In this document: one piece after another, positions 1-64,000 of the stretch
Layout: every line of letters starts with the position of its first letter
Position numbering within the stretch: position 1 is the first letter of the stretch
NCBI RefSeq assembly: GCF_007655305.1
Contig: NZ_VLOG01000008.1
Span: 62,001 to 126,000 of the forward strand
Source of the DNA: Algoriphagus algorifonticola
GTDB lineage: Bacteria > Bacteroidota > Bacteroidia > Cytophagales > Cyclobacteriaceae
Direction of reading: 5' to 3'
DNA length: 64,000 nucleotides
The notes under the pieces: model-generated
What the model saw: only the letters and a program-made list of their open reading frames with translations
The model's database searches: none
Told to the model about the DNA's origin: nothing
Position numbers and translations under genes: made by a program

Positions 1-485
1 ATCTCACTCAGATTATCCAGGATAGGAACACAGTTTTTAAACCCGTCATTCAGCAATTCAGAAATGTATTGCTTGTACAACTCTCTTTTGAACCCATTGC
101 AAATAATAAAGGTATCCTTGGTGATTTTCCCTTCTGCATAAAGACTTCTCACCAAAGGAATATCGAAGGTTGAGGAAGTCTCTATATGGATATCATTTTT
201 CAAAGCTTCATTCAATACGAAGCTGAAATGAGAAGATTTGGTACAGTAGCAGTAGGTATATTTTCCTTTATAGTTATGCGTTTGAATCGCATTGTTGAAG
301 TAGGTTTTGGCATTCTGAATACTTTCAGAAATTTTGGGCAAATAGGTTAATTTTAAAGGTGTGCCATAAGTTTGGATGATCTCCATCAAGTTCACACCAT
401 TAAAAAATAACTCATTATTTTCAACATGGAACTCTTTGGTTGGAAAGTCAAAAGTCTGTTGGATCAGATCAATATATCGATTCAT
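1..485 (-). CDS. speA: Biosynthetic arginine decarboxylase, N-terminal part (cut by window edge)
   Basis: This is the N-terminal ~161 residues of a PLP-dependent arginine decarboxylase (arginine to agmatine, the first step to putrescine). I translated the minus strand from the ATG at 485. It begins MNRYIDLIQQTFDFP, then reads NGVNLMEIIQTYGTPLKLTY and NYKGKYTYCYCTKSSHFSFV, and stays open to the window edge. The GTPLKLTYLPKI block followed by a Y-C-x-K-S-S-H-F segment, where the PLP lysine of fold III decarboxylases sits, fits the Bacteroidota arginine decarboxylase family. It is divergent from an arginase, so two arginine-consuming enzymes share one intergenic region. The assignment rests on the N-terminal third only; a related ornithine or diaminopimelate decarboxylase is less likely. 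Confidence 0.72.
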   Translation of the reverse strand, partial: MNRYIDLIQQTFDFPTKEFHVENNELFFNGVNLMEIIQTYGTPLKLTYLPKISESIQNAKTYFNNAIQTHNYKGKYTYCYCTKSSHFSFVLNEALKNDIHIETSSTFDIPLVRSLYAEGKITKDTFIICNGFKRELYKQYISELLNDGFKNCVPILDNLSE

Positions 486-517
486 TTGCCTTAGTTGAAT
501 GTTTTATAATACACTTA

Positions 518-547
518 CAAAATTGGACAATAAATATGGAATTCAAA
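518..547 (-). promoter_or_regulatory. Probable Bacteroidota -33/-7 promoter for arginine decarboxylase
   Basis: On the minus strand TTTG (547-544) is followed after 18 bases by CAATTTTG (525-518). This matches the Bacteroidota consensus TTTG-N(17-23)-TAnnTTTG except for the first base of the -7 box. The implied start lies about 30 bases upstream of the ATG at 485. Confidence 0.4.
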
Positions 548-738
548 TTAAAAGCCCATAAATCCCTGAAAAAGCTCTAGGACTTCATCTTTATAAAAGA
601 GTTCAAGTTTCCTCTTTACACCTATCCAAAACCTCCTGTTTAACCTACTTGTTTGCATCCATATGAATAATAAAACTATCCCTATTTCAGAAAACCACTT
701 TATCCTTGAATTAAATGGATTAAATCAGGGGTATTAAG

Positions 739-746
739 TAGCTTTG
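739..746 (+). promoter_or_regulatory. -7 element TAGCTTTG upstream of arginase
   Basis: TAGCTTTG is an exact match to TAnnTTTG, 30 bases before the arginase ATG. No TTTG or TTG lies at the correct -33 spacing, so only half the promoter is visible. Apart from this and the decarboxylase promoter, I see nothing in the 290-base divergent spacer. Confidence 0.4.
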
Positions 747-776
747 TCGGCATAAACCCAATAAATTTTTGAGAAA

Positions 777-1727
777 ATGAGAAATATCAAACTAGTAGAA
801 GTTCGTTCTGAAATTGCAGCCGGCACCCGGGGTGCAAGTTTGGGTATAGACGCTCTCAAAATAGCTTCTCTGGATAAAAAATCAGATTTCTTTACTCAAT
901 TCGAGCCCATTAATGTGGCTGACGCGAATAATTACCTATGGAAGGGAAATAAATTTCCTCACGCCAAATACATTGACGGGGTGTATCAGGTTCTCAAAAA
1001 TGTATACAGCTCAATAGAATCTCTTCGCTTGGATAAAAAATTTCCTATTGTATTGGCAGGAGACCACTCTACTGCAGCTGGCACTATCATGGGAATCAAA
1101 GCTGCTAACCCAGAATTAAGGTTAGGAGTGGTTTGGATTGATGCTCACGCAGATCTTCATACACCTTACACCACACCTTCAGGAAATATGCACGGGATGC
1201 CTCTTGCAATGGTTTCTCAACTGGACAATAAAGAATGTCAGGTTAACCAACCAGATGAAGAAACATTGTTGTATTGGGAGAGAATCAAAAAAATAGGTGG
1301 AGATCAGCCTAAAATTGATCCTAAAGATATAGTCTTCATCTCTGTAAGAGATACCGAATCCCCGGAGGATTTCCTGATCAAAAAGCATGAAATCCGAAAC
1401 TTCAAAACCAGTGAGGTCAGAGAAAAAGGTATTAGTCAAATTGCCAACGAAACCTTAGAGATTCTCAAAGATTGCGATCAAATCTACATTTCTTTTGATG
1501 TAGACAGTTTGGATAGCTCCATTTCTGTAGGTACGGGTACTCCAGTTCCAGACGGTCTTACTGTTGAAGAAGCCATTCAGCTAAACGCAGAATTAATCAA
1601 AGATAAAAGGGTGTGTTGCTGGGAAATAGTAGAGGTAAATCCTACACTTGATACGGAAAACACCATGGCAGAAAACGCCTTTGAAGTACTCGAAGTTACC
1701 ACCAAATCCCTGGTTGAAAACTTTTAA
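777..1727 (+). CDS. Arginase family protein
   Basis: Probable arginase, hydrolysing arginine to ornithine and urea with a binuclear manganese centre. The 316 residues match the family length. The metal ligands are visible as GDHS (His97), WIDAHAD (Asp122, His124, Asp126) and SFDVDSLD (Asp241, Asp243). SPSGN-like PSGNMHGMP and GTGTPVPDGLT fit arginase better than agmatinase or formimidoylglutamase. The ATG follows a -7 box at 739. The neighbour on the other strand is arginine decarboxylase and the next gene downstream is argS, so three arginine-using genes are clustered. Substrate was inferred from motifs; agmatine is the main alternative because the neighbouring decarboxylase would make it. 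Confidence 0.85.
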   Translation: MRNIKLVEVRSEIAAGTRGASLGIDALKIASLDKKSDFFTQFEPINVADANNYLWKGNKFPHAKYIDGVYQVLKNVYSSIESLRLDKKFPIVLAGDHSTAAGTIMGIKAANPELRLGVVWIDAHADLHTPYTTPSGNMHGMPLAMVSQLDNKECQVNQPDEETLLYWERIKKIGGDQPKIDPKDIVFISVRDTESPEDFLIKKHEIRNFKTSEVREKGISQIANETLEILKDCDQIYISFDVDSLDSSISVGTGTPVPDGLTVEEAIQLNAELIKDKRVCCWEIVEVNPTLDTENTMAENAFEVLEVTTKSLVENF

Positions 1728-1925
1728 ATGAGTTGAAACACTAAGGTAAAAGAGTGAATCTAGTAGGAATAATAAATGGCTAAAATCGATTATGTGAAAT
1801 CGTCATTTTGATGCTTTTTATTTCAATCTTCAAAACAATCGATGCTGAGAAAATTTTAAACAGGGTGAAGATTAAAGTTTGCTGTTTTACCAGTTGACAA
1901 TAGGTTGTATACATTCTAAAAAAAA

Positions 1926-1952
1926 TCTTTGCGTACCTTCGCGTTCTTTGCG
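1926..1952 (+). repeat. Three near-identical CTTTGCG units upstream of argS
   Basis: CTTTGCG (1927-1933), CTTCGCG (1937-1943) and CTTTGCG (1946-1952) are spaced 9-10 bases apart just before the argS start. The middle part TACCTTCG resembles a -7 box with one mismatch. Function is unknown; it may be promoter or leader sequence. The rest of 1728-1969 shows nothing recognisable. Confidence 0.3.
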
Positions 1953-1969
1953 ATTAGGTTAACAAAATC

Positions 1970-3760
1970 ATGAATATTCAAGAAAATATCCTCTCAGGCA
2001 TACAACAAGCCTTTCAAAATATCTTCAATCACGATCTAGCAGTAGATCAACTGAGTTTGGCGCCCACCAGAAAGGAATTTGAAGGAACTTACACATTTGT
2101 GGTTTTCCCATTTCTGAAAATCAGCCAAACGACTCCTGAAAACACAGCCAACCAAATTGGTGAATATCTTAAGGCAAATGTCAGTGAGGTTGCTGATTTC
2201 AATGTGGTCAAAGGATTCCTGAACTTAGTTTTGAATGAAAACTCCTGGCTGGATATTTTTCAAAAAATTTATTCCAATCCAAGTTTAGGGCAGCTTCCTT
2301 CCAATGGGCAAAAAGTAATGGTGGAGTACTCCTCTCCCAACACCAATAAGCCACTTCATTTGGGCCATCTTAGAAATAACTTTTTGGGCTTTTCAGTTGC
2401 GGAAATCCTCAAAGCAAATGGCTACGAGGTGATCAAAGCCAACTTGGTCAATGATCGGGGAATTCATATTTGTAAGTCCATGGTGGCTTACCTGCATTTT
2501 GGAAATGGAGAGAGTCCTGAAACCTCAAGGTTAAAGGGAGATCATTTGGCAGGGAAATATTATGTGCTTTTTGATAAGGAATACAAATCCCAGATCAAAG
2601 TCTTGATAGAGCAAGGTCAAAGTGAAGAAGAGGCAAAGAAAAACGCCCCTATCCTTTTGGAAGCACAGGAAATGCTCAGAAAGTGGGAAGCTAATGATCC
2701 TGATGTCGTTAGTCTTTGGAAGCAAATGAATACTTGGGTATATGCAGGATTTGACACCACATATACCAAAATGGGAGTTGACTTTGATAAATTCTACTAT
2801 GAATCCGACACCTATTTATTAGGGAAAGATATTGTAGAAGAAGGTTTAAAAAAAGGTGTGTTCTTCAAAAAAGAAAATGGCTCTGTTTGGGTCGATTTGA
2901 CTGATGAAGGCTTGGACGAAAAGCTTGTTTTGAGAGGTGACGGAACTTCCGTTTATATCACTCAAGACATGGGTACAGCAGACTTGAAGTACAATGATTT
3001 TCAAATAGATAAATCGGTATATGTGGTTGGAAATGAGCAAGATTATCACTTTGATGTCTTGTTCAAAATCATGCGTAAACTGGGCAGACCTTATGGACCC
3101 GGGCTTTATCATCTTTCCTACGGGATGGTAGATCTGCCTACAGGTAAAATGAAATCTCGAGAAGGTACAGTAGTGGATGCCGATGACTTGATGCAGGAAA
3201 TGATTGACACTGCAGAATCTCATACCAAGGAATTAGGGAAAATTGAAGGGTTTACTAGCGAGCAAGCAGCTGAACTGTATGAGATATTGGGACTTGGCGC
3301 TTTGAAATATTTTCTATTGAAAGTGGATCCTAAAAAACGAATGCTCTTCAACCCTCAAGAGTCCATCGAATTTCAGGGAAATACTGGCCCATTCATTCAA
3401 TATTCACATGCAAGAATTGCATCTATTTTAAGAAAAGCAGATCAGCTGGGAGTAAATTATCAAAACCCTGATTTTAGTAGCGTGAGCAAGATTGAAGAAT
3501 CGGAATCTGCTTTGATATTCTTATTGAATGATTTTGAAAAGAAAATCAAGCAGGCTGGTGAAGATTACGCTCCATCCATCATGGCTCAATATCTTTTTGA
3601 TTTGGCCAAGGAGTATAACCGCTTCTATGCTGACCTTCCGATATTTAATGAAAATGACACAAATATTTTGACATTTAGAGTTGCCCTTTCTTCACTTACA
3701 GCTCAAACAATCAAAAAAGGAATGAGTTTGCTAGGCATAGCAGTACCTGAACGAATGTAA
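1970..3760 (+). CDS. argS: Arginyl-tRNA synthetase
   Basis: Class I aminoacyl-tRNA synthetase that charges tRNA-Arg. At 596 residues it has the usual ArgRS length. The N-terminal additional domain covers about residues 1-110, followed by SSPNTNKPLHLGHLRN with the HIGH-type motif HLGH at 130-133. GKMKSREGTVVDADDL is the KMSKS-equivalent loop. The C-terminus contains the helical anticodon-binding (DALR) domain, with the typical QYSHARIASILRK segment before it. It ends one base before the next gene's ATG, so the peroxidase lipoprotein and probably menA are co-transcribed with it. Confidence 0.97.
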   Translation: MNIQENILSGIQQAFQNIFNHDLAVDQLSLAPTRKEFEGTYTFVVFPFLKISQTTPENTANQIGEYLKANVSEVADFNVVKGFLNLVLNENSWLDIFQKIYSNPSLGQLPSNGQKVMVEYSSPNTNKPLHLGHLRNNFLGFSVAEILKANGYEVIKANLVNDRGIHICKSMVAYLHFGNGESPETSRLKGDHLAGKYYVLFDKEYKSQIKVLIEQGQSEEEAKKNAPILLEAQEMLRKWEANDPDVVSLWKQMNTWVYAGFDTTYTKMGVDFDKFYYESDTYLLGKDIVEEGLKKGVFFKKENGSVWVDLTDEGLDEKLVLRGDGTSVYITQDMGTADLKYNDFQIDKSVYVVGNEQDYHFDVLFKIMRKLGRPYGPGLYHLSYGMVDLPTGKMKSREGTVVDADDLMQEMIDTAESHTKELGKIEGFTSEQAAELYEILGLGALKYFLLKVDPKKRMLFNPQESIEFQGNTGPFIQYSHARIASILRKADQLGVNYQNPDFSSVSKIEESESALIFLLNDFEKKIKQAGEDYAPSIMAQYLFDLAKEYNRFYADLPIFNENDTNILTFRVALSSLTAQTIKKGMSLLGIAVPERM

Positions 3761-3761
3761 T

Positions 3762-4352
3762 ATGAAAAGCATCTTCTACCTTCTCTTAGCTTTAGTTCTA
3801 CTTTCCTGTGGGAAAACATTAGAAAGACCTGAGCATTTGAAAGCAGGAATGATGACACTAAACAATACCTCTATGGAAAGTTCATTCTATGATTTTAAAC
3901 TCAAAAACATTGACGGAAAAGAGGTTGATTTCAGTCAATATAAGGGCAAAAAAGTATTGATTGTCAATGTGGCTTCTAAATGCGGCTATACTCCTCAGTA
4001 TGAGTCATTGCAGGAATTACACGAAAACTTCGGAGATAAAATCGCAATTCTGGCTTTTCCGGCTAATAATTTTGGTGGACAAGAACCTGGATCTAATGAG
4101 GAAATCAAGGAGTTTTGTACAACCAATTATGGAGTAAGTTTCCCTGTTTTTGAAAAAATATCTGTAAAAGGTTTCGATAAACACCCTTTGTACAGATGGC
4201 TTTCTGACGAAAAACTAAACGGATGGAACAATCAGGAACCAACATGGAATTTCTGTAAATACTACATCAATGATCAGGGAGAATTAATGAAGTTTTTCCC
4301 TTCTTCCGTGAATCCTTTAGATGAAGAAATCATTTCATTGGTAGAAGCATAA
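3762..4352 (+). CDS. Glutathione peroxidase-family lipoprotein
   Basis: Thiol peroxidase of the glutathione peroxidase family, probably thioredoxin-dependent and anchored to a membrane facing the periplasm. The N-terminus has a signal peptide with lipobox LLSC (Cys16). The peroxidatic cysteine is Cys74 in NVASKCGYTPQY. The other tetrad members are Gln107 (FGGQEPGS) and Trp162-Asn163 (TWNF). Cys119 (EFC) is at the position of the resolving cysteine in the non-selenium, thioredoxin-using members. It starts one base after argS stops, which suggests translational coupling. An extracytoplasmic form is less usual than the cytosolic one. Confidence 0.88.
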   Translation: MKSIFYLLLALVLLSCGKTLERPEHLKAGMMTLNNTSMESSFYDFKLKNIDGKEVDFSQYKGKKVLIVNVASKCGYTPQYESLQELHENFGDKIAILAFPANNFGGQEPGSNEEIKEFCTTNYGVSFPVFEKISVKGFDKHPLYRWLSDEKLNGWNNQEPTWNFCKYYINDQGELMKFFPSSVNPLDEEIISLVEA

Positions 4353-4361
4353 TCTAGATTT

Positions 4362-5270
4362 GTGAAAAGAGAAATTAGCACAAAAAAAGAAGCCTGGCTG
4401 CATGCAGTCAGGCTTCGTACTTTACCCTTAGCGCTTGCGAGCATATTCGCAGGTTCTTTTATTGCCGCATGGCAAAACTCATTTCGTTGGGAAATATTAG
4501 TCTTGGCTTCCTTAACCACTGTTTTTCTCCAAATCCTATCTAACCTCTCCAATGATTACGGAGATTCTGTGCATGGCGCAGACTCGATCGATCGCCAAGG
4601 ACCAGTTAGAGCGGTCCAATCAGGGCTAATCACCCTGCCTGAAATGAAAAAAGCAATGTATCTATTTGGAGCTTTATCATTGATTTCAGGCCTTTCCCTT
4701 CTGTATTTGGCCGTTCAAGATTTGCAGATTTTCTTGCTTTTCCTAGGTTTGGGTTTGGCAGCAATTTGGGCATCCATCACTTATACTTCCGGTAAAAACC
4801 CATATGGCTATGCTGGTCTGGGAGATCTTTCAGTATTTATATTTTTTGGCTTATTAGGGGTACTTGGGACATATTTTCTCCATACCTATAGTAGCAATAA
4901 TTTAGCTGTATTGATTGCGGTAGCTTTAGGTTTTTTCAGTACGGCAGTTTTGAATATTAATAATATCAGGGATATAGATTCTGATAAGCTAGCAGGGAAA
5001 AAGTCAATTCCTGTCAGAATCGGGAGAAGCAATGCAGTGAAGTACAATTGGTCTTTGATAATATTGGGAAACTTGGCTCTACTTTGGTTTGTAATTCATT
5101 CTAATGAATGGTTTTCACTCATTGCACTTCTAGCAAGTATCTTAATGATTAAGGTAGCCCGAGGAGTTCAAGTAGCCAAATCAGCTCAGGAAACTGACCC
5201 TTATCTCAAAAAAATGGCAATTAGTACCCTATTTTGGGTAGTTCTTTTTGGGATTGGGTTACTTTTTTAG
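4362..5270 (+). CDS. menA: 1,4-dihydroxy-2-naphthoate polyprenyltransferase
   Basis: UbiA-family integral membrane prenyltransferase that attaches the isoprenoid tail to 1,4-dihydroxy-2-naphthoate in menaquinone synthesis. The first Asp-rich motif is NDYGDSVHGAD, followed by GPVRAVQSGLI, a MenA signature. The second, NNIRDIDSDKLAGKKSIPVRIG, binds the second Mg-diphosphate. About eight hydrophobic helices fill the 302 residues. The start is GTG; the downstream residues KREISTKKEAWLHAVRLRTLPLA are the conserved family N-terminus, so this start is sound. It sits nine bases after the peroxidase gene. Confidence 0.95.
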   Translation: MKREISTKKEAWLHAVRLRTLPLALASIFAGSFIAAWQNSFRWEILVLASLTTVFLQILSNLSNDYGDSVHGADSIDRQGPVRAVQSGLITLPEMKKAMYLFGALSLISGLSLLYLAVQDLQIFLLFLGLGLAAIWASITYTSGKNPYGYAGLGDLSVFIFFGLLGVLGTYFLHTYSSNNLAVLIAVALGFFSTAVLNINNIRDIDSDKLAGKKSIPVRIGRSNAVKYNWSLIILGNLALLWFVIHSNEWFSLIALLASILMIKVARGVQVAKSAQETDPYLKKMAISTLFWVVLFGIGLLF

Positions 5271-5305
5271 TAAAAGCTGATAAAAGTCCTTTTATGGTCT
5301 CGATT

Positions 5306-5324
5306 TTATGCTAATTTGGCATAA
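5306..5324. repeat. Short inverted repeat before the universal stress gene
   Basis: TTATGC (5306-5311) and GCATAA (5319-5324) form a perfect 6-bp inverted repeat around TAATTTG, 20 bases upstream of the universal stress protein start. The loop resembles a -7 element that is one base short. It could be an operator, but chance is also plausible. Confidence 0.25.
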
Positions 5325-5344
5325 TACAATAACTCTTTTTGACC

Positions 5345-6196
5345 ATGACAAAAGTACTCGTACCCTACGACTTCTCAGAACAAGCCCAATATGCACTGGA
5401 TTTCACCACTAATCTGGCTGCGAAATTGGACAATATTACTGTGGAAGTGCTTCACGTTCTCGAAATCCCAACCAACTCAAGCCTTGGTACAATGGGTGGA
5501 GGCGAAATGATGCCTGAAATAGAAAACCAGATTTTCTTCGTGGAATTAACGGAACGAAGGAAAAAACAAATGAAAGAACTGGAAGAGAAATTCAAATCCC
5601 AAAAATTTGAATTCAAAACCAAGTTAAAACTTGGAAATGCCTTTCAGGCAATCAGTGAATCCATTAATGAAGAAAAACCAGATCTGGTTGTGATGGGGTC
5701 AAAAGGCTCTTCCGGCTTGGAGGAGGTCTTGGTGGGGTCGAATACCGAAAAAGTGGTAAGAAATGCCAAATGCCCTGTAGTCACCATCAAGTCTCCAGTT
5801 GATCCTAAGGATTTGAAAAAAATTGTTTTTGCCAGTGATTTCAGAGAAAATTCAGATGAAGTTGCGGCAAGAATCAAAAGGCTGCAAAAATTATTTGGAG
5901 CTGAACTCTACTTGGTCAATGTAAATACACCTGGCAGCTTTGAAACTACCAGAGAATCAATCGCCAGAATCAAGCATTACGTCAAGAAATATAGCTTCGA
6001 AAACGTCAAAGCTGAGATTTACAACTCTTCATCTGAGGAATCAGGAATCATTGAGTTTGCCGAAGACATCGATGCGGATTTGATTGCAATGGCAACTCAT
6101 GGCAGAACAGGTTTCTTGCATTTAATCACCGGAAGCATTGCAGAAGACGTGGTCAATCACGCCAAAAGACCAGTTTGGACATTTCGGGCTGAGTAA
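5345..6196 (+). CDS. Tandem universal stress protein (two UspA domains)
   Basis: Cytoplasmic stress protein with two UspA folds in tandem, residues about 1-145 and 152-283. Each keeps the ATP-binding signature G-x2-G-x9-G-S: GSKGSSGLEEVLVGSNTEKVV in the first, with THGRTGFLHLITGS in the second, so both halves may bind nucleotide. I start it at ATG 5345; a TTG two codons upstream (5339) is possible but less likely. A terminator lies directly downstream at 6212, so it is probably monocistronic. The substrate or partner is unknown, as for most Usp proteins. Confidence 0.9.
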   Translation: MTKVLVPYDFSEQAQYALDFTTNLAAKLDNITVEVLHVLEIPTNSSLGTMGGGEMMPEIENQIFFVELTERRKKQMKELEEKFKSQKFEFKTKLKLGNAFQAISESINEEKPDLVVMGSKGSSGLEEVLVGSNTEKVVRNAKCPVVTIKSPVDPKDLKKIVFASDFRENSDEVAARIKRLQKLFGAELYLVNVNTPGSFETTRESIARIKHYVKKYSFENVKAEIYNSSSEESGIIEFAEDIDADLIAMATHGRTGFLHLITGSIAEDVVNHAKRPVWTFRAE

Positions 6197-6211
6197 AAAA
6201 ACAAGTAAATT

Positions 6212-6236
6212 GCCTGCATAAAAGCAGGCTTTTTTA
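6212..6236 (+). terminator. Rho-independent terminator after the Usp gene
   Basis: GCCTGC (6212-6217), loop ATAAAA, GCAGGC (6224-6229), then TTTTTT. This is a clear hairpin with a T-tract, ending eight bases before the SUI1 start. Confidence 0.85.
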
Positions 6237-6243
6237 TTGAATT

Positions 6244-6597
6244 ATGGGAAGAAAAAACAACGATTGGAAAAAAAGAGACGGAGTAGTATACTCCACAAGC
6301 GACAACTTTGATTACAATTATGAAGAAGATGGAGCACAGGAAACGCTCCCTCCTGCTCAACAAAACCTGAAGGTAATGTTGGACAAAAAAGCACGTGGAG
6401 GAAAACAGGTGACTCTGATTGAAGGCTTTATTGGAACTGAGGATGATCTTAAGGATTTAGGGAAAATGCTCAAGACCAAATGTGGTGTCGGGGGCTCTGC
6501 AAAAGATGGAGAAATCTTAATCCAAGGTGACCATCGAGACAAAGTCGTACAAGTTTTACAAAGTGCCGGATACAAAGCAAAAAGATCCGGTGGCTGA
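6244..6597 (+). CDS. SUI1/eIF1-like translation factor (YciH family)
   Basis: Small (117 aa) bacterial homologue of eukaryotic initiation factor eIF1. The SUI1 domain fills residues about 40-115: [12 protein letters not shown], then [26 protein letters not shown] and [16 protein letters not shown], the standard family blocks. In E. coli the homologue YciH is non-essential and is proposed to act on initiation fidelity or on translation under stress. The N-terminal 40 residues are charged and probably disordered. Translation starts eight bases after the Usp terminator, so its promoter must lie inside or overlap that region. Confidence 0.9.
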
Positions 6598-6686
6598 TTA
6601 TTGAATTTTACATCTTATAAAATAACTGAGCAAAATAAACTCAGACCTACATATCTCTCACTACCTACCTAGCAATAACCCAGATC

Positions 6687-7955
6687 ATGAAAACATCCCT
6701 TTCTCCCCTAGTTATCATCCTTCTTCTTCTATCTTTCTGTAGTCCCAAAGAAGAAACGAAAACAGAATTCTGGGTTGACCAGACCGTCAAAAATCGAATT
6801 GACTCTACACTCAATAGCTTTGTGGAGTCTGGAAATGTAGCAGGAATTTCAGCCTTGGTTTATGAAAAAGGCGAGGAAGTCTATTTCAACGCCTTTGGGT
6901 ATGCTGATAGAGAAGCTGGTGTTCCTATGGACAGAAACACCATCGTGAAAATATATTCCATGACCAAGCCTGTCACTGGAGTAGCTTTGATGTCTCTGTA
7001 TGAAGAAGGAAAGTTTCAGTTGGATGATCCGCTTGAAATGTATTTACCGGAATTTTCAGATATGAAGGTTTATCAAGGGGTTGAAAAAGATGGAAAAATG
7101 ATTTTGGTTGATGCAGAAAGACCTATCAGCATCAGGGATATAACCCGTCATACTGCAGGCTTTCCAAATAGAAATGATATCCCAGGACTTAGTGAGGTCA
7201 TGGCTGAAAAAGATGCGAGAAGTTTTAATAATACCCTAGCCAGTATGGCTCAAAAAATGGGTAGCACACCTTTATGGTTTCACCCGGGAACCCAGTGGGA
7301 ATACGGCCTTTCTGTGGATGTGCAGGCATATTTGGTAGAAAAAATAGCAGGAGTTCCATACAAGGAATATGTTCAACAAACTATTCTGGATCCCCTGGGA
7401 ATGAATGAAACACAATATTACGTCCCTGAAAATCTCAGAAATAGAGTGGCCGCAATGTATAATCGAACTGGAGAAGGTCAATTGGAAAGAATAGTGGACT
7501 CTGTAGCTCATGAATTTAATTTCAATGAATGGCCACTGACTCCAGGAGGTTTTGGATTGACGAGTACATTGGACGATTACATGAAATTTGCTCAGATGCT
7601 GGTAAATAATGGAAGCTACAAAGGGGTACAAATCCTAGAACCAGAGACGATCAAATTGATGAGTACTGACCACTTACCAGATTCAATTACTGAGAAATCT
7701 TGGCTTCCAAGCAAAGGAAATGTAGGGTTTGGGATTGATTTTGCAGTAAGAAAAGCGCCACCTTCCGATGAAAAGGAAAATAATGGGGTGGTAGGAGAAT
7801 TCTTCTGGGACGGAGCTGCAAGTACCCTGTTTTGGGTAGATCCTGTCAATGAAATAACCGCAGTGCTATTTGTGCAACTTTTCCCGTATGATGGAATCGG
7901 TTTACACAAAAAGTTCAGAGATGCAGTTTACGGGTCATATAAAGCCCCGAATTAA
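6687..7955 (+). CDS. Serine hydrolase lipoprotein (beta-lactamase/class C fold)
   Basis: Exported serine hydrolase of the beta-lactamase-related (PF00144) group, which includes esterases and D-amino-acid peptidases. The signal peptide ends in a lipobox LLSFC (Cys18). The nucleophile motif S-x-x-K is S91-M-T-K94 in IYSMTKPVTG. The usual Y-x-N/S tyrosine motif is represented by EYGLSVDV, which lacks the Asn. VGEFFWDGAASTLFWVDP covers the region of the third (K/H)-x-G motif as WDGAAS. The substrate cannot be read from sequence and true beta-lactamase activity is not implied. It lies just upstream of the his promoter and is not part of that operon. Confidence 0.85.
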   Translation: MKTSLSPLVIILLLLSFCSPKEETKTEFWVDQTVKNRIDSTLNSFVESGNVAGISALVYEKGEEVYFNAFGYADREAGVPMDRNTIVKIYSMTKPVTGVALMSLYEEGKFQLDDPLEMYLPEFSDMKVYQGVEKDGKMILVDAERPISIRDITRHTAGFPNRNDIPGLSEVMAEKDARSFNNTLASMAQKMGSTPLWFHPGTQWEYGLSVDVQAYLVEKIAGVPYKEYVQQTILDPLGMNETQYYVPENLRNRVAAMYNRTGEGQLERIVDSVAHEFNFNEWPLTPGGFGLTSTLDDYMKFAQMLVNNGSYKGVQILEPETIKLMSTDHLPDSITEKSWLPSKGNVGFGIDFAVRKAPPSDEKENNGVVGEFFWDGAASTLFWVDPVNEITAVLFVQLFPYDGIGLHKKFRDAVYGSYKAPN

Positions 7956-7982
7956 TTCAAAAAAACGAAAACTATCTTCAGG

Positions 7983-8013
7983 TTTGGATGTTTTAATTCC
8001 GTGCTTAACTTTG
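7983..8013 (+). promoter_or_regulatory. his operon promoter, complete -33/-7 match
   Basis: TTTG (7983-7986), 19 bases, then TAACTTTG (8006-8013). This is a full match to the Bacteroidota consensus TTTG-N(17-23)-TAnnTTTG. Transcription should begin near 8018, only about five bases before the leader-peptide ATG at 8023, which independently supports the leader ORF. Confidence 0.7.
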
Positions 8014-8022
8014 CCATTAGAA

Positions 8023-8106
8023 ATGAACATCCAAACCACATATTTTACTTTTAGAGCAGCAGGCCACATGAGCCATTTGTTGCATCATTTCCATCATTCC
8101 TCTTGA
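8023..8106 (+). CDS. hisL: his operon leader peptide (27 aa, His-rich)
   Basis: A 27-residue ORF directly behind the his promoter, ending in HMSHLLHHFHHSS. Six of the last 13 residues are histidine (codons at 8065, 8074, 8083, 8086, 8092 and 8095), and four of them fall within 15 bases just before the stop. Histidine-codon clusters immediately upstream of hisG are the hallmark of ribosome-mediated attenuation: low charged tRNA-His stalls the ribosome and changes folding of the leader RNA. The stop codon (8104-8106) sits inside a perfect stem, and a strong hairpin follows at 8132. The predicted 5' UTR is only about five bases, so translation may be near-leaderless. Confidence 0.82.
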   Translation: MNIQTTYFTFRAAGHMSHLLHHFHHSS

Positions 8107-8113
8107 GAGGAAT
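8096..8113 (+). promoter_or_regulatory. Leader stem spanning the hisL stop codon
   Basis: ATTCCTCT (8096-8103) and AGAGGAAT (8106-8113) are perfect complements around the stop codon. Because the loop must open by at least one pair, a 7-bp stem with a four-base loop is realistic. A ribosome finishing the leader would cover it, whereas one stalled on the histidine codons could leave it free, so it may be a switching or pausing element. Confidence 0.5.
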
Positions 8114-8131
8114 TATTTTACACACCCACCC

Positions 8132-8165
8132 GGTGACGCCGATGACAGGGATTCGGCCTTTCACC
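8132..8165 (+). terminator. Probable his attenuator hairpin
   Basis: GGTGA-c-GCCGA (8132-8142) pairs with TCGGC-ctt-TCACC (8153-8165) around a ten-base loop, giving two 5-bp helices with a small bulge. It is 25 bases after the leader stop and 45 bases before hisG. The following bases AAAATTTATTAC are A/T-rich but not a classical T-run, so intrinsic termination is inferred and I could not identify the antiterminator with confidence. Confidence 0.5.
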
Positions 8166-8209
8166 AAAATTTATTACAAGCCTTTTATTTCTTAGCTTAA
8201 CTTGCTACC

Positions 8210-9070
8210 ATGGAAAAAATTATCCGTATTGCCGTTCAAAAAAGCGGTAGACTTTCAGACGATTCATTAAGCCTCATCAAAGAATGTGGCATCAAATTTT
8301 ACAATGGAACGGGGAAACTCAAGTCCACATCCACCAACTTTCCGATCGAATTCCTCTTTTTAAGAGATGACGATATTCCAGGGTATGTTGCCGATGGAGT
8401 TGCTGATTTGGGAATCGTCGGGGAAAACGAATTAGTAGAAAAAGACAAAGACGTCACTACCCTAAAAAAATTAGGATTCTCAAAGTGTAGACTTTCCTTG
8501 GCCATCCCAAAAGGTCAGGAGTATTCCGGAATAGCATATTTTCAAGGGAAAAACATTGCCACATCTTATCCTAAAATTCTTGGAGATTACCTTGAATCCA
8601 AAAATATTCAGGCATCTATCCATGAAATTTCCGGTTCAGTGGAAATTGCTCCAAGTATAGGTTTGGCAGAAGGAATTTGTGATATCGTCAGTTCAGGTTC
8701 CACTTTGATGATGAACGGTCTGAAAGAAGTGGAAGAAATATTCAGATCAGAGGCAGTTTTGATTGCCAATAAAGACCTGGAAGAATCCAAAAAGCAAATC
8801 GTAGACAAATTGCTTTTCCGAATGAATGCAGTTCAAAAAGGAAAAAGCAATAAATATGTGCTTTTGAATGCTCCAAACGAGTCTTTGGATAAAATTGTCA
8901 GCTTGATCCCGGGAATGAGAAGTCCTACCATACTTCCTTTAGCTCAAGAAGGTTGGTCATCCGTACATTCTGTATTGAATGAGGATCAATTTTGGGAAAA
9001 TATCGAGGAATTACGTGCCGCTGGTGCAGAGGGAATCTTAGTTGTCCCAATTGAAAAAATGGTGATTTAA
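8210..9070 (+). CDS. hisG: ATP phosphoribosyltransferase, long form
   Basis: First enzyme of histidine synthesis, joining ATP and PRPP to N1-phosphoribosyl-ATP. At 286 residues it is the long (HisG_L) form, so no HisZ partner is needed. The N-terminal catalytic part has VQKSGRLSDDSL and the PRPP-binding loop DIVSSGSTL. The last ~75 residues (from about KYVLLNAP to VVPIEKM) are the ACT-like domain that gives feedback inhibition by histidine. Transcription is expected from the promoter at 7983 through the leader, so this gene would be controlled both by attenuation and by product inhibition. Confidence 0.96.
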   Translation: MEKIIRIAVQKSGRLSDDSLSLIKECGIKFYNGTGKLKSTSTNFPIEFLFLRDDDIPGYVADGVADLGIVGENELVEKDKDVTTLKKLGFSKCRLSLAIPKGQEYSGIAYFQGKNIATSYPKILGDYLESKNIQASIHEISGSVEIAPSIGLAEGICDIVSSGSTLMMNGLKEVEEIFRSEAVLIANKDLEESKKQIVDKLLFRMNAVQKGKSNKYVLLNAPNESLDKIVSLIPGMRSPTILPLAQEGWSSVHSVLNEDQFWENIEELRAAGAEGILVVPIEKMVI

Positions 9071-9091
9071 ATTGCTCTTAACGCGAATAAC

Positions 9092-10387
9092 ATGAAAATA
9101 TTGGTCAATCCTGGTCCATCTTCTTGGAAAAAAGAACTTGCCAGACCGGTTTTTAAAACCAAAGAAATCAATAAAATCGTCAAGCCTATCCTAAGAAAGG
9201 TAAAACGAAGTGGAGACAAATCTCTCTATAAGTTCGCACATGAATACGATCATGTTGATCTGGATTCTTTATTGGTAGATGATACAGAAATAAAAGCAGC
9301 TGCTGCTGCCTTGGCGCCAGAGCTCAGAGAAGCTATACAAACCGCAAAAGCCAATATTGAACGCTTTCATGCTGCACAATTCAACCCTGAATTAGTAGAG
9401 GAAGTAATGCCAGGCGTGATTTGTAAAAGAAAAAGCGTTCCTATTCAAAAAGTTGGCCTATATATCCCAGGAGGAACAGCACCCCTATTTAGTACAGTTC
9501 TCATGTTGGGAGTACCGGCTAAATTAGCTGGCTGTAAAGAAATAGTGTTGTGCACCCCTCCTAATCGAGAAGGAAAAGTGCATCCGGCTATACTCTTTAC
9601 CGCCGAACTGATAGGTATTGATAAAATTGTAAAGGTAGGCGGAGCTCAAGCGATTGCTGCCTTAACTTTTGGCACAGAATCAGTGCCGGCTGTTGATAAA
9701 ATATTTGGTCCAGGAAATCAATTTGTTACCGCAGCCAAACAATTGGCGACCAAATACGGAGTTGCCATAGATATGCCTGCCGGCCCCTCTGAGGTATTGG
9801 TTTATGCTGACGAATCTGCTATTCCAGCCTTTGTTGCAGCTGATTTACTATCTCAGGCTGAGCACGGCGTAGATTCTCAGGTGGTTTTGGTAACTCATTC
9901 CGAGAAGTTTGCCAAAAAAGTCTTGAAGGAAGTTGACTCTCAGTTGGGAGATTTGTCCCGAAAAGATATTGCTAAAAAAGCTCTCAACAATTCAGTTGCT
10001 GTGGTACTGGATGATCAGGAAAGTGCATTGGCGTTAATTAATGCCTACGCTCCTGAGCATTTAATCATTGCTGTTGAAAATGAAGAAGAAGTAGTTGCAG
10101 GAATTGTCAATGCAGGATCTGTATTTATTGGGAATTACACACCAGAATCTGCAGGTGATTATGCCAGTGGCACCAACCACACACTGCCTACCTATGGCTA
10201 TGCCAAAAACTACAGCGGTGTCTCCTTGGATAGTTTCGTGAAAAAAATAACCTATCAAAAGATTACCGAAGAAGGATTAAAAAACCTTGGGCCTACAGTG
10301 GAGATTATGGCTGCTAATGAGTTGCTTGATGCTCACAAAAATGCCGTAACTATTCGTCTTAACTATTTGAAAAAGAATAAACTATGA
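9092..10387 (+). CDS. hisD: Histidinol dehydrogenase
   Basis: Zinc enzyme that oxidises L-histidinol to L-histidine in two NAD-dependent steps, the last reactions of the pathway. The 431 residues match the family. The signature KVGGAQAIAALTFGTESVP followed by DKIFGPGNQFVTAAK is intact, as are DMPAGPSEVLV, DLLSQAEHG and the C-terminal SGTNHTLPTYGYA block that contributes zinc and substrate ligands. It begins 21 bases after hisG and overlaps hisC by four bases (ATGA), so translation of hisC is probably coupled to it. Confidence 0.97.
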   Translation: MKILVNPGPSSWKKELARPVFKTKEINKIVKPILRKVKRSGDKSLYKFAHEYDHVDLDSLLVDDTEIKAAAAALAPELREAIQTAKANIERFHAAQFNPELVEEVMPGVICKRKSVPIQKVGLYIPGGTAPLFSTVLMLGVPAKLAGCKEIVLCTPPNREGKVHPAILFTAELIGIDKIVKVGGAQAIAALTFGTESVPAVDKIFGPGNQFVTAAKQLATKYGVAIDMPAGPSEVLVYADESAIPAFVAADLLSQAEHGVDSQVVLVTHSEKFAKKVLKEVDSQLGDLSRKDIAKKALNNSVAVVLDDQESALALINAYAPEHLIIAVENEEEVVAGIVNAGSVFIGNYTPESAGDYASGTNHTLPTYGYAKNYSGVSLDSFVKKITYQKITEEGLKNLGPTVEIMAANELLDAHKNAVTIRLNYLKKNKL

Positions 10388-11436
10388 GTTTTGACTTAAA
10401 CTCACTTTTAAGGCCGCATATTGTAAATTTACAGCCTTACACTTCGGCTCGTGACGAGTATACAGGCAAGGAAGGAGTCTTTTTGGATGCGAATGAAAAT
10501 CCTTACGGGTCTATAACGGATCAGGATTTCAACCGATATCCAGATCCTTACCAATCTGAACTGAAAGAGAAGATAGCTGCTATTAAAGATGTAAAACCAA
10601 GTCAGATTTTCTTGGGAAATGGGTCAGATGAAGCTATTGATTTGCTTTTTAGGGCCTTTTGTAATCCCGGAGTGGACAATGTAATCCTTTTGCCCCCTAC
10701 CTATGGAATGTATGAAGTTAGCGCTTCAATCAATGATGTAGCAGTTAAAAAAGTACCATTAACGACTGACTTCCAGTTGCAGACTGATTTGATTTTCGAA
10801 GCTATCAATGATAAAACGAAAATAATTTTTGTCTGTAGCCCGAATAATCCAAGTGGTAATAAGGTGAAAAGGTCAGATGTACTTCTGCTTCTCAAACACT
10901 TCAAGGGCTTGGTTGTAGTGGACGAGGCTTATATTGACTTCAATGATGAACCGAGTTTTACCAATCATTTGAAGGATTTCCCGAACCTCCTGGTCATGCA
11001 GACCTTTTCCAAGGCATGGGGTTTAGCTTCTTTAAGAATTGGAATGGCATTCGCTTCAGAGCAACTGATCAAAATCCTTAACAGAATTAAGCCTCCTTAT
11101 AATATTTCAGGACTAACTCAGGATACTGTCCTTGCTGCAATTGATAAGCAGGAAAAGGTGGAATCCATGATCCAAAAAATATTAGATGAAAGGGACTTTC
11201 TTGAAAAGCACTTATTGGAAATTGATGCAGTTCAAAAAATCCATCCCTCTCAAGCAAACTTCCTTCTTGTAAAAGTACCTGCAGCCAATCAGGTGTACGA
11301 GCAATTGATCGAAAATAAAATAATTGTGAGGAATCGCGCAAAGGTTCAACTTTGCGAGAATTGCCTACGGATTTCTGTTGGAACCAGGGATGAAAACAAA
11401 GCCTTTATCAAGGCCTTGAAAGCCATATTAGATTAA
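10384..11436 (+). CDS. hisC: Histidinol-phosphate aminotransferase
   Basis: PLP-dependent class I/II aminotransferase that converts imidazole-acetol phosphate to histidinol phosphate with glutamate as donor. DANENPYG near the N-terminus and NGSDEAIDLL are the substrate and PLP phosphate regions. CSPNNPSGN carries the conserved Asn, VVDEAYIDF the Asp and Tyr, and TFSKAWGLASLRIG the Schiff-base lysine. The 350 residues fit HisC. The start overlaps the hisD stop by four bases. Between this gene and hisB lies an unusual 216-base duplicated segment. Confidence 0.96.
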   Translation: MSFDLNSLLRPHIVNLQPYTSARDEYTGKEGVFLDANENPYGSITDQDFNRYPDPYQSELKEKIAAIKDVKPSQIFLGNGSDEAIDLLFRAFCNPGVDNVILLPPTYGMYEVSASINDVAVKKVPLTTDFQLQTDLIFEAINDKTKIIFVCSPNNPSGNKVKRSDVLLLLKHFKGLVVVDEAYIDFNDEPSFTNHLKDFPNLLVMQTFSKAWGLASLRIGMAFASEQLIKILNRIKPPYNISGLTQDTVLAAIDKQEKVESMIQKILDERDFLEKHLLEIDAVQKIHPSQANFLLVKVPAANQVYEQLIENKIIVRNRAKVQLCENCLRISVGTRDENKAFIKALKAILD

Positions 11437-11443
11437 TTCACTT

Positions 11444-11652
11444 ATGAAATGCCCATGAGGAAAAATCTCATACAAGGAGATGATTCCTCTGGGCATTCCA
11501 TCTGACCTTTAAAAACAAATTATAAACAGATGAAATCGAGCACGAAGGAAAACCTCACACACAGGCATGCCCCGATGTATCGGGGAACCGGTGCGACCTG
11601 CCTGCCGCAGGCAGGGATTCCATCTGACCACTGAAAAACAAATTATAAACAG
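11444..11652 (+). repeat. Degenerate tandem duplication with palindromes between hisC and hisB
   Basis: Two related units precede hisB. Both begin with ATGAAAT and an AAGGAAAA/CTCA-type stretch, contain a palindromic core, and end with ATTCCATCTGACC (11495-11507 and 11617-11629) plus an identical stretch AAAACAAATTATAAACAG leading into ATGAAA. The second copy's ATGAAA is the hisB start. Cores differ: unit 1 folds as a long hairpin (11449-11496), while unit 2 contains CCCCGATGTATCGGGG and CTGCCTGCCGCAGGCAG. The result is a duplicated hisB translation-start context separated by inserted hairpins. Unit 2 also carries a 34-codon ORF (11530-11634) that I consider incidental. Confidence 0.75.
11449..11496 (+). 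promoter_or_regulatory. Long hairpin after hisC
   Basis: Three stacked helices: ATGCCCA/TGGGCAT (11449-11455 with 11490-11496), GAGGAA/TTCCTC (11457-11462 with 11484-11489) and ATCTC/GAGAT (11465-11469 with 11477-11481). No T-run follows, so it is more likely an RNA stability or processing element, or a repeat, than a terminator. Confidence 0.5.
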
Positions 11653-12750
11653 ATGAAAAAGAAAGTATTGTTTATAGATCGTGATGGAACCATCATCAAG
11701 GAGCCACCTACTGATTTTCAGGTAGATAGTTTAGAGAAATTAGAATTTATCCCCAAAGCGATCTCAAACTTAAGAAAAATAGCAGAGGAGACTGATTATG
11801 AATTGGTTATGGTCACCAATCAAGATGGATTGGGTACCGATTCATTTCCTGAAAAGGACTTTTGGCCAGCTCAATTTAAAATGTTGAAGACTTTAGAGCA
11901 GGAAAATATTTTCTTCAAGGCCATTCATATTGACAAGACATTTGAGCATGAGAATGCACCAACCCGAAAGCCTCGAACAGGCCTGTTAACCGAATATTTT
12001 TCTGAGGAATACGATCTGGCTAATTCCTATGTAATTGGGGATCGATTAACCGATGTTCAATTGGCGGAAAACCTAGGAGCTAAAGCTATTTTCATTGGAA
12101 AAGAGCAGGAAAAAGTAGCCTTAAGCACGGAAAATTGGGATGAAATCTATGAATTCCTGAAAATGCCATCTAGGTCTGCAGAAGTAAAAAGAAAGACTTC
12201 AGAAACAGATATTTTGATTCGTCTGAATTTAGATGGCAGCGGGAAATGCGATATCTCCACTGGCCTTCATTTCTTTGATCACATGCTAGAGCAACTCGGA
12301 AAACATGGATCCACGGACTTGGAAATCAAGGTGAAAGGAGATCTTCACATCGATGAACATCATACCATAGAAGATACGGCTTTAGCTTTAGGCGAGGCTT
12401 ATTTAAAGGCTTTGGGCGATAAAAAAGGCATTTATCGATATGGCTTTCTCTTACCTATGGATGATGCTTTGGCTCAGGTGGCCATTGATTTTGGTGGAAG
12501 ACCTTGGATTGTTTGGGATGCGGAATTCAAAAGAGAAAAGGTCGGAGACATGCCGACAGAGCTCTTTTATCATTTCTTCAAATCATTTTCAGATACCTCT
12601 AAGTGTAATCTAAATATCAAGGTTGAAGGAGATAATGAGCACCATAAAATTGAGGCAATTTTCAAAGGATTGGCCCGAGCTATCAAAATGGCAGTGACAA
12701 GAGATCCTAGAAATATCAATCAATTACCAAGTACTAAAGGGGTTTTGTAG
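11653..12750 (+). CDS. hisB: Bifunctional histidinol-phosphatase / imidazoleglycerol-phosphate dehydratase
   Basis: Fused enzyme for two histidine steps. Residues about 1-170 are the HAD-type histidinol phosphatase, with [10 protein letters not shown] as motif I, VTNQDG as motif II and [14 protein letters not shown] as the C-terminal acidic motif. Residues about 175-365 are the imidazoleglycerol-phosphate dehydratase, with [30 protein letters not shown] and [17 protein letters not shown] providing the manganese-binding His/Glu pairs. Fusion occurs in enterobacteria and many Bacteroidota. The gene is followed by a terminator at 12771 rather than by hisHAFI. Confidence 0.97.
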
Positions 12751-12770
12751 GCTTACAAGCTCAACATTTT

Positions 12771-12824
12771 CAAAGGGTTGAAAAATAATTTTTATTAAAT
12801 TGTTTTTTAACCCTTTGTTTTTTT
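12771..12824 (+). terminator. Terminator closing the his operon
   Basis: CAAAGGGTTGAAAAA (12771-12785) pairs with TTTTTTAACCCTTTG (12803-12817), allowing one G-T pair, then T7. Loop is 17 bases. This strong terminator ends the operon after hisB and shows the TPR gene that follows is separate. Confidence 0.85.
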
Positions 12825-12836
12825 GTTTATTTAGGT

Positions 12837-13634
12837 ATGCTACGAAAAATACATAAACCGACTGTTCTATTTTTGCTCCTGATTCTTTCATCTTGTTCCT
12901 CAGATCTTTTTCAGGCAGAGCAGCTGTTTTACAAAAAACAATATGAGGAAGCCATTTCGGAACTGAATAAATATCTTTTCTTGCATATCACTGATATTAA
13001 AGCTTTACATCTAAGGGCCAGGTCCTATGAGGAGTTGGACAAGACAGATGAAGCGATTCAAGACTATGAACGAATAATATCTATCAAACCTGATTATGCT
13101 CAAGCTTTTGCAGGAATAGGGAAAATTTTATTTGAACAGGAAAAGTATAAAGATGCAGAATTAGCACTTTTAAAAGCAGCTAAGCTGGACCCTGTTGATT
13201 ACGAAATCCTTTATTTGGTGGGCAGGGCTTTAATGATGACCGAAGATTACAAAACAGCCAATAAATTCTTTGACAGAGCAAAAGAAATTAACCCCAAAGA
13301 TGCCAAACTTTATTTTTATCAAGGAATGGCCAGGGCCTATATAGGAGACCCATTAGGCTGTGCGGCTTCCTTTAATACTTATGTTCAAAAAGAGCCAAAC
13401 AATGCCGTAGCTGTGTACAACAGAGGTTTTGCATACCTCCATTTAGGTTACTTGGAATATGCCCTAGAGGACTTTGAACAAGTTTTAAAGTTTAATCCAA
13501 ATCATACAGAAGCCCTCGCAAAAAAGGGAATCTGTATGGCTAAAATGGGTAATTCTGATGGATGTATTTATATACAGCAAGCTGCCAGAAAAGGCTCAGA
13601 TTATGCCCAAAGTCATTTAGATATTTGTTCTTAA
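12837..13634 (+). CDS. TPR-repeat lipoprotein
   Basis: Membrane-anchored tetratricopeptide protein of unknown role. The signal peptide ends in LSSC (Cys20). The remaining ~240 residues are about six or seven TPR units, recognisable by repeats such as ALHLRARSYEELDKTDEAIQ, AQAFAGIGKILFEQEKYKDA and AVYNRGFAYLHLGYLEYALE. The last unit resembles a Sel1-like end (YIQQAARKGSDYA). Such proteins usually scaffold protein complexes. It begins 13 bases after the his terminator and overlaps the converging ATP-grasp gene by four bases at its stop. Confidence 0.85.
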   Translation: MLRKIHKPTVLFLLLILSSCSSDLFQAEQLFYKKQYEEAISELNKYLFLHITDIKALHLRARSYEELDKTDEAIQDYERIISIKPDYAQAFAGIGKILFEQEKYKDAELALLKAAKLDPVDYEILYLVGRALMMTEDYKTANKFFDRAKEINPKDAKLYFYQGMARAYIGDPLGCAASFNTYVQKEPNNAVAVYNRGFAYLHLGYLEYALEDFEQVLKFNPNHTEALAKKGICMAKMGNSDGCIYIQQAARKGSDYAQSHLDICS

Positions 13635-14509
13635 AGCAACCTTTCGCTCAAGGCTTGGATGTAATTTGGTATGGCTTGAGGTGTAAGAGCTAAGAATAAA
13701 TAAGGCTCGATAAGCTCTAACTCCATCAGGTGAAATTTACCATCTACCATAACCCCGTCTACTCTGGCGTAAAGCGAATTCGAAGCAAATTCTCTTACAA
13801 ATGATTTGGCCGATTCCAACATCTCGGGACTCGGCTCTATAACTTGAATTGTTCCCCCAAAATAATGCTGAACACGAAAATCTTCTTTTGCTGGAGTTTT
13901 CAAAACAGCATGAGACAATTTTCCATTGAAAAATATCATAGAATACTCTCCTACTTCAGCCACTTCCCTGATATAGGGTTGAACCAAAAAAGACTCATTT
14001 TCAAGTAAGTGATCTACTTTATCACTGTAATTCCCCCAATCTATCAGGGGAATTTTCAAGGTGTTTTTTGCGCCACCACTGATCAATGGTTTGACGACTA
14101 CAATATCCGAAGACATTGCCTTTTGAATTTCAGTCAATGAAGCTTTACTCCCTTTCTCCAGTAGCTTTCCCGCAATTACCGGAAAGCCTCTTTCTTCAAT
14201 TTCAAGCAAATAGGCCTTATTACTGTTCCATCGAATGGTATCCAAATCGTTTAAAACAGGAATTCCCAATTCCTTAATTTTTTCAATCCAAGTGAGAAAT
14301 TCAGGATAATAGTCAAAATAGTCCCAAACAGATTTAACCAGTAGGAATGAAAAATCTTCCCAGTTTACACTTGGATCAGACCAAGCAACAATCCGATTGG
14401 GAACCCCCAAATCATCTAATATTCCAGATAAAATCTCGTCTTCGTTGACGGTATTTGTATCGTAAGCTCCGGTGGAAAAATAACTGACTATAGCAACAGA
14501 CTGATTCAT
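13631..14509 (-). CDS. ATP-grasp (RimK/glutathione-synthetase-like) ligase of unknown substrate
   Basis: A 292-residue protein with ATP-grasp features: an N-terminal pre-ATP-grasp part with KSVWDYFDYYPEFLTW, the nucleotide-binding segments VVVKPLISGGAKNT and FLVQPYIREVAEVGEYSM, and the C-terminal metal ligands ARVDGVMVDGKFHLMELELIEPYLF (Asp/Glu pairs). These enzymes join a carboxylate to an amine or thiol through an acyl phosphate. RimK-like or glutathione-synthetase-like homologues of this size occur as orphans in many bacteria, and the substrate is unknown. A -7 element precedes it at 14524-14531. It is convergent with the TPR gene and divergent from the mannosyltransferase gene. Confidence 0.8.
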   Translation of the reverse strand: MNQSVAIVSYFSTGAYDTNTVNEDEILSGILDDLGVPNRIVAWSDPSVNWEDFSFLLVKSVWDYFDYYPEFLTWIEKIKELGIPVLNDLDTIRWNSNKAYLLEIEERGFPVIAGKLLEKGSKASLTEIQKAMSSDIVVVKPLISGGAKNTLKIPLIDWGNYSDKVDHLLENESFLVQPYIREVAEVGEYSMIFFNGKLSHAVLKTPAKEDFRVQHYFGGTIQVIEPSPEMLESAKSFVREFASNSLYARVDGVMVDGKFHLMELELIEPYLFLALTPQAIPNYIQALSERLL

Positions 14510-14523
14510 ATCTTATTTTTTGG

Positions 14524-14531
14524 CAAAAGTA
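14524..14531 (-). promoter_or_regulatory. -7 element for the ATP-grasp gene
   Basis: TACTTTTG on the minus strand (14531-14524) exactly matches TAnnTTTG, 15 bases upstream of the ATG at 14509. The -33 box at the correct spacing is only TTTA. Confidence 0.4.
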
Positions 14532-14583
14532 GTCTTTAAGGAAAATTTGTAAATACCATTCTTCAAAAACCGTTAGTAAACCT

Positions 14584-14591
14584 TACTTTTG
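14584..14591 (+). promoter_or_regulatory. -7 element for the mannosyltransferase gene
   Basis: TACTTTTG matches TAnnTTTG, 13 bases upstream of the ATG at 14605. Together with the minus-strand copy at 14524 it makes a compact divergent promoter. No clear -33 box is visible. Confidence 0.4.
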
Positions 14592-14604
14592 ATTTTCGGA
14601 AAAA

Positions 14605-15384
14605 ATGAAGCACCAAAAATTAGTCATCATCCCCACCTACAATGAAATCGAAAACATTCCTGCAATGATTTCGAAGGTCATGGATTTAGAGGGAGATTTT
14701 GAACTTTTAATCATAGACGATCAATCACCTGACGGAACAGCTGAGGCAGTGAAAAGTCTTCAGGCATCATTTCCAGAAAGACTACATTTGATTGAACGAA
14801 AAGGCAAATTGGGATTAGGCACAGCCTATATCACTGGATTCAAATGGGCTTTGAAAAATGGCTATGACTACATTTTTGAAATGGATGCAGATTTTTCTCA
14901 CAATCCCAAAGATTTGATCCGACTCTATGAAGCTTGCGCGGAACAAGGATTCGACCTGTGTATAGGCTCTCGATATATCACAGGTGTGAATGTAGTCAAC
15001 TGGCCAATTGGAAGGGTTTTGATGTCTTATTTTGCTTCAGTTTATGTGAAATTCATCACTGGCTTACCCATCAAAGATGCCACTGCAGGCTTTAAATGTT
15101 ATCACAGGTCCGTTCTTGCGGGGATCAATTTGGATGAAATCAGATTTATTGGTTATGCATTCCAAATTGAAATGAAATTCACTGCCTGGAAGCTAGGATT
15201 TAAGATTAAGGAGGTTCCGATTATCTTTACTGACAGAACCAAAGGCACTTCAAAAATGAGCTCTGGAATATTCCAGGAAGCAGTTTTTGGTGTGATTTGG
15301 ATGAAAATCAAAAGTATTTTTTCTCCTTACCGCCTTAATCAAAACGTATTGACTGGATTGGATTTACCCGAGAAATCACAATAA
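14605..15384 (+). CDS. Polyprenol monophosphomannose synthase (family 2 glycosyltransferase)
   Basis: GT2 enzyme that transfers mannose from GDP-mannose to a polyprenyl phosphate at the inner face of the membrane. IIPTYNEIENIPAMI, LIIDDQSPDGT and the catalytic EMDADFSHNP (DXD) are intact, followed by GSRYITGVNVVNWPIGRV, typical of the DPM1/Ppm1 branch. GFKCYHR and KEVPIIFTDRTKGTSKMS are the acceptor-side motifs. The 259 residues fit the soluble, single-domain form without a C-terminal membrane domain. Its last 50 bases overlap the converging permease gene. Confidence 0.9.
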   Translation: MKHQKLVIIPTYNEIENIPAMISKVMDLEGDFELLIIDDQSPDGTAEAVKSLQASFPERLHLIERKGKLGLGTAYITGFKWALKNGYDYIFEMDADFSHNPKDLIRLYEACAEQGFDLCIGSRYITGVNVVNWPIGRVLMSYFASVYVKFITGLPIKDATAGFKCYHRSVLAGINLDEIRFIGYAFQIEMKFTAWKLGFKIKEVPIIFTDRTKGTSKMSSGIFQEAVFGVIWMKIKSIFSPYRLNQNVLTGLDLPEKSQ

Positions 15385-16549
15385 CAGGAATCCACAAAAC
15401 TGCTGCAGTTAAGATAGTAATACCCAAATTGATGGCTATAAAAACAGGCCAATTCCAGTCAATGGGCACATAACTCATATAATAACTTTCCGCATCTAAA
15501 GGAATCAAGTTGAAAGTGGATTGAAGAAAACCTAGACCCAAGCCAACCGCATTTCCGATCAGTAGGCCTCTTCCCAAAATGCGAATTCCATTCCAGAAAA
15601 ATATTCTTCTAATCTGCGCATTTTTAGCACCCAAGGCTTTCAACAAACCAATCATCTGAGTTCTTTCCATAATGAGAATAAAGAGAATGGCTCCCATGTT
15701 GAAAACAGCTACAAAACCAATTAAAGTGATAAAGACATATACATTGGTATCCAGTAACTTAAGCCAGTCAAAAATCTCTAGGTACTTATCTTGAGAATTG
15801 ATCAATTTTAAATCCAAATCCAGGATATTCTCCATCTCAGATACTTGTTGGGAATTAGGTTGCTCCTTGACAAATACTTCCAAACCACCAACTTGCTCAG
15901 GCTTCCAGCCATTCAAATTTCTAATCGTCTGAAGCTCACCTATGACAATTTTTTCATCAAAATTTTCCAGAAAAGTTTCATAAATCCCAACTACCTCTAC
16001 CCTTCTGTATCGTGGTGGATCCTGCACAAAATAGAGGATGATTTTATCGCCTACATTTAAAAGCAATCTATTGGCAATCAGACGGCTAAGCATTACTTCG
16101 TTAGAAGTTCCTTCTTCAGGAATTTTGATAAGCCTTCCAGATACCAAATACTTTTTAAAAGTCAGTGTATCAAAGTCTTGCCCCACACCTTTCATCAAGA
16201 TTCCTTCTACTTCCTGATCGCCTTTAATGAGTGCTGCCTTATGCGCAAAGGACTGAATTCTCTCTACGAAGTCCAGATTATGATAATTCTTTGCAAAATC
16301 GCTTTCCAGTGAAAAAGGAGCCTCCTCAAAAGCATTACTCATGGTAAAACGTTGTACCTGATAATGACCTGTAAAGCCATAAACCTTATCAGCAACAGTT
16401 TTTTGAAACCCTCCCAAAACCATAAAGGCAAGGATGGAAACAGCCACCCCCAATGCCAAACTTCCCACTGCTATCCCATGAATGGTTGCAGAGAAGCCGC
16501 CTGCACGGCGAAAACTGATTCTTTTAGCAATGAAATAGGAAAGGTTCAA
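15335..16549 (-). CDS. ABC transporter permease, LolC/LolE-like (FtsX/MacB fold)
   Basis: Inner-membrane permease of the lipoprotein-releasing or MacB type. One helix lies at about residues 22-48 (GIAVGSLALGVAVSILAFMVL), then a large periplasmic domain (about 50-265), then three helices in the C-terminal FtsX domain, with QMIGLLKALGAKNAQIRRIF as the coupling segment. NLSYFIAKRISFRRAGG is a conserved LolC/E-type N-terminus. In this frame the start is TTG at 16549; no upstream ATG or GTG is better placed. No ATPase gene is adjacent, so the LolD-like partner must lie elsewhere. The 3' end overlaps the mannosyltransferase by 50 bases. Confidence 0.87.
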   Translation of the reverse strand: MNLSYFIAKRISFRRAGGFSATIHGIAVGSLALGVAVSILAFMVLGGFQKTVADKVYGFTGHYQVQRFTMSNAFEEAPFSLESDFAKNYHNLDFVERIQSFAHKAALIKGDQEVEGILMKGVGQDFDTLTFKKYLVSGRLIKIPEEGTSNEVMLSRLIANRLLLNVGDKIILYFVQDPPRYRRVEVVGIYETFLENFDEKIVIGELQTIRNLNGWKPEQVGGLEVFVKEQPNSQQVSEMENILDLDLKLINSQDKYLEIFDWLKLLDTNVYVFITLIGFVAVFNMGAILFILIMERTQMIGLLKALGAKNAQIRRIFFWNGIRILGRGLLIGNAVGLGLGFLQSTFNLIPLDAESYYMSYVPIDWNWPVFIAINLGITILTAAVLWIPVIVISRVNPIQSIRFD

Positions 16550-16588
16550 TGGAGTGATTTAATTTGTCTAAACACAGCGCAAAATAGC

Positions 16589-17770
16589 ATGAAGCACACG
16601 AAAAACTTATTTCTCCTACTTTTTTTGACAAGTATTTGTTTCCTTTTCCCTTTTTCACCCACCCAATCTTTTGGACAGATTTTGATGGGCTCCGAAAGGC
16701 CAGACCTATATCTCACTCATCTTCAGGGGAAAAAAGTAGGGATCGTGGCCAATCAGACTTCCATCATGCCTCAATCTTCCAATCAACATATCGTTGATTT
16801 CCTTTTGGGTCAAAAAGTGAATTTGAAGAAGGTTTTTGTCCCTGAACATGGATTTAGAGGTACTGCAGATGCAGGGGAGAAAGTAGACAATAGTGTGGAC
16901 CAAAAAACAGGGCTACCAATTATTTCTCTTTATGGAAATAATAAAAAGCCTTCAGCTGATCAAATTAAAGATCTGGATGTAATCATTTTTGATTTGCAGG
17001 ATGTTGGAGTCAGGTTTTACACCTATATCTCTACTATGCATTACATCATGGAGGCAGCAGCTGAGAATGGTAAAGAAGTTATCATATTTGACAGACCTAA
17101 CCCAAATGGGAATTATGTGGCCGGCCCCGTTCTGAAAAAAGGCTTTGAAAGCTTTGTGGGAATGCATCCGATTCCTGTTGTCCATGGGCTTACTGTAGGA
17201 GAATTAGCACAGATGATCAATGGGGAAAAATGGTTGAAAGGCGGTTTAACCTGTCAAATCAAGGTCATCCCAATGAATGGTTGGAGCCATTCTAGTGTTT
17301 ACAGTTTACCAGTCAAGCCCTCTCCCAACCTTCCCAACGACCTGTCTGTAAAATTATATCCTAGCACCTGTTTCTTTGAAGGTACAGTGGTCTCATTGGG
17401 CCGAGGGACCTATTTTCCATTTCAGGTTTTTGGATATCCCGATCCCAAATTCGGAGAATTTACCTTTACGCCTGTGAGTATTGATGGAATGTCCAAAACC
17501 CCTCCCCATCAGGATAAGTTATGCTATGGTAGAGACTTGCGAAAAGAATCTTTGGACCATCGATTTACCTTGGAATATCTTGTTGAAGCATACCAAAAGT
17601 CGGATATGAAGGAAAAATTCTTCAATAACTATTTCAATATATTAGCAGGTACAGATCAAATCAAAAAAATGATTCTAGCAGGCAAATCAGCATCTGAAAT
17701 AGAGGCCTCATGGCAATCAGAGCTGGAGAGTTTCAACAAACTTAGACTTAACTACTTACTGTATAAGTGA
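16589..17770 (+). CDS. Exo-beta-N-acetylmuramidase NamZ-like (DUF1343)
   Basis: Secreted 393-residue protein of the DUF1343/GH171 family, whose characterised members (NamZ) remove terminal N-acetylmuramic acid from peptidoglycan fragments. I place the start at ATG 16589: residues MKHTKNLFLLLFLTSICFLF form a signal peptide, and the longer open frame upstream overlaps the opposite-strand permease. Family blocks seen are GKKVGIVANQTS, FVPEHGFRGTADAGE, DLQDVGVRFYTYISTMHY, IFDRPNPNG and HGLTVGELAQMINGE, then FFEGTVVSLGRGTYFPFQ and the C-terminal LAGTDQIKKMI. It fits a muropeptide recovery role in the periplasm. Confidence 0.9.
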   Translation: MKHTKNLFLLLFLTSICFLFPFSPTQSFGQILMGSERPDLYLTHLQGKKVGIVANQTSIMPQSSNQHIVDFLLGQKVNLKKVFVPEHGFRGTADAGEKVDNSVDQKTGLPIISLYGNNKKPSADQIKDLDVIIFDLQDVGVRFYTYISTMHYIMEAAAENGKEVIIFDRPNPNGNYVAGPVLKKGFESFVGMHPIPVVHGLTVGELAQMINGEKWLKGGLTCQIKVIPMNGWSHSSVYSLPVKPSPNLPNDLSVKLYPSTCFFEGTVVSLGRGTYFPFQVFGYPDPKFGEFTFTPVSIDGMSKTPPHQDKLCYGRDLRKESLDHRFTLEYLVEAYQKSDMKEKFFNNYFNILAGTDQIKKMILAGKSASEIEASWQSELESFNKLRLNYLLYK

Positions 17771-17801
17771 TCCCAAAATTTAGAATGTACAAACCAACTT
17801 C

Positions 17802-18728
17802 ATGAGTAATAAAAATCTTAGAATAGTATACATGGGCACTCCTGAATTTGCGGTGCCAGCATTGGAAAAATTAGTAGCCGCAGGTTGGAATGTCGTAGGT
17901 GTAATTACAGCTCCTGATAAGCCTCAAGGACGTGGGCAAAAGCTAGTCGGCTCACCTGTTAAGCAAGCTGCAGAAAAACTTGGCTTGAATATACTGCAAC
18001 CAAAAAATCTCAAAAGCGAGGAGTTTCAGGAAGAACTAAAAAGCTTGAAAGCTGACCTTCAAATTGTGGTGGCTTTTAGAATGTTGCCTGAATCAGTTTG
18101 GAGTATGCCCCCCTTAGGCACTTTTAACCTTCATGCCTCATTACTTCCAAATTATCGTGGGGCTGCTCCTATCAACTGGGCCATTATCAACGGAGAAACC
18201 GAAACGGGAGTCACTACTTTTTTTCTCAAACACGAGATCGATACCGGGAGCATCATTTATCAAGAAAAAGTCCCAATTCTTCCGGAAGAAAACTTGGGAG
18301 ATGTGTACGAAAAGTTGATGAATATAGGCTCTGACTTAGTTCTAAAAACTGTCGAAGATATTGCTAAAGATGAAGTGAAACCTCTACCACAAGATGAAAG
18401 TAACGCCATTCATCATGCTCCGAAAATTTTCAAGGAAACCTGCAAGATACATTGGGAAAATACGGCTGAGAACATTCACAACCTGGTAAGGGGACTTTCT
18501 CCCTACCCTGCAGCTTGGACAGAGTTAGATGGTAAATTTTGCAAAATCTATCAAACGGAGTTGCTGTCCTCTTCAAGTAATTCTGAACCTGGAAAGCTTT
18601 ATACCGACGGAAAAACTTATTTGAGAATAGGAACTTCAAAAGGACAACTGGGTATACTGGAGCTGCAAATTGAAGGAAAAAAACGAATGAAAGTCGAGGA
18701 CTTTCTAAGAGGATATAAATTTGAATAA
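17802..18728 (+). CDS. fmt: Methionyl-tRNA formyltransferase
   Basis: Transfers formyl from 10-formyltetrahydrofolate to Met-tRNA-fMet. The N-terminal Rossmann domain carries MGTPEFAVPALEKL and the catalytic region NLHASLLPNYRGAAPINWAI, followed by GVTTFFLKHEIDTGSI. The C-terminal OB-fold domain (about residues 205-308) has the tRNA-binding end. The 308 residues match the family. It opens a tight run fmt-folA-SDR-cinA. Adjacent folA makes the folate cofactor, which is a sensible partnership. Confidence 0.97.
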   Translation: MSNKNLRIVYMGTPEFAVPALEKLVAAGWNVVGVITAPDKPQGRGQKLVGSPVKQAAEKLGLNILQPKNLKSEEFQEELKSLKADLQIVVAFRMLPESVWSMPPLGTFNLHASLLPNYRGAAPINWAIINGETETGVTTFFLKHEIDTGSIIYQEKVPILPEENLGDVYEKLMNIGSDLVLKTVEDIAKDEVKPLPQDESNAIHHAPKIFKETCKIHWENTAENIHNLVRGLSPYPAAWTELDGKFCKIYQTELLSSSSNSEPGKLYTDGKTYLRIGTSKGQLGILELQIEGKKRMKVEDFLRGYKFE

Positions 18729-18773
18729 GAGTCAATAAGGTTAAAACGTCTTAAATCGGTCAAGCAATCTTGT

Positions 18774-19280
18774 ATGGAAATAATATTAATAGCGGCAATA
18801 GGGAAAAATAGTGTTTTGGGCAAAGACAATGAATTGCTTTGGAGACTACCTGCTGATTTTAAAAGGTTCAAAGCAATCACCACTGGCAATTACCTTTTGA
18901 TGGGACGTAAAACCTTTGAGTCCTTGGGAAAACCATTGCCCAATAGAACGCATCTAGTAATTACCCGTGACCCAAACTATCAAGTTCCTGAAGGACATTA
19001 CCAGTTCACAAGCTTTGAGAAAGCATTTACTTTCTGCAAGAAATTGGATTTAGATAAGCTCTTTGTCATTGGAGGTGGAGAGATTTATACACAGACACTA
19101 AAAATGGCTGATAAGATGCTTTTGACTGAGGTAGAAGCCTCACCTGAAGGAGATACTTTTTTCCCTGAATTCGATAAGAGTAACTGGAAGGAAACTTTCA
19201 GAGAATTCCATCCAGCAGATGAAAAGCATGCTTATGCTTTTTCCTTTGTAGATTACGAAAAAAAGAGTCACAATGAGTGA
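18774..19280 (+). CDS. folA: Dihydrofolate reductase
   Basis: NADPH-dependent reduction of dihydrofolate to tetrahydrofolate. At 168 residues it has chromosomal DHFR size. IAAIGKNSVLGKDNELLWRLPADFKRFK gives the Met20-type loop with the catalytic Asp in PADF; LLMGRKTFESLGKPLPNR is the NADPH phosphate site; VIGGGEIY is the conserved glycine turn. Its end overlaps the following short-chain dehydrogenase by eight bases, so the two are probably translated together. Confidence 0.97.
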   Translation: MEIILIAAIGKNSVLGKDNELLWRLPADFKRFKAITTGNYLLMGRKTFESLGKPLPNRTHLVITRDPNYQVPEGHYQFTSFEKAFTFCKKLDLDKLFVIGGGEIYTQTLKMADKMLLTEVEASPEGDTFFPEFDKSNWKETFREFHPADEKHAYAFSFVDYEKKSHNE

Positions 19281-20061
19281 AAACAAAGTGATTTGGATAA
19301 CCGGTGCATCCTCAGGAATCGGCGAGGCCTGCTGTAAAAAATTCAATCAAGAAGGATATCGAGTTATCCTTTCTGCAAGAAATAAAAAAGAATTGAACAG
19401 AGTTCAAAGCTCTCTTAACTACCCGGAAAACAGTCAAATACTCTATCTAGATCTTGCTGAACTAGGAAATGTGGATGAATTGTTACAAAAGGCAATTGGT
19501 CTTTTTGGCCATGTTGATGTGCTTTTACATAATGGAGGAATCAGTCAGCGCTCTCTTATTCACGAGACAACTTTAGATGTAGACCGACGCTTGATGGAGG
19601 TAAATTATTTTGGGACCATCACTTTGACCAAAGCCCTATTGCCCCATTTTATCCACCGAAAAAAGGGGCATTTTGGGGTAGTGACTAGTTTGGTAGGGAA
19701 ATTTGGCACCCCATTTAGATCATCTTACGCCGCCTCTAAACACGCGCTACATGGTTTTTTCGATACATTGAGAGCAGAGCATCATCAGGATCAAATTCAA
19801 GTTACCTTGATCTGTCCAGGCTTCATCAAAACCCAGGTTTCTGTCAATGCTTTAACTTCGGATGGAAGTCCCTTAAACTTAATGGATGATGCACAGGCAA
19901 ACGGAATGAGTCCAGAAGAATGTGCTAATCAAATTTTTCAAGCTATAACCAAACAAAAACGGGAAGTATTGATTGGAGGAAAAGAAACAATGGGAGTTTA
20001 CCTGAAAAGATTCTTCCCAGGCATATTTGCCAAATTCCTAACAAAAGCCAAAGTCAGATAA
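19273..20061 (+). CDS. Short-chain dehydrogenase/reductase
   Basis: Classical SDR oxidoreductase, 262 residues. The Rossmann cofactor motif is TGASSGIG (about residues 10-17). The NAG-type motif is HNGG, and the catalytic triad is Ser (TSLVGKF region) with YAASK (Tyr and Lys). ARNKKEL after the first strand suggests NADP(H) use. The C-terminal tail VYLKRFFPGIFAKFLTKAKVR is hydrophobic and basic, as in the DltE-like or 11-beta-HSD-like subgroup that associates with membranes. The substrate is unknown. It overlaps folA by eight bases and is five bases from cinA. Confidence 0.88.
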   Translation: MSENKVIWITGASSGIGEACCKKFNQEGYRVILSARNKKELNRVQSSLNYPENSQILYLDLAELGNVDELLQKAIGLFGHVDVLLHNGGISQRSLIHETTLDVDRRLMEVNYFGTITLTKALLPHFIHRKKGHFGVVTSLVGKFGTPFRSSYAASKHALHGFFDTLRAEHHQDQIQVTLICPGFIKTQVSVNALTSDGSPLNLMDDAQANGMSPEECANQIFQAITKQKREVLIGGKETMGVYLKRFFPGIFAKFLTKAKVR

Positions 20062-20065
20062 GTAA

Positions 20066-21322
20066 ATGAAGCTAGTAAAAGCAGAAATCATAGCCATAGG
20101 AGACGAATTGCTATATGGACAAATCATGGACACCAATAGTCACTGGATTTCTCAGCAATTAGACCTAAAAGGTGTAAAGGTGGTAAGAAAAACTACCGTC
20201 GGAGATAATAGAGATGATATTTTAAAGGCCTTTTCAGAGGCTGAAAAAAGGGCGGATTTAGTGCTTATTACAGGTGGGTTAGGCCCAACTCAGGATGACT
20301 TGACCAAACCCTTATTGGCTGAGTATTTCAATTGCCCTGTAATTGAGGTTCCAGAGGCTGTCACAGCGATTACGGAATTTTTCAAAAGAAGAGGCCGAGA
20401 AATGACCCCTTTAAATGTCTTACAGGGACATTTGCCTTCCTGTTGTGAATACGTTCCTAATCCAGTGGGAACTGCGCCGGGCATGTGGTTTGATCAGAAT
20501 GAAACTTATTGGATGTCCATGCCGGGTGTACCTCATGAGATGAAGAGGCTCATGAATGACTTTGTTTTGCCCAAATTACCAAGCCTGTTTGAGTTGCCAG
20601 TAATCTATCACAAGGTTATAAAAACCGCCGGGATAGGCGAAAGCTGGTTGGCTGATTTGATAGCTGATTGGGAAAATGCGTTACCTGAGCATATCAGATT
20701 AGCTTATCTTCCTTCACTGGGACATGTGAAACTGAGGTTAACAGGTTTTGGCAAGGATTTGAGTCAAATTCAGAAAGAAGTGGAAAATCAAATCCAGCTA
20801 GTACTACCTAAAATTGAAAAGTACGTATACGGGTTTAATGAAGAAACTCTGGAAACTGCTATCGGCAAGCTTTTGAAGAAAGCCGGGAAAACCCTAGCTT
20901 TGGCTGAGAGCTGTTCGGGAGGATATATTTCCCACTTGATAACAAGTATCCCGGGATGTAGTGATTATTTTCAAGGTTCTTTGATTCCTTATCACAACCA
21001 ATACAAAAAAGATGTCCTAGGAGTAAAAGAGGATACTTTAACGAATTTTGGAGCTGTGAGCGAAGAAACTGTCCATGAAATGGCAAAAGGAATTAGAAGT
21101 TTATTTCATGCCGACTTCGGTTTAGCCTCTAGTGGGATAGCCGGACCTGATGGTGGAACAGACGAAAAGCCAGTTGGAACTGTTTGGATAGCTTGTGCCG
21201 GAGATGGCTTTTCAGAAGCAAAAAAATTACAATTGACCCAAGACAGATTATTAAATATTCAATTAACTGGGGTTGCTGTTTTGAATTTATTAAGAGTTTG
21301 CATCTCTCAATACAACAAATAA
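20066..21322 (+). CDS. cinA: CinA family nicotinamide-nucleotide amidohydrolase
   Basis: Two-domain CinA. Residues about 1-170 form the molybdopterin-binding-like (COG1058) domain with AIGDELLYGQIMDTNSHW and TGGLGPTQDDLTKPLLAEYF. Residues about 255-418 are the nicotinamide mononucleotide deamidase domain with LALAESCSGGYISHLITSIPG and SSGIAGPDGGTDEKPVGTVW. It recycles NMN to nicotinic acid mononucleotide in pyridine nucleotide salvage; ADP-ribose hydrolysis has been described for the N-terminal domain. It closes the fmt-folA-SDR-cinA cluster. The family is also called competence/damage-inducible, but nothing here indicates competence. Confidence 0.94.
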   Translation: MKLVKAEIIAIGDELLYGQIMDTNSHWISQQLDLKGVKVVRKTTVGDNRDDILKAFSEAEKRADLVLITGGLGPTQDDLTKPLLAEYFNCPVIEVPEAVTAITEFFKRRGREMTPLNVLQGHLPSCCEYVPNPVGTAPGMWFDQNETYWMSMPGVPHEMKRLMNDFVLPKLPSLFELPVIYHKVIKTAGIGESWLADLIADWENALPEHIRLAYLPSLGHVKLRLTGFGKDLSQIQKEVENQIQLVLPKIEKYVYGFNEETLETAIGKLLKKAGKTLALAESCSGGYISHLITSIPGCSDYFQGSLIPYHNQYKKDVLGVKEDTLTNFGAVSEETVHEMAKGIRSLFHADFGLASSGIAGPDGGTDEKPVGTVWIACAGDGFSEAKKLQLTQDRLLNIQLTGVAVLNLLRVCISQYNK

Positions 21323-21408
21323 AATTTTATACTAAAGGTTTGTTTCAAATGTTTTTAAAATTTAATTTTAAAAGTTGAATGTAAACCCAATTAAATACCG
21401 AAAATAGT

Positions 21409-22695
21409 ATGGCGAGTGTAGAAATGCTGATGCCTAAAATGGGCGAAAGTATCATAGAAGGCACCATCCTTACCTGGTTAAAAAAAGAAGGCGACCCTAT
21501 TGAGCAGGATGAATCTGTCCTGGAGGTTGCCACTGATAAGGTGGATACAGAAGTACCTGCAACCCATGCTGGTGTTTTGAAAAGAATATTGGCTAAAGAG
21601 GGAGAGGTAATAGCTGTAGGTGCTCCAATTGCCATCATTGAAACTGCCGGTGAAGAAGCCGCCCCAGCTAATGCTTCTAAGCCTAAGGAAGAGGCTAAAG
21701 ACGAACTAGTAGCCGCTGCTCCGGAGAAAACTGAGACCTTGATCTCAAGCCCAGAGCCAGTAGTAGCGGATGGAGATGATAGATTCTATTCTCCTCTTGT
21801 CAAAAGCATTGCAAAAGAGGAAGGAATTGACGCTTCTGAACTATCCAAAATACCTGGTACCGGCAAAGAAGGCCGAGTAACTAAGCAGGACATGTTGGAA
21901 TATGTAAAAAACAGAAAAGCTGCACCAAGTGCTTCCTCTCCAAGCCCATCCATAGCTGAACCTAAAGTTCAAGTGAGCGTTTCGGCCAATGATGAAATTA
22001 TCGAGATGGATAGAATGCGCAAGATGATTGCGCAGCGTATGGTGGATTCCAAGAGAATTTCTCCGCACGTAACATCTTTTGTTGAGGCTGATATGACTAA
22101 CATCGTATTATGGAGGGAGAAAAATAAAGAAGCCTACAAAAAGAAATACGGAGAATCTATTACTTATACTCCATTCTTCATTGAAGCCATCGCCAAAGCA
22201 ATCAGAGATTTCCCAATGATCAATATCTCCGTGGATGGAGATAGAATTATCAAGAAGAAGGATATCAACGTAGGAATGGCTGTAGCATTACCGTCTGGAA
22301 ACCTGATTGTTCCAATCATTAAAAATGCGGATCAGTTAAACTTGGTGGGTATTTCCAAAAAAGTAAACGATCTAGCCAATAGAGCAAGAAATAACAAATT
22401 GACTGCCGATGACCTTTCGGGAGGCACATATACCGTATCCAATGTTGGCTCATTCGGGAATGTCATGGGTACTCCTATCATTCCTCAGCCTCAAGTTGCG
22501 ATTATGGCCGTTGGTGCAATCGTCAAAAAACCTGCGGTGGTAGAAACACCTACTGGAGACGTGATTGCCATTCGACATAAAATGTTCTTATCCCATTCCT
22601 ATGACCATAGAGTTGTTGACGGATCTTTGGGAGGAATGTTTGTCAGAAAAGTAGCAGATTATTTAGAGGAGTTTGATATGAATTCTTCCTTTTAA
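21409..22695 (+). CDS. 2-oxo acid dehydrogenase E2 (dihydrolipoamide acyltransferase)
   Basis: Core acyltransferase of a 2-oxo acid dehydrogenase complex. Residues 1-80 are one lipoyl domain with the lipoylated Lys44 in ATDKVDTEVP. An Ala/Pro/Glu-rich linker leads to the peripheral-subunit-binding domain at about 127-168 (FYSPLVKSIAKEEGIDASEL). The rest is the catalytic domain, ending in SHSYDHRVVDGSLGG with the active-site His and Asp. The DHRVVDGSLGG version and single lipoyl domain suggest the branched-chain (BkdB-like) type, but pyruvate or 2-oxoglutarate complexes are not excluded. No E1 or E3 gene is adjacent. A terminator follows directly. Confidence 0.9.
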   Translation: MASVEMLMPKMGESIIEGTILTWLKKEGDPIEQDESVLEVATDKVDTEVPATHAGVLKRILAKEGEVIAVGAPIAIIETAGEEAAPANASKPKEEAKDELVAAAPEKTETLISSPEPVVADGDDRFYSPLVKSIAKEEGIDASELSKIPGTGKEGRVTKQDMLEYVKNRKAAPSASSPSPSIAEPKVQVSVSANDEIIEMDRMRKMIAQRMVDSKRISPHVTSFVEADMTNIVLWREKNKEAYKKKYGESITYTPFFIEAIAKAIRDFPMINISVDGDRIIKKKDINVGMAVALPSGNLIVPIIKNADQLNLVGISKKVNDLANRARNNKLTADDLSGGTYTVSNVGSFGNVMGTPIIPQPQVAIMAVGAIVKKPAVVETPTGDVIAIRHKMFLSHSYDHRVVDGSLGGMFVRKVADYLEEFDMNSSF

Positions 22696-22700
22696 TATTG

Positions 22701-22729
22701 ACCCCGGCTTGAGTCGGGGTTTATTTTTT
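22701..22729. terminator. Terminator between E2 and the convergent kinase gene
   Basis: ACCCCG (22701-22706) and CGGGGT (22715-22720) form a 6-bp stem with an eight-base loop, followed by TTATTTTTT on the plus strand. It ends E2 transcription; the minus-strand kinase stop codon lies within the T-tract. Confidence 0.75.
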
Positions 22730-25567
22730 CCTCTTTTCTATGATTTTTTTATAATAATGTTCCAATCTTTCAGCCAATACAGCTAATCGTATTGGCTTTG
22801 TTAGATAATCATCCATCCCAGACTCTATTGCTTTCATTTGGTCTTCATCAAAAACGTTTGCTGAAAGTCCTATAATCACAAGATCCCTTTTCTTAGGGAG
22901 CTTTCTAATCTCATCGGTAGCTTCAAGACCATTCATTATAGGCATCTGTACATCCATCAGGACTATATCAAAATCCTGCTCTTTTACTTTTTCCACAGCT
23001 TCCTCTCCATTTCTGGCAACCTCGTATTGAAAACCCAATTGATTTAGCATTAACTTCATCAATTGTAGGTTCAAGTCATTATCTTCAGTCAAAAGAATTT
23101 TCAGAGGGTGTGTCTCACCCATTTCTTTGACCTCAGCCCAAGACAATTCCTTCTTGTCAATTTTCAGACTATCCTTCTCTACTTTTTTTACCAAAACAGA
23201 AAATTCAAATACCGAGCCTATTCCCTTTTCACTACTGATAACTAAATCTCCTCCTAAGAGCTCTATAAGCTTTTTCGCAATAGCTAATCCCAATCCAGTT
23301 CCTTGATAGTTTCGGGTTGCAGAGCTATCTATCTGATAAAATGGTTCGCTTAACTTTTCCAGATGCTCGTCGGATATGCCTATCCCAGTATCGATGATTT
23401 TACAATTGATATAATAAGCATCACCGCTTATTTGCTCCAATCCTACGCTGACGTCTACTTTTCCTTTTTCAGGGGTAAACTTGATCGCATTTCCCACAAG
23501 ATTCAAGAAAATCTGATTGATTTTCACTTTATCTCCCTGTGCTAAAAAGTCCTGTTTGCTAGCTGATTCAAAATTGAATGCTATGTCTTTTTTATTTGCC
23601 AGTCCTGAAAGTATCTGTGCCTGATTCTCAAGCTCCTGCATAGGATCAAATACCTCATTGAAAATTTCAACTTTTCCGGCTTCAATTTTAGAGTAGTCCA
23701 AAATATCCTTGATTATACCCAAGAGCATATTTCCGGAATTTTTGATGATATCAACATATTGCTGTTGAATTGCATTCAATTTGGTTTGCTCCAAGAGATC
23801 TATAATTCCCAATAATCCATTCATCGGGGTTCTGATCTCATGGCTCATATTGGCAAGGAAGTCCGACTTCGCTTTGCTAGCTTGATCCGCAGCATTCATA
23901 GCATCCACCAATCCTTTTTCCCAAATCTTCTGAGTAGTAATATCTTTTGAAATAGACATCATTTTCTCAGCATCTAAAGGAAAGAATCTCATTTCAAAAT
24001 GCTTCTCCCCTTTTGGGCCTTCCCATTTTACATTGATGGTCTGAATGGATCGTTTTTCTCTTGCCTTATAAAAAGCCTCTAAAACCACCCCTGTTTGACC
24101 ATGTGGCACAAATTCTTGCAGGCTCTTTCCTAAAGTCTGACGGGAGGGTTCTTCCAATTCTTCTTTATCCTGAACATGAAAATCAATAACTCTACTGTCA
24201 TTATCATACAGAAAAATATTATCCGGGATATTGCCAATGAGAGTTCTCAGCCTATTTTCACTTTCAATCAGCTTAATTCTCGATTGATAAGTATCTGTGA
24301 TATCTGTACAGATACCCATTCCACCGTTGAACTGACCTGAAGCATCAAAAATCAATTTTTCAAAAACTTTGAGCCTAATCCTTTTTCCATCTGGCATGAT
24401 AAAATCATACTCAAAGTCAACCAAGTCCCTTTTTTCATCCAATGCCTGAAAAATAATTGCACGGAGATTCTGAACCTCCACATTATTTGATTCAGCCTTG
24501 AAAGCAGATCTAAACTCATGAGGTTCCATGCCTAAAATATCCCGAACCTCATCACTGATACGAGTTATCTGCCCTTTGGCATCATGGAAATAAACAAAAC
24601 CTTTGAGCTCTTGAAGCAATAAATTCTGTTGATCAAATAACTCGCTGATCTCTTGAATATTAGCTTCTTGAGTTCTCTGAAACTCTAAATTATTCTTTAT
24701 AGAAACCACAAAAAATCCTACAGTAAAAATCAACAAGGCAACAAAACCCAGAAAAAGGAAAAAATATGTTTGGTAAATACCTGAAGTCAAACTTTCTGCA
24801 GGAACGGCAAAGACCATCGCTCCAGATTCACTGGAAAGCACAAAACTAAATGGATATTGAGCAATAATACCGCTTGTCTCCTCATCATTCCTTTGCCAAG
24901 AAGCTTCATAAAAGCCCTTCAACCCTAAAGCTAAATCATTCTCTAAATCTGCAATTTTGCTTGCTTGAATCTGAATAGAATTACTGTTTAAAGGGATAAG
25001 CCGATCATTATAAATCAAAAATTTACCTCCGCCAGGATTGAGATAATAATTCATCACAAACTCCTTTGCATAGGAGACTAAATCCAGTGAATAAAGAACA
25101 CGAAAGCCCTTTTTCCCTAAAATCAAATTGGAAAATCTCTTTTCATCAGTCGAGGGGAAACCTTTATCAGACTGTGTTCGAAAAAATTCAGTTCTATCAT
25201 TTTTATTGAAGACCAAAACCGAATCCATCATATCCACCCAAACTGTATCTACTAATTGGGGGAAAGAATTAAACAATCTTCTAACAGCGTAAGTGAATTC
25301 TTCATCATAGTCATCCAACTCGTGATTGGGATCCTCCAGATAGTTGATTAATTCCTTGGACTCTTCTTCGAATCTTCTAATCTCAAGTTCAATACCCCGT
25401 GAGGCGAGTTCAGTTTGTTTATTTAAAAATTCCTTTCTGGAATTTAATTGAGCATTAAAAATTGCCATGAAAAAGCTAAACCCCAAGGTGATTACCAAAA
25501 GGACTAAAAGTGACCCAATGACTAAGGTTAGCCAAAAATCAATACGGTAAGGCTTATTAGTTTCCAT
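22721..25567 (-). CDS. Hybrid sensor histidine kinase with receiver domain
   Basis: Membrane-bound hybrid kinase, 948 residues. Helices at 13-36 and 267-290 bracket a ~230-residue periplasmic sensor of Cache-like size. A short coiled coil follows, then PAS at about 315-425 and a second PAS at about 435-548. HisKA has His576 in NMSHEIRTPMNG. The ATPase has Asn693, DTGIGI (726-731) and GTGLGLAI (756-763). The C-terminal receiver has phosphoacceptor Asp872 in LMDVQMPIMNG and Lys924. Its ATG overlaps the stop of the upstream Cache lipoprotein by one base (TAATG), so the two are translationally coupled. No output response regulator is adjacent; the phosphorelay target lies elsewhere. Confidence 0.93.
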   Translation of the reverse strand: METNKPYRIDFWLTLVIGSLLVLLVITLGFSFFMAIFNAQLNSRKEFLNKQTELASRGIELEIRRFEEESKELINYLEDPNHELDDYDEEFTYAVRRLFNSFPQLVDTVWVDMMDSVLVFNKNDRTEFFRTQSDKGFPSTDEKRFSNLILGKKGFRVLYSLDLVSYAKEFVMNYYLNPGGGKFLIYNDRLIPLNSNSIQIQASKIADLENDLALGLKGFYEASWQRNDEETSGIIAQYPFSFVLSSESGAMVFAVPAESLTSGIYQTYFFLFLGFVALLIFTVGFFVVSIKNNLEFQRTQEANIQEISELFDQQNLLLQELKGFVYFHDAKGQITRISDEVRDILGMEPHEFRSAFKAESNNVEVQNLRAIIFQALDEKRDLVDFEYDFIMPDGKRIRLKVFEKLIFDASGQFNGGMGICTDITDTYQSRIKLIESENRLRTLIGNIPDNIFLYDNDSRVIDFHVQDKEELEEPSRQTLGKSLQEFVPHGQTGVVLEAFYKAREKRSIQTINVKWEGPKGEKHFEMRFFPLDAEKMMSISKDITTQKIWEKGLVDAMNAADQASKAKSDFLANMSHEIRTPMNGLLGIIDLLEQTKLNAIQQQYVDIIKNSGNMLLGIIKDILDYSKIEAGKVEIFNEVFDPMQELENQAQILSGLANKKDIAFNFESASKQDFLAQGDKVKINQIFLNLVGNAIKFTPEKGKVDVSVGLEQISGDAYYINCKIIDTGIGISDEHLEKLSEPFYQIDSSATRNYQGTGLGLAIAKKLIELLGGDLVISSEKGIGSVFEFSVLVKKVEKDSLKIDKKELSWAEVKEMGETHPLKILLTEDNDLNLQLMKLMLNQLGFQYEVARNGEEAVEKVKEQDFDIVLMDVQMPIMNGLEATDEIRKLPKKRDLVIIGLSANVFDEDQMKAIESGMDDYLTKPIRLAVLAERLEHYYKKIIEKRKK

Positions 25568-26574
25568 TAGCTTTTGATATTGATTTTAATGGCATACCAC
25601 TCTATCTCTTTGAAAGCCCTACAAACTGCATCAGATAGGTAACTTTCCTCTTTGAATTCAAATTGATCTTTAGATTCCAAAAGGAAAGCCTGCCCCATTT
25701 TTCGAACTTCCCTACTTTTACTATTGAATAGATTAAAATCAGAAATTCTGAAATTATCCGATTGGATAGTTTCCCGGTATACATGGTTTTTCAATGGAGG
25801 CATGCTCAATGCCTCGATAGCAGAAGACTTTCCCGCTACTATGTCCCCTTTTTTGTTTACAATTAGATAGTCCCCATTAGTGTCTTCTAAAAATCTTTGG
25901 ATCAGATGGTCTACTGTGATATCAATACCCAAAACAGCAAATAATTCATCTTGATCATACACCGGCTTGATTAGTGACAAAATCCATCCTTGCCCAGCCG
26001 GATCGATATATGGTTCGGGTATCCATACATATTCCCTACTAGGATTATTTTCTTGATCTGCTTTGTAATAAAAATTAAAGTCCTTGACATTAATATTTGG
26101 GTCTACTATTCCCACAGCATCATAAAAGGGATAAACTCTCGAAACTTGATTTTCTGAATTGGAATAGATCTGTGCTATGATATCATAACGCTTATAAATC
26201 TTAGAAAAAATTTCATCCAAACCATTGGTGAATTTCACTTCCTGCCTCGCTTTGGCATAATCTTCCGTTGAATTCAAGATGATAATGGAACTGTAATTTT
26301 CCTCTTTCACATACAGACCTTCAGAGAATGGCCCATTCATCTTGTACTTATACCCCTCTAAGTCTCTAAGAATTTTGTCTTTGTTCCTGATCAAAGAATC
26401 ATAAAAAGTTGAGACCGAGTCAATCTCTTTTTCAAGTGCATTTGCGTGGCTTTCAAAGGAAGATACTAATTCCTGTAAACTTGCTTTATCAGCCTTCTTT
26501 TTCTTTTCCCGAAGGTCAGAACATGCCGAAAAAAGAAGTAGAATAGAAACTAAAAATAGTATTGGGGCTCTCAT
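25567..26574 (-). CDS. Stand-alone Cache-domain lipoprotein
   Basis: Lipoprotein of 335 residues with lipobox FSAC (Cys18), a coiled-coil-like segment at about 28-70, and a double-Cache-type sensor core: YPFYDAVGIVDPNIN, WIPEPYIDPAGQGWILSLIKPVYD and FAVLGIDITVDHLI are typical dCache_1 blocks, followed by GDYLIVNKKGDIVAG. Such modules usually bind amino acids or other small ligands as part of a receptor. Here there is no kinase or methyl-accepting part in the same protein. It is translated just before, and coupled by a one-base overlap to, the hybrid kinase, so it probably is a periplasmic co-sensor for it. That partnership is inferred. Confidence 0.8.
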   Translation of the reverse strand: MRAPILFLVSILLLFSACSDLREKKKKADKASLQELVSSFESHANALEKEIDSVSTFYDSLIRNKDKILRDLEGYKYKMNGPFSEGLYVKEENYSSIIILNSTEDYAKARQEVKFTNGLDEIFSKIYKRYDIIAQIYSNSENQVSRVYPFYDAVGIVDPNINVKDFNFYYKADQENNPSREYVWIPEPYIDPAGQGWILSLIKPVYDQDELFAVLGIDITVDHLIQRFLEDTNGDYLIVNKKGDIVAGKSSAIEALSMPPLKNHVYRETIQSDNFRISDFNLFNSKSREVRKMGQAFLLESKDQFEFKEESYLSDAVCRAFKEIEWYAIKINIKS

Positions 26575-26596
26575 GTATCATATGCTTTGCGGGAAA

Positions 26597-26836
26597 TTAA
26601 AGATTTTCCAACTGAGCACGAAATGATTTTCCCATTTCATGAAATCTTTCAACTATTTGCTTAAAAAAATCTCCTTCCAGAAAGCTTTCCAAGTCTGCTT
26701 CTTCCAATACATCCATCTCGTTTAACTTGAACGTCTGCTCCATGGGACCAAACTCAAATTTCAAGATGTACTTATTATTCCAGGAGAAAATACTAATTCG
26801 TATTTCCTCCCGGATTAATTCCTTGACTACTCTCAT
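26597..26836 (-). CDS. Small conserved-looking protein, unknown function
   Basis: A 79-residue protein with alternating beta strands in the first half (IRISIFSWNNKYILKFEFG) and an acidic helical second half (EADLESFLEGDFFKQIVERF). I do not recognise a family. Its ATG overlaps the OsmC stop by four bases (ATGA), which is a typical coupled arrangement and supports it being a real gene. Confidence 0.6.
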   Translation of the reverse strand: MRVVKELIREEIRISIFSWNNKYILKFEFGPMEQTFKLNEMDVLEEADLESFLEGDFFKQIVERFHEMGKSFRAQLENL

Positions 26837-27249
26837 CCTGGTCTCTTTACCTCAGAACTATACGTTAATCTGGACTTTAAAGAAGAAGCAACTGAACAAT
26901 ATTTGTCAACGGATAGTGCAACCACTTTTTCAAACTCCTCCTCTGTTGCATTGGGAGAAATTAAAATGAATTTTAAGTGGATATCGGTATAAAATGCAGG
27001 TACTCCGTCATTTCGAATTCCTTCCACTTCCACCGAAAAATCGACTATCTCTCTTCTTTTTTTCTTCATCATCAAAACTGCATCCACAGAAGCACAGCCA
27101 CCCACTGCCGATAAAAGCAAATCCATGGGAGATTGCGCTTTTTTGGCCGGAGCATCGTACATATCGATCTGAACTACATTTCCCTGGGGATTTACAGCTT
27201 CGTATTCATAGTCCGCTTTCATTCGGACAGTTACATTTCTTTTTGACAT
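26833..27249 (-). CDS. OsmC/Ohr-family peroxiredoxin-like protein
   Basis: OsmC-family thiol protein of 138 residues. The two conserved cysteines are Cys52 in LLLSAVGGCASVDAV and Cys118 in SVDKYCSVASSL, the peroxidatic and resolving positions. The N-terminal strand segment YEYEAVNPQGNVVQIDM is standard. OsmC/Ohr proteins reduce organic hydroperoxides with dihydrolipoamide or related thiols. YhfA-like members of this length have less defined roles. It is followed by the coupled 79-residue protein and is 39 bases from the IcmF gene's stop upstream. Confidence 0.88.
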   Translation of the reverse strand: MSKRNVTVRMKADYEYEAVNPQGNVVQIDMYDAPAKKAQSPMDLLLSAVGGCASVDAVLMMKKKRREIVDFSVEVEGIRNDGVPAFYTDIHLKFILISPNATEEEFEKVVALSVDKYCSVASSLKSRLTYSSEVKRPG

Positions 27250-27288
27250 AGCACTTAATCTTTATTCTTTTTGAAAGGCTTACTCACC

Positions 27289-30200
27289 TTACATGTTTCT
27301 TCTATATTGACCACCAACCTCATAAAGCGCTCTCGTAATTTGTCCCAAAGAACAATACTTAGATGCTTCCATTAATCGCTCAAATACATTCTCGTTTTGA
27401 ATAGCGGCTTTCTTCAAGGACATCAATTGCTCTTCTTCCTTGCCTTTATAAGCATGATGTAAGCTTTTCAAAGTCTGAATCTGAGCTTCTTTTTCCTCTT
27501 GAGTAGCTCGAATCACTTCCCCGGGAGTTACAGTTGGAGAACCTTCACTGGAAAGGAATGTATTCACACCAATAATCGGATACTCTCCAGTATGTTTCAG
27601 CATTTCATAATGCATACTCTCTTCCTGAATTTTACCTCTTTGGTACATAGTCTCCATCGCTCCTAGGACTCCACCTCTTTCAGTGATTCTATCAAACTCC
27701 ACGTAAACTGCTTCTTCCACCAAATCAGTCAATTCTTCAATAATGAAAGCGCCCTGCAATGGGTTTTCATTTTTAGCTAATCCTAATTCTTTATTGATAA
27801 TCAACTGAATCGCCATTGCCCTCCTTACAGATGCCTCAGTTGGAGTTGTAATCGCTTCATCATACGCATTGGTATGCAGGGAATTACAGTTGTCATAAAT
27901 TGCATACAAGGCCTGTAGAGTCGTTCTGATATCATTGAAATCAATTTCCTGTGCATGTAGAGATCTTCCAGAGGTCTGAATATGATACTTCAGCATTTGC
28001 GAGCGTTCATTCGCCCCGTACTTCAGCTTCATCGCTTTGGCCCAGATTCTTCTAGCCACTCGTCCAATTACCGCATACTCCGGATCAATTCCATTGGAAA
28101 AGAAGAAAGATAGATTTGGGGCAAAATCATTGACATCCATTCCTCTGGAAACATAGTATTCCACATACGTGAATCCATTGGAAAGCGTTAATGCCAATTG
28201 CGTGATAGGATTAGCTCCAGCTTCAGCAATATGATATCCTGAAATAGAAACTGAATAAAAGTTTCTGACTTTGTTTTGTATAAAATATTGCTGCACATCA
28301 CCCATGAGCCTCAGAGAAAACTCCGTGGAGAAAATACAGGTATTTTGTGCCTGATCTTCTTTGAGAATATCTGCCTGAACAGTCCCCCTTACTTTAGAAA
28401 TGGTATCTGCTTTAATTTTTTCATAAACCTCCTTCGGCAAAACCTGATCTCCGGTCACACCCAAAAGCATCAAGCCCAAGCCATCATTGCCTTCAGGAAT
28501 CTCGGCATTGTAAGTTGGTCTTTTCAGCCCTTTCTTTTGGTAAATGGCATCAATTTTCTGATTGATTTCATCTTCTAAACCATTGGCTTTAATATAAACC
28601 TCACATTGCTGATCAATAGCTGCATTCATGAAAAATGCAGTCATGGTAGCTGCGGGGCCATTGATAGTCATCGAGACTGAAGTCAAAGGGTCTACCAGAT
28701 TAAATCCTGAATAGAGCTTCTTAGCATCATCCAAGCAGCAAACATTCACTCCGGAGTTTCCAATTTTGCCATAAATATCCGGTCTATAATCAGGATCCTC
28801 ACCATAAAGAGTCACGGAGTCAAAAGCCGTGGACAATCGCTTGGCCGGCATATCCTTCGAAACATAGTGGAATCGCTTGTTGGTACGCTCAGGCCCACCT
28901 TCACCCGCAAACATTCTAGTAGGATCTTCACCTTCTCTTTTGAAAGGGAAAACTCCAGCAGTGTAAGGGAATTTTCCAGGTACGTTTTCTCTAAGCCCCC
29001 ATTTTAATAGCTCACCCCAAGCTTCATACTTAGGAAGTGAAACCTTCGGAATTCTTGAATCCGCAAGCGATTTATGGAAAGTTTTTACCTTGATCTCCTT
29101 ATCCCTTACTTTGAAAACATAGAAATCCTCCTGATATCTAGCGGCTTCTTCTGGCCACTCTTCCAGCCATTTCTTGTTTTTTGGATCTAAATTCAGCTCG
29201 ACTTGAGTATAGACTTCTTCTAATTCTTTTTTCAATCTGTCTTTGTCCTCTACACCGGATTCTTCAATAGTGTCAATTGATTTCCGAATGGAATAAAGCT
29301 TTTGAGCAATCTCTTTTTGCTCTTCTACCCACTTGTCGTAGTTCCTGTTGTTCTCAGTAATCTCGCTTAGATATCGGGTCCTTGCAGGTGGAATAATATA
29401 GATCTTTTCAGAACTACCGGATGTCAATTCGGAACTGCTTTCAAAAGACTCAAACTTCTCATTGACTTTGGAAATGATTGCCTTATAAAGCTGATTCATT
29501 CCCGGATCGTTGAATTGAGAAGCAATGGTACCGAAAACAGGTAAATCTTCGTCTTTCGCTTCCCATAGATTGTGATTGCGTTTGAATTGCTTTTTCACAT
29601 CCCGAATAGCATCTAGAGCCCCTCTTTTATCAAACTTGTTCAGTGCAATGATATCTGCAAAATCCAGCATATCGATCTTCTCCAATTGAGATGCGGCACC
29701 ATATTCCGGAGTCATCACGTAGAGGGATAAATCTGAATGCTCGATAATTTCTGTATCTGACTGACCAATACCTGATGTTTCTAAAATCACCAAGTCAAAT
29801 CCAGCCGCTTTCACAGTATCTACAGCATCTTGGACATATCGAGATAGAGCTAAGTTTGATTGTCTGGTGGCCAGAGACCTCATAAACACTCTGGGATGAT
29901 GAATTGCATTCATGCGGATTCTATCGCCCAAAAGAGCTCCTCCAGTTTTTCTTTTGGAAGGGTCTACGGATATGATTGCGAGAGTTTTATCTTCAAAATC
30001 CAAAACAAATCTCCTGACCAATTCATCAACCAAGGAAGATTTTCCAGCCCCTCCAGTTCCTGTAATTCCCAAAACCGGGGTTTTTGACGCCTTGCTTTTT
30101 GATCTTACTTCTTCCAACAATTTTTTGGATTGATCAGGGAAGTTTTCAAAAGCAGAGATCAGTCTGGCCACATGATTTTTTTTATCTCTTTCCAGAGCAA

Positions 30201-30666
30201 ATTCTTCCGGCAACTCATCTCCAATTGGAAAGTCGCATTGCTTTACTAAGTCATTGATCATTCCCTGAAGACCCATTGCTCTTCCATCGTCAGGAGCATA
30301 GATTCTGGAAATACCATATTCATGCAATTCCTTGATCTCTTCAGGAAGGATTGTTCCACCTCCCCCTCCGAAAAGCTTGATATGTCCAGCTCCTTTTTCA
30401 TGAAGCAAATCATACATGTATTTGAAAAATTCTACGTGCCCTCCCTGATAAGAAGTAATGGCAATAGCTTGGACATCTTCCTGAATCGCACAATCGACAA
30501 TCTCCTGAACCGAGCGATTGTGTCCTAAATGAATCACTTCACAACCAGTGGATTGAATGATTCTTCTCATAATATTGATCGCTGCATCATGCCCATCAAA
30601 AAGTGAGGCTGCAGTGACAATACGAATGTGATTTTTTGGCTTATAAATCTCCGCTTGGGTAGTCAT
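27289..30666 (-). CDS. icmF: Fused isobutyryl-CoA mutase IcmF
   Basis: Adenosylcobalamin-dependent acyl-CoA mutase with its G-protein chaperone built in. In order: B12-binding domain with [13 protein letters not shown] (His26) and GGGGT (residues 1-150); MeaB-like GTPase with Walker [11 protein letters not shown] (203-212) and [20 protein letters not shown]; a linker; and the TIM-barrel mutase, with [20 protein letters not shown] as the substrate region and [11 protein letters not shown]. The Phe-Pro-Tyr segment is the isobutyryl/butyryl-CoA type, not methylmalonyl-CoA. I start at ATG 30666 (1,125 residues), where the family N-terminus begins; a longer start at 30711 is possible. Divergent neighbour: a CoA-transferase. 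Confidence 0.93.
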
Positions 30667-30889
30667 ACTTATGGGTTTATATACTCTATTTTTTGGGCTT
30701 TGAAACGACATTCAAGCCGATCTTTTCAGTCTGCGAATATAACAAATTTAAGGCTGCCTTAGGTTTAAAACACGTGATCAAACAAAATATTATTTGGTAG
30801 GCAAACAGATAAATCAAGCGGTTAGCTGACAATTGTCATCTTTTTTTATCATCTTAATTTAAACCTTTGGGGAATAAAAAAAATTGAAA

Positions 30890-32182
30890 ATGATCAACTA
30901 TACCACAGCAACTGAAGCAGTTCAGCTGGTTCAAAGCCATCAACGCGTATTTATTCACGGAAGTGCAGCAACCCCCACCACTCTTTTGTATGCATTGGCA
31001 GACAGAAAAAAAGAATTGAGAAATGTCGAAATCGTGGCAATCACTACGCTAGGTCCTATGCCTTTGGTAGAACCCGATTGTAAAGGGAGTTTCTTTATGA
31101 ATTCCCTTTTCGTTTCAACTAATATCAGAACTGCCGTCAATACAGATCAGGGGGGCTATGTCCCTATTTTCTTGAGTGAAATCGGACACCTTTTTAGGAA
31201 TAAAATTTTGGAAATTGATGTAGCAATGATTCAGGTTTCAGAGCCTGATGCACATGGGTTTTGTTCGTTGGGAACCTCAGTGGATATTGCCAAACCTGCA
31301 GTCGAAACCGCCAAAGTGATTATTGCGCAAGTCAATAAGCAAATGCCCCGAACACATGGAGATGGACATATTCATATTTCAAAATTTGATAAAGCTATCT
31401 ATGTAGACGAACCACTACCTGAAGTAAACTATCTCGGAAAAATTACGGAGAAGGAAATTCAGATTGGCAATCACATAGCCTCTATTATAGAGGACAGATC
31501 AACCCTTCAAATGGGCATTGGTGCAATTCCTGATGCAGTTTTAAATAGCCTTCATCATCATAAAGATTTGGGAGTACATACAGAAATGTTTTCCAACGGA
31601 ATCCTGAACCTGATGAAATCGGGGGCTGTCACCAATGCCTATAAGAAAAAACATCCCGGCAAAGTAGTTTCCGCTTTTACTGCAGGTTCAGCAGAATTAT
31701 ACCGGGAAATCCACGATAACCCTGAATTCTCATTTCATGAAGCAGCCTATGTTAATGATACTTCTGTAATCAGGAAAAACCCGAAAGTAGTATCGATCAA
31801 CTCCTGTGTTGAACTTGATTTGACAGGACAAGTCTGTGCCGATTCGATAGGAAGCTATCATTATTCGGGAGTTGGTGGACAAATGGATTTTATGAGAGGA
31901 GCTTCACTGTCTGTGGGAGGAAAACCCATTATGGCATTAACAGCCTGCACAAAATCAGGAGAATCAAAAATTGTCCCTTTCCTAAAACCAGGAGCCGGAG
32001 TAGTTACGACAAGAGCACATGTTCAATATGTAGTGACAGAGTTTGGAGTCGTCAATTTGTATGGAAAGAATCTGAGACAGAGATCATATGAATTGATGAG
32101 AATCGCTCATCCAGATCATAGAGAAAGTCTGGAAAGAGCTATTGTAGAAAGATTTGGTAGCTATATCTATCCATTTCGTTGA
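30890..32182 (+). CDS. Acetyl-CoA hydrolase/transferase family CoA-transferase
   Basis: CoA-transferase of about 430 residues, similar to 4-hydroxybutyrate or butyrate:acetate CoA-transferases. HGSAATPTTLLYALADR is the N-terminal block; ISEPDAHGFCSLGTSVDI is present as VSEPDAHGFCSLG; and GVHTEMFSNG contains the probable catalytic glutamate. GVGGQMDFMRGA and VTEFGVVNLYGKNLRQR are the C-terminal signatures. I take ATG 30890; a TTG two codons earlier is possible. It would activate or exchange short-chain acyl groups, which fits the divergent IcmF gene acting on butyryl/isobutyryl-CoA. Exact acyl specificity cannot be read. Confidence 0.88.
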   Translation: MINYTTATEAVQLVQSHQRVFIHGSAATPTTLLYALADRKKELRNVEIVAITTLGPMPLVEPDCKGSFFMNSLFVSTNIRTAVNTDQGGYVPIFLSEIGHLFRNKILEIDVAMIQVSEPDAHGFCSLGTSVDIAKPAVETAKVIIAQVNKQMPRTHGDGHIHISKFDKAIYVDEPLPEVNYLGKITEKEIQIGNHIASIIEDRSTLQMGIGAIPDAVLNSLHHHKDLGVHTEMFSNGILNLMKSGAVTNAYKKKHPGKVVSAFTAGSAELYREIHDNPEFSFHEAAYVNDTSVIRKNPKVVSINSCVELDLTGQVCADSIGSYHYSGVGGQMDFMRGASLSVGGKPIMALTACTKSGESKIVPFLKPGAGVVTTRAHVQYVVTEFGVVNLYGKNLRQRSYELMRIAHPDHRESLERAIVERFGSYIYPFR

Positions 32183-32196
32183 TTTGGCAATTTCAT

Positions 32197-32254
32197 AAAT
32201 GGGGTTTTGAATTATGCTGCTTCTACTTAGATTAGCGAATGATAAACCCCATTT
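32197..32254 (+). promoter_or_regulatory. Long-range stem before the sugar transporter start
   Basis: AAATGGGGTTT (32197-32207) and AAACCCCATTT (32244-32254) are perfect 11-base complements separated by 36 bases. A CTTTTT tract follows, then ATG at 32261. It could be the terminator of the CoA-transferase gene with a large loop, or an RNA stem that masks the transporter's ribosome-binding region. Confidence 0.5.
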
Positions 32255-32260
32255 CTTTTT

Positions 32261-33607
32261 ATGTCTTCTAATAAATATGTCTTTTTCATTTCCATCACAG
32301 CTGCTCTTGGCGGCTTTTTATTTGGATTTGATACAGCTGTAATTTCAGGTGCGGAAAGAGCGATACAAGAAGTATGGCAATTAAGTGATTGGATGCATGG
32401 ATTAGCCATTGCATCCGCTTTGTATGGAACTGTAATCGGCGCATTGCTAGGAGGAATACCAGCAGACAAATTTGGAAGAAAGAAAAGCTTACTCTGGATA
32501 GGTATATTTTATTTAGTTTCCGCTGTGGGTTCAGGAATGGCGTGGGACGTCACCTCCTTTACCATTTTTAGATTTATTGGTGGTTTAGGTGTAGGTGCAT
32601 CCTCGGTAGTTGCTCCTATGTATATCTCTGAAATCGCTCCTGCAAAAAACCGGGGACTCTTGGTAGCCCTGTATCAGTTTAATATTGTATTTGGAATTGT
32701 AATCGCCTATGTCTCCAATTATCTAATCGGAACTGCTGGCTTGCCAGAAGAGTGGCGATGGATGCTGATTGTTGAAGGAATACCAGCTTTGATATACAGT
32801 GTAATGATTTTCAGAATACCTGAAAGTCCAAGATGGCTAATCGCCAAATTTAATGATCAAAGTCAAGCTAGAACCATTTTAACTCGGACAGATCCTGAAG
32901 GTGCCGAAGAGGCAATTAGACTTTCCATTGAAGAAGAAAAAAGGCAAAAGTCCAAAGCGAGCATTTCAACTCTTTTCAATTCAAAATACCTTTCCAGCAC
33001 TCTTCTAGCGGTTATGATTGCCTTTTTTAATCAGGTATCAGGAATTAATGCCATCATCTACTTTGCTCCAAGAGTATTTGAAATGGCGGGGATTTCCACG
33101 GAAAACGCTTTAATCTCAACTGTAGGAATTGGAATCGTCAACTTGCTTGGTACTTTTTTAGGACTTTATTTGATAGATCGATTGGGAAGAAAAAAGTTGA
33201 TGTATATTGGTTCCGCCGGTTATATCATCTCATTATCCTTGATGGCATATAACTTTCTGGGGCCTGGAATTCCATCTTTCTGGCTCCCTATTTTTGTTTT
33301 CGGATTTATCGTTTCTCACGCAGTAGGACAAGGTTCGGTGATTTGGGTATTCATTTCAGAAATGTTTCCTAATGAACTTAGAGCATATGGCCAATCGCTG
33401 GGCTCTTTTACCCATTGGATTTTAGCCGCTGTAATTGCCAATGTCTTTCCTTTCTTTGCCAATGCATTCGGACCAGGCTACATCTTTGCTTTCTTTGCAT
33501 TAATGATGGTTTGGCAACTCCTTTGGGTGAAATTTAAAATGCCGGAAACCAAAGGAAGAACTCTGGAAGAAATTCAAAAAGATTTACATCAAGACTATGC
33601 CTCATAA
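32261..33607 (+). CDS. Sugar porter MFS transporter
   Basis: Twelve-helix sugar:proton symporter of the XylE/GalP family. GFLFGFDTAVISGA (helix 1), DKFGRKKSL (loop 2-3), RFIGGLGVGASSVVAPMYISEIAPAKNRG (helix 4), PESPRWLIAK (central loop), QVSGINAIIYFAP (helix 7, sugar-binding QxxGxN) and DRLGRKKLM are all present, ending PETKGRTLEEIQ. The 448 residues are normal. The last 11 bases overlap the sugar-kinase gene, so uptake and phosphorylation are coupled. The sugar is unknown; the adjacent PfkB-type kinase points to fructose or a similar free sugar. Confidence 0.92.
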   Translation: MSSNKYVFFISITAALGGFLFGFDTAVISGAERAIQEVWQLSDWMHGLAIASALYGTVIGALLGGIPADKFGRKKSLLWIGIFYLVSAVGSGMAWDVTSFTIFRFIGGLGVGASSVVAPMYISEIAPAKNRGLLVALYQFNIVFGIVIAYVSNYLIGTAGLPEEWRWMLIVEGIPALIYSVMIFRIPESPRWLIAKFNDQSQARTILTRTDPEGAEEAIRLSIEEEKRQKSKASISTLFNSKYLSSTLLAVMIAFFNQVSGINAIIYFAPRVFEMAGISTENALISTVGIGIVNLLGTFLGLYLIDRLGRKKLMYIGSAGYIISLSLMAYNFLGPGIPSFWLPIFVFGFIVSHAVGQGSVIWVFISEMFPNELRAYGQSLGSFTHWILAAVIANVFPFFANAFGPGYIFAFFALMMVWQLLWVKFKMPETKGRTLEEIQKDLHQDYAS

Positions 33608-34472
33608 AGTTTTTATTTTCGGTGAAATGCTATGGGATTGCTTACCTGGCGGTTCGAAAGCAGGTGGTGCGCCTTTGAACGTGGCCCTGAATCTTCACCA
33701 ATTAGGACTGGATTCCAACCTTATCTCCGGAATAGGAAATGATTTAGATGGAGAAAAATTAGTGGAATACATGAAGAGTTATGGGATCTCGGATAAGTTT
33801 ATTCAAAGAAAAGACCCTTATCAGACCTCAAAAGTCCTGGTTGACAATTCTGATCCTGAAAATATCAAGTATACCATTTTACCCAATGTAGCTTGGGATC
33901 ATATTTCTATTACAGATGAATTGATTCAGGAAAGCCAGAACTGTGATGCTTTTATTTTTGGAACATTGGGAGTTAGAAGCAATGAAAGTCTCAAAACACT
34001 TTTAGCATTACTCCCGAAGCAAAAATTGAGGATTTTTGATGCCAATTTGAGAAGTCCATTTTACGATTTCGAAGTGATTGAAACTCTTCTTGGGTACACC
34101 GAAATTCTAAAAATCAACGAAGATGAATTAGAAATTTTCGCAGACTACTTCAATACAGAAGCTAAAGTAGAAAGTCTATGTGAATTTTTGGATCATAATT
34201 TTCCCATTGAAATCATCTGCATCACTTTGGGATCCAAGGGCGCTATGATTTATCAAAATGGACAAATCACACAGCATCCTGGGTATAAAATCAAAGTGAA
34301 AGACTCCATAGGAGCTGGAGATGCTTTCTTGAGCGGATTTGTCAAAACATACCTAGACGGCAAAAATTCAGAGGAGATTTTGGATTTTGCCTGTAAAATC
34401 GGAGCATTTGTAGCAACTCAAGAAGGGGGCACACCCAAGTATCAAGTAAGCAACATTAATCAAATACATTGA
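33597..34472 (+). CDS. PfkB-family carbohydrate kinase (fructokinase-like)
   Basis: Ribokinase-fold sugar kinase, 291 residues. FGEMLWDCLPGGSKAGGAPLNVALNL is the N-terminal substrate region seen in fructokinases (GGAPLNVA). The catalytic motif DSIGAGDAFLSGF holds the anion hole and the base Asp. DANLRSPFYDFEVIE is the conserved DxNxR block. The sugar specificity is inferred as fructose from these blocks and from overlap with the MFS sugar porter gene; related hexoses are possible. A terminator follows at 34516. Confidence 0.85.
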   Translation: MPHKVFIFGEMLWDCLPGGSKAGGAPLNVALNLHQLGLDSNLISGIGNDLDGEKLVEYMKSYGISDKFIQRKDPYQTSKVLVDNSDPENIKYTILPNVAWDHISITDELIQESQNCDAFIFGTLGVRSNESLKTLLALLPKQKLRIFDANLRSPFYDFEVIETLLGYTEILKINEDELEIFADYFNTEAKVESLCEFLDHNFPIEIICITLGSKGAMIYQNGQITQHPGYKIKVKDSIGAGDAFLSGFVKTYLDGKNSEEILDFACKIGAFVATQEGGTPKYQVSNINQIH

Positions 34473-34515
34473 AATTTGGCTGTTTTTTGAAAAAATCGAG
34501 CATTTTTCTTCCTCA

Positions 34516-34541
34516 GGGATAAAAACCACTTATCCCTTTTT
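34516..34541 (+). terminator. Terminator after the sugar-kinase gene
   Basis: GGGATAA (34516-34522) and TTATCCC (34530-34536) form a 7-bp stem around AAACCAC, followed by TTTTT. Confidence 0.8.
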
Positions 34542-34560
34542 GCAACTTTGTTTCACTTTT

Positions 34561-34593
34561 TCTGGTATAAAGCTACAAAGCACTTTATTTTTG
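34561..34593 (+). promoter_or_regulatory. Candidate promoter giving a near-leaderless TonB-receptor mRNA
   Basis: TCTG (34561-34564; consensus TTTG), 21 bases, then TATTTTTG (34586-34593), an exact -7 match. Transcription would start around 34598, at the GTG start codon itself. The -33 box has one mismatch, so this is a candidate only. Confidence 0.35.
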
Positions 34594-34597
34594 TGGC

Positions 34598-36904
34598 GTG
34601 AAGAAACTGATACCCTACATTACTGTATTTCTGACAACCCTAATTCTGGCTTTCCCTTCTAAAGCTCAGAACTGCAACCTGTCTATTCGGGGTAAGGTGA
34701 TTCATTTAGAAAATAACCAACCCATCCCGGGAGCTTACGTGTGGCTGGAAGAAACCAAGCAAGGTGTAGTGACTGATCTTGACGGTAACTTTCTTATAAG
34801 AAATCTTTGTCAAGGCGAATACAATTTGAAAATCCAGTTTTTGGGGCATAAGGAAATTCAGGAAAAAATAGACTTGGCTTCCAGTTCATTCAATAAAACA
34901 TTTCGAATGGAAGAAGAGTCCTTCGCTCTTTCTGGGGTAGAAATTCACGGACACAGAGATGCTGTTCAAACGACTACAGCGGTAACTGCTCTATATGGTG
35001 AGCAATTATTGGAGTCCAGAGGAGAAAACTTGGGAGAAAGCCTCAAAAGAGTTGCTGGTGTCACTACTTTTTCCACGGGAAATAGCATAGCAAAGCCAGT
35101 GATTCATGGTTTGCACTCCAATAGAATCATGATTCTGAATAATGGAATCCGACTTGAAGGACAACAATGGGGAGCTGAGCACGCCCCTGAGATTGATCCT
35201 TTTTTAGCAGATGAAATTACAGTAATAAAAGGTGCTGAAACAGTTCGCTTTGGGCCGGAGGCTATGGGTGGAGTGATTCTAGTTAGTCCGGCTGAAATCC
35301 CTACCAAAAGTGAAAGTAAGACAGATCTATATGTTTTAGGCGCAAGTAATGGTAGAATGGGGAATGTTTCTGTTACTCACCAAGATGGATTCAAAAGCAT
35401 CAAAGGCTTGGGATACAGAGTTCAAGGGTCGGTAAAAAGGGCGGGTAATATTCAAAGTCCGGATTACTATCAGGCAAATACAGGGCTGAATGAAATCAAC
35501 TTTTCTGGTGCACTTGGATATACGAGTCCAAAATTAGGAGCAGAGATTTATTATAGTTTTTTCAACACCGAATTGGGGATATTGAGAGATTCCCATACAG
35601 GAAATTTGACTGATTTACAGGAAATTATTGCCAATGGCAGGCCTTTTTCCAATGTGGGCTTCACTTATGATATCTTAAACCCAAAGCAGAAAGTAGCGCA
35701 TCATCTTGGAAAAATAAAGTCTCATTATCATATCAACTCCAACTGGAAAGCAAATCTTCAATATGGTTTTCAGCTCAACCAAAGACAGGAATTTGATAGA
35801 AGAAGAGGAGATTTAAATGAAAGAGCTAGTTTGGATTTGGAGCTATTCACCAATACTCTTGACTTATTCGTAGACCATACCCACCCAAATGAGTTTAGCG
35901 GTACTTGGGGATTGAATATTATTCAACAGGCAAACAGCAACATTCCAGGAACTGGAGTAACTCCCCTAATTCCGAATTATCAAATGCTCAACATGGGTTT
36001 CTATGGAATTGAAAAATATTCCAAAGGACCTTTGGAAATTGAAGGCGGTATTAGGTTTGATTTTAGAGATGTCTCTACAGCAAGATTCGTCAATAATGAG
36101 CTAGAGGAAGTGGACTTGAACTACAGCAATTTCACAGCTTTTCTAGGTGCTTATTACCAATTATCCCCAAGTCTTACTTTTTCTACCAATTTGGGTTCCG
36201 CATGGAGACCACCGAATATCAATGAATTATTTTCCCAAGGATTACACCATGGGGCAGCTGCTGTGGAAATAGGTGATCAAGATTTGAACTCAGAAAAATC
36301 CCTAAAGTGGGTAAACTCACTTGAGTTTACTTCCAATAAATCAACCTTTGAGTTAACTGCTTACGCCAATAGGATTTCAAATTACATTTACCTCAATCCC
36401 ACAGGAGATACTTTTGTGAGTTTGAGAGGTACTTTCAATGTTTATGAGTACCTGCAGGCAAATGCGCTGTTTTATGGATTTGATTTTTCTGGAAGCTATG
36501 AATTCACCTCCAATTTCAATGCTTACGTCAAAGGATCCATCATTAGGGCAAAAAATACAGACGAAGACAATTTCTTTCCATTTATTCCTTCGGACAGAAT
36601 GGATTGGGGACTTTCTTATAAGCTAGGCCGGGAAAAAAAGACCCACAAATTTACTATCAGTAATCAGTTGGTTGCGAGACAAAACCGAGAGCCTGATTTT
36701 GATTTGGCTCCTGCTCCTGATGCTTATGCTTTATTCAACTTTGGGTATTTAAGACAATTGCCAATTGGACAAAACAAATTGAATCTTGGGCTACAGGTTC
36801 AAAATATCTTCAATACCAGCTATAAAGAGTACATGAACAGATTTCGATACTTCACTGATGATATCGGAAGAAACATCCTTTTGAAAATCAATTACCAATT
36901 TTAA
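34598..36904 (+). CDS. TonB-dependent outer-membrane receptor
   Basis: Outer-membrane active transporter, 768 residues. After a signal peptide (about 1-23) comes a carboxypeptidase-like beta-sandwich (about 25-110, PIPGAYVWLEETKQGVVTDLDG), typical of Bacteroidota, then the plug (about 120-230: GENLGESLKRVAGVTTFST, NGIRLEGQQWGAEHAPEIDP, IKGAETVRFGPEAMGGVI) and a 22-stranded barrel ending in aromatic ILLKINYQF. The WGxEH-type plug resembles zinc/copper-related receptors such as ZnuD, but the ligand is not proven. The start is GTG; no other start would include the signal peptide. A lipoprotein gene follows 12 bases later, probably its partner. Confidence 0.9.
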   Translation: MKKLIPYITVFLTTLILAFPSKAQNCNLSIRGKVIHLENNQPIPGAYVWLEETKQGVVTDLDGNFLIRNLCQGEYNLKIQFLGHKEIQEKIDLASSSFNKTFRMEEESFALSGVEIHGHRDAVQTTTAVTALYGEQLLESRGENLGESLKRVAGVTTFSTGNSIAKPVIHGLHSNRIMILNNGIRLEGQQWGAEHAPEIDPFLADEITVIKGAETVRFGPEAMGGVILVSPAEIPTKSESKTDLYVLGASNGRMGNVSVTHQDGFKSIKGLGYRVQGSVKRAGNIQSPDYYQANTGLNEINFSGALGYTSPKLGAEIYYSFFNTELGILRDSHTGNLTDLQEIIANGRPFSNVGFTYDILNPKQKVAHHLGKIKSHYHINSNWKANLQYGFQLNQRQEFDRRRGDLNERASLDLELFTNTLDLFVDHTHPNEFSGTWGLNIIQQANSNIPGTGVTPLIPNYQMLNMGFYGIEKYSKGPLEIEGGIRFDFRDVSTARFVNNELEEVDLNYSNFTAFLGAYYQLSPSLTFSTNLGSAWRPPNINELFSQGLHHGAAAVEIGDQDLNSEKSLKWVNSLEFTSNKSTFELTAYANRISNYIYLNPTGDTFVSLRGTFNVYEYLQANALFYGFDFSGSYEFTSNFNAYVKGSIIRAKNTDEDNFFPFIPSDRMDWGLSYKLGREKKTHKFTISNQLVARQNREPDFDLAPAPDAYALFNFGYLRQLPIGQNKLNLGLQVQNIFNTSYKEYMNRFRYFTDDIGRNILLKINYQF

Positions 36905-36916
36905 TTTATAAACACA

Positions 36917-37519
36917 ATGAAAACTATCCAAAAAATCCCTTTTTACGCATTAATCGTAAGTTTATTCGTATTTACTGCCTGCGAGCCGGAAGAGCCTGTA
37001 GAGGAAAATGACGGAGAAGTAATTACTGATGTGACCTTAAATTTTACTGAGTTGGATGCTTCGGGTAATCCTATTGGTACACCAATCAGTTTCAAGGCTT
37101 CTGACCCAGAAGGAATTGAAGTAGGAGCTTCTCCTGTAGTGCAGACTGTAAGCCTTATGAAAGGTAAAACCTACCGTTTAGACATTGAAGTATTCAATGC
37201 TATCGAAAACGAGGATATTACAGAAGAGATTTTAGAGGAAGCTGATGAGCATCAGTTTTATTTCTTGGGATCAGCTTTCGTGGGATCTTCCGCACCACTT
37301 ACTTATGTCTACGATGATGAAAGCGGAGAACTAATCGGTGTAAGAGGTATCGTTACAGTAGCTTCTTCTCCAGGTTTCAACAATGCTCAAATGAGAATTG
37401 TCTTGAGACACGATTTGGATAAAAACTATCCAGGAGCCAACAATCCAAACTTTGAAAATTTTGTGATGGCAGGTGGAGAAACCGATTTAGACATCACTTT
37501 CCCACTAGTCTTAAATTAA
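36917..37519 (+). CDS. Lipoprotein partner of the TonB receptor, unknown fold
   Basis: A 200-residue lipoprotein with lipobox FTAC (Cys22) and an acidic linker EPEEPVEENDGE. The rest appears to be beta-rich: DVTLNFTELDASGNPIGTPI, VQTVSLMKGKTYRLDIEVFNA, HQFYFLGSAF and MRIVLRHDLDKNYPG. I recall such proteins following TonB receptors in Bacteroidota, sometimes labelled type 1 periplasmic-binding-fold superfamily, but I cannot confirm that here. The tight linkage suggests a surface ligand-binding accessory for the receptor. It contains His and Asp residues (HQFYF, RHDLD) that could bind metal, though this is speculation. Confidence 0.65.
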   Translation: MKTIQKIPFYALIVSLFVFTACEPEEPVEENDGEVITDVTLNFTELDASGNPIGTPISFKASDPEGIEVGASPVVQTVSLMKGKTYRLDIEVFNAIENEDITEEILEEADEHQFYFLGSAFVGSSAPLTYVYDDESGELIGVRGIVTVASSPGFNNAQMRIVLRHDLDKNYPGANNPNFENFVMAGGETDLDITFPLVLN

Positions 37520-37528
37520 AAAAAAATT

Positions 37529-37664
37529 AGGCTGTCTCAAAAGTGCAATATGTCAAATTGAGCGAAGTCGAAATGTAGGCCACAACGATAGAAATGGCCT
37601 TCGACTCCCTGCCTGCGTCAGACAGGCGCTCAGGCTGACACTAGAGCTATTTATGAGACAGCCT
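37529..37664. mobile_element. MITE-like palindromic repeat with 11-bp terminal inverted repeats
   Basis: Ends AGGCTGTCTCA (37529-37539) and TGAGACAGCCT (37654-37664) are perfect inverted repeats. Inside, TGTCA/TGACA, GAGCG/CGCTC and AGTCGAA/TTCGACT pair symmetrically, and the centre holds a CCTGCCTGC/AGACAGG-type stem. The 136-base element has no ORF and would fold into one long hairpin. The core TGAGCGAAGTCGAA is a common dispersed repeat in Bacteroidota. It is followed by CTTTTTT, so it may also terminate transcription. Confidence 0.75.
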
Positions 37665-37674
37665 CTTTTTTATT

Positions 37675-38187
37675 CTAATAATCCTTCCCGCAAATCACCA
37701 TTTGAGACGGATCAAAATTGGAAGCATTCGCAGCTTTTCCAATATTTCCAGCAACCAAAATTGTATTGTAATCAGGTCCATCGGCAGCTAGATGAACTTT
37801 GATATGCCCTTCAAATCCTAATAGTTCATTGAACAGTAATCGATTTCCGTTGGTCATTTGCTCCAATACAGTCACTGATTTTAGGGATGCTGCATTTACC
37901 GGCTTGAGCATAAATGCTATTGTGGCTTGTGGGGTATTGATATTCCCAAAATGCAGATGAGCCGGGTAACTTACACTTGCATCACCTCTGGAACCTTCCA
38001 GATCAATACTCATCTCCAAATTCCCACCGATCAATTCCCTGACGGTCGCAGTTCCAGAAAAATCAAAATCTGAGGCTTTGAATAAAGTATATTCAACCTG
38101 CTTGCCGGTGTATTTATTTGATTCAAATGAGTCAGTGCAGGATATGAAAATTAACCCGGAAAGTAGCGCAAAAATTAACTTTTTCAT
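37675..38187 (-). CDS. CHRD-like domain lipoprotein
   Basis: A 170-residue lipoprotein with lipobox FISC (Cys17). The body resembles the CHRD (chordin-like) domain: FSGTATVRELIGGNLEMSIDL, then PAHLHFGNINTPQATIAFML, in which the His-Leu-His element matches the CHRD consensus aHiHxG. C-terminal ICGKDY contains a cysteine. CHRD proteins are extracytoplasmic with no established biochemical role. The match is by eye and moderately secure. It stands alone between the MITE-like repeat and the ligase gene. Confidence 0.6.
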   Translation of the reverse strand: MKKLIFALLSGLIFISCTDSFESNKYTGKQVEYTLFKASDFDFSGTATVRELIGGNLEMSIDLEGSRGDASVSYPAHLHFGNINTPQATIAFMLKPVNAASLKSVTVLEQMTNGNRLLFNELLGFEGHIKVHLAADGPDYNTILVAGNIGKAANASNFDPSQMVICGKDY

Positions 38188-38274
38188 GAATAGCTTGTTT
38201 TCAAATTGGTAAACGGCAAGAAGTCCATTAAGTTAAGATTTCAATTTAAATACTCTTACTCATTATCCATTTGA

Positions 38275-39867
38275 ATGAAAAACTTTGCAGAGCTAATCAC
38301 TAAGTTGGATCAAACCAACAAAACCAAAGATAAGCTGGAAGCTTTGCAACATTTTTTTGAAACATCTTCCTCAAAAGATAAAGTCTGGGCAATCGCCCTA
38401 TTCACTCACAGAAGACCGAAAAGGCAAGTGAATACCCGACAATTACGAGAGTGGTGTATGGAAATGGCCGCAATTCCAGAATGGCTATTTGAGGAATCAT
38501 ATCACACAGTAGGAGATTTGGCAGAAACCATTTCTCTCTTGCTACCTCTACCCACTTCCGAGTCGAGCAATCATCTCAGTGATTGGATCAATCAGTTGAT
38601 AGCTTTAAAGGAAAAATCCGACGAACAAAAGAAAGATTTCATTCTGAATGCATGGAGCAAACTGGACCGAATGGAGCGCTTTGTGTTCAATAAAATTATC
38701 ACAGGAGGATTCAGAATTGGTGTCAGTCAAAATTTAATCACTCAGGCCCTTGCTAATTTTCTAAACCGGGAAAAAGCAGACATTGCTTATGCATTGATGG
38801 GAAATTGGGATCCTGAAACTTTAACCTTTGATCAGCTTTTTGACCAAACAGAAGCAGAAAAAGACTTAAGCAAACCCTACCCTTTTTTCTTAGCCCATCC
38901 TTTAGAAAAGATACCAGAAGAGCTAGGGAAGACAGAAGAGTGGCAAGTTGAATGGAAATGGGATGGAATTAGAGGACAATTGATAAGGAGAAACCAAGAA
39001 ACTTTCATCTGGAGCAGAGGAGAAGAACTTGTCAATGAAAAGTTTCCTGAACTTATTGATTTAGGAAGTTCATTGCCTGACGGTTTGGTATTGGATGGAG
39101 AGATTTTGGCTTTCGATGAAGGAAAGCCCCTACCCTTTGGTATTTTGCAAACACGGATTGGAAGAAAATCCATTAGTAAAAAAATACTGAAAGATGCCCC
39201 TGTGAGCCTATTGGCATATGATTTATTGGAGTTTGAAGGTGCGGATTTCAGAGACTATCCTTTGAAAAAAAGGAGACAAATTTTGGAAGAAGTCGTCCGG
39301 AAGACTAAACATCCAAGATTGGAAATATCCAGTCCACTTCTGGCTGAAAATTGGGATGAATATGCCAAAATAAGAGAAAATTCCAGAGCTAATTTAGCAG
39401 AAGGCCTGATGCTGAAACACAAAGATTCTCCCTATGAGACAGGTAGAAAACGAGGGAATTGGTGGAAATGGAAAATCGATCCTTTGACGATTGATGGAGT
39501 CATGATTTATGCCCAAAAGGGACACGGAAGACGGGCTGACTTGTACAGTGATTATACCTTTGCGGTTTGGGAAGGAGAAAATCTTGTTCCTTTTGCAAAA
39601 GCATACTCTGGTCTTACCGATTCCGAAATGCGGGAGGTGGACCAATTTGTCAAGAAAAACACCCGAGAAAGATTTGGACCTGTGAGAACAGTGAAAGCAG
39701 AGCTTGTATTTGAAATTGCATTTGAAGGAATTCAGGCAAGCCCAAGACACAAAAGCGGTATAGCCTTGAGATTTCCCCGTATCTTAAGATGGAGAAAAGA
39801 CAAGCCTAAAGAAGAGGCAAATACACTTCAAGACTTGAAAGATCTTTTAAAACTGTATGGAGGATAA
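38275..39867 (+). CDS. ATP-dependent DNA ligase (ligase-associated repair type)
   Basis: ATP-dependent ligase of 530 residues. The N-terminal ~190 residues are the helical DNA-binding domain found in LigB-like enzymes. The adenylation lysine is Lys228 in EWKWDGIRGQ (motif I, KxDG). Motif III is LVLDGEILAFDEG, motif IV is AEGLMLKHKDSPYE, and motif V is WWKWKIDPLTIDGVMI; the OB-fold follows. It overlaps by 11 bases with a Lhr-type helicase, matching the bacterial system known as ligase-associated DNA damage response. The metallo-beta-lactamase exonuclease and metallophosphoesterase partners are not next to it. Confidence 0.93.
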   Translation: MKNFAELITKLDQTNKTKDKLEALQHFFETSSSKDKVWAIALFTHRRPKRQVNTRQLREWCMEMAAIPEWLFEESYHTVGDLAETISLLLPLPTSESSNHLSDWINQLIALKEKSDEQKKDFILNAWSKLDRMERFVFNKIITGGFRIGVSQNLITQALANFLNREKADIAYALMGNWDPETLTFDQLFDQTEAEKDLSKPYPFFLAHPLEKIPEELGKTEEWQVEWKWDGIRGQLIRRNQETFIWSRGEELVNEKFPELIDLGSSLPDGLVLDGEILAFDEGKPLPFGILQTRIGRKSISKKILKDAPVSLLAYDLLEFEGADFRDYPLKKRRQILEEVVRKTKHPRLEISSPLLAENWDEYAKIRENSRANLAEGLMLKHKDSPYETGRKRGNWWKWKIDPLTIDGVMIYAQKGHGRRADLYSDYTFAVWEGENLVPFAKAYSGLTDSEMREVDQFVKKNTRERFGPVRTVKAELVFEIAFEGIQASPRHKSGIALRFPRILRWRKDKPKEEANTLQDLKDLLKLYGG

Positions 39868-42316
39868 GCGTTTTCAGGTTGCCTTAAATTACTTCAAGTC
39901 TAAAGGTTGGACAGCCTTTCCTTTTCAGCTTCATGCCTGGAAAGACTATTTAGATGGAAAATCAGGTCTATTAAATGCCCCAACAGGATCAGGAAAAACT
40001 TTTGCTTTATGGTTTCCGGTAATTCTGGAATTTATCCAACAGCATCCCGACGATTGGCAGAACAGCAAAACCAATGGACTTCAGCTTATCTGGGTCACTC
40101 CCCTTAGAGCCTTAGCTAAAGACATACAAAAGGCTATGGAAGAGGTTTGCGAGGCTATTGGTTTGCCTTGGCAAGTGGCAGTCAGAAATGGAGATACCGA
40201 TGCCAAAACCAGAGCTGCATTGAAAAGAAGGCCTCCCGAAGTCTTAATCACAACTCCTGAAACACTGCATATATTAATCGCCCAAAAAGATCATCATAAA
40301 CTCTTTCAAACGGTTCAAACTGTAGTGGTTGATGAATGGCATGAGTTGGTCGGAAATAAGAGAGGAGTTCAGGTTCAGCTTGCTTTAGAATACATACAGG
40401 CAATCTGCCCGAACATTTTCAAAAGATGGGCTATATCTGCTACCATTGGTAATTTGGAGGAAGCTGCCAAGGCGCTTTTAGGAAAAGACCTTCCCATAAA
40501 TATTGTCAAAGCTGAGGTAGTAAAAGAAATCCGACTAGAATCTGTTTTTCCAGATGAAATCGAAAAATATCCTTGGTCTGGGCATCTGGGAATCAGGATG
40601 TTGGACAAAATAATTCCGATTATTGAATCGGGAAAATCTCTCTTACTTTTTACCAATACACGATCTCAGACGGAAATTTGGTATCAAAAAATTTTGGAAG
40701 CCAAACCTGAATGGGCAGGCTGGATCGCCATGCATCATGGCTCTTTGGACATGTCTGTTCGATCTTGGGTAGAAGAAGCTTTGCACGAAGGAAAATTAAA
40801 ACTAGTGGTCTGCACCTCAAGTTTAGACCTCGGAGTAGATTTTAGACCCGTTGACAAAGTCATCCAAATAGGAAGTCCTAAAGGTGTTGCGCGCTTTATG
40901 CAAAGAGCTGGTAGAGCTGGACATCAACCGGGTGTTCCCTCTGAAGTTTATTTCGTCCCTACCAATTCTCTAGAGTTAATTGAAGCAGCAGCTTTAAGGG
41001 ATGCCATGGAAAATGAAGCCATAGAGTCTCAATTTGCTCCTATCCTACCCTATGATGTCCTCATTCAATTTTTGGTCACACTGGCAGTAGGCGAAGGATT
41101 TGCACCGGAAAAAATCTATCTAATCGTCAAACGAACCTACTCTTTTTCCAATTTAAGCAAAGAGGAAATGGCCTGGGCTATGGATTTCATTACCAAAGGA
41201 GGAAATTCTCTGGGAAGCTATGAGGATTTTCTCAAAGTCAGTCAAGATGAGGATGGGCTATACAAAGTCAAAAACAAAAGAATAGCAATGAAACATAGGC
41301 TTTCTATGGGAACCATTGTTTCGGAAGCAATGATGAAAGTGAAGTTCAAAAATGGAACCTACCTGGGCACAGTGGAAGAGTACTTCATTTCAAAAATGAA
41401 AATTGGGGATAGATTCTTTTTTGCGGGTCGATCATTAGAGCTTCTTCAAATTCGAGACCTTAGCGCCATAGTCAAGGTCAGTGAGAAAAAAACCAATAAC
41501 GTGGTAAGCTGGATGGGTGCAAGAATGTCACTTTCTTCCATGCTGTCAGATAAAATTCTCCAAATACTTTCAGAGTATAATAATGGCATTCATAAATCAG
41601 AAGAAGTCAAGCAGGTTTTACCGATTTTGGATCTTCAGAGTAAGCTTTCCATTGTACCTGATCAAAGCACCTTCTTGATAGAGTCTCATCAAAGCAAGCA
41701 GGGATATCACATTTTTTTCTACCCTTTTGAAGGCAGAATGATGCATGAATTGATGAGTGCTTTGATTGCCTATAGAGTTTCAGCAAGCTATCCAGTTACT
41801 TTCAATATGGCGATGAATGATTATGGCTTTGAGCTACTTTCAGATATGCCAATTCCTATTGAAGAAATATTAGAAGAAGATGTTTTCAGCCTAAAAAATA
41901 TCAAGGAGGATATTCTTCACTGTGTGAATGAAAGTGAAATGTCCCGGAGAAAATTCAGAGAAATTGCCAGTATTGCAGGGTTGGTTTTTCAGGGATATCC
42001 AGGAAAACCCACCACATTCAAGCACATTCAGGCCAATTCCAGCTTACTTTTTCAGGTTTTTGAGCAATATGATCCAGATAACCTATTGTTGAAGCAGGCA
42101 CATGAAGAAGCCATCAACCAGCAGATGGATAGAGATAAGTTGATTAATGCCTTAAAAAAGATCAATCGATTGAAGATCGTGGTCAAACACCCAGTTCAAT
42201 TTACCCCATTCTCTTTTCCTATCATGGTGGACAGATTGAGCCGAACAACCATTTCCTCAGAAAGTCTGGAAGATAGAATTGCCAAAATACAAGCTCAGTT
42301 TACTATTTTTGATTAG
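39857..42316 (+). CDS. Lhr-like DEXH-box helicase, DNA-ligase-associated
   Basis: Superfamily 2 helicase of 819 residues, similar in type to the Lhr core. Q-motif region FPFQLHAWKDYLDGKSGLL precedes Walker A APTGSGKT (41-48). Motif II is VVDEWH; SATIGN is motif III; LFTNTR is motif Ia-like in domain 2; VVCTSSLDLGVDF and QRAGRAGH are motifs V and VI. The winged-helix and Lhr-specific C-terminal part follows. Its gene overlaps the ligase gene, as in the ligase-associated repair system, where it probably remodels damaged DNA. It converges with trkH and overlaps it by four bases. Confidence 0.93.
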   Translation: MEDKRFQVALNYFKSKGWTAFPFQLHAWKDYLDGKSGLLNAPTGSGKTFALWFPVILEFIQQHPDDWQNSKTNGLQLIWVTPLRALAKDIQKAMEEVCEAIGLPWQVAVRNGDTDAKTRAALKRRPPEVLITTPETLHILIAQKDHHKLFQTVQTVVVDEWHELVGNKRGVQVQLALEYIQAICPNIFKRWAISATIGNLEEAAKALLGKDLPINIVKAEVVKEIRLESVFPDEIEKYPWSGHLGIRMLDKIIPIIESGKSLLLFTNTRSQTEIWYQKILEAKPEWAGWIAMHHGSLDMSVRSWVEEALHEGKLKLVVCTSSLDLGVDFRPVDKVIQIGSPKGVARFMQRAGRAGHQPGVPSEVYFVPTNSLELIEAAALRDAMENEAIESQFAPILPYDVLIQFLVTLAVGEGFAPEKIYLIVKRTYSFSNLSKEEMAWAMDFITKGGNSLGSYEDFLKVSQDEDGLYKVKNKRIAMKHRLSMGTIVSEAMMKVKFKNGTYLGTVEEYFISKMKIGDRFFFAGRSLELLQIRDLSAIVKVSEKKTNNVVSWMGARMSLSSMLSDKILQILSEYNNGIHKSEEVKQVLPILDLQSKLSIVPDQSTFLIESHQSKQGYHIFFYPFEGRMMHELMSALIAYRVSASYPVTFNMAMNDYGFELLSDMPIPIEEILEEDVFSLKNIKEDILHCVNESEMSRRKFREIASIAGLVFQGYPGKPTTFKHIQANSSLLFQVFEQYDPDNLLLKQAHEEAINQQMDRDKLINALKKINRLKIVVKHPVQFTPFSFPIMVDRLSRTTISSESLEDRIAKIQAQFTIFD

Positions 42317-43761
42317 TTCGCTCTCCAGAAGAATGGAGTGAATAAGATCAGAATGGTGAATAATTCCAATCTTCCAAGAAGCATGATAAAGGAAAGGAAT
42401 ATTTTAGCGGATCCGCTGAAAAAGGCAAAGTTGTCTACCGGACCTACTTCTCCTATGGCTGGTCCAACATTACCCAAACAGGTAGCCACAGCACCTAGAG
42501 AAGTCGGTAAATCATAGCCCATTAGAGAGAGTACCAATGCCCCAATGACAAAAGTCAATAGGTAAATCAAAAGGAAGTTCATAATATGGGTAATGATCCT
42601 TCCAGTAACCCGGTCACCATTGATCATCAATGGTACTATCGCCCTTGGATGGACCAGTCTTTTAAACTCCAACCAGGAATTTTTAATAAAAGTCAGGTGA
42701 CGTACGAACTTGATCCCACCGGCTGTTGATCCTGCTGAGCCCCCCAAAAACAGAAGCATGAAGAAAATAAAGCTCATCCCCTGTCCGTATTGTGTATAGT
42801 CGTCAGTGACATATCCAGTAGTAGTTACCAGAGAGACCACTTGGAAAAGGGATTTTCTAAAAGCCAATTCATAGTCAACCCCTCCTTTTGCGAAAATTGG
42901 GTAGAATAATATCACAGATATCCCTAGCAAAGCGAAAGCGTAAGTTTTAAACTCATCACTTTTCAATACCCTTCTAAATTTCCCCATCAAACCAAAATAA
43001 ATGATGGTAAAGTTGGTTCCGGCCAAAAACATGAAGACAATTGCTACATATTGAATAAAAGCCGAATCATAATAAGCCATTGAAGCATTTTTGGTAGAGA
43101 ACCCACCCGTAGCCAAGGTCGTCAAGGCATGGTTGATGGCATCATAAAAAGTCATTCCACCTACCCAATAAAGAAGGGTTGCCAATAAAGTCAATCCCAC
43201 GTAGACATACCATAACCTCTTGGCTGTTTCGGAAATCCTAGGATGCACCTTATCAGAAGTTGGCCCCGGTGACTCGGCTACAAAGAGTTCAATTCCACCA
43301 ATTCCCAAAAGTGGGAAAATTGCAACCGTCAAGACAATAATTCCCAAACCACCAATCCATTGCGTCATACTTCTCCAGAAAAGAAGACCTTTAGGCATTG
43401 CCTCTATATCAGTCAAAATACTGGCACCTGTTGTAGTAAGACCCGACATGGTCTCAAATAGAGCATCGTGAAAAGAGGTGATTTCGGCGCTTAAAATAAA
43501 GGGCAACATTCCAAACAGCGTCATAAAAACCCAAGAAAGAGCCACAATCAAATAGCCCTCTCTTTTTCGGATATTTTGATCCTGCTTGGAAAAGGAAGAA
43601 AAGAAAAATGCACCAAAAAGGGCTGAAATACACATTGCAACCAAAATTGGCCAAGGGTCTTCTCCAAAATAAATTGACCACCCCGCTGCAGGAAGCATCA
43701 AAATCGAGATGAGCACCAAGAGGGCTCCCATGATTTTTGCTATTTCCTTAAAATGAATCAT
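42313..43761 (-). CDS. trkH: TrkH-type potassium uptake channel
   Basis: Membrane subunit of the Trk/Ktr potassium transporter, 482 residues. Four pore-loop repeats are visible: TMSGLTTTGASIL, LTTLATGGFST, SLVTTTGYVTDDY and VATCLGNVGPAIG, each with the Gly-containing filter. Ten or so hydrophobic helices are evident. SAGSTAGGIKFVRHL is typical. It pairs with the regulatory TrkA subunit encoded three bases upstream, so channel and gating ring are made together. Confidence 0.94.
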   Translation of the reverse strand: MIHFKEIAKIMGALLVLISILMLPAAGWSIYFGEDPWPILVAMCISALFGAFFFSSFSKQDQNIRKREGYLIVALSWVFMTLFGMLPFILSAEITSFHDALFETMSGLTTTGASILTDIEAMPKGLLFWRSMTQWIGGLGIIVLTVAIFPLLGIGGIELFVAESPGPTSDKVHPRISETAKRLWYVYVGLTLLATLLYWVGGMTFYDAINHALTTLATGGFSTKNASMAYYDSAFIQYVAIVFMFLAGTNFTIIYFGLMGKFRRVLKSDEFKTYAFALLGISVILFYPIFAKGGVDYELAFRKSLFQVVSLVTTTGYVTDDYTQYGQGMSFIFFMLLFLGGSAGSTAGGIKFVRHLTFIKNSWLEFKRLVHPRAIVPLMINGDRVTGRIITHIMNFLLIYLLTFVIGALVLSLMGYDLPTSLGAVATCLGNVGPAIGEVGPVDNFAFFSGSAKIFLSFIMLLGRLELFTILILFTPFFWRAN

Positions 43762-43764
43762 AGA

Positions 43765-45105
43765 TTAATGGAAAAGTTTGTCCAAGGAACCTTTGGCTTG
43801 TGGAAGTGCCAATACAATAGCCTTGTCATTTAACTGAAGCTGGAAATCTCCATCCGGAATAAAAACTTCCTCTCCACGGATAACCCCGGCTACGATAGCA
43901 GTATCAGGAAAGTGAAGATCTTTCAGGGCATTTTTAGTCAAGCGGTTATTTTTGCAGACAGAATATTGAATAAATTCTGCATCTACACCATAGATACCGG
44001 ATACGGCTTCTACAGTTCCTTTTTTCAAATACCTGGAAATTTCATTGGCCGCGACCAATTTTTTATTGATTAAGGAATCCACCCCAATACTGTGTGAAAT
44101 ATGAATATATTCCCTGGTATCCACGTGTGCGATGGTTTTATACACACCATGATTCTTGGCTGACAAACTTGTAATAATATTCGTTTCAGAAGACTCTGTA
44201 AGTGCCAAAAAAGCATCCATCTGCTCTAAACCCTCTTCAATCAAAAGCTCTATATTCTTGTAATCCCCGTTGATTATCAGTGTATTGGGGAGGTTTTCTG
44301 CCAGCCACTTACATCTCTCCTTATCTTTATTGACCAAAGTTACTCTGAAATGATTTTCAAGCTTGAGGGCAGTAGTCAGAGCCATGTCATCACCTCCGAT
44401 GATCATGATATTTTTCACCTCTCTTTTCTCCTGACCAATCAACTCCAAAATACTTTCAGTATGCTTTTTATTAGAAATAAAGAACACGTGATCACTATTT
44501 CGGATAATTGTGGATCCTCTTGGTATTATGGTCTTCTGATCTCTTAAAATCGCGATGATGCGGATATCTTCAAAGATGGGATTGGTCTTCATATCCATAA
44601 TCCTTTGATTGACCAAAGGATTAAATTGATCCAAAGTAACCCCAACGATATTTAATTTTCCTCCTCCAAAGTCAAAAACTTCTGTGAAAGAAGAATTTTG
44701 AATCATATTGAAAATCTCTCTACTACAGAGCATAGTCGGAGAGATCAGGTTATCGATTCCTAGATTTTGAAAATAATTAACATTTTCAGGATTGAGGTAA
44801 GAGTGATTTCTTACCCTGGCCATCACACGCTTGGCACCTAGCTGTTTTGCAAGAACAGCCGCAACAATATTGGTTTTTTCAGAAGTAGTAACTGCCAATA
44901 CCATGCTGGCATTGGTCACATTTGCCCTCTGTAAAATCTCAATTGAAGTGGCGTCTCCCAATACGGTTAGGACGTCCAGTTTGGATGAAACATAATCCAA
45001 GACTTCTCGCTCAGTATCGATTAGCGTGATGTCTTTGTTGTCATAACTTAATTGCTCAGCCAGGTGATAACCCATATCCCCCGCACCGGCAATTACAATG
45101 TGCAT
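43765..45105 (-). CDS. trkA: TrkA potassium transporter regulatory subunit
   Basis: Cytoplasmic NAD(H)-binding gating protein for TrkH, with two RCK domains in tandem. First half: MHIVIAGAGDMGYHLAEQL (Rossmann GxGxxG), LIDTEREVLDYV, LTVLGDATSIEIL. Second half: MIIGGDDMALTTALKL, LVNKDKERCKWL, LIINGDYKNIELL. Each RCK is followed by a TrkA_C domain. I start at ATG 45105; ATG 45111 is equally possible, and the 45141 frame start is excluded because it lies on a -7 box. It is the first gene of a trkA-trkH pair. Confidence 0.93.
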   Translation of the reverse strand: MHIVIAGAGDMGYHLAEQLSYDNKDITLIDTEREVLDYVSSKLDVLTVLGDATSIEILQRANVTNASMVLAVTTSEKTNIVAAVLAKQLGAKRVMARVRNHSYLNPENVNYFQNLGIDNLISPTMLCSREIFNMIQNSSFTEVFDFGGGKLNIVGVTLDQFNPLVNQRIMDMKTNPIFEDIRIIAILRDQKTIIPRGSTIIRNSDHVFFISNKKHTESILELIGQEKREVKNIMIIGGDDMALTTALKLENHFRVTLVNKDKERCKWLAENLPNTLIINGDYKNIELLIEEGLEQMDAFLALTESSETNIITSLSAKNHGVYKTIAHVDTREYIHISHSIGVDSLINKKLVAANEISRYLKKGTVEAVSGIYGVDAEFIQYSVCKNNRLTKNALKDLHFPDTAIVAGVIRGEEVFIPDGDFQLQLNDKAIVLALPQAKGSLDKLFH

Positions 45106-45140
45106 CCCCATAGAAATTGTTCTGGTGATAAAAACAGGCA

Positions 45141-45148
45141 CAAAAGTA
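45141..45148 (-). promoter_or_regulatory. -7 element for trkA-trkH
   Basis: TACTTTTG on the minus strand (45148-45141) exactly matches TAnnTTTG, with a predicted start around 45136. No clear -33 box is visible at the right spacing. It decides the trkA start to be at 45111 or 45105. Confidence 0.4.
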
Positions 45149-45250
45149 ATACCTTTCTTGATGGTTATCAGTATTTAAACCAATTCTTTTGTGCCAATAG
45201 GCTAAGGTAACAAAGCAGGTAGTTAAAAATTCATTTTTTTTCAATTTTAA

Positions 45251-46495
45251 CTATTCGTCCAAGAGCTTTTCACTCTCTGCACTTGGAAGTTCCTGCACGT
45301 CTTTCAACTTTCTCTGGATAGCTCTTGTTCTAACTCCCACCAACTTATCCAACTCAGAATTTGCTTCATTCAGCTTTTTCTGTGTTTTCTCTATCAGCTC
45401 TCCGAATTTTCCGAATTCAGTTTTAATTGCTCCCAATATCTGCCAAACCTCAGAGCTCCTTTTTTGAATAGCTAAAGTCCTGAAGCCCATCTGTAAACTA
45501 TTCAAAATAGCTGAAAGTGTGGTTGGGCCAGTTACCAGTACCTTATATTCCAGTTGAATTGCCTGCGCTAGTCCCGGCTCCCGGAGAATTTCAGCGTACA
45601 AACTTTCTACCGGAAGAAATAAAATTGCGAAATCTGTGGTATAGGGAGGATGGATGTATTTAAGCTGAATATCTGAAGCTGCCTTTTTTACTGCTTTAAT
45701 CAACTCAGCTCTATTGAAATCAATCTCTGTTTTGTTAACAGCATCATAGGCATCTACCAATCTCAAGTAGGATTCTTGTGGGAATTTAGAATCTATTGGT
45801 AATAATACCGGATGATCCTGACCAGGCATTTTTACTGCAAACTCTACTCTTTCACGAGTTCCTTTTCCCACTTCGGCATTGCTTAAATATTGATCCGGTG
45901 CCAATTGATTTTCTAAAATGGCCTGTAATTGATACTCTCCCAAAACTCCACGGCTTTTCACATTGCTTAAAACCCGCTTGAGATCTCCTACTCCATTAGC
46001 GAGACTTTGCATCTCTCCAAGGCCTTTCTGAACTGCCTGCAGCTGCCTGCTGACCATTTCAAAAGATTGACCCAGCCTGGCTTCTAAAGTCTTTTGCAAC
46101 TTTTCATCTACTGTTTCTCTAATTTTCTCTAACCTTAACTCAGTAGACTTCATCAATTCATCCTGTCTTCTATTCAATTCGCCAAATTTCTCCCTTTGAA
46201 CGGAATTGAAATCCTGAACATTTTGCCTAAATAATTCCCCAAAGGACTTGAGTGATTCTTTTTGATCCTGAGCATGATTTCTTAGCGAAGTGAATACCAA
46301 CTGAAATTGGGACTGTAAATTCTCTCTACTTTCTTTTCTGGCTAAAGCCAAACCATTATCGAGTTCATTTCTTAGTTCCGAGATTTGGGATTGAAGTAAC
46401 TCTGAATTAAGATTTTTCCTCTTGTCCAATAGATAAAGAATCAGGAAAATCAGCTGTACAAAAAATATGAGTCCTAAAATAAATTCAATTTGCAT
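45251..46495 (-). CDS. rmuC: DNA recombination protein RmuC
   Basis: RmuC-family protein, 414 residues. A single N-terminal helix (IEFILGLIFFVQLIFLILYLL) anchors it in the membrane; a long coiled coil covers about residues 25-170; the conserved nuclease-like domain follows, with SRGVLGEYQLQAILEN and LPIDSKFPQESY, then FLPVESLYAEILREPGL. E. coli RmuC limits inversion-type rearrangements and is implicated in defence-like nuclease activity. The start overlaps the end of the upstream alpha/beta hydrolase gene by 11 bases. Confidence 0.93.
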   Translation of the reverse strand: MQIEFILGLIFFVQLIFLILYLLDKRKNLNSELLQSQISELRNELDNGLALARKESRENLQSQFQLVFTSLRNHAQDQKESLKSFGELFRQNVQDFNSVQREKFGELNRRQDELMKSTELRLEKIRETVDEKLQKTLEARLGQSFEMVSRQLQAVQKGLGEMQSLANGVGDLKRVLSNVKSRGVLGEYQLQAILENQLAPDQYLSNAEVGKGTRERVEFAVKMPGQDHPVLLPIDSKFPQESYLRLVDAYDAVNKTEIDFNRAELIKAVKKAASDIQLKYIHPPYTTDFAILFLPVESLYAEILREPGLAQAIQLEYKVLVTGPTTLSAILNSLQMGFRTLAIQKRSSEVWQILGAIKTEFGKFGELIEKTQKKLNEANSELDKLVGVRTRAIQRKLKDVQELPSAESEKLLDE

Positions 46496-47504
46496 AAGTC
46501 ATCAATTTGGGACCATCAAGATAATCCTTCCTGATCTCGACCCCTAGAAAGGCCAGGTATTTTGCGACAGATTCTGTCGGTATCTCTTCCATGGGCACAT
46601 GGCCCACTCCTTCGAAAACTATGACTTTACTTCCTGGTATTGCTTTTTCCAAGGAATATGCCTGAGAAATAGGAATCCAAGAATCCCTGTCTCCCCACAT
46701 GATAAGAGTTGGCATAGTCAACCTATTGAAGTCAATAGAGGATTGTTTGGGGCCAGAAAGTCTATCCAAAGTTGCCTGCCTATTCCCATCTCTTAGCATC
46801 AATTCAAAATAACGATCTACCGTGCCTGACTTGATTTTCTCCTGATCTCCATAGACCTCTCTCATATTCATGGAAAATAGAAATTTCGGAGTGCATTTTA
46901 GAAGCACTTTTGAAAAAAGAGGATTTTCCAACAATTGAAAAACCCAAGCTCCACCTCCTCTAGCATTAGATTCTGAAGAGGATTCCAAACTCCTTTTTAC
47001 AGGTTTTGGAGCACCTGAGGAGTCAATTAAATTTAAAGAGAGAACTTGATCCGGACGAGTGCTTGCAACTTGTAAAGCCACTGCTCCACCCATGGAATTT
47101 CCCGCTAGGTGAAAGCGGTTGATAGAAAGCTTCTCAGCCAACCTCAATATAAACTGACCATAATCTTCAATTGAATAACGTTGGAGTTCATCAGGCCCAG
47201 TCAAACCATGTCCCGGTAAATCCACCGAAATGGTCATAAAATAAGGGCTCATTTCTCTTTGCCAATCATCCCAAGTATGTAAGGAAGAAAAACTCCCGTG
47301 AATCAAAAATACCGGATCTCCTTTTCCCATAAATCTAACATGCAGATTAACCCCATCTACTTCAATAAAATGAGATTCAGGATAGCTGTATTTGTTGATG
47401 ATTTTTTCTTCTGATATATCGTTGCGAAAAAGAAGCAATAAGAAAAACACCAAGGAAAGAAGTATTCCCAGCAAAATTTTAAAGACACGTCGCATCCAGA
47501 TCAT
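46485..47504 (-). CDS. Alpha/beta hydrolase, membrane-anchored
   Basis: Alpha/beta-hydrolase fold protein. A hydrophobic N-terminal helix (FKILLGILLSLVFFLLLLF) anchors it, and the catalytic domain follows: DPVFLIHGSFSSLHTW with the oxyanion HG, GNSMGGAVAL carrying the nucleophile Ser, PTLIMWGDRDSWIP with the Asp, and EGVGHVPMEE with the His. Start is ATG 47504 (or 47495, three codons later); the longer frame start at 47546 adds only unlikely residues. Its gene precedes rmuC and overlaps it by 11 bases. The substrate is unknown. Confidence 0.85.
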   Translation of the reverse strand: MIWMRRVFKILLGILLSLVFFLLLLFRNDISEEKIINKYSYPESHFIEVDGVNLHVRFMGKGDPVFLIHGSFSSLHTWDDWQREMSPYFMTISVDLPGHGLTGPDELQRYSIEDYGQFILRLAEKLSINRFHLAGNSMGGAVALQVASTRPDQVLSLNLIDSSGAPKPVKRSLESSSESNARGGGAWVFQLLENPLFSKVLLKCTPKFLFSMNMREVYGDQEKIKSGTVDRYFELMLRDGNRQATLDRLSGPKQSSIDFNRLTMPTLIMWGDRDSWIPISQAYSLEKAIPGSKVIVFEGVGHVPMEEIPTESVAKYLAFLGVEIRKDYLDGPKLMTYAN

Positions 47505-47588
47505 AAGAATTTCTTTAAGCCAAAAGAATAACCATAATTCTAACAAAAAGTCTTCCCAAAAAGCTATTTTGGCAAAAAAAGAAGTCAG

Positions 47589-48821
47589 TTGAGTCTAAAA
47601 AAACTACTTAGCGGCATTGGCCCCGGTCCCATCATCGCGGCGGCATTTATTGGCCCCGGAACGGTCACTGTTTGCACTTTGGCTGGATACAATTTTGGAT
47701 TTTCCCTCATCTGGGCAATGGGCCTTTCCGTTTTAGCAACAGTTATTTTACAAGAAATGAGCGGAAGGATAGGCTTAGTATCAGGTAAGGATCTAAGTCA
47801 AATCATCAGATCCCAAAAGGGCTCTGCTCTATTCAAAATAGTACAAATCATTCTTGTTCTAACTGCTATAGTCATTGGAAATATCGCCTATGAATCGGGT
47901 AATATAACGGGCGCAAATCTCGGTCTTGGAGCATTTTGGAAAGCTCCAATATTCTCTTTTGGTCCATTTTCTCTTGACTCCGGCAACTTTCTTTTAGGAT
48001 CAATCGCTCTTTTGATACTTTGGTCAGGAAATTCTAAAACCTTAGAAAAGACTTTGATCGCTCTAGTGGTATTGATGTCAATTGCATTTATCAGCACCAC
48101 AATATTAGTAAAACCGGATTGGTCGGAAGTTCTTGCAGGATTTTGGCCTTCTTTGAAGAATGAAGAAATCCCAAGCTTGGTTGCCTTAATCGGAACTACC
48201 GTGGTTCCATACAATTTGTTCCTTTATGGAAGTTTGGCCAAAGCAAAATGGAAAAATCCAAGCGGAATTAAGCTCATGCGAAGGGATATCATTCTATCCG
48301 TTTTATTGGGAGGATTGGTTTCTATGGCGATTTTGATAGTAGGCACATTCAATACGAGCGAGTCTATTAATTCGGCTCAGGACGTAGCTTCAGGTTTAGA
48401 AACAGTTTTTGGAAAATCAGGCACTTATTTGATGGGGTTTGGATTGTTGGCCGCTGGTCTGACTTCTTCGATTACGGCTCCGCTCGCAGGTGCTTTGGTG
48501 ATTTGTGGAATTATGAATTGGAGTCAGGAAAATAAATCACAAAGTATGAGAGTATCTTTTCTGATAATTGTAGGAGCAGGATTGGTATTTTCGTCATTTG
48601 GCATTAGACCTGTGGCATTAATTTCTCTGGCACAAATTGCAAATGGAGTTCTCTTGCCATTAATCAGTGCCTGGCTGATATGGATTGCAAATCAACAAGT
48701 TTGGATGAAAGAATATAAAAACTCAAAGTGGATCAATTCACTGGCAATTTTTATATGGATCATTACCTTGATTTTGGGCTTGAAAAGCCTGGATTCTGTT
48801 TTGGGGTTTCAAATATTTTAA
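47589..48821 (+). CDS. Divergent Nramp-family transporter lacking DPGN and MPH motifs
   Basis: Eleven-helix transporter related to MntH/Nramp (410 residues). The first helix reads GPGPIIAAAFIGPGTVTVCT; the canonical metal-binding DPGN is GPGT (residues 22-25). In the sixth helix the canonical MPH is VPY (206-208) in GTTVVPYNLFLYGSL. Loss of the metal-ligating Asp, Asn and Met means that transport of Mn, Fe or other divalent metal by the usual chemistry is unlikely; another substrate or an altered site is implied. The start is TTG; no upstream ATG is available and the residues that follow are the family N-terminus. It is divergent from the hydrolase gene. Confidence 0.85.
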   Translation: MSLKKLLSGIGPGPIIAAAFIGPGTVTVCTLAGYNFGFSLIWAMGLSVLATVILQEMSGRIGLVSGKDLSQIIRSQKGSALFKIVQIILVLTAIVIGNIAYESGNITGANLGLGAFWKAPIFSFGPFSLDSGNFLLGSIALLILWSGNSKTLEKTLIALVVLMSIAFISTTILVKPDWSEVLAGFWPSLKNEEIPSLVALIGTTVVPYNLFLYGSLAKAKWKNPSGIKLMRRDIILSVLLGGLVSMAILIVGTFNTSESINSAQDVASGLETVFGKSGTYLMGFGLLAAGLTSSITAPLAGALVICGIMNWSQENKSQSMRVSFLIIVGAGLVFSSFGIRPVALISLAQIANGVLLPLISAWLIWIANQQVWMKEYKNSKWINSLAIFIWIITLILGLKSLDSVLGFQIF

Positions 48822-48877
48822 ATTTTTGAAAAAATTAAATAAACCTTGCCCATCATTTCAGGTCTAACCAAGCAGCA

Positions 48878-49423
48878 ATGCAAATTAGTGATCAAGAAAT
48901 TCTGAATCTAATTCAAAACCCTCATAGCAAGGAGATGGGTTTCAGACAATTGATCCAAGTCTACCAAAAAAGGGTATATCATGTCATCAGAAGGTTGGTG
49001 ATCATCCATGAGGATGCCGATGATTTGACGCAAAATACCTTCATTAAAGCTTTTCATCATATACATAAATTTGAATCTAAGTCAAGTCTCTATACTTGGT
49101 TGTATCGAATTGCGACCAATGAAGCCTTGAGTTTTTTGGAGAAGAAAAAGAAACGCTATTTCTTTTCGCTGGATGATCATCAAGAGAAAATGGAGTCTTA
49201 TCTGGATCATTCCTCTGGCTTAAACGGTGATGAGATTCAACTCAAGCTCCAAAAAACATTACTAAAATTACCTGAAAAACAGCGTCTTGTTTTTCATTTG
49301 AAATACCAAGAAGACCTCAGTTATGATGAAATTTCGGCCATTACAGGTACCAGTGTGGGGGCCTTAAAGGCCAGTTATCATCATGCAGTCAAAAAAATTG
49401 AAGAAATTATCAGTAATCAATAA
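48878..49423 (+). CDS. ECF-type RNA polymerase sigma factor
   Basis: Sigma-70 family extracytoplasmic-function factor, 181 residues. Region 2 spans about 20-90 (YQKRVYHVIRRLVIIHEDADDLTQNTFIKAF, SSLYTWLYRIATNEALSFL) and region 4 about 125-175 (LPEKQRLVFHLKYQEDLSYDEISAITGTSVGALKASYHHA, the helix-turn-helix). The two following genes encode a short single-pass membrane protein and a Spy/CpxP-like protein, so a sigma/anti-sigma/envelope-effector unit is likely. The trigger is unknown. Confidence 0.93.
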   Translation: MQISDQEILNLIQNPHSKEMGFRQLIQVYQKRVYHVIRRLVIIHEDADDLTQNTFIKAFHHIHKFESKSSLYTWLYRIATNEALSFLEKKKKRYFFSLDDHQEKMESYLDHSSGLNGDEIQLKLQKTLLKLPEKQRLVFHLKYQEDLSYDEISAITGTSVGALKASYHHAVKKIEEIISNQ

Positions 49424-49456
49424 ACCTGAAGCACTAAATTAAGTCTAACCAACGAT

Positions 49457-49819
49457 ATGTCAGTTATCCCTCCTATTCAGCCATTTAAAGAGCCAAAAGG
49501 CTACTTTGAAGACCTGCCTGATCAAATCATGGCACGTGTGCAATCCAAAACTGATTATTCATGGATCAAATGGGCTGCAGTTGCTATTATAGCATTGTCA
49601 GTCGGGATTTACACCTTTCTTCCCCAACCCAAAACCGATGAATATCTAGTTTTGGACAATCAAGTCAATCTGTACATTGACGCAAATTACTGGACTGCGG
49701 AAGACATTTTATCCATGAGTGATAATCCTGATGAATTGCTGGAAGGAATTATAGAAGAGGAATTCCCTGTTGTGGATGAACTGTGGGATACTGATGATCA
49801 AAATTTATATGAATTATGA
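49457..49819 (+). CDS. Small single-pass membrane protein, probable anti-sigma factor
   Basis: A 120-residue protein with a cytoplasmic N-terminus of ~35 residues (KEPKGYFEDLPDQIMARVQ), one helix at about 36-55 (WIKWAAVAIIALSVGIYTFL) and an acidic extracytoplasmic tail. It has no recognisable zinc anti-sigma motif, and its role is inferred from position directly behind the ECF sigma gene. The GYFEDLPDQIMARV segment is a common start of such Bacteroidota proteins. Its stop overlaps the next ATG by four bases. Confidence 0.65.
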   Translation: MSVIPPIQPFKEPKGYFEDLPDQIMARVQSKTDYSWIKWAAVAIIALSVGIYTFLPQPKTDEYLVLDNQVNLYIDANYWTAEDILSMSDNPDELLEGIIEEEFPVVDELWDTDDQNLYEL

Positions 49820-50259
49820 GAAAAACCCTATGGATAGGCATTTACCTCTTTCTCTTTTCTTTGCAGGCATATGCTCAAAGGCCGGGTCAGCAATTTGACA
49901 GACAGAAATTAGAGGATGCCAAAATCGCCTTCATTTCTACAAGATTAGACCTAAGTCCGGAACAAGCCCAAAAATTCTGGCCATTATACAATCAATATTC
50001 AAATCAAAGAGAAGCAAACCTTCGAAAACTTGCAGAGCTAAATCCTCGAAGAGAAGCGAATTCTATTTCAGATTCTCAGGCTAAGGATATGATTGCTAAA
50101 AGATTTGCGGTACAGAGGCAAATGATTGATGATGAAGAAAAGTTCGTGAAGGAAGTAGCCTCAGTCATTAGCTATGAACAAATTCTCAAGTTGAATGGAA
50201 TTTCAAGAGATTTTACCAGAATGCTTTATCAGAGGCAGAAAGGTAGAATCCAACAATAA
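49816..50259 (+). CDS. Spy/CpxP-like periplasmic protein
   Basis: Exported 147-residue, mostly helical protein. A signal peptide (MRKTLWIGIYLFLFSLQAYAQ) precedes long charged helices: ISTRLDLSPEQAQKFWPLYNQY has the LTxxQ-like LSPEQAQ motif, and DEEKFVKEVASVISYEQILKL mirrors it. Spy/CpxP/Zra-type proteins act as chaperones or envelope-stress sensors. The ATG overlaps the membrane-protein gene by four bases, so the three genes behave as one unit. A terminator follows immediately. Confidence 0.8.
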   Translation: MRKTLWIGIYLFLFSLQAYAQRPGQQFDRQKLEDAKIAFISTRLDLSPEQAQKFWPLYNQYSNQREANLRKLAELNPRREANSISDSQAKDMIAKRFAVQRQMIDDEEKFVKEVASVISYEQILKLNGISRDFTRMLYQRQKGRIQQ

Positions 50260-50260
50260 T

Positions 50261-50297
50261 AAAAACGGCTCCCAAATATGAGAGCCGTTTGATTTTT
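50261..50297. terminator. Terminator after the sigma operon, shared with convergent mscL
   Basis: AAACGGCTC (50263-50271) and GAGCCGTTT (50282-50290) form a 9-bp stem, followed by TGATTTTTTAC on the plus strand. On the other strand the A-run before it provides U-rich sequence too, so it may serve mscL as well. Confidence 0.8.
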
Positions 50298-50722
50298 TAC
50301 TGCTTCTTGAGCAAATCTCGAATTTCTTCCAAAAGAACTTCGGATTTTGGTGGTGCTGGCGGTGGAGCAGCTTCTTCTTTTTTCTCCTCTTTCTTTTTCA
50401 TGTTGTTCATGCCTTTGATAGCAAGAAAAATCACGAAAGCGATGATTACGAAATCCACTACGTTTTGGATAAACATTCCATAGTTTAAACTTACAGCTGC
50501 AACTGCAACTTCTCCAGCGGCATCCATTTCAGCTTCCTTCAGCACTACAGCGAGATCTTTAAAATCTACACCGCCTAATAAAAGACCCAGAGGAGGCATT
50601 ATTATATCGTTCACAAAAGACGACACAATTTTGCCAAACGCTCCCCCAATAATTACCGCGACCGCCAAATCGACTACATTGCCCTTGACAGCGAATTCTT
50701 TAAATTCTTTTAGCATTCCCAT
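50297..50722 (-). CDS. mscL: Large-conductance mechanosensitive channel
   Basis: Homopentameric emergency channel opened by membrane tension in hypo-osmotic shock. The 141 residues match Msc[50 protein letters not shown] is the first helix and conserved loop, [26 protein letters not shown] the second, then the charged C-terminal bundle ending [13 protein letters not shown]. It sits convergent with the ECF sigma operon, with a terminator between. Confidence 0.97.
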
Positions 50723-50894
50723 AGGTGAAAGGTTGATGGTTGATTAAAACTCCCTTAATATTTTAATAAAAATTGAATGAAACAATAGCTCATCCCTTTT
50801 TTATCAGTTTTTATACCTAAAAAAATGCATTTAATTTCAAAATCGGGTCCTCGTCAAGCCTTTTTAGTAAACTTGCAGCCTAAATTGAAATTTG

Positions 50895-52949
50895 ATGAAT
50901 TCACCAATAGCCCCTAAGAAGCCAGAGATTTTAGAAGCACACGGACACCGAAGGATTGATAATTATTACTGGATGAGAGATCGGGAAAACCCGGATGTCA
51001 TTCAATACCTAAAAGATGAAAATGCCTATCTGAAAGAGGTTATGAAAGATACTGAAGAGTTTCAGAAGGATCTTTTTGATGAAATGAAAGGTAGAATCAA
51101 GGAAGATGATGAAAGTGTACCCTATTTCAAATCTGGATATTATTGGTATGTGAGATATCGTCAAGGAGGAGAATATCCGATCTATTGTAGAAAGAAAGAT
51201 AGCCTTGAAAATCAGGAAGAAATTATCCTTGACGTCAATGAACTAGCAGATGGAAAGGCTTATTTCCATGTAGCCGGAATTGCAGTCAGTTCTGATCAAA
51301 AAATGTTGGCCTTTCCGGTAGATGAAGTTGGAAGAAGAATCTATACCATTCATTTCAAGAATCTTGAAACCGGAGAAATCCTACCGGAAAAAATCGAACA
51401 AATTACAGGAAACATGGCCTGGGCAACAGACCATTACACCCTATTCTATGCCAAACAGAACCCTGATACGCTGAGGTCTAATCAAATATTTCGCTATGAA
51501 CTGGGTACTAAGCCTGAGAACTCTGAGTTGATTTTTGAAGAATTGGATGAAGAATTTACTTGTCATGTTCACAAGTCAAAGTCCCAGGACTATCTATTCA
51601 TTCATTCTGAAAGCACCATTTCTTCGGAAATTAGGTATTTAGAAGCAAAAAATCCAAACGGAAAATGGAACTTGATCCAAAGTAGAGTTCCTCATTTGGA
51701 GTATGCAGTCGATCATTATGAAGAGCATTTTTGGATTAGAACCAATCATCAAGCTCAAAACTTTAAAGTGGTCAAAGCTCCAATTTCAAACCCTTCTTTG
51801 GAATATTGGGAAGACTTCATTCCCCATCGGGATCAGGTATTAATAGAAGACTTTGATTTATTTGAAAGTTTCTTCGTATCTCAAGAAAGAAGTAATGGGT
51901 TGACCAGAATATTCATCAAACCCTGGGATGGAAGTGCTGGTCATGAACTGGAATTTGAAGAAGAAACCTACACAGCTTGGATAGGAAATAATCCCGAATT
52001 CAAAACAGAGATTCTTCGGTTTGGATATAATTCTTTGGTTTCTCCACCTTCAACTTTTGAATACCACATGGTCACGAGGAAAAGAACCTTATTAAAGCAA
52101 CAAGAGGTTGTCGGAGGCTATCAGGAGAGTGATTATCAATCCGCTAAGATTTGGGCAAAAGCCGAAGATGGAGTAATGATCCCAGTTTCTCTGGTTTACA
52201 AGAAATCTCTTTTTAAACCTGATGGAAACAACCCTCTCCTTTTATATGCCTATGGCTCTTATGGTTTTAGCATGGATGCTTATTTTTCAAGCAGTAGACT
52301 GAGCTTATTGGACAGAGGGTTTGTTTATGCCATCGCGCATATTAGAGGAGGAGAAGATTTAGGCAGGAATTGGTACGAGGACGGTAAATTGTTAAAGAAA
52401 AAGAACACATTTCTAGATTTTATAGCCTGTGCCAATCATCTAATCAAAGAAAAATATACTAGCCCATCTCATTTGTACGCAATGGGAGGCAGTGCAGGAG
52501 GACTTTTGATGGGTGCAGTAATCAATATGAGTCCGGAGCTTTTCAATGGAGCAATTGCAGCTGTTCCTTTTGTAGATGTGGTGACCACAATGCTGGATGA
52601 AACTATTCCATTGACAACAGGTGAATTTAAAGAGTGGGGAAATCCGAAAGAGAAAGATTATTATGATTATATGCTTTCGTATTCTCCTTATGATAATGTA
52701 GAAACTAAATCCTATCCAAATCTCTTAGTAACTTCAGGTTTGCATGATTCTCAGGTGCAATATTGGGAGCCGACCAAATGGGTAGCAAAACTCAGGGAAC
52801 TTAAATCAGATCAAAACCTTTTGCTCTTACACACCAATATGGAAGCGGGGCATGGAGGAGCTTCCGGGCGATTTAATGCTTTGAAAGAAATAGCCTTGGA
52901 ATATGCCTTCCTTTTCAAACTGGAAAATATGATTCCAAAGAAAGGATGA
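50895..52949 (+). CDS. ptrB: Oligopeptidase B-like S9 peptidase
   Basis: Prolyl oligopeptidase-family serine peptidase, 684 residues, cytoplasmic (no signal peptide). The N-terminal beta-propeller is followed by the hydrolase domain: nucleophile in AMGGSAGGLLMGAVIN, Asp in TSGLHDSQVQYWEP, His in NMEAGHGGASGR. ENPDVIQYLKDENAYLKEVM and the overall pattern fit oligopeptidase B, which cleaves peptides after Arg or Lys. I use ATG 50895; a TTG just before is less likely. It is a single gene with no obvious operon partner. Confidence 0.9.
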   Translation: MNSPIAPKKPEILEAHGHRRIDNYYWMRDRENPDVIQYLKDENAYLKEVMKDTEEFQKDLFDEMKGRIKEDDESVPYFKSGYYWYVRYRQGGEYPIYCRKKDSLENQEEIILDVNELADGKAYFHVAGIAVSSDQKMLAFPVDEVGRRIYTIHFKNLETGEILPEKIEQITGNMAWATDHYTLFYAKQNPDTLRSNQIFRYELGTKPENSELIFEELDEEFTCHVHKSKSQDYLFIHSESTISSEIRYLEAKNPNGKWNLIQSRVPHLEYAVDHYEEHFWIRTNHQAQNFKVVKAPISNPSLEYWEDFIPHRDQVLIEDFDLFESFFVSQERSNGLTRIFIKPWDGSAGHELEFEEETYTAWIGNNPEFKTEILRFGYNSLVSPPSTFEYHMVTRKRTLLKQQEVVGGYQESDYQSAKIWAKAEDGVMIPVSLVYKKSLFKPDGNNPLLLYAYGSYGFSMDAYFSSSRLSLLDRGFVYAIAHIRGGEDLGRNWYEDGKLLKKKNTFLDFIACANHLIKEKYTSPSHLYAMGGSAGGLLMGAVINMSPELFNGAIAAVPFVDVVTTMLDETIPLTTGEFKEWGNPKEKDYYDYMLSYSPYDNVETKSYPNLLVTSGLHDSQVQYWEPTKWVAKLRELKSDQNLLLLHTNMEAGHGGASGRFNALKEIALEYAFLFKLENMIPKKG

Positions 52950-53029
52950 TTAGTTCCAAATTATCTTCTGCTTATTGAAAAATAAGCCTGAAATCAAATC
53001 ATCAAAAGCTTAAAAAAAGGATTTTTTCC

Positions 53030-53037
53030 TAACTTTG
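53030..53037 (+). promoter_or_regulatory. -7 element for mgsA-pfkA
   Basis: TAACTTTG matches TAnnTTTG exactly, 25 bases before the mgsA ATG. No good -33 box is visible at the correct spacing. The small hairpin at 52970-52987 upstream has no T-run. Confidence 0.45.
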
Positions 53038-53062
53038 GCACCAACCTATTAAACTAGATTTC

Positions 53063-53437
53063 ATGAAAATTGCATTGATTGCCCATGATGGAAAAAAAGC
53101 CGACATGGTTCATTTTTTAAGCGGCTTTAAGAATAACCTGCAAAGAGTAGATGTTCAGCTTGTTGCAACAGGCACAACTGGGTCGCATATTGAGAAAGCT
53201 GGTTTTGAGGTTCAGAAATTATTATCTGGCCCAATTGGAGGTGATGCACAAATTGCCGCTATGGCTGCACAGAAAGAGCTTGATATGGTTGTGTTTTTCA
53301 GAGATCCTTTGGACAAACACCCCCATGAGCCGGATGTACAAATGCTGATGAGGATTTGTGATGTCCACAATATCCCACTAGCTACCAATCCAGCATCTGC
53401 TGAATTAATGTTCAAAGCCTTAACTCAAACCTTATAA
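53063..53437 (+). CDS. mgsA: Methylglyoxal synthase
   Basis: Converts dihydroxyacetone phosphate to methylglyoxal and phosphate, a bypass that relieves phosphate limitation or sugar-phosphate stress. The 124 residues include [27 protein letters not shown], the catalytic aspartate in [12 protein letters not shown] (Asp61), [20 protein letters not shown] and [13 protein letters not shown]. Its stop shares one base with the pfkA start (TAATG). Co-translation with 6-phosphofructokinase links the bypass to upper glycolysis. Confidence 0.96.
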
Positions 53438-54423
53438 TGGAACCTAAAACTATCCGTAAAATCGGGGTACTTACCTCCGGAGGGGATTCTCCTGGTATGA
53501 ACGCTGCTATAAGAGCAGCCGTACGGGCAGGATTTTACTATAATCTGGAAATGTATGGTATCTATAGAGGCTATGAAGGCCTCATCCAAAATGATATCAA
53601 AAAATTAGATTCAAAAAACATCGCTCACGTTCTTGAAAGAGGCGGTACATTTCTGAAATCTGCAAGAAGTGACGAATTTAGAACTCCGGAAGGAAGAAAA
53701 AAAGCCTACGAAAATCTAAGAAGTCATGGTATAGACGCTTTGGTGGTGATCGGTGGTGATGGTTCTCTAACTGGAGCCCATTTGTTTTACAAAGAGTTTG
53801 GAATTCCTGCCGTAGGTTTACCAGGAACCATCGATAATGACCTCTCAGGAACTGATGTAACAATTGGGTTCGATACTGCCTGCAATACTGCCATCGAAGC
53901 GATTGATAAAATCAGGGATACAGCTACATCTCATGACAGACTTTTCTTTGTGGAAGTGATGGGTAGAGATGCTGGTTTCATTGCTATCAATGCAGGAATT
54001 GGTTCTGCAGCGGCAGCAATTCTGATACCCGAAAAGAAAATGCCAATTGAAGATTTGGTAGAAAAACTAAAGATCAGAACAAAGGCCAAAAAATCATCCA
54101 ACATTGTCATTGTAGCAGAAGGCGGAAAAAGTGGTGGTGCTGCTGAAATAGCTGAAAAGGTAAAGAAACATCTTCCTTATTACGATATCAAAGTAACTAT
54201 CCTTGGTCATTTGCAGCGAGGCGGAGCTCCAAGTTCTTATGATAGACTATTGGCATCTAAACTAGGCGTAGCTGCTGTAGAAGGTCTATTACAAGGTAAA
54301 TATGATGTGATGGCAGGGCTAATCAATCATAAGGTTGTGTACACTCCTATTAAAAAGGCGATCGTAGATGACAAATCAGTGGATGAAGATGATTTCAGAG
54401 TTGCAAAAATTCTTTCTACATAA
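53437..54423 (+). CDS. pfkA: 6-phosphofructokinase, ATP-dependent
   Basis: Phosphorylates fructose 6-phosphate to fructose 1,6-bisphosphate. LTSGGDSPGMNAAIRA (phosphate loop), VIGGDGSLTGA, PGTIDNDLSGTD (catalytic Asp in TIDND) and GFDTACNTAIEAIDKIRD are intact, followed by EVMGRDAGFIA. GGDGS and PGTIDND (rather than GGDDS and PKTIDND) indicate ATP, not pyrophosphate, as donor. The 328 residues fit. It follows mgsA with one shared base and is closed by a terminator. Confidence 0.97.
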   Translation: MEPKTIRKIGVLTSGGDSPGMNAAIRAAVRAGFYYNLEMYGIYRGYEGLIQNDIKKLDSKNIAHVLERGGTFLKSARSDEFRTPEGRKKAYENLRSHGIDALVVIGGDGSLTGAHLFYKEFGIPAVGLPGTIDNDLSGTDVTIGFDTACNTAIEAIDKIRDTATSHDRLFFVEVMGRDAGFIAINAGIGSAAAAILIPEKKMPIEDLVEKLKIRTKAKKSSNIVIVAEGGKSGGAAEIAEKVKKHLPYYDIKVTILGHLQRGGAPSSYDRLLASKLGVAAVEGLLQGKYDVMAGLINHKVVYTPIKKAIVDDKSVDEDDFRVAKILST

Positions 54424-54429
54424 AAACCA

Positions 54430-54460
54430 AAAGCTGTTGAAAATTCAACAGCTTTTTTTC
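54430..54460 (+). terminator. Terminator after pfkA
   Basis: AAAGCTGTTGAA (54430-54441) and TTCAACAGCTTT (54444-54455) are perfect 12-base complements; with a real loop the stem is about 11 pairs. T-rich sequence follows directly. Confidence 0.9.
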
Positions 54461-54506
54461 TTTCTCTTTCGTATAGAATTTTTTAAGACTAACTTAACCG
54501 CTGTAC

Positions 54507-55025
54507 ATGAAAGCAATCAACTTACTTATTTTTACGATCTTTTTGACAATCTTGAGTTTTTCAAGTTATGGTCAATCCAAAGATTTTTTACTCTTGAAAA
54601 GAGGCAGTAATACCAAAACCCAAATCCGATTTTATATAGGTGAACCGATCACCTACAAAAGTTCGAAGCTAGGATATTACATCACAGATGTGATCAAAGA
54701 TCTCAATGACAATTATATCTATTTGAGTGAGAATATACTTTCTCCTGATGATATCTTGGAAATTGATATCAGAAGAAAAGATCCCAGAAACTCTACCCTG
54801 AGAAACATGAATGCCTTAGTTCTAGGGTCAGGTGTAATCTTACTGGGGGTCGAGAGTATAAATTCCATTTACCAAACTGGGGAGTTTTCCATTGACAGAG
54901 GCGTTGGAGTGATTGGAGGTATTTTAACTGGAACAGGTTTAGCACTTTTACCTATTCGGTACAAAACATTCAAAAATCAAGGGCGAAACCGAATTCAGAT
55001 TATCCAAATGAGATTACCGGATTGA
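54507..55025 (+). CDS. Exported hypothetical protein with hydrophobic C-terminal segments
   Basis: A 172-residue protein I do not recognise. It has a signal peptide (MKAINLLIFTIFLTILSFSSYGQ). The middle is strand-rich (IRFYIGEPITYKSSKLGYYITDV), and two hydrophobic segments, VLGSGVILLGVESI and VGVIGGILTGTGLALL, could span or line a membrane. The C-terminus is basic (YKTFKNQGRNRIQIIQM). Signal peptide and codon pattern support a real gene. It lies between the pfkA terminator and prfB. Confidence 0.6.
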   Translation: MKAINLLIFTIFLTILSFSSYGQSKDFLLLKRGSNTKTQIRFYIGEPITYKSSKLGYYITDVIKDLNDNYIYLSENILSPDDILEIDIRRKDPRNSTLRNMNALVLGSGVILLGVESINSIYQTGEFSIDRGVGVIGGILTGTGLALLPIRYKTFKNQGRNRIQIIQMRLPD

Positions 55026-55094
55026 TTTTGCTTTTACTTAGTAAAAACGGATTTTTTTTCAGACTTTTGCAGCTTAATTTTCAACTTTAAAATC

Positions 55095-56196
55095 ATGACT
55101 TCGGACCAACTGAAAGACTTGAAAGCTCGCACCTCGGCTTTAAGGAGGTATCTTTGACTACGATCGGAAGAAAGCAGAAATAGAAGATTTAGAGGCAGTA
55201 TCTGCCCAGCCTGATTTTTGGAATAATCCAGAAGAGGCTGAAAAAACGATGAAACAAATCCAGGTCAGAAAAGGCTGGACTTCATCATTCGAAGATCTGG
55301 AGCAGATTATTCAGGACTTGGAAGTATTGTATGAATTCTATTCAGCTGATGAAGTCAGCGAAGAAGAAATCAAAACTGAATACCAAAAAGCCAAAACAGC
55401 TGTAGAAGATCTTGAACTCAAAAAGATGCTCTCCTCAGAGGAAGATCAGCTGAATGCAGTGCTGGAAATCAACCCTGGAGCGGGAGGAACTGAAAGTAAT
55501 GACTGGGCTTCCATCCTAATGAGAATGTACATCATGTGGGGTGAAAAGAATGGCTACAAGGTAAAAGAGGTAGACGTTCAGCCAGGTGAAGTTGCAGGTA
55601 TTAAATCAGCCACTTTAGAGTTCGAGGGTCCTTTGGCATATGGATTCCTTAAATCTGAAACAGGTGTTCATCGACTGGTGAGAATATCCCCTTTTGACTC
55701 AGGAGGAAGAAGACATACTTCATTTGCCTCGGTCTATGCCTATCCTGAAGTGGATGATAGCATTGAGATCGACATCAACCCTGCGGATATTGAACTACAT
55801 ACTTCCCGATCCGGAGGTGCAGGTGGTCAGAATGTGAACAAGGTGGAAACCAAAGTTCAATTGACACACAAGCCAACCGGAATCGTTGTGGTATGTCAGG
55901 TGGAAAGATCCCAGCTTGCCAACCGGGAAAAAGCCATGCAGATGTTGAAATCCAGGCTTTATCAAATGGAGCTGGAAAAACGAAATGCTGAGATCGCGAA
56001 GATAGAATCTTCCAAACTTCGGGTAGATTTTGGTTCCCAGATCCGAAACTATGTCCTGCATCCATATAAACTGGTGAAGGACAACCGGACAGGTTTTGAA
56101 ACCTCTGATACCCAGCATGTATTGGACGGGGGCTTGAATGAATTTATGAAAGCCTTTCTACTCGCTCAAAGCGAAGAAGAAGCAAACAAAGAATAA
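55095..56196 (+). CDS. prfB: Peptide chain release factor 2, programmed +1 frameshift
   Basis: RF2, which releases peptides at UGA and UAA. The gene starts at ATG 55095 and reads 20 codons to an in-frame TGA at 55155. The site AGGAGG-TAT-CTT-TGA-C (55144-55158) is the classical prfB shift signal: an internal Shine-Dalgarno-like AGGAGG three bases before CTT, then the stop. Slipping one base gives Leu-Asp and continues to 56196, a 366-residue protein. Coding is therefore joined 55095-55154 and 55156-56196. The GGQ motif is at residues 243-245 in [16 protein letters not shown], and the UGA-reading SPF motif is in [12 protein letters not shown]. Confidence 0.95.
55144..55158 (+). promoter_or_regulatory. 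prfB +1 frameshift signal
   Basis: AGGAGGTATCTTTGAC contains the internal Shine-Dalgarno-like AGGAGG and the slip site CTT-TGA-C. Low RF2 stalls at TGA and lets the ribosome shift by one base, so RF2 controls its own synthesis. Confidence 0.95.
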
Positions 56197-56198
56197 TT

Positions 56199-56234
56199 AC
56201 AGGGCCGATTTTATTTTCGGCCCTGTTCCTTTTC
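56199..56234 (+). terminator. Terminator after prfB
   Basis: ACAGGGCCGA (56199-56208) and TCGGCCCTGT (56217-56226) form a perfect 10-bp stem with an eight-base loop, followed by TCCTTTTC. Confidence 0.85.
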
Positions 56235-56246
56235 AATCCAAACTTC

Positions 56247-57416
56247 ATGAAAATCTTCCCATCCTTTTTCAGTCTGGATTTTTTCCTGCTCTGCTTGAGC
56301 TCTTTTTTGTTTTTTTCTTCTTTCAATATGATTATTCCTGAGCTTCCCTCCTACCTAAGTTCATTGGGTGGTGAAGATTACAAAGGTTTGATCATTTCAT
56401 TATTCACCTTATCTGCTGGTCTTTCCAGACCTTTTTCCGGAAAGCTCGCAGATAAAATCGGAAGAATACCGGTCATGATTTTTGGTGCTTCAGTATGCTT
56501 TATTGTGGGCTTATTGTATCCAATTTTAAGTTTTGTCGGCGGATTTCTATTCCTGCGATTTGCACATGGATTTTCAGCTGGATTTACTCCCACCGGCACT
56601 TCTGCCTATGTAGCCGATATTGTTCCTTTCCAAAAACGTGGGGAAGCAATGGGAATCCAATCTCTTTTTGGTTCCCTCGGCATGGCTGCAGGCCCGGCTA
56701 TCGGTGGATGGATTGCAAGTATTTGGGAGTTGGAAATTCTTTTCTATGCTTCTGCCTTTACTGCAATCTTTTCCATTCTAATTCTATTGAAGCTGAAAGA
56801 AACGCTACCAAACAAAGAGCCTCTCAAACTGAATTTATTCAAACTTAAAAAAGACGAGATCATAGAAAAGCGGGTATTGATGCCGTCAGCGATACTTTTC
56901 TTGTCTGTTTTTTCATTTGGAGTGGTTCTTACCATTATTCCAGATCTCTCAGAGCATTTAGGAATCAAAAACAAAGGACTTTTCTTTGCTGTATTTACAC
57001 TCTCCTCATTAGGAATAAGATTGATAGCTGGAAGAACTTCAGACCGATATGGAAGAATTCCTGTCCTAAGAGTAGCCAGTATTTTTATGATTATGGCAAT
57101 GATGACAATTGCATTTGCAGAAACGAAAGCCATGCTGATGATTGCGGGGGTATTGTTTGGGTCTGCAGTTGGGATGTATAGTCCTACCACGGCTGCCTGG
57201 GTGGTGGATCTTTCCTTGGATGCTTATCGAGGTAGGGCTTTAGCAACCATGTATATATTTTTGGAAGCAGGAATCGGTATTGGAGCGATCGTTTCAGGCT
57301 TTTTGTATGCCAATAAAGCAGAAAACTTTCAACTCGTATTCCTCAGCAGTGCGGGCATGGCCTTTTTGGCTTTCTTAGTCTTGGTCAGTATCAGAAAAAG
57401 AAAGTATCAAACATAA
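56247..57416 (+). CDS. MFS transporter, drug-efflux type
   Basis: Twelve-helix major facilitator, 389 residues. SRPFSGKLADKIGRIPVMIFG is the motif A loop between helices 2 and 3, GFSAGFTPTGTSAYVADIVPFQKRGEAMG follows helix 4 and resembles drug antiporters, and RLIAGRTSDRYGRIPVLR is the second motif A. The motif arrangement points to efflux rather than sugar uptake, but the substrate is unknown. It is flanked by terminators, so it is monocistronic. Confidence 0.88.
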   Translation: MKIFPSFFSLDFFLLCLSSFLFFSSFNMIIPELPSYLSSLGGEDYKGLIISLFTLSAGLSRPFSGKLADKIGRIPVMIFGASVCFIVGLLYPILSFVGGFLFLRFAHGFSAGFTPTGTSAYVADIVPFQKRGEAMGIQSLFGSLGMAAGPAIGGWIASIWELEILFYASAFTAIFSILILLKLKETLPNKEPLKLNLFKLKKDEIIEKRVLMPSAILFLSVFSFGVVLTIIPDLSEHLGIKNKGLFFAVFTLSSLGIRLIAGRTSDRYGRIPVLRVASIFMIMAMMTIAFAETKAMLMIAGVLFGSAVGMYSPTTAAWVVDLSLDAYRGRALATMYIFLEAGIGIGAIVSGFLYANKAENFQLVFLSSAGMAFLAFLVLVSIRKRKYQT

Positions 57417-57449
57417 AAAAAGCCTTGAGTTCCTCTCAAGGCCTTTTTT
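57413..57449. terminator. Bidirectional terminator after the MFS gene
   Basis: GCCTTGAG (57422-57429) and CTCAAGGC (57435-57442), flanked by A-rich and T6 tracts, form an 8-bp stem. It stops the MFS transcript and probably also the convergent peptidase gene. Confidence 0.85.
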
Positions 57450-57535
57450 CAATAATTGATATCAATATTCTCTTTTAGCCAGTTAGAAGAAAAACATGGC
57501 TTAGTATTAGCCCAAATGATTAGAATCCGGAAGCT

Positions 57536-57610
57536 TCGCCTGCCTGCCGTGGCTGGGTCATCGGTCACCTATGCTGAGCGAATTCGAAATGTCCTATCGG
57601 TCAAGCAAAG
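57536..57610. repeat. Degenerate copy of the dispersed hairpin repeat
   Basis: CGCCTGCCTGCCGTGGC and CTGAGCGAATTCGAAATGTC echo the CTGCCTGC stem and the TGAGCGAAGTCGAAATGT core of the MITE-like element at 37529. The ends are eroded and I see no terminal inverted repeats. Besides this and the terminator, the 57417-57655 spacer shows nothing. Confidence 0.5.
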
Positions 57611-57655
57611 AAAATATGGTAAGTGGCAAGATTGAGGATTATCAGATAATTAATC

Positions 57656-59008
57656 TCAATTCCCCAAATAATTACTCATACGTGGGATGGATAGAATCTT
57701 TTTCTGTCTTCCATTATAATAAGTCACTTTTTCACCATCGAAAAACGCTCCTTCTTCCAGCATAATTCTCACATCTTTTTTCCATTCCTCCACATAAACC
57801 ACGGCATTCAATTCAATGGCATATCCAGTATTGGCATGAAGCGGAAAATCTCCAGCACCTGGAGTATCCCCTTGATTATCCCACATTCCGATGGTTGGTC
57901 CTGCTGAATGTCCATAAAATCCCAATGGATGCGTATAAATACTTCCTCTAATTCCTTCTGATTCCATTTTTTGTCTGGATGCCCTTAGAATTTCATTTCC
58001 TGTACGGCCAGCTACATAGTTTTCCGTTAGAATATCCTGTAGTCTATTTCCTACTTCGAATGCTTTCTGAAGGAAGACTGGAACTTCTGTTTCCCCTGGC
58101 TTAAGGACATAGGCTAATTCCTGAGTGTCAGTATTTAACCTGAGGTAAGTTATTCCAAAGTCAATATGAAGTAAATCTCCCGGCATAATGGTCATCTCAG
58201 AGGGTCGGACTGCAAATGACCTGTTTGCTTCATTGGAAGAAGGGTCCGGACGCTGAATATCTACAGTTGGATGAAACCAGGTATCCAACTTCATTTCTTT
58301 GATCTTCTCTCTATACCACCACACCACATCTTCAGTTGTTGTCTTTCCGGGAGTGATCACTTTTTCAGATAAACCTTCCTGAATAATATCATGAGCCAAT
58401 TGCTGCACATGTCTATAGGTAGACATTTCTTGTTCAGTTCGGGTTTCCAACCATCTTACTGCCAATGTTTGGGCAGATACAACTTTTGATTTCAAAGCAC
58501 TGGGTAATTGATTGACGAAAGCCTGATGTTCTGAATAAGTCAAGCCGTCAGCATGACCATAATCTTTCGCATAATTCAAACCAATTTTTTGAGGGTTCTT
58601 ACTTGCTACCAAGTCAATTAATGCTTTCCACTGATCTGGCTGCTGTTCAGGATTCCAAGCTCTTTTGAATGCCTTTCCCACATCATATCTGGCAATTGCG
58701 TAAGTTTCCACTGGAGAATTTGGCTTAGGCTGATACATCACCAATATAGTTCGTCTTCTAGCGGCCATCCAAGTCGCGGGAAGCATAGTTCGTATAACCG
58801 GATCCTCATTGTACTCCCTGGAGATCACTATCCACATATCGATACCTGTCTCTGTCATCAATTGAGGTAATAGAGAGTTGATCCTGACATCCAACCAAGA
58901 GTCAATCAATTCAGCCTGTTCGCGTTGAGTTAAAACAGCAAGTTTCTGAGAAAAGGTGAACTGACTAAACAAGAAAAGTAATAGGGCAAGGGAAAATATT
59001 TTTTTCAT
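57656..59008 (-). CDS. Exported M24-family metallopeptidase (Xaa-Pro aminopeptidase-like)
   Basis: Pita-bread peptidase of the M24 family, 450 residues, with a signal peptide (MKKIFSLALLLFLFSQFTFSQ) placing it in the periplasm or outside. An N-terminal creatinase-type domain (ETGIDMWIVISREYNEDPV) precedes the catalytic domain. Metal ligands are visible: Asp in MPGDLLHIDFGI, Asp in LNTDTQEL, His in THPLGFYGHSAGP, Glu in GYAIELNAVVYV and Glu in VRIMLEEGAFF. It probably cleaves peptides with proline in the second position, though this is by family. Confidence 0.88.
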   Translation of the reverse strand: MKKIFSLALLLFLFSQFTFSQKLAVLTQREQAELIDSWLDVRINSLLPQLMTETGIDMWIVISREYNEDPVIRTMLPATWMAARRRTILVMYQPKPNSPVETYAIARYDVGKAFKRAWNPEQQPDQWKALIDLVASKNPQKIGLNYAKDYGHADGLTYSEHQAFVNQLPSALKSKVVSAQTLAVRWLETRTEQEMSTYRHVQQLAHDIIQEGLSEKVITPGKTTTEDVVWWYREKIKEMKLDTWFHPTVDIQRPDPSSNEANRSFAVRPSEMTIMPGDLLHIDFGITYLRLNTDTQELAYVLKPGETEVPVFLQKAFEVGNRLQDILTENYVAGRTGNEILRASRQKMESEGIRGSIYTHPLGFYGHSAGPTIGMWDNQGDTPGAGDFPLHANTGYAIELNAVVYVEEWKKDVRIMLEEGAFFDGEKVTYYNGRQKKILSIPRMSNYLGN

Positions 59009-59084
59009 CGGTAGAATATTAATTAAGTCCTGAATATAAAGTTTCCTTTATTGATTCAGAAACCCTTTAAAAAAGACTTTTTGA

Positions 59085-60434
59085 TCAAGTGTTAATTCCT
59101 TTTTCCAAAATTGCTTTCCTGGATAATTTATGGAATCGGTAAAAAAGAACTATTGCCGTTATACTCAAGCCGATCAGCAAGCCATACCAAATTCCTTTTT
59201 CTGCCATTCCCATTTCGAAAGCTAAAAAATACCCTAATGGAAGACCCAAAACCCAATAAGCAATTAAGGTGATAATTGTGGGAAATTTCACATCCTCCAT
59301 ACCTCTGAGAACACCTAAGCCCGCGACCTGTACACCATCCGATAATTGAAACATTCCCGCTATGATTAACAAAGTGGCTGAAGTAGCTATCACCTCAGGA
59401 TCATCTATATAGAAAGTTGGAAGAAAATTTCTACCTGCAACAAAAATAACAGCTGTAACCGCCATGAAAATCAGCACCATGGCAAACACAACCATTCCCG
59501 CTTCCCGCATAGCTTTGAAATTATTCTTGCCAATCTGATTACTTACCCGAATCATTCCGGCAGTGCTGAGACCAGCAGCCATCATATAACTGATCGAAGC
59601 TAAGTTTAAAGCTATTTGATGTCCTGCAAGGGCATTTACTCCTATCCAACCCATCATAATAGCCGCAGAACCAAAGGCGCTGACTTCAAAAATATATTGA
59701 AAACCGGTTGGTATCCCGATTTTTAATATTCTGTTGATCATCGGAAAGCTCATCTTTGAAAGCCCCAAAGTCAATTGAAAGTTTTGATATCTCGATGACT
59801 TCATTACATACCAGCCAATCATAATTGGCATCAAAATCCTGGAAATTAAAGTAGCCAATCCAGCACCAATCAAACCCATTTCCGGAGCTCCCAATTTCCC
59901 AAAAATGAGAACCCAATTTAAAAACACATTGACCAAATTACAGATAATGGTCACATACATGGCTTGTCTTGTTTGCGAAAGTCCTTCAGCAAATTGCTTG
60001 AAAGTTTGGAAAATCATAAACGGAAAAAGGGAAGCCGTAATGATAAAGAGGTAAGGAATTGCCTCTTTCACCACTATTTCAGGTTGATTGAGATGGGAAA
60101 GCCCTTGTGAGAGACCCAAAATAATGATGGTTAAAACCAATGCTGTAGAAAGATTGATCCACAACCCGTGCTGAAATAAACGTCCGATACGAATAGATTT
60201 CCCTTTACCTTCTGCAATAGAAACCAAAGGAGTAATTCCCATGGATACTCCCATGCCAAACATGAGCAAAACAAAAAATATGGAATTCGCCAGGGAGGCA
60301 GCTGCCAAAGGTACTGCACCCAATTGCCCCACCATCATGCTATCTGCTACCCCAACCATTACTTGCCCTAATTGACTCAAGACAACTGGATAAGCTAATT
60401 TGGAAGTAATTTTAAAATGATCTTTAATAGTCAT
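59085..60434 (-). CDS. MATE family efflux transporter
   Basis: Sodium- or proton-driven multidrug and toxin extrusion transporter of the NorM type, 449 residues and about twelve helices in two related halves. YPVVLSQLGQVMVGVADSMMVGQLGAVPLAAASLANSIF is the typical helix 1-2 block, with GMGVSMGITPLVSIAEGKG next; the second half repeats as MGWIGVNALAGHQIALNLAS. Its gene follows the NUDIX gene with a one-base gap and is likely co-transcribed. The substrate is unknown. Confidence 0.93.
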   Translation of the reverse strand: MTIKDHFKITSKLAYPVVLSQLGQVMVGVADSMMVGQLGAVPLAAASLANSIFFVLLMFGMGVSMGITPLVSIAEGKGKSIRIGRLFQHGLWINLSTALVLTIIILGLSQGLSHLNQPEIVVKEAIPYLFIITASLFPFMIFQTFKQFAEGLSQTRQAMYVTIICNLVNVFLNWVLIFGKLGAPEMGLIGAGLATLISRILMPIMIGWYVMKSSRYQNFQLTLGLSKMSFPMINRILKIGIPTGFQYIFEVSAFGSAAIMMGWIGVNALAGHQIALNLASISYMMAAGLSTAGMIRVSNQIGKNNFKAMREAGMVVFAMVLIFMAVTAVIFVAGRNFLPTFYIDDPEVIATSATLLIIAGMFQLSDGVQVAGLGVLRGMEDVKFPTIITLIAYWVLGLPLGYFLAFEMGMAEKGIWYGLLIGLSITAIVLFYRFHKLSRKAILEKGINT

Positions 60435-60435
60435 A

Positions 60436-60978
60436 TCACAAACCCAAAACTCGGGCAGCTTTTAGGATTCCGGCAATACTGATTGCATCTGTAATTTCTC
60501 CATTCATAACCATAGAAACGGCTTCCTGAAGTGGGAGCTTTTTGATTTGCAATACTTCAGTCTCTTCGAATTCCGTATCGAGTAGAGTTAAATCTTCAGC
60601 CAGATAAACAAAGCCCTCCTCGTCTGTAACTGAATTGGAAGTATGTATTCTGAGAAGCTCAGTCCATTTTTCGGCAATTAAGCCGGTTTCTTCTTTTAAT
60701 TCGCGCTTGGCAGATTCCAAAAGGTCCAGACCAATAGGACCTCCACCCATGGGAATTTCCCAGGAATATTCCTTCAAAGTATACCGGTATTGCCCAACCA
60801 GCCAAGTGTTACCATTTTTATCTACAGGTATAATGCCCATAGCTTTATTTTTAAAATGCACTTTACCGTAGATCCCCTCCTTTCCTGCGGGATTTAAGAC
60901 ATCGTGTTCTTCGAGTCTTATCCAAGGATTATTGTAAATGGGTTTAATTTTTAGGGTTTTCCAAGGATTATGTTCCAT
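60436..60978 (-). CDS. NUDIX hydrolase, ADP-ribose pyrophosphatase-like
   Basis: NUDIX hydrolase of about 180 residues, similar to ADP-ribose or GDP-mannose pyrophosphatases (NudF/NudK). WLVGQYRYTLKEYSWEIPMGG is the typical segment before the box; REL-KEETG is the box core (SAKRELKEETGL). The early Glu of the Nudix consensus is not present (Leu/Asp instead), as in some ADP-ribose enzymes that are longer there. I start at ATG 60978: the ATG at 61002 would begin inside the stem of the upstream terminator, whose T-run would be read as Phe codons. It is followed by MATE. Confidence 0.82.
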   Translation of the reverse strand: MEHNPWKTLKIKPIYNNPWIRLEEHDVLNPAGKEGIYGKVHFKNKAMGIIPVDKNGNTWLVGQYRYTLKEYSWEIPMGGGPIGLDLLESAKRELKEETGLIAEKWTELLRIHTSNSVTDEEGFVYLAEDLTLLDTEFEETEVLQIKKLPLQEAVSMVMNGEITDAISIAGILKAARVLGL

Positions 60979-60984
60979 AGCTTC

Positions 60985-61012
60985 AAAAAAAAAGGGTGAC
61001 AATTGCCACCCT
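60985..61012 (-). terminator. Terminator after the Lrp gene
   Basis: On the minus strand AGGGTG (61012-61007) pairs with CACCC (60998-60994) and then T8 follows. It ends the Lrp transcript. It sits just upstream of the NUDIX ATG at 60978 and rules out the start at 61002. Confidence 0.8.
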
Positions 61013-61034
61013 AAATTCTATTCTATTCTAATAA

Positions 61035-61517
61035 TTAGGCAGGGATAGGCAATACCTTTGAGTCTTTAAATGTGGACAAAATTACCATGGATTGCATGGA
61101 GTCCACTTCTTTAATTTCAGAAACTTTTTCCAACATCAACTTCTGATAAGCAGTGATATCTTTTGCAATGATTTTAAGAATAAAATCACCTGTACCTGTA
61201 ATGTGATGACATTCAATAACCTCTGGAATTCCGTTGATTTCCTTCATGAATGCATCTATATTACCTTTGTTGTGACCAATAAGAGATACCAAAACAAATG
61301 TACTTACCCCAAGGCCAATTTTTTCTGGGTCTAATTTCGCATGGTAACTTTTAATGATACCAGACTGCTCAAGTTTCTTCACTCGCTCCAAGGTTGGAGC
61401 AGGAGAAAGCCCGATATCTTTTGAAAGTTGAGCGTTAGTGATCTTTGCGTTTCCCTGAAGGATTTCTAGAATCCTACGATCAATTTTATCGAATTTTATT
61501 CTTACGCTATTATCCAT
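61035..61517 (-). CDS. Lrp/AsnC family transcriptional regulator
   Basis: Leucine-responsive-type regulator, 160 residues. The N-terminal winged helix-turn-helix (about 10-60: IDRRILEILQGNAKITNAQLSKDIGLSPAPTLERVKKLEQSGII) is followed by the RAM/ligand-binding domain with VPEVIECHHITGTGDFILKI and the dimer segment. Such proteins sense amino acids and act as local or global regulators. It has its own promoter (61550) and terminator and is not linked to an obvious biosynthetic target here. Confidence 0.93.
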   Translation of the reverse strand: MDNSVRIKFDKIDRRILEILQGNAKITNAQLSKDIGLSPAPTLERVKKLEQSGIIKSYHAKLDPEKIGLGVSTFVLVSLIGHNKGNIDAFMKEINGIPEVIECHHITGTGDFILKIIAKDITAYQKLMLEKVSEIKEVDSMQSMVILSTFKDSKVLPIPA

Positions 61518-61549
61518 GATTTCTTGCTTTTACAAAATTTTATGCTGTG

Positions 61550-61557
61550 CAAATTTA
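61550..61557 (-). promoter_or_regulatory. -7 element for the Lrp gene
   Basis: TAAATTTG on the minus strand (61557-61550) exactly matches TAnnTTTG, with a predicted start about 27 bases upstream of the ATG. The -33 region is only T-rich. I see nothing further in the 61518-61727 spacer. Confidence 0.4.
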
Positions 61558-61727
61558 TAATAATTAAGGAAAATTTTAAAACTATTATCCGTTTTTATAT
61601 CGACCTAATTCGAAATTTTCTTAAGGATAGTGGGGATTTTAGCAAAGATTCCTTCTAAAAATCCTCCTTCTCTTGGAAAAATTCAAATTATCTCTTGCAG
61701 TAAGTGCTAAAAACGCAAACTTTTTGA

Positions 61728-62927
61728 TTAAAGTTTATTCTTTTTGATAAAATCCCTTGCGGCCTGATGAGCGGGGTGTTTTCGCTTTGCGTATTTCTTT
61801 ACTTTTTTGAAATATTCTTTTGCAAGTGCTTTGTTTTTCTCTACCAGTGCAATTTTCCCCAACTCTACCAAAGAGTGTAAATAATACCCACTTTCCTGGG
61901 ATTCTGACTCCTCACCATAGGAAAGAGTTTTGAGATAATATTTTTTGGCCTCCGGTCTATTCCCGATTCTATCATAGTATTGAGCTATATAGAAAGCTGC
62001 ATAGCGACCACTATTTGATTCATAACCAGTTTGCTTCGCATCAATTCTTCTCAGAATCTCTTCTGACTCTCTCAATGACTCAGTCCACCTTCCAACGGTA
62101 TATAAATGTCTCGCATAGGATCTATGGAAATAAGGGTTGTTTGGGAATTTTTCATTGAGGTATTCTGAAATTCTGAGGGCCTCATAAGGTTTCTTTTCTT
62201 CCGAAGCATAGAGCCTAAATAAAAAATACATAGCCTCAATTCTGGTATAAAAGGCATTTTCAGCCACTTGTTCCAGCTGCTTCAAGCCAAGCTGCTTGTT
62301 ACCTTTAGGAAATAAGGCTAGAATTGGTTTTAAGAGCGGATAATTTTCTGGAATCCAAACAGAGAAGTAATTAAAAAGGGCATCCCCTAGAAGAAGCTCA
62401 GGATTAAACTCTTCCTCTCCTCTGCTTAATTCCATATATTTTAATGCATTTCTTCCCGCCCAAGCTGCACGCGTCCAGCTTTTTCTTTCTGATAAAAGCC
62501 TTCCTTGGAATCCATAACCTGCAGCTAGGAAAAATGCCGCTTCCTTGTTGGTTTTATCTTCGTCATAGAGCTTTTCAGCCTTCTCATTTGCCCGATCAAT
62601 GTAGGCCAAAAATATTTTATCGTATTTTTCATTGGTCACATCTACTTCTATCCTCCACCAGTAACTCAAAGCCATCAAAAAATCAGGTAGTGGGTGATCA
62701 GGGTATTGATAGGCAATTACTTTGAAGTCTCTTTCAGCCACATCAAAATCAAAATTATACATGCTGTTGATTGACTTAGTAATCCTGTATTGTAAACCAC
62801 GATCCAGCAATAGATAAGGAGAGGCTTTTACAAATAAGCTATCCGAAGGCGCAGATTGAGCCTTCACCATGCTTCCTGCTAAGCAGCAAAAAATGAATGT
62901 AAAACTTAAAATAAACTTCTTTAACAT
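61728..62927 (-). CDS. Exported TPR-like protein
   Basis: A 399-residue secreted protein with a signal peptide (MLKKFILSFTFIFCCLAGSMVKAQ) and TPR-like helical pairs throughout (SINSMYNFDFDVAERDFK, EALRISEYLNEKFPNNPYF, RSYARHLYTVGRWTESLRE). It probably scaffolds or binds other proteins; function is unknown. I start at ATG 62927, preceded by AGGAG, instead of 62951, because the latter lies in the -7 box. The upstream 62949-62977 promoter is a good match. Confidence 0.75.
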   Translation of the reverse strand: MLKKFILSFTFIFCCLAGSMVKAQSAPSDSLFVKASPYLLLDRGLQYRITKSINSMYNFDFDVAERDFKVIAYQYPDHPLPDFLMALSYWWRIEVDVTNEKYDKIFLAYIDRANEKAEKLYDEDKTNKEAAFFLAAGYGFQGRLLSERKSWTRAAWAGRNALKYMELSRGEEEFNPELLLGDALFNYFSVWIPENYPLLKPILALFPKGNKQLGLKQLEQVAENAFYTRIEAMYFLFRLYASEEKKPYEALRISEYLNEKFPNNPYFHRSYARHLYTVGRWTESLRESEEILRRIDAKQTGYESNSGRYAAFYIAQYYDRIGNRPEAKKYYLKTLSYGEESESQESGYYLHSLVELGKIALVEKNKALAKEYFKKVKKYAKRKHPAHQAARDFIKKNKL

Positions 62928-62948
62928 AGATTTTTCTCCTTCAGGGCG

Positions 62949-62977
62949 CAAAATTAGGTCTTATCTCAGACAATCAA
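62949..62977 (-). promoter_or_regulatory. Promoter for the TPR gene, -33/-7 match
   Basis: On the minus strand TTG (62977-62975), 18 bases, then TAATTTTG (62956-62949). The exact -7 match ends one base past the alternative ATG at 62951, so that start cannot be used and 62927 is correct. Confidence 0.55.
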
Positions 62978-63006
62978 TTAGATTTAAGTAAACTTAACCT
63001 CGAAAT

Positions 63007-63657
63007 ATGCCTAAAGAACGCTCTCCATTAGCACAACGTCTTTCTGACTATTTAGATTTTGATAAAAGGCTTTATTTTTTTCTTTTGGTTTTACTCTTTA
63101 TTCTCATCCGATATCTTACTAACACCATCATACTTGAAGCAATTCCCGATTCGGAGAATTTAGACGCGAGAGGTGATTTTATGATATTTCATATTTTCAA
63201 TACGTTGGAATATGTTTGGACACCATTTGCCCTTCTATGGAAGTTTACGGTAATATCCTTTCTTTTTTGGTTGGGCGCTTTTTTTCTGGGTTATAAAATC
63301 CCTTACAAAGAACTCTGGAAATTTGCTTTGGTGGCAGAGGGGATATTTTTATTTCCTGAGTTGATAAGATTTCTGGTTTATATCAACCCGCATTCAGCGA
63401 GCACTTACCAGGAAATCCTGGAATACAGGCCCCTTTCCCTTTTATCATTTATTGGTTTTGATAATTTAAATCCAAGGTGGTATTATCCTCTTGGTACTCT
63501 CAACTTATTCGAATTAGGATATGGAGTTCTTTGGGTGATGGGATTTCATATGATCAGCAATAGAAGTATCAAAGAATCTATTTTAGCGGTTGTGGTGTCC
63601 TATTTTGTTCCTTTGACTATTTGGCTTACCTGGTTTGTAATGGTTTACCGTGATTAA
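63007..63657 (+). CDS. Multipass membrane protein, unknown function (YIP1-like topology)
   Basis: A 216-residue protein with about five or six hydrophobic segments: [77 protein letters not shown] and [21 protein letters not shown] do not recognise a catalytic motif; YIP1-domain proteins are the nearest topological match. The gene's stop overlaps the stop of the converging DUF2256 gene by four bases. Confidence 0.65.
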
Positions 63658-63797
63658 TGCCTGCTTTTTTTAGCATCTCCAGAACATCGTTTAGAGCAAT
63701 ATTTGACTTCTTCCCAGTTCTTTTCCCATTTCTTTCTCCAAGAAAAGGGCCTTTGGCAAACCGGACATATTTTGGAAGGTAAATGCTGTTTTTTCAT
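63654..63797 (-). CDS. DUF2256 small zinc-ribbon-like protein
   Basis: A 47-residue protein, [19 protein letters not shown] at the start and [19 protein letters not shown] at the end. The CPVC and CSKRC pairs look like four metal-binding cysteines, and [17 protein letters not shown] is the DUF2256 signature. Genes of this family commonly sit beside photolyase/cryptochrome-type genes. Here its ATG overlaps the stop of the photolyase reading frame (ATGA), so it is probably co-translated. The function is unknown. Longer reading frames through this stretch are artefacts. Confidence 0.88.
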
Positions 63798-64000
63798 GCC
63801 CATCTGTTTGGTAAAGTATGTTGCTCCACTATTCGTTCTGATTCCTGGAGGACCGCTGGATCTTTTTGCGCTGCCCATATTCTCTTTCTGGCCTCTGCTC
63901 CTGCTTTTTCGGGATCCACTATTGGAAATGGATAGTCTCTTCCCAAGTGAAAGTCTAAATCTTCCTGCTCTAAAGGACTGATTTTCCATGGTTCATGGAC
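63794..64000 (-). CDS. Photolyase/cryptochrome C-terminus (cut by window edge)
   Basis: The minus strand from 64000 reads 68 residues to a TGA at 63796-63794: [20 protein letters not shown] at the start, then [20 protein letters not shown] and a tail ending LPNRWA. HEPWKxSPxEQ followed by GxxYPxPIVD and an A-x-A-R-x-R helix is the C-terminal end of FAD-binding photolyase/cryptochrome proteins. Its stop overlaps the DUF2256 ATG. The class (CPD, (6-4) or cryptochrome) cannot be read from this tail; the rest of the gene lies beyond 64000. Confidence 0.83.

Follow-up and report, generated by a model that had tools for sequence, protein, structure and literature searches.

Amino-acid attenuation, in its textbook form, is a choice between two RNA hairpins, one of which has a run of U at its end. 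The region upstream of hisG in Algoriphagus algorifonticola raises the question of how a His-rich leader peptide could control a his operon when no such run follows the hairpin before the gene. We have analysed a stretch of 64,000 nucleotides, which is called the window below. The host genome belongs to the Algoriphagus group, and its best named match is A. ornithinivorans (L112), with HisG 99% identical.

The leader locus and its conservation in relatives

On the forward strand, the order is promoter, leader ORF, hairpin P2, hairpin P3 and hisG-hisD-hisC-hisB. These elements, together with the two strands of a helix (P0) and a conserved block before hisG, are as follows.

7983-8013, + strand: leader promoter of sigma-A type, TTTG-N19-TAACTTTG (TTTG at 7983-7986 and TAACTTTG at 8006-8013, 19 bases apart)
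8020-8026, + strand: P0 5' strand, which includes the AUG of the leader ORF; its partner is 8085-8091, in a helix of 7 bp and -7.0 kcal/mol for the window's sequence
8023-8106, + strand: His-rich leader ORF of 27 codons with six His and a TGA stop, from sequence reading and relatives
8085-8091, + strand: P0 3' strand, within the His codons, from pairing energy and the swap test described below
8096-8113, + strand: P2, hairpin enclosing the leader stop codon (stem 8096-8102:8107-8113; cognate z -7.6)
8132-8165, + strand: P3, hairpin in two parts whose loop is conserved and which no T-run follows (8132-8136:8161-8165, inner stem 8138-8142:8153-8157)
8189-8205, + strand: conserved block ending 4 nt before hisG, a candidate leaderless promoter; 8198-8205, TAACTTGC, matches TAnnTTGY (SM5)
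8210-9070, + strand: hisG (NCBIfam TIGR00070 and TIGR03455, above cut-offs)
9092-10387, + strand: hisD (NCBIfam TIGR00069, above cut-off)
10384-11436, + strand: hisC (NCBIfam TIGR01141, above cut-off)
11653-12750, + strand: bifunctional hisB (NCBIfam NF003937, above cut-off)

A preliminary description of this DNA had placed the promoter, the 27-codon ORF, the six His codons within its last 13 and both hairpins, and its coordinates proved right to the base. The His codons start at 8065, 8074, 8083, 8086, 8092 and 8095, and the distance from the leader stop to hisG is 103 nt. Between the promoter box and the leader ATG there are 9 nt; taking the box as -12 to -5, following PMC9723704, the predicted transcript would start at about 8018, leaving roughly 5 nt of 5' UTR. 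A two-element promoter with an ATG 2-13 nt downstream occurs once in the 64-kb window, at the leader. Compared with chance, the fold of the leader RNA (8019-8212) scores z -3.4, and the peptide has no match in NCBIfam. Upstream of the locus, 6687-7955 encodes a serine hydrolase of the class C beta-lactamase/AmpH/esterase type; the 25 matches listed, of 43 in total, all fall short of the curated cut-off.

The following upstream regions have been used for the comparison with relatives: 190 regions in sets of 30, 80 and 80, the last being named loci (80 kept of 129 confirmed). In the family, hisG is present in 183 genomes, and upstream regions were fetched for 110 of these, picked down the identity list. 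After merging identical stretches and dropping N-rich ones, 155 distinct regions were obtained, and no leader was assigned in six of them. They form three groups, namely Algoriphagus-type (41), sister genera (35) and the remainder. A short frame with at least four His in 13 codons was found before hisG in 140 of the 155 regions, against 1/155 for antisense and 2.6% for shuffles, and at least five His in 13 codons in 102/155, against 0.3% of shuffles. Of 149 leaders, 132 have a TAnnTTTG box no more than 30 nt from the leader start, at 6-10 nt in 115 of these 132, and leader length is 27 codons in 71/132. The preliminary description had called the frame a His-codon leader of the his operon and had suggested searching for it in relatives; the ORF and its His codons turned out to be conserved there. 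Judged by this conservation, the short frame is a genuine His leader belonging to the his operon, and it very probably responds to histidine by sensing its shortage. A T-run of four to seven inside the ORF, around codons 8-12, also recurs in the aligned leaders (uncounted).

Terminators and antiterminators in two forms of the leader

The sequence after P3 is AAAATTTATT, without a T-run. To all sets of leaders alike we applied one terminator criterion, a hairpin of -11 kcal/mol or stronger directly before TTTT. It selected 1/136 leaders of the window's form (0/41 Algoriphagus-type, 1/35 sister genera and 0/60 others), all 14 T-run leaders of the family and 24 of 29 class-wide hisG loci. The class-wide loci come from a class-level sample in which hisG is present in 36 of 80 genomes, and a frame with at least three clustered His is seen in 27 of the 29 loci read (L269 also belongs to the family set, and the start of L265 is doubtful). 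An example of the T-run terminator is GGGCTTACTTAACAGTAAGCCCTTTTTT in L274. Within the family, this classic T-run form is found in 14 of the 110 genomes read, whose HisG is 60-65% identical to that of the window. Because of its wide spread, we infer that the T-run form is the older one. Two loci from other families of the class, L270 and L292, have his leaders resembling the window's form.

These counts bear out the earlier remark that the second hairpin lacks a proper T-run, which is true in the window and in relatives of the same form (135/136). Since other members of the family and class do carry a classic T-run terminator, the suggestion that the mechanism differs from the classic one is also supported.

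Pairing was assessed by a swap test, in which the energies of each leader's own strands (cognate) are compared with those of strands swapped among leaders. Energies were used because alignment on the stop codon shifts register between rows. The test removes relatedness only partly, and its controls range from z -2.4 to +2.3; L017, a doubtful leader, was excluded from the swap tests, and leaders beyond the length limits were excluded from the P0 tests. For a positive control, 37 T-run leaders were chosen by eye, leaving out six of the 29 class loci (L265, L269, L270, L280, L282 and L292). Their terminator stem gave z -9.4, and an antiterminator signal was obtained at T-86 to -66 (z -2.6, p 0.0075; next segment z -1.9; 18 segments tested). 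The swap test is thus able to see an antiterminator.

Across 47 thinned leaders of the window's form, pairing between the P2 3' arm and the stretch from 14 to 56 nt past the stop was worse than in the swapped controls (z +2.5 to +3.7). This counts against the view of the preliminary description, in which an antiterminator merely awaited a name. Since there is no T-run and the P2 3' arm pairs worse than swapped strands, we consider that the locus probably has no classic terminator/antiterminator switch. A competitor strand upstream of P3, seen as CGCCC:GGGC in single sequences, was tried and rejected; it did not rise above shuffles in 84 assessed leaders (mean p 0.50, 0.63 and 0.57), and 44 further leaders gave no usable hairpin.

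Helices and conserved blocks between the leader start and hisG

In the window's form, P2 has a cognate z of -7.6 (47 thinned leaders), which becomes -5.1 under stronger thinning (n=34); its stem segment in the window folds at z -3.0, and P2-like pairing is weaker in the T-run leaders (z -2.7, p 0.006). The preliminary description had regarded a stem over the stop codon as an uncommon layout. Such a stem is not uncommon in itself, as in the E. coli trp leader strands 1 and 2 flank the stop codon.

Helix P0 joins the start codon to the His codons. Its cognate z is -5.3 in 47 thinned leaders of the window's form and -4.0 with stronger thinning (n=31). The same helix emerges independently from RNAalifold: for the Algoriphagus group it is ATGGAAA:TTTCCAT (p 0.85), for the sister genera ATGAACAG:CTGTTCAT (p 1.00), the letters being read off the alignment in both cases. 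Within Algoriphagus alone P0 is not significant (z -0.8), and the minimum free energy fold of the window's own sequence pairs the AUG segment elsewhere, in competition with P0. In T-run leaders the helix gives z +0.3 (n=34), though a short AUG-CAU pairing is present in 32 of the 34. An inner hairpin of the ORF gave z -2.5 in sister genera, +1.3 in Algoriphagus and -0.9 overall.

Support for P3 consists of the swap test on a segment over its region (cognate z -4.7, 47 thinned leaders) and a pairing count in 31 Algoriphagus leaders, where 91.0% of cells are paired, against 22-56% when the strands are slid. The P3 segment in the window folds at only z -1.8, and changes on both sides are found in 2 of 10 pairs, which is not above column shuffles (231/500). 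The 10-nt loop of P3, TGAYAGGGAT (8143-8152 in the window), is nearly unchanged in most Algoriphagus leaders, beyond what a hairpin needs. On the covariation proposed as a check in the preliminary description, the tree-based pairwise test, run on 41 and on 35 sequences, left every canonical pair at E of 1 or more; the swapped-strand energies support P2 and P0.

Downstream of P3, TAnnTTGY precedes the start of hisG by exactly 4 nt in 32/41 Algoriphagus-type, 22/35 sister-genera and 3/79 remaining regions, and at 3 nt in one more. The same pattern has been described as SM5 of Flavobacterium psychrophilum, likely an alternative-sigma motif at -12 to -5 (PMC9723704). If the box is taken as -12 to -5, transcription would begin at the A of the hisG AUG. 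No -33 element is conserved upstream of the block, and genome-wide the hisG-type TAnnTTGY block has about as many matches as reversed-pattern controls; the arrangement is not a general feature in the genomes searched. The block may be a bypass promoter for a leaderless hisG transcript, or something else.

A repeat, ACATATCGCC, is present about 15 nt after the leader stop in 35/35 sister-genera leaders (at least 7 of 10 matches), 7/41 Algoriphagus-type and 20/48 others. A weaker copy lies in the ORF (13/41 Algoriphagus-type, 21/35 sister genera and 20/48 others), mostly in one reading frame, and may therefore reflect the peptide. The repeat was absent from 12 T-run leaders, and no complement to it was found. 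The 11-mer ACATATCGCCC has 20 matches in 8 genomes, against 4 for the reversed control; six of the 20 are his leaders, and no leader-like context was seen at the other 14. L134 (A. pacificus) bridges the ACATATCGCC form and the window's P3 form.

A possible mechanism and its relation to known systems

We tentatively propose that the leader senses histidine and is read out by ribosome occupancy, without a terminator/antiterminator switch, a reading to which we give somewhat less than an even chance. When His-tRNA is plentiful, the first ribosome would run off, P0 would shut the leader's own start, and P2 would close over the stop. Transcription of the ribosome-free RNA would then stop ahead of hisG or soon after its start, with no T-run involved, and Rho would be the likeliest agent. 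When His-tRNA is scarce, a ribosome halted on the final four His codons (8083-8097) would cover the P0 3' strand and the P2 5' arm; the start would stay open, further ribosomes would load, and polymerase would continue into hisG. The footprint of a ribosome reaches about 18 nt upstream and 14 nt downstream of the first base in its A site, and with the A site at 8083-8095 it spans the P0 3' strand and part or all of the P2 5' arm. Among 132 leaders of the window's form, 110 have their last clustered His two residues ahead of the stop, so that a stalled ribosome would cover the P0 and P2 strands, and on this ground occupancy is proposed as the signal.

That Rho is the terminator is a suggestion which we hold with a little less than even confidence. 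A leader ORF with a putative stall site and no intrinsic terminator, as Rho-dependent leader attenuation requires, is present. Rho loads on RNA that is rich in C and poor in G. The C/G ratio of the RNA after the leader stop, uncorrected for relatedness, is 1.35 in Algoriphagus, 1.86 in diverse others and only 1.11 in sister genera (p 0.095), T-run leaders giving 0.99. Rho is encoded in the genome (G000:C31:2939-4702, L293), by a frame of 630 aa which, compared with the 415-position model, contains extra sequence.

A wider form of the proposal is an attenuator class without a switch. In this class the control codons would be a structural strand locking the leader start, the His codon CAU being complementary to AUG; the second hairpin would lock the stop; a stalled ribosome would keep the start open and the RNA covered in a self-sustaining manner; and the TAnnTTGY promoter would serve as a leaderless bypass. 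Taken as a whole, this wider form is rather doubtful.

Two other readings place the decision in a hairpin terminator. Classic attenuation, with P2 as the 1:2 pause hairpin, P3 as a T-run-free terminator for this polymerase and a poorly conserved 2:3 antiterminator, would agree with the classic order of leader, P2, P3 and hisG and with the retention of P3 pairing in Algoriphagus (91.0% of cells), but the P2 3' arm avoids pairing downstream, no competitor of P3 rose above shuffles in the 84 assessed leaders, and T-runs are absent here while relatives keep theirs; we regard it as unlikely. P2 may instead be a weak intrinsic terminator, the folding of which is prevented by a ribosome stalled on the His codons. 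In a looser terminator scan of the window's form, P2 alone passes, with its T-rich tail, in the window, 7/41 Algoriphagus-type and 23/35 sister-genera leaders (30/76). This reading is slightly less likely still in our judgement, as P2 has only 3-4 G-C pairs and reaches at most -7.9 kcal/mol in the Algoriphagus group, the T-rich tail is absent in many other leaders of the window's form, and a coupled ribosome would presumably be too near the polymerase.

Control of translation appears less probable again. If a leader-dependent fold concealed the hisG start, pairing to that start would be expected, and the P2 3' arm does give z -2.9 (p 0.004) there; this is one of about 30 segments, with a weak energy (-3.1 vs -2.5), and we treat it as a multiple-testing outlier. 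As no other pairing to the hisG start appeared in the swap test and the RNA between P2 and hisG barely exceeds shuffles in structure (mean z -0.3 to -0.9), translational attenuation is improbable. It is hardly credible that the short frame senses nothing and merely aids hisG translation by re-initiation: such a role has been proposed generally where leader and gene lie 10-16 bp apart (PMC4833913), but here stop and hisG are 103 nt apart, and the His enrichment is specific (140/155 vs 1/155 antisense).

The occupancy reading can be set beside several known systems. A structured 5' element before hisG has been described in F. psychrophilum and other Flavobacteriaceae, with no Rfam entry according to its authors, who suggest leader-peptide attenuation for amino-acid operons (PMC9723704); it shares gene and phylum with the present leader, a likeness taken from the published description. 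In B. thetaiotaomicron, sORFs reminiscent of leader peptides have been reported (PMC7366714). The His leader of hisS/hisZ in bacilli also has a peptide with His codons, but it belongs to another phylum and other genes and was found via intrinsic terminators; before the bacilli cases, its authors knew no leader-peptide system outside Proteobacteria and Actinobacteria (PMC2965389). In the portions of the open-access literature covered, which did not extend to a 2010 comparative attenuation study cited in PMC4833913, we found no description of this form of his leader in Cyclobacteriaceae.

In the Rho-dependent leader ORFs tnaC and toiL, as they have been described, a ribosome stalled on a short ORF decides the access of Rho, as proposed here. 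They differ in sensing free tryptophan or antibiotics, toiL works via a ribosome-binding site, and a role of Rho at the present locus is our inference. The enterobacterial his attenuator (Rfam His_leader) has in common with this leader a His-rich peptide before hisG, a hairpin by the stop and the his operon downstream. Differences are that the leader in the window has no Rfam match, no T-run and no detectable antiterminator, and that its start is paired with the His codons.

A further comparison is with the T-run his leaders of other Bacteroidia (e.g. L274 and L285), which share the His-rich leader before hisG and, in many cases, the TAnnTTTG promoter. They differ in having a hairpin of 10-14 bp with a T-run and an antiterminator signal, and in lacking P0. 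One lineage appears to keep the His-codon sensor but neither the U-run terminator nor the antiterminator, both of which persist elsewhere in its family and class. Since the sensor is kept before the same gene while the U-run switch is apparently absent in one lineage, the two designs can be compared directly. In a phylum that, by published accounts, lacks Shine-Dalgarno sequences (PMC6847099), the leader would also offer a case in which the locking of a start codon by control codons can be tested.
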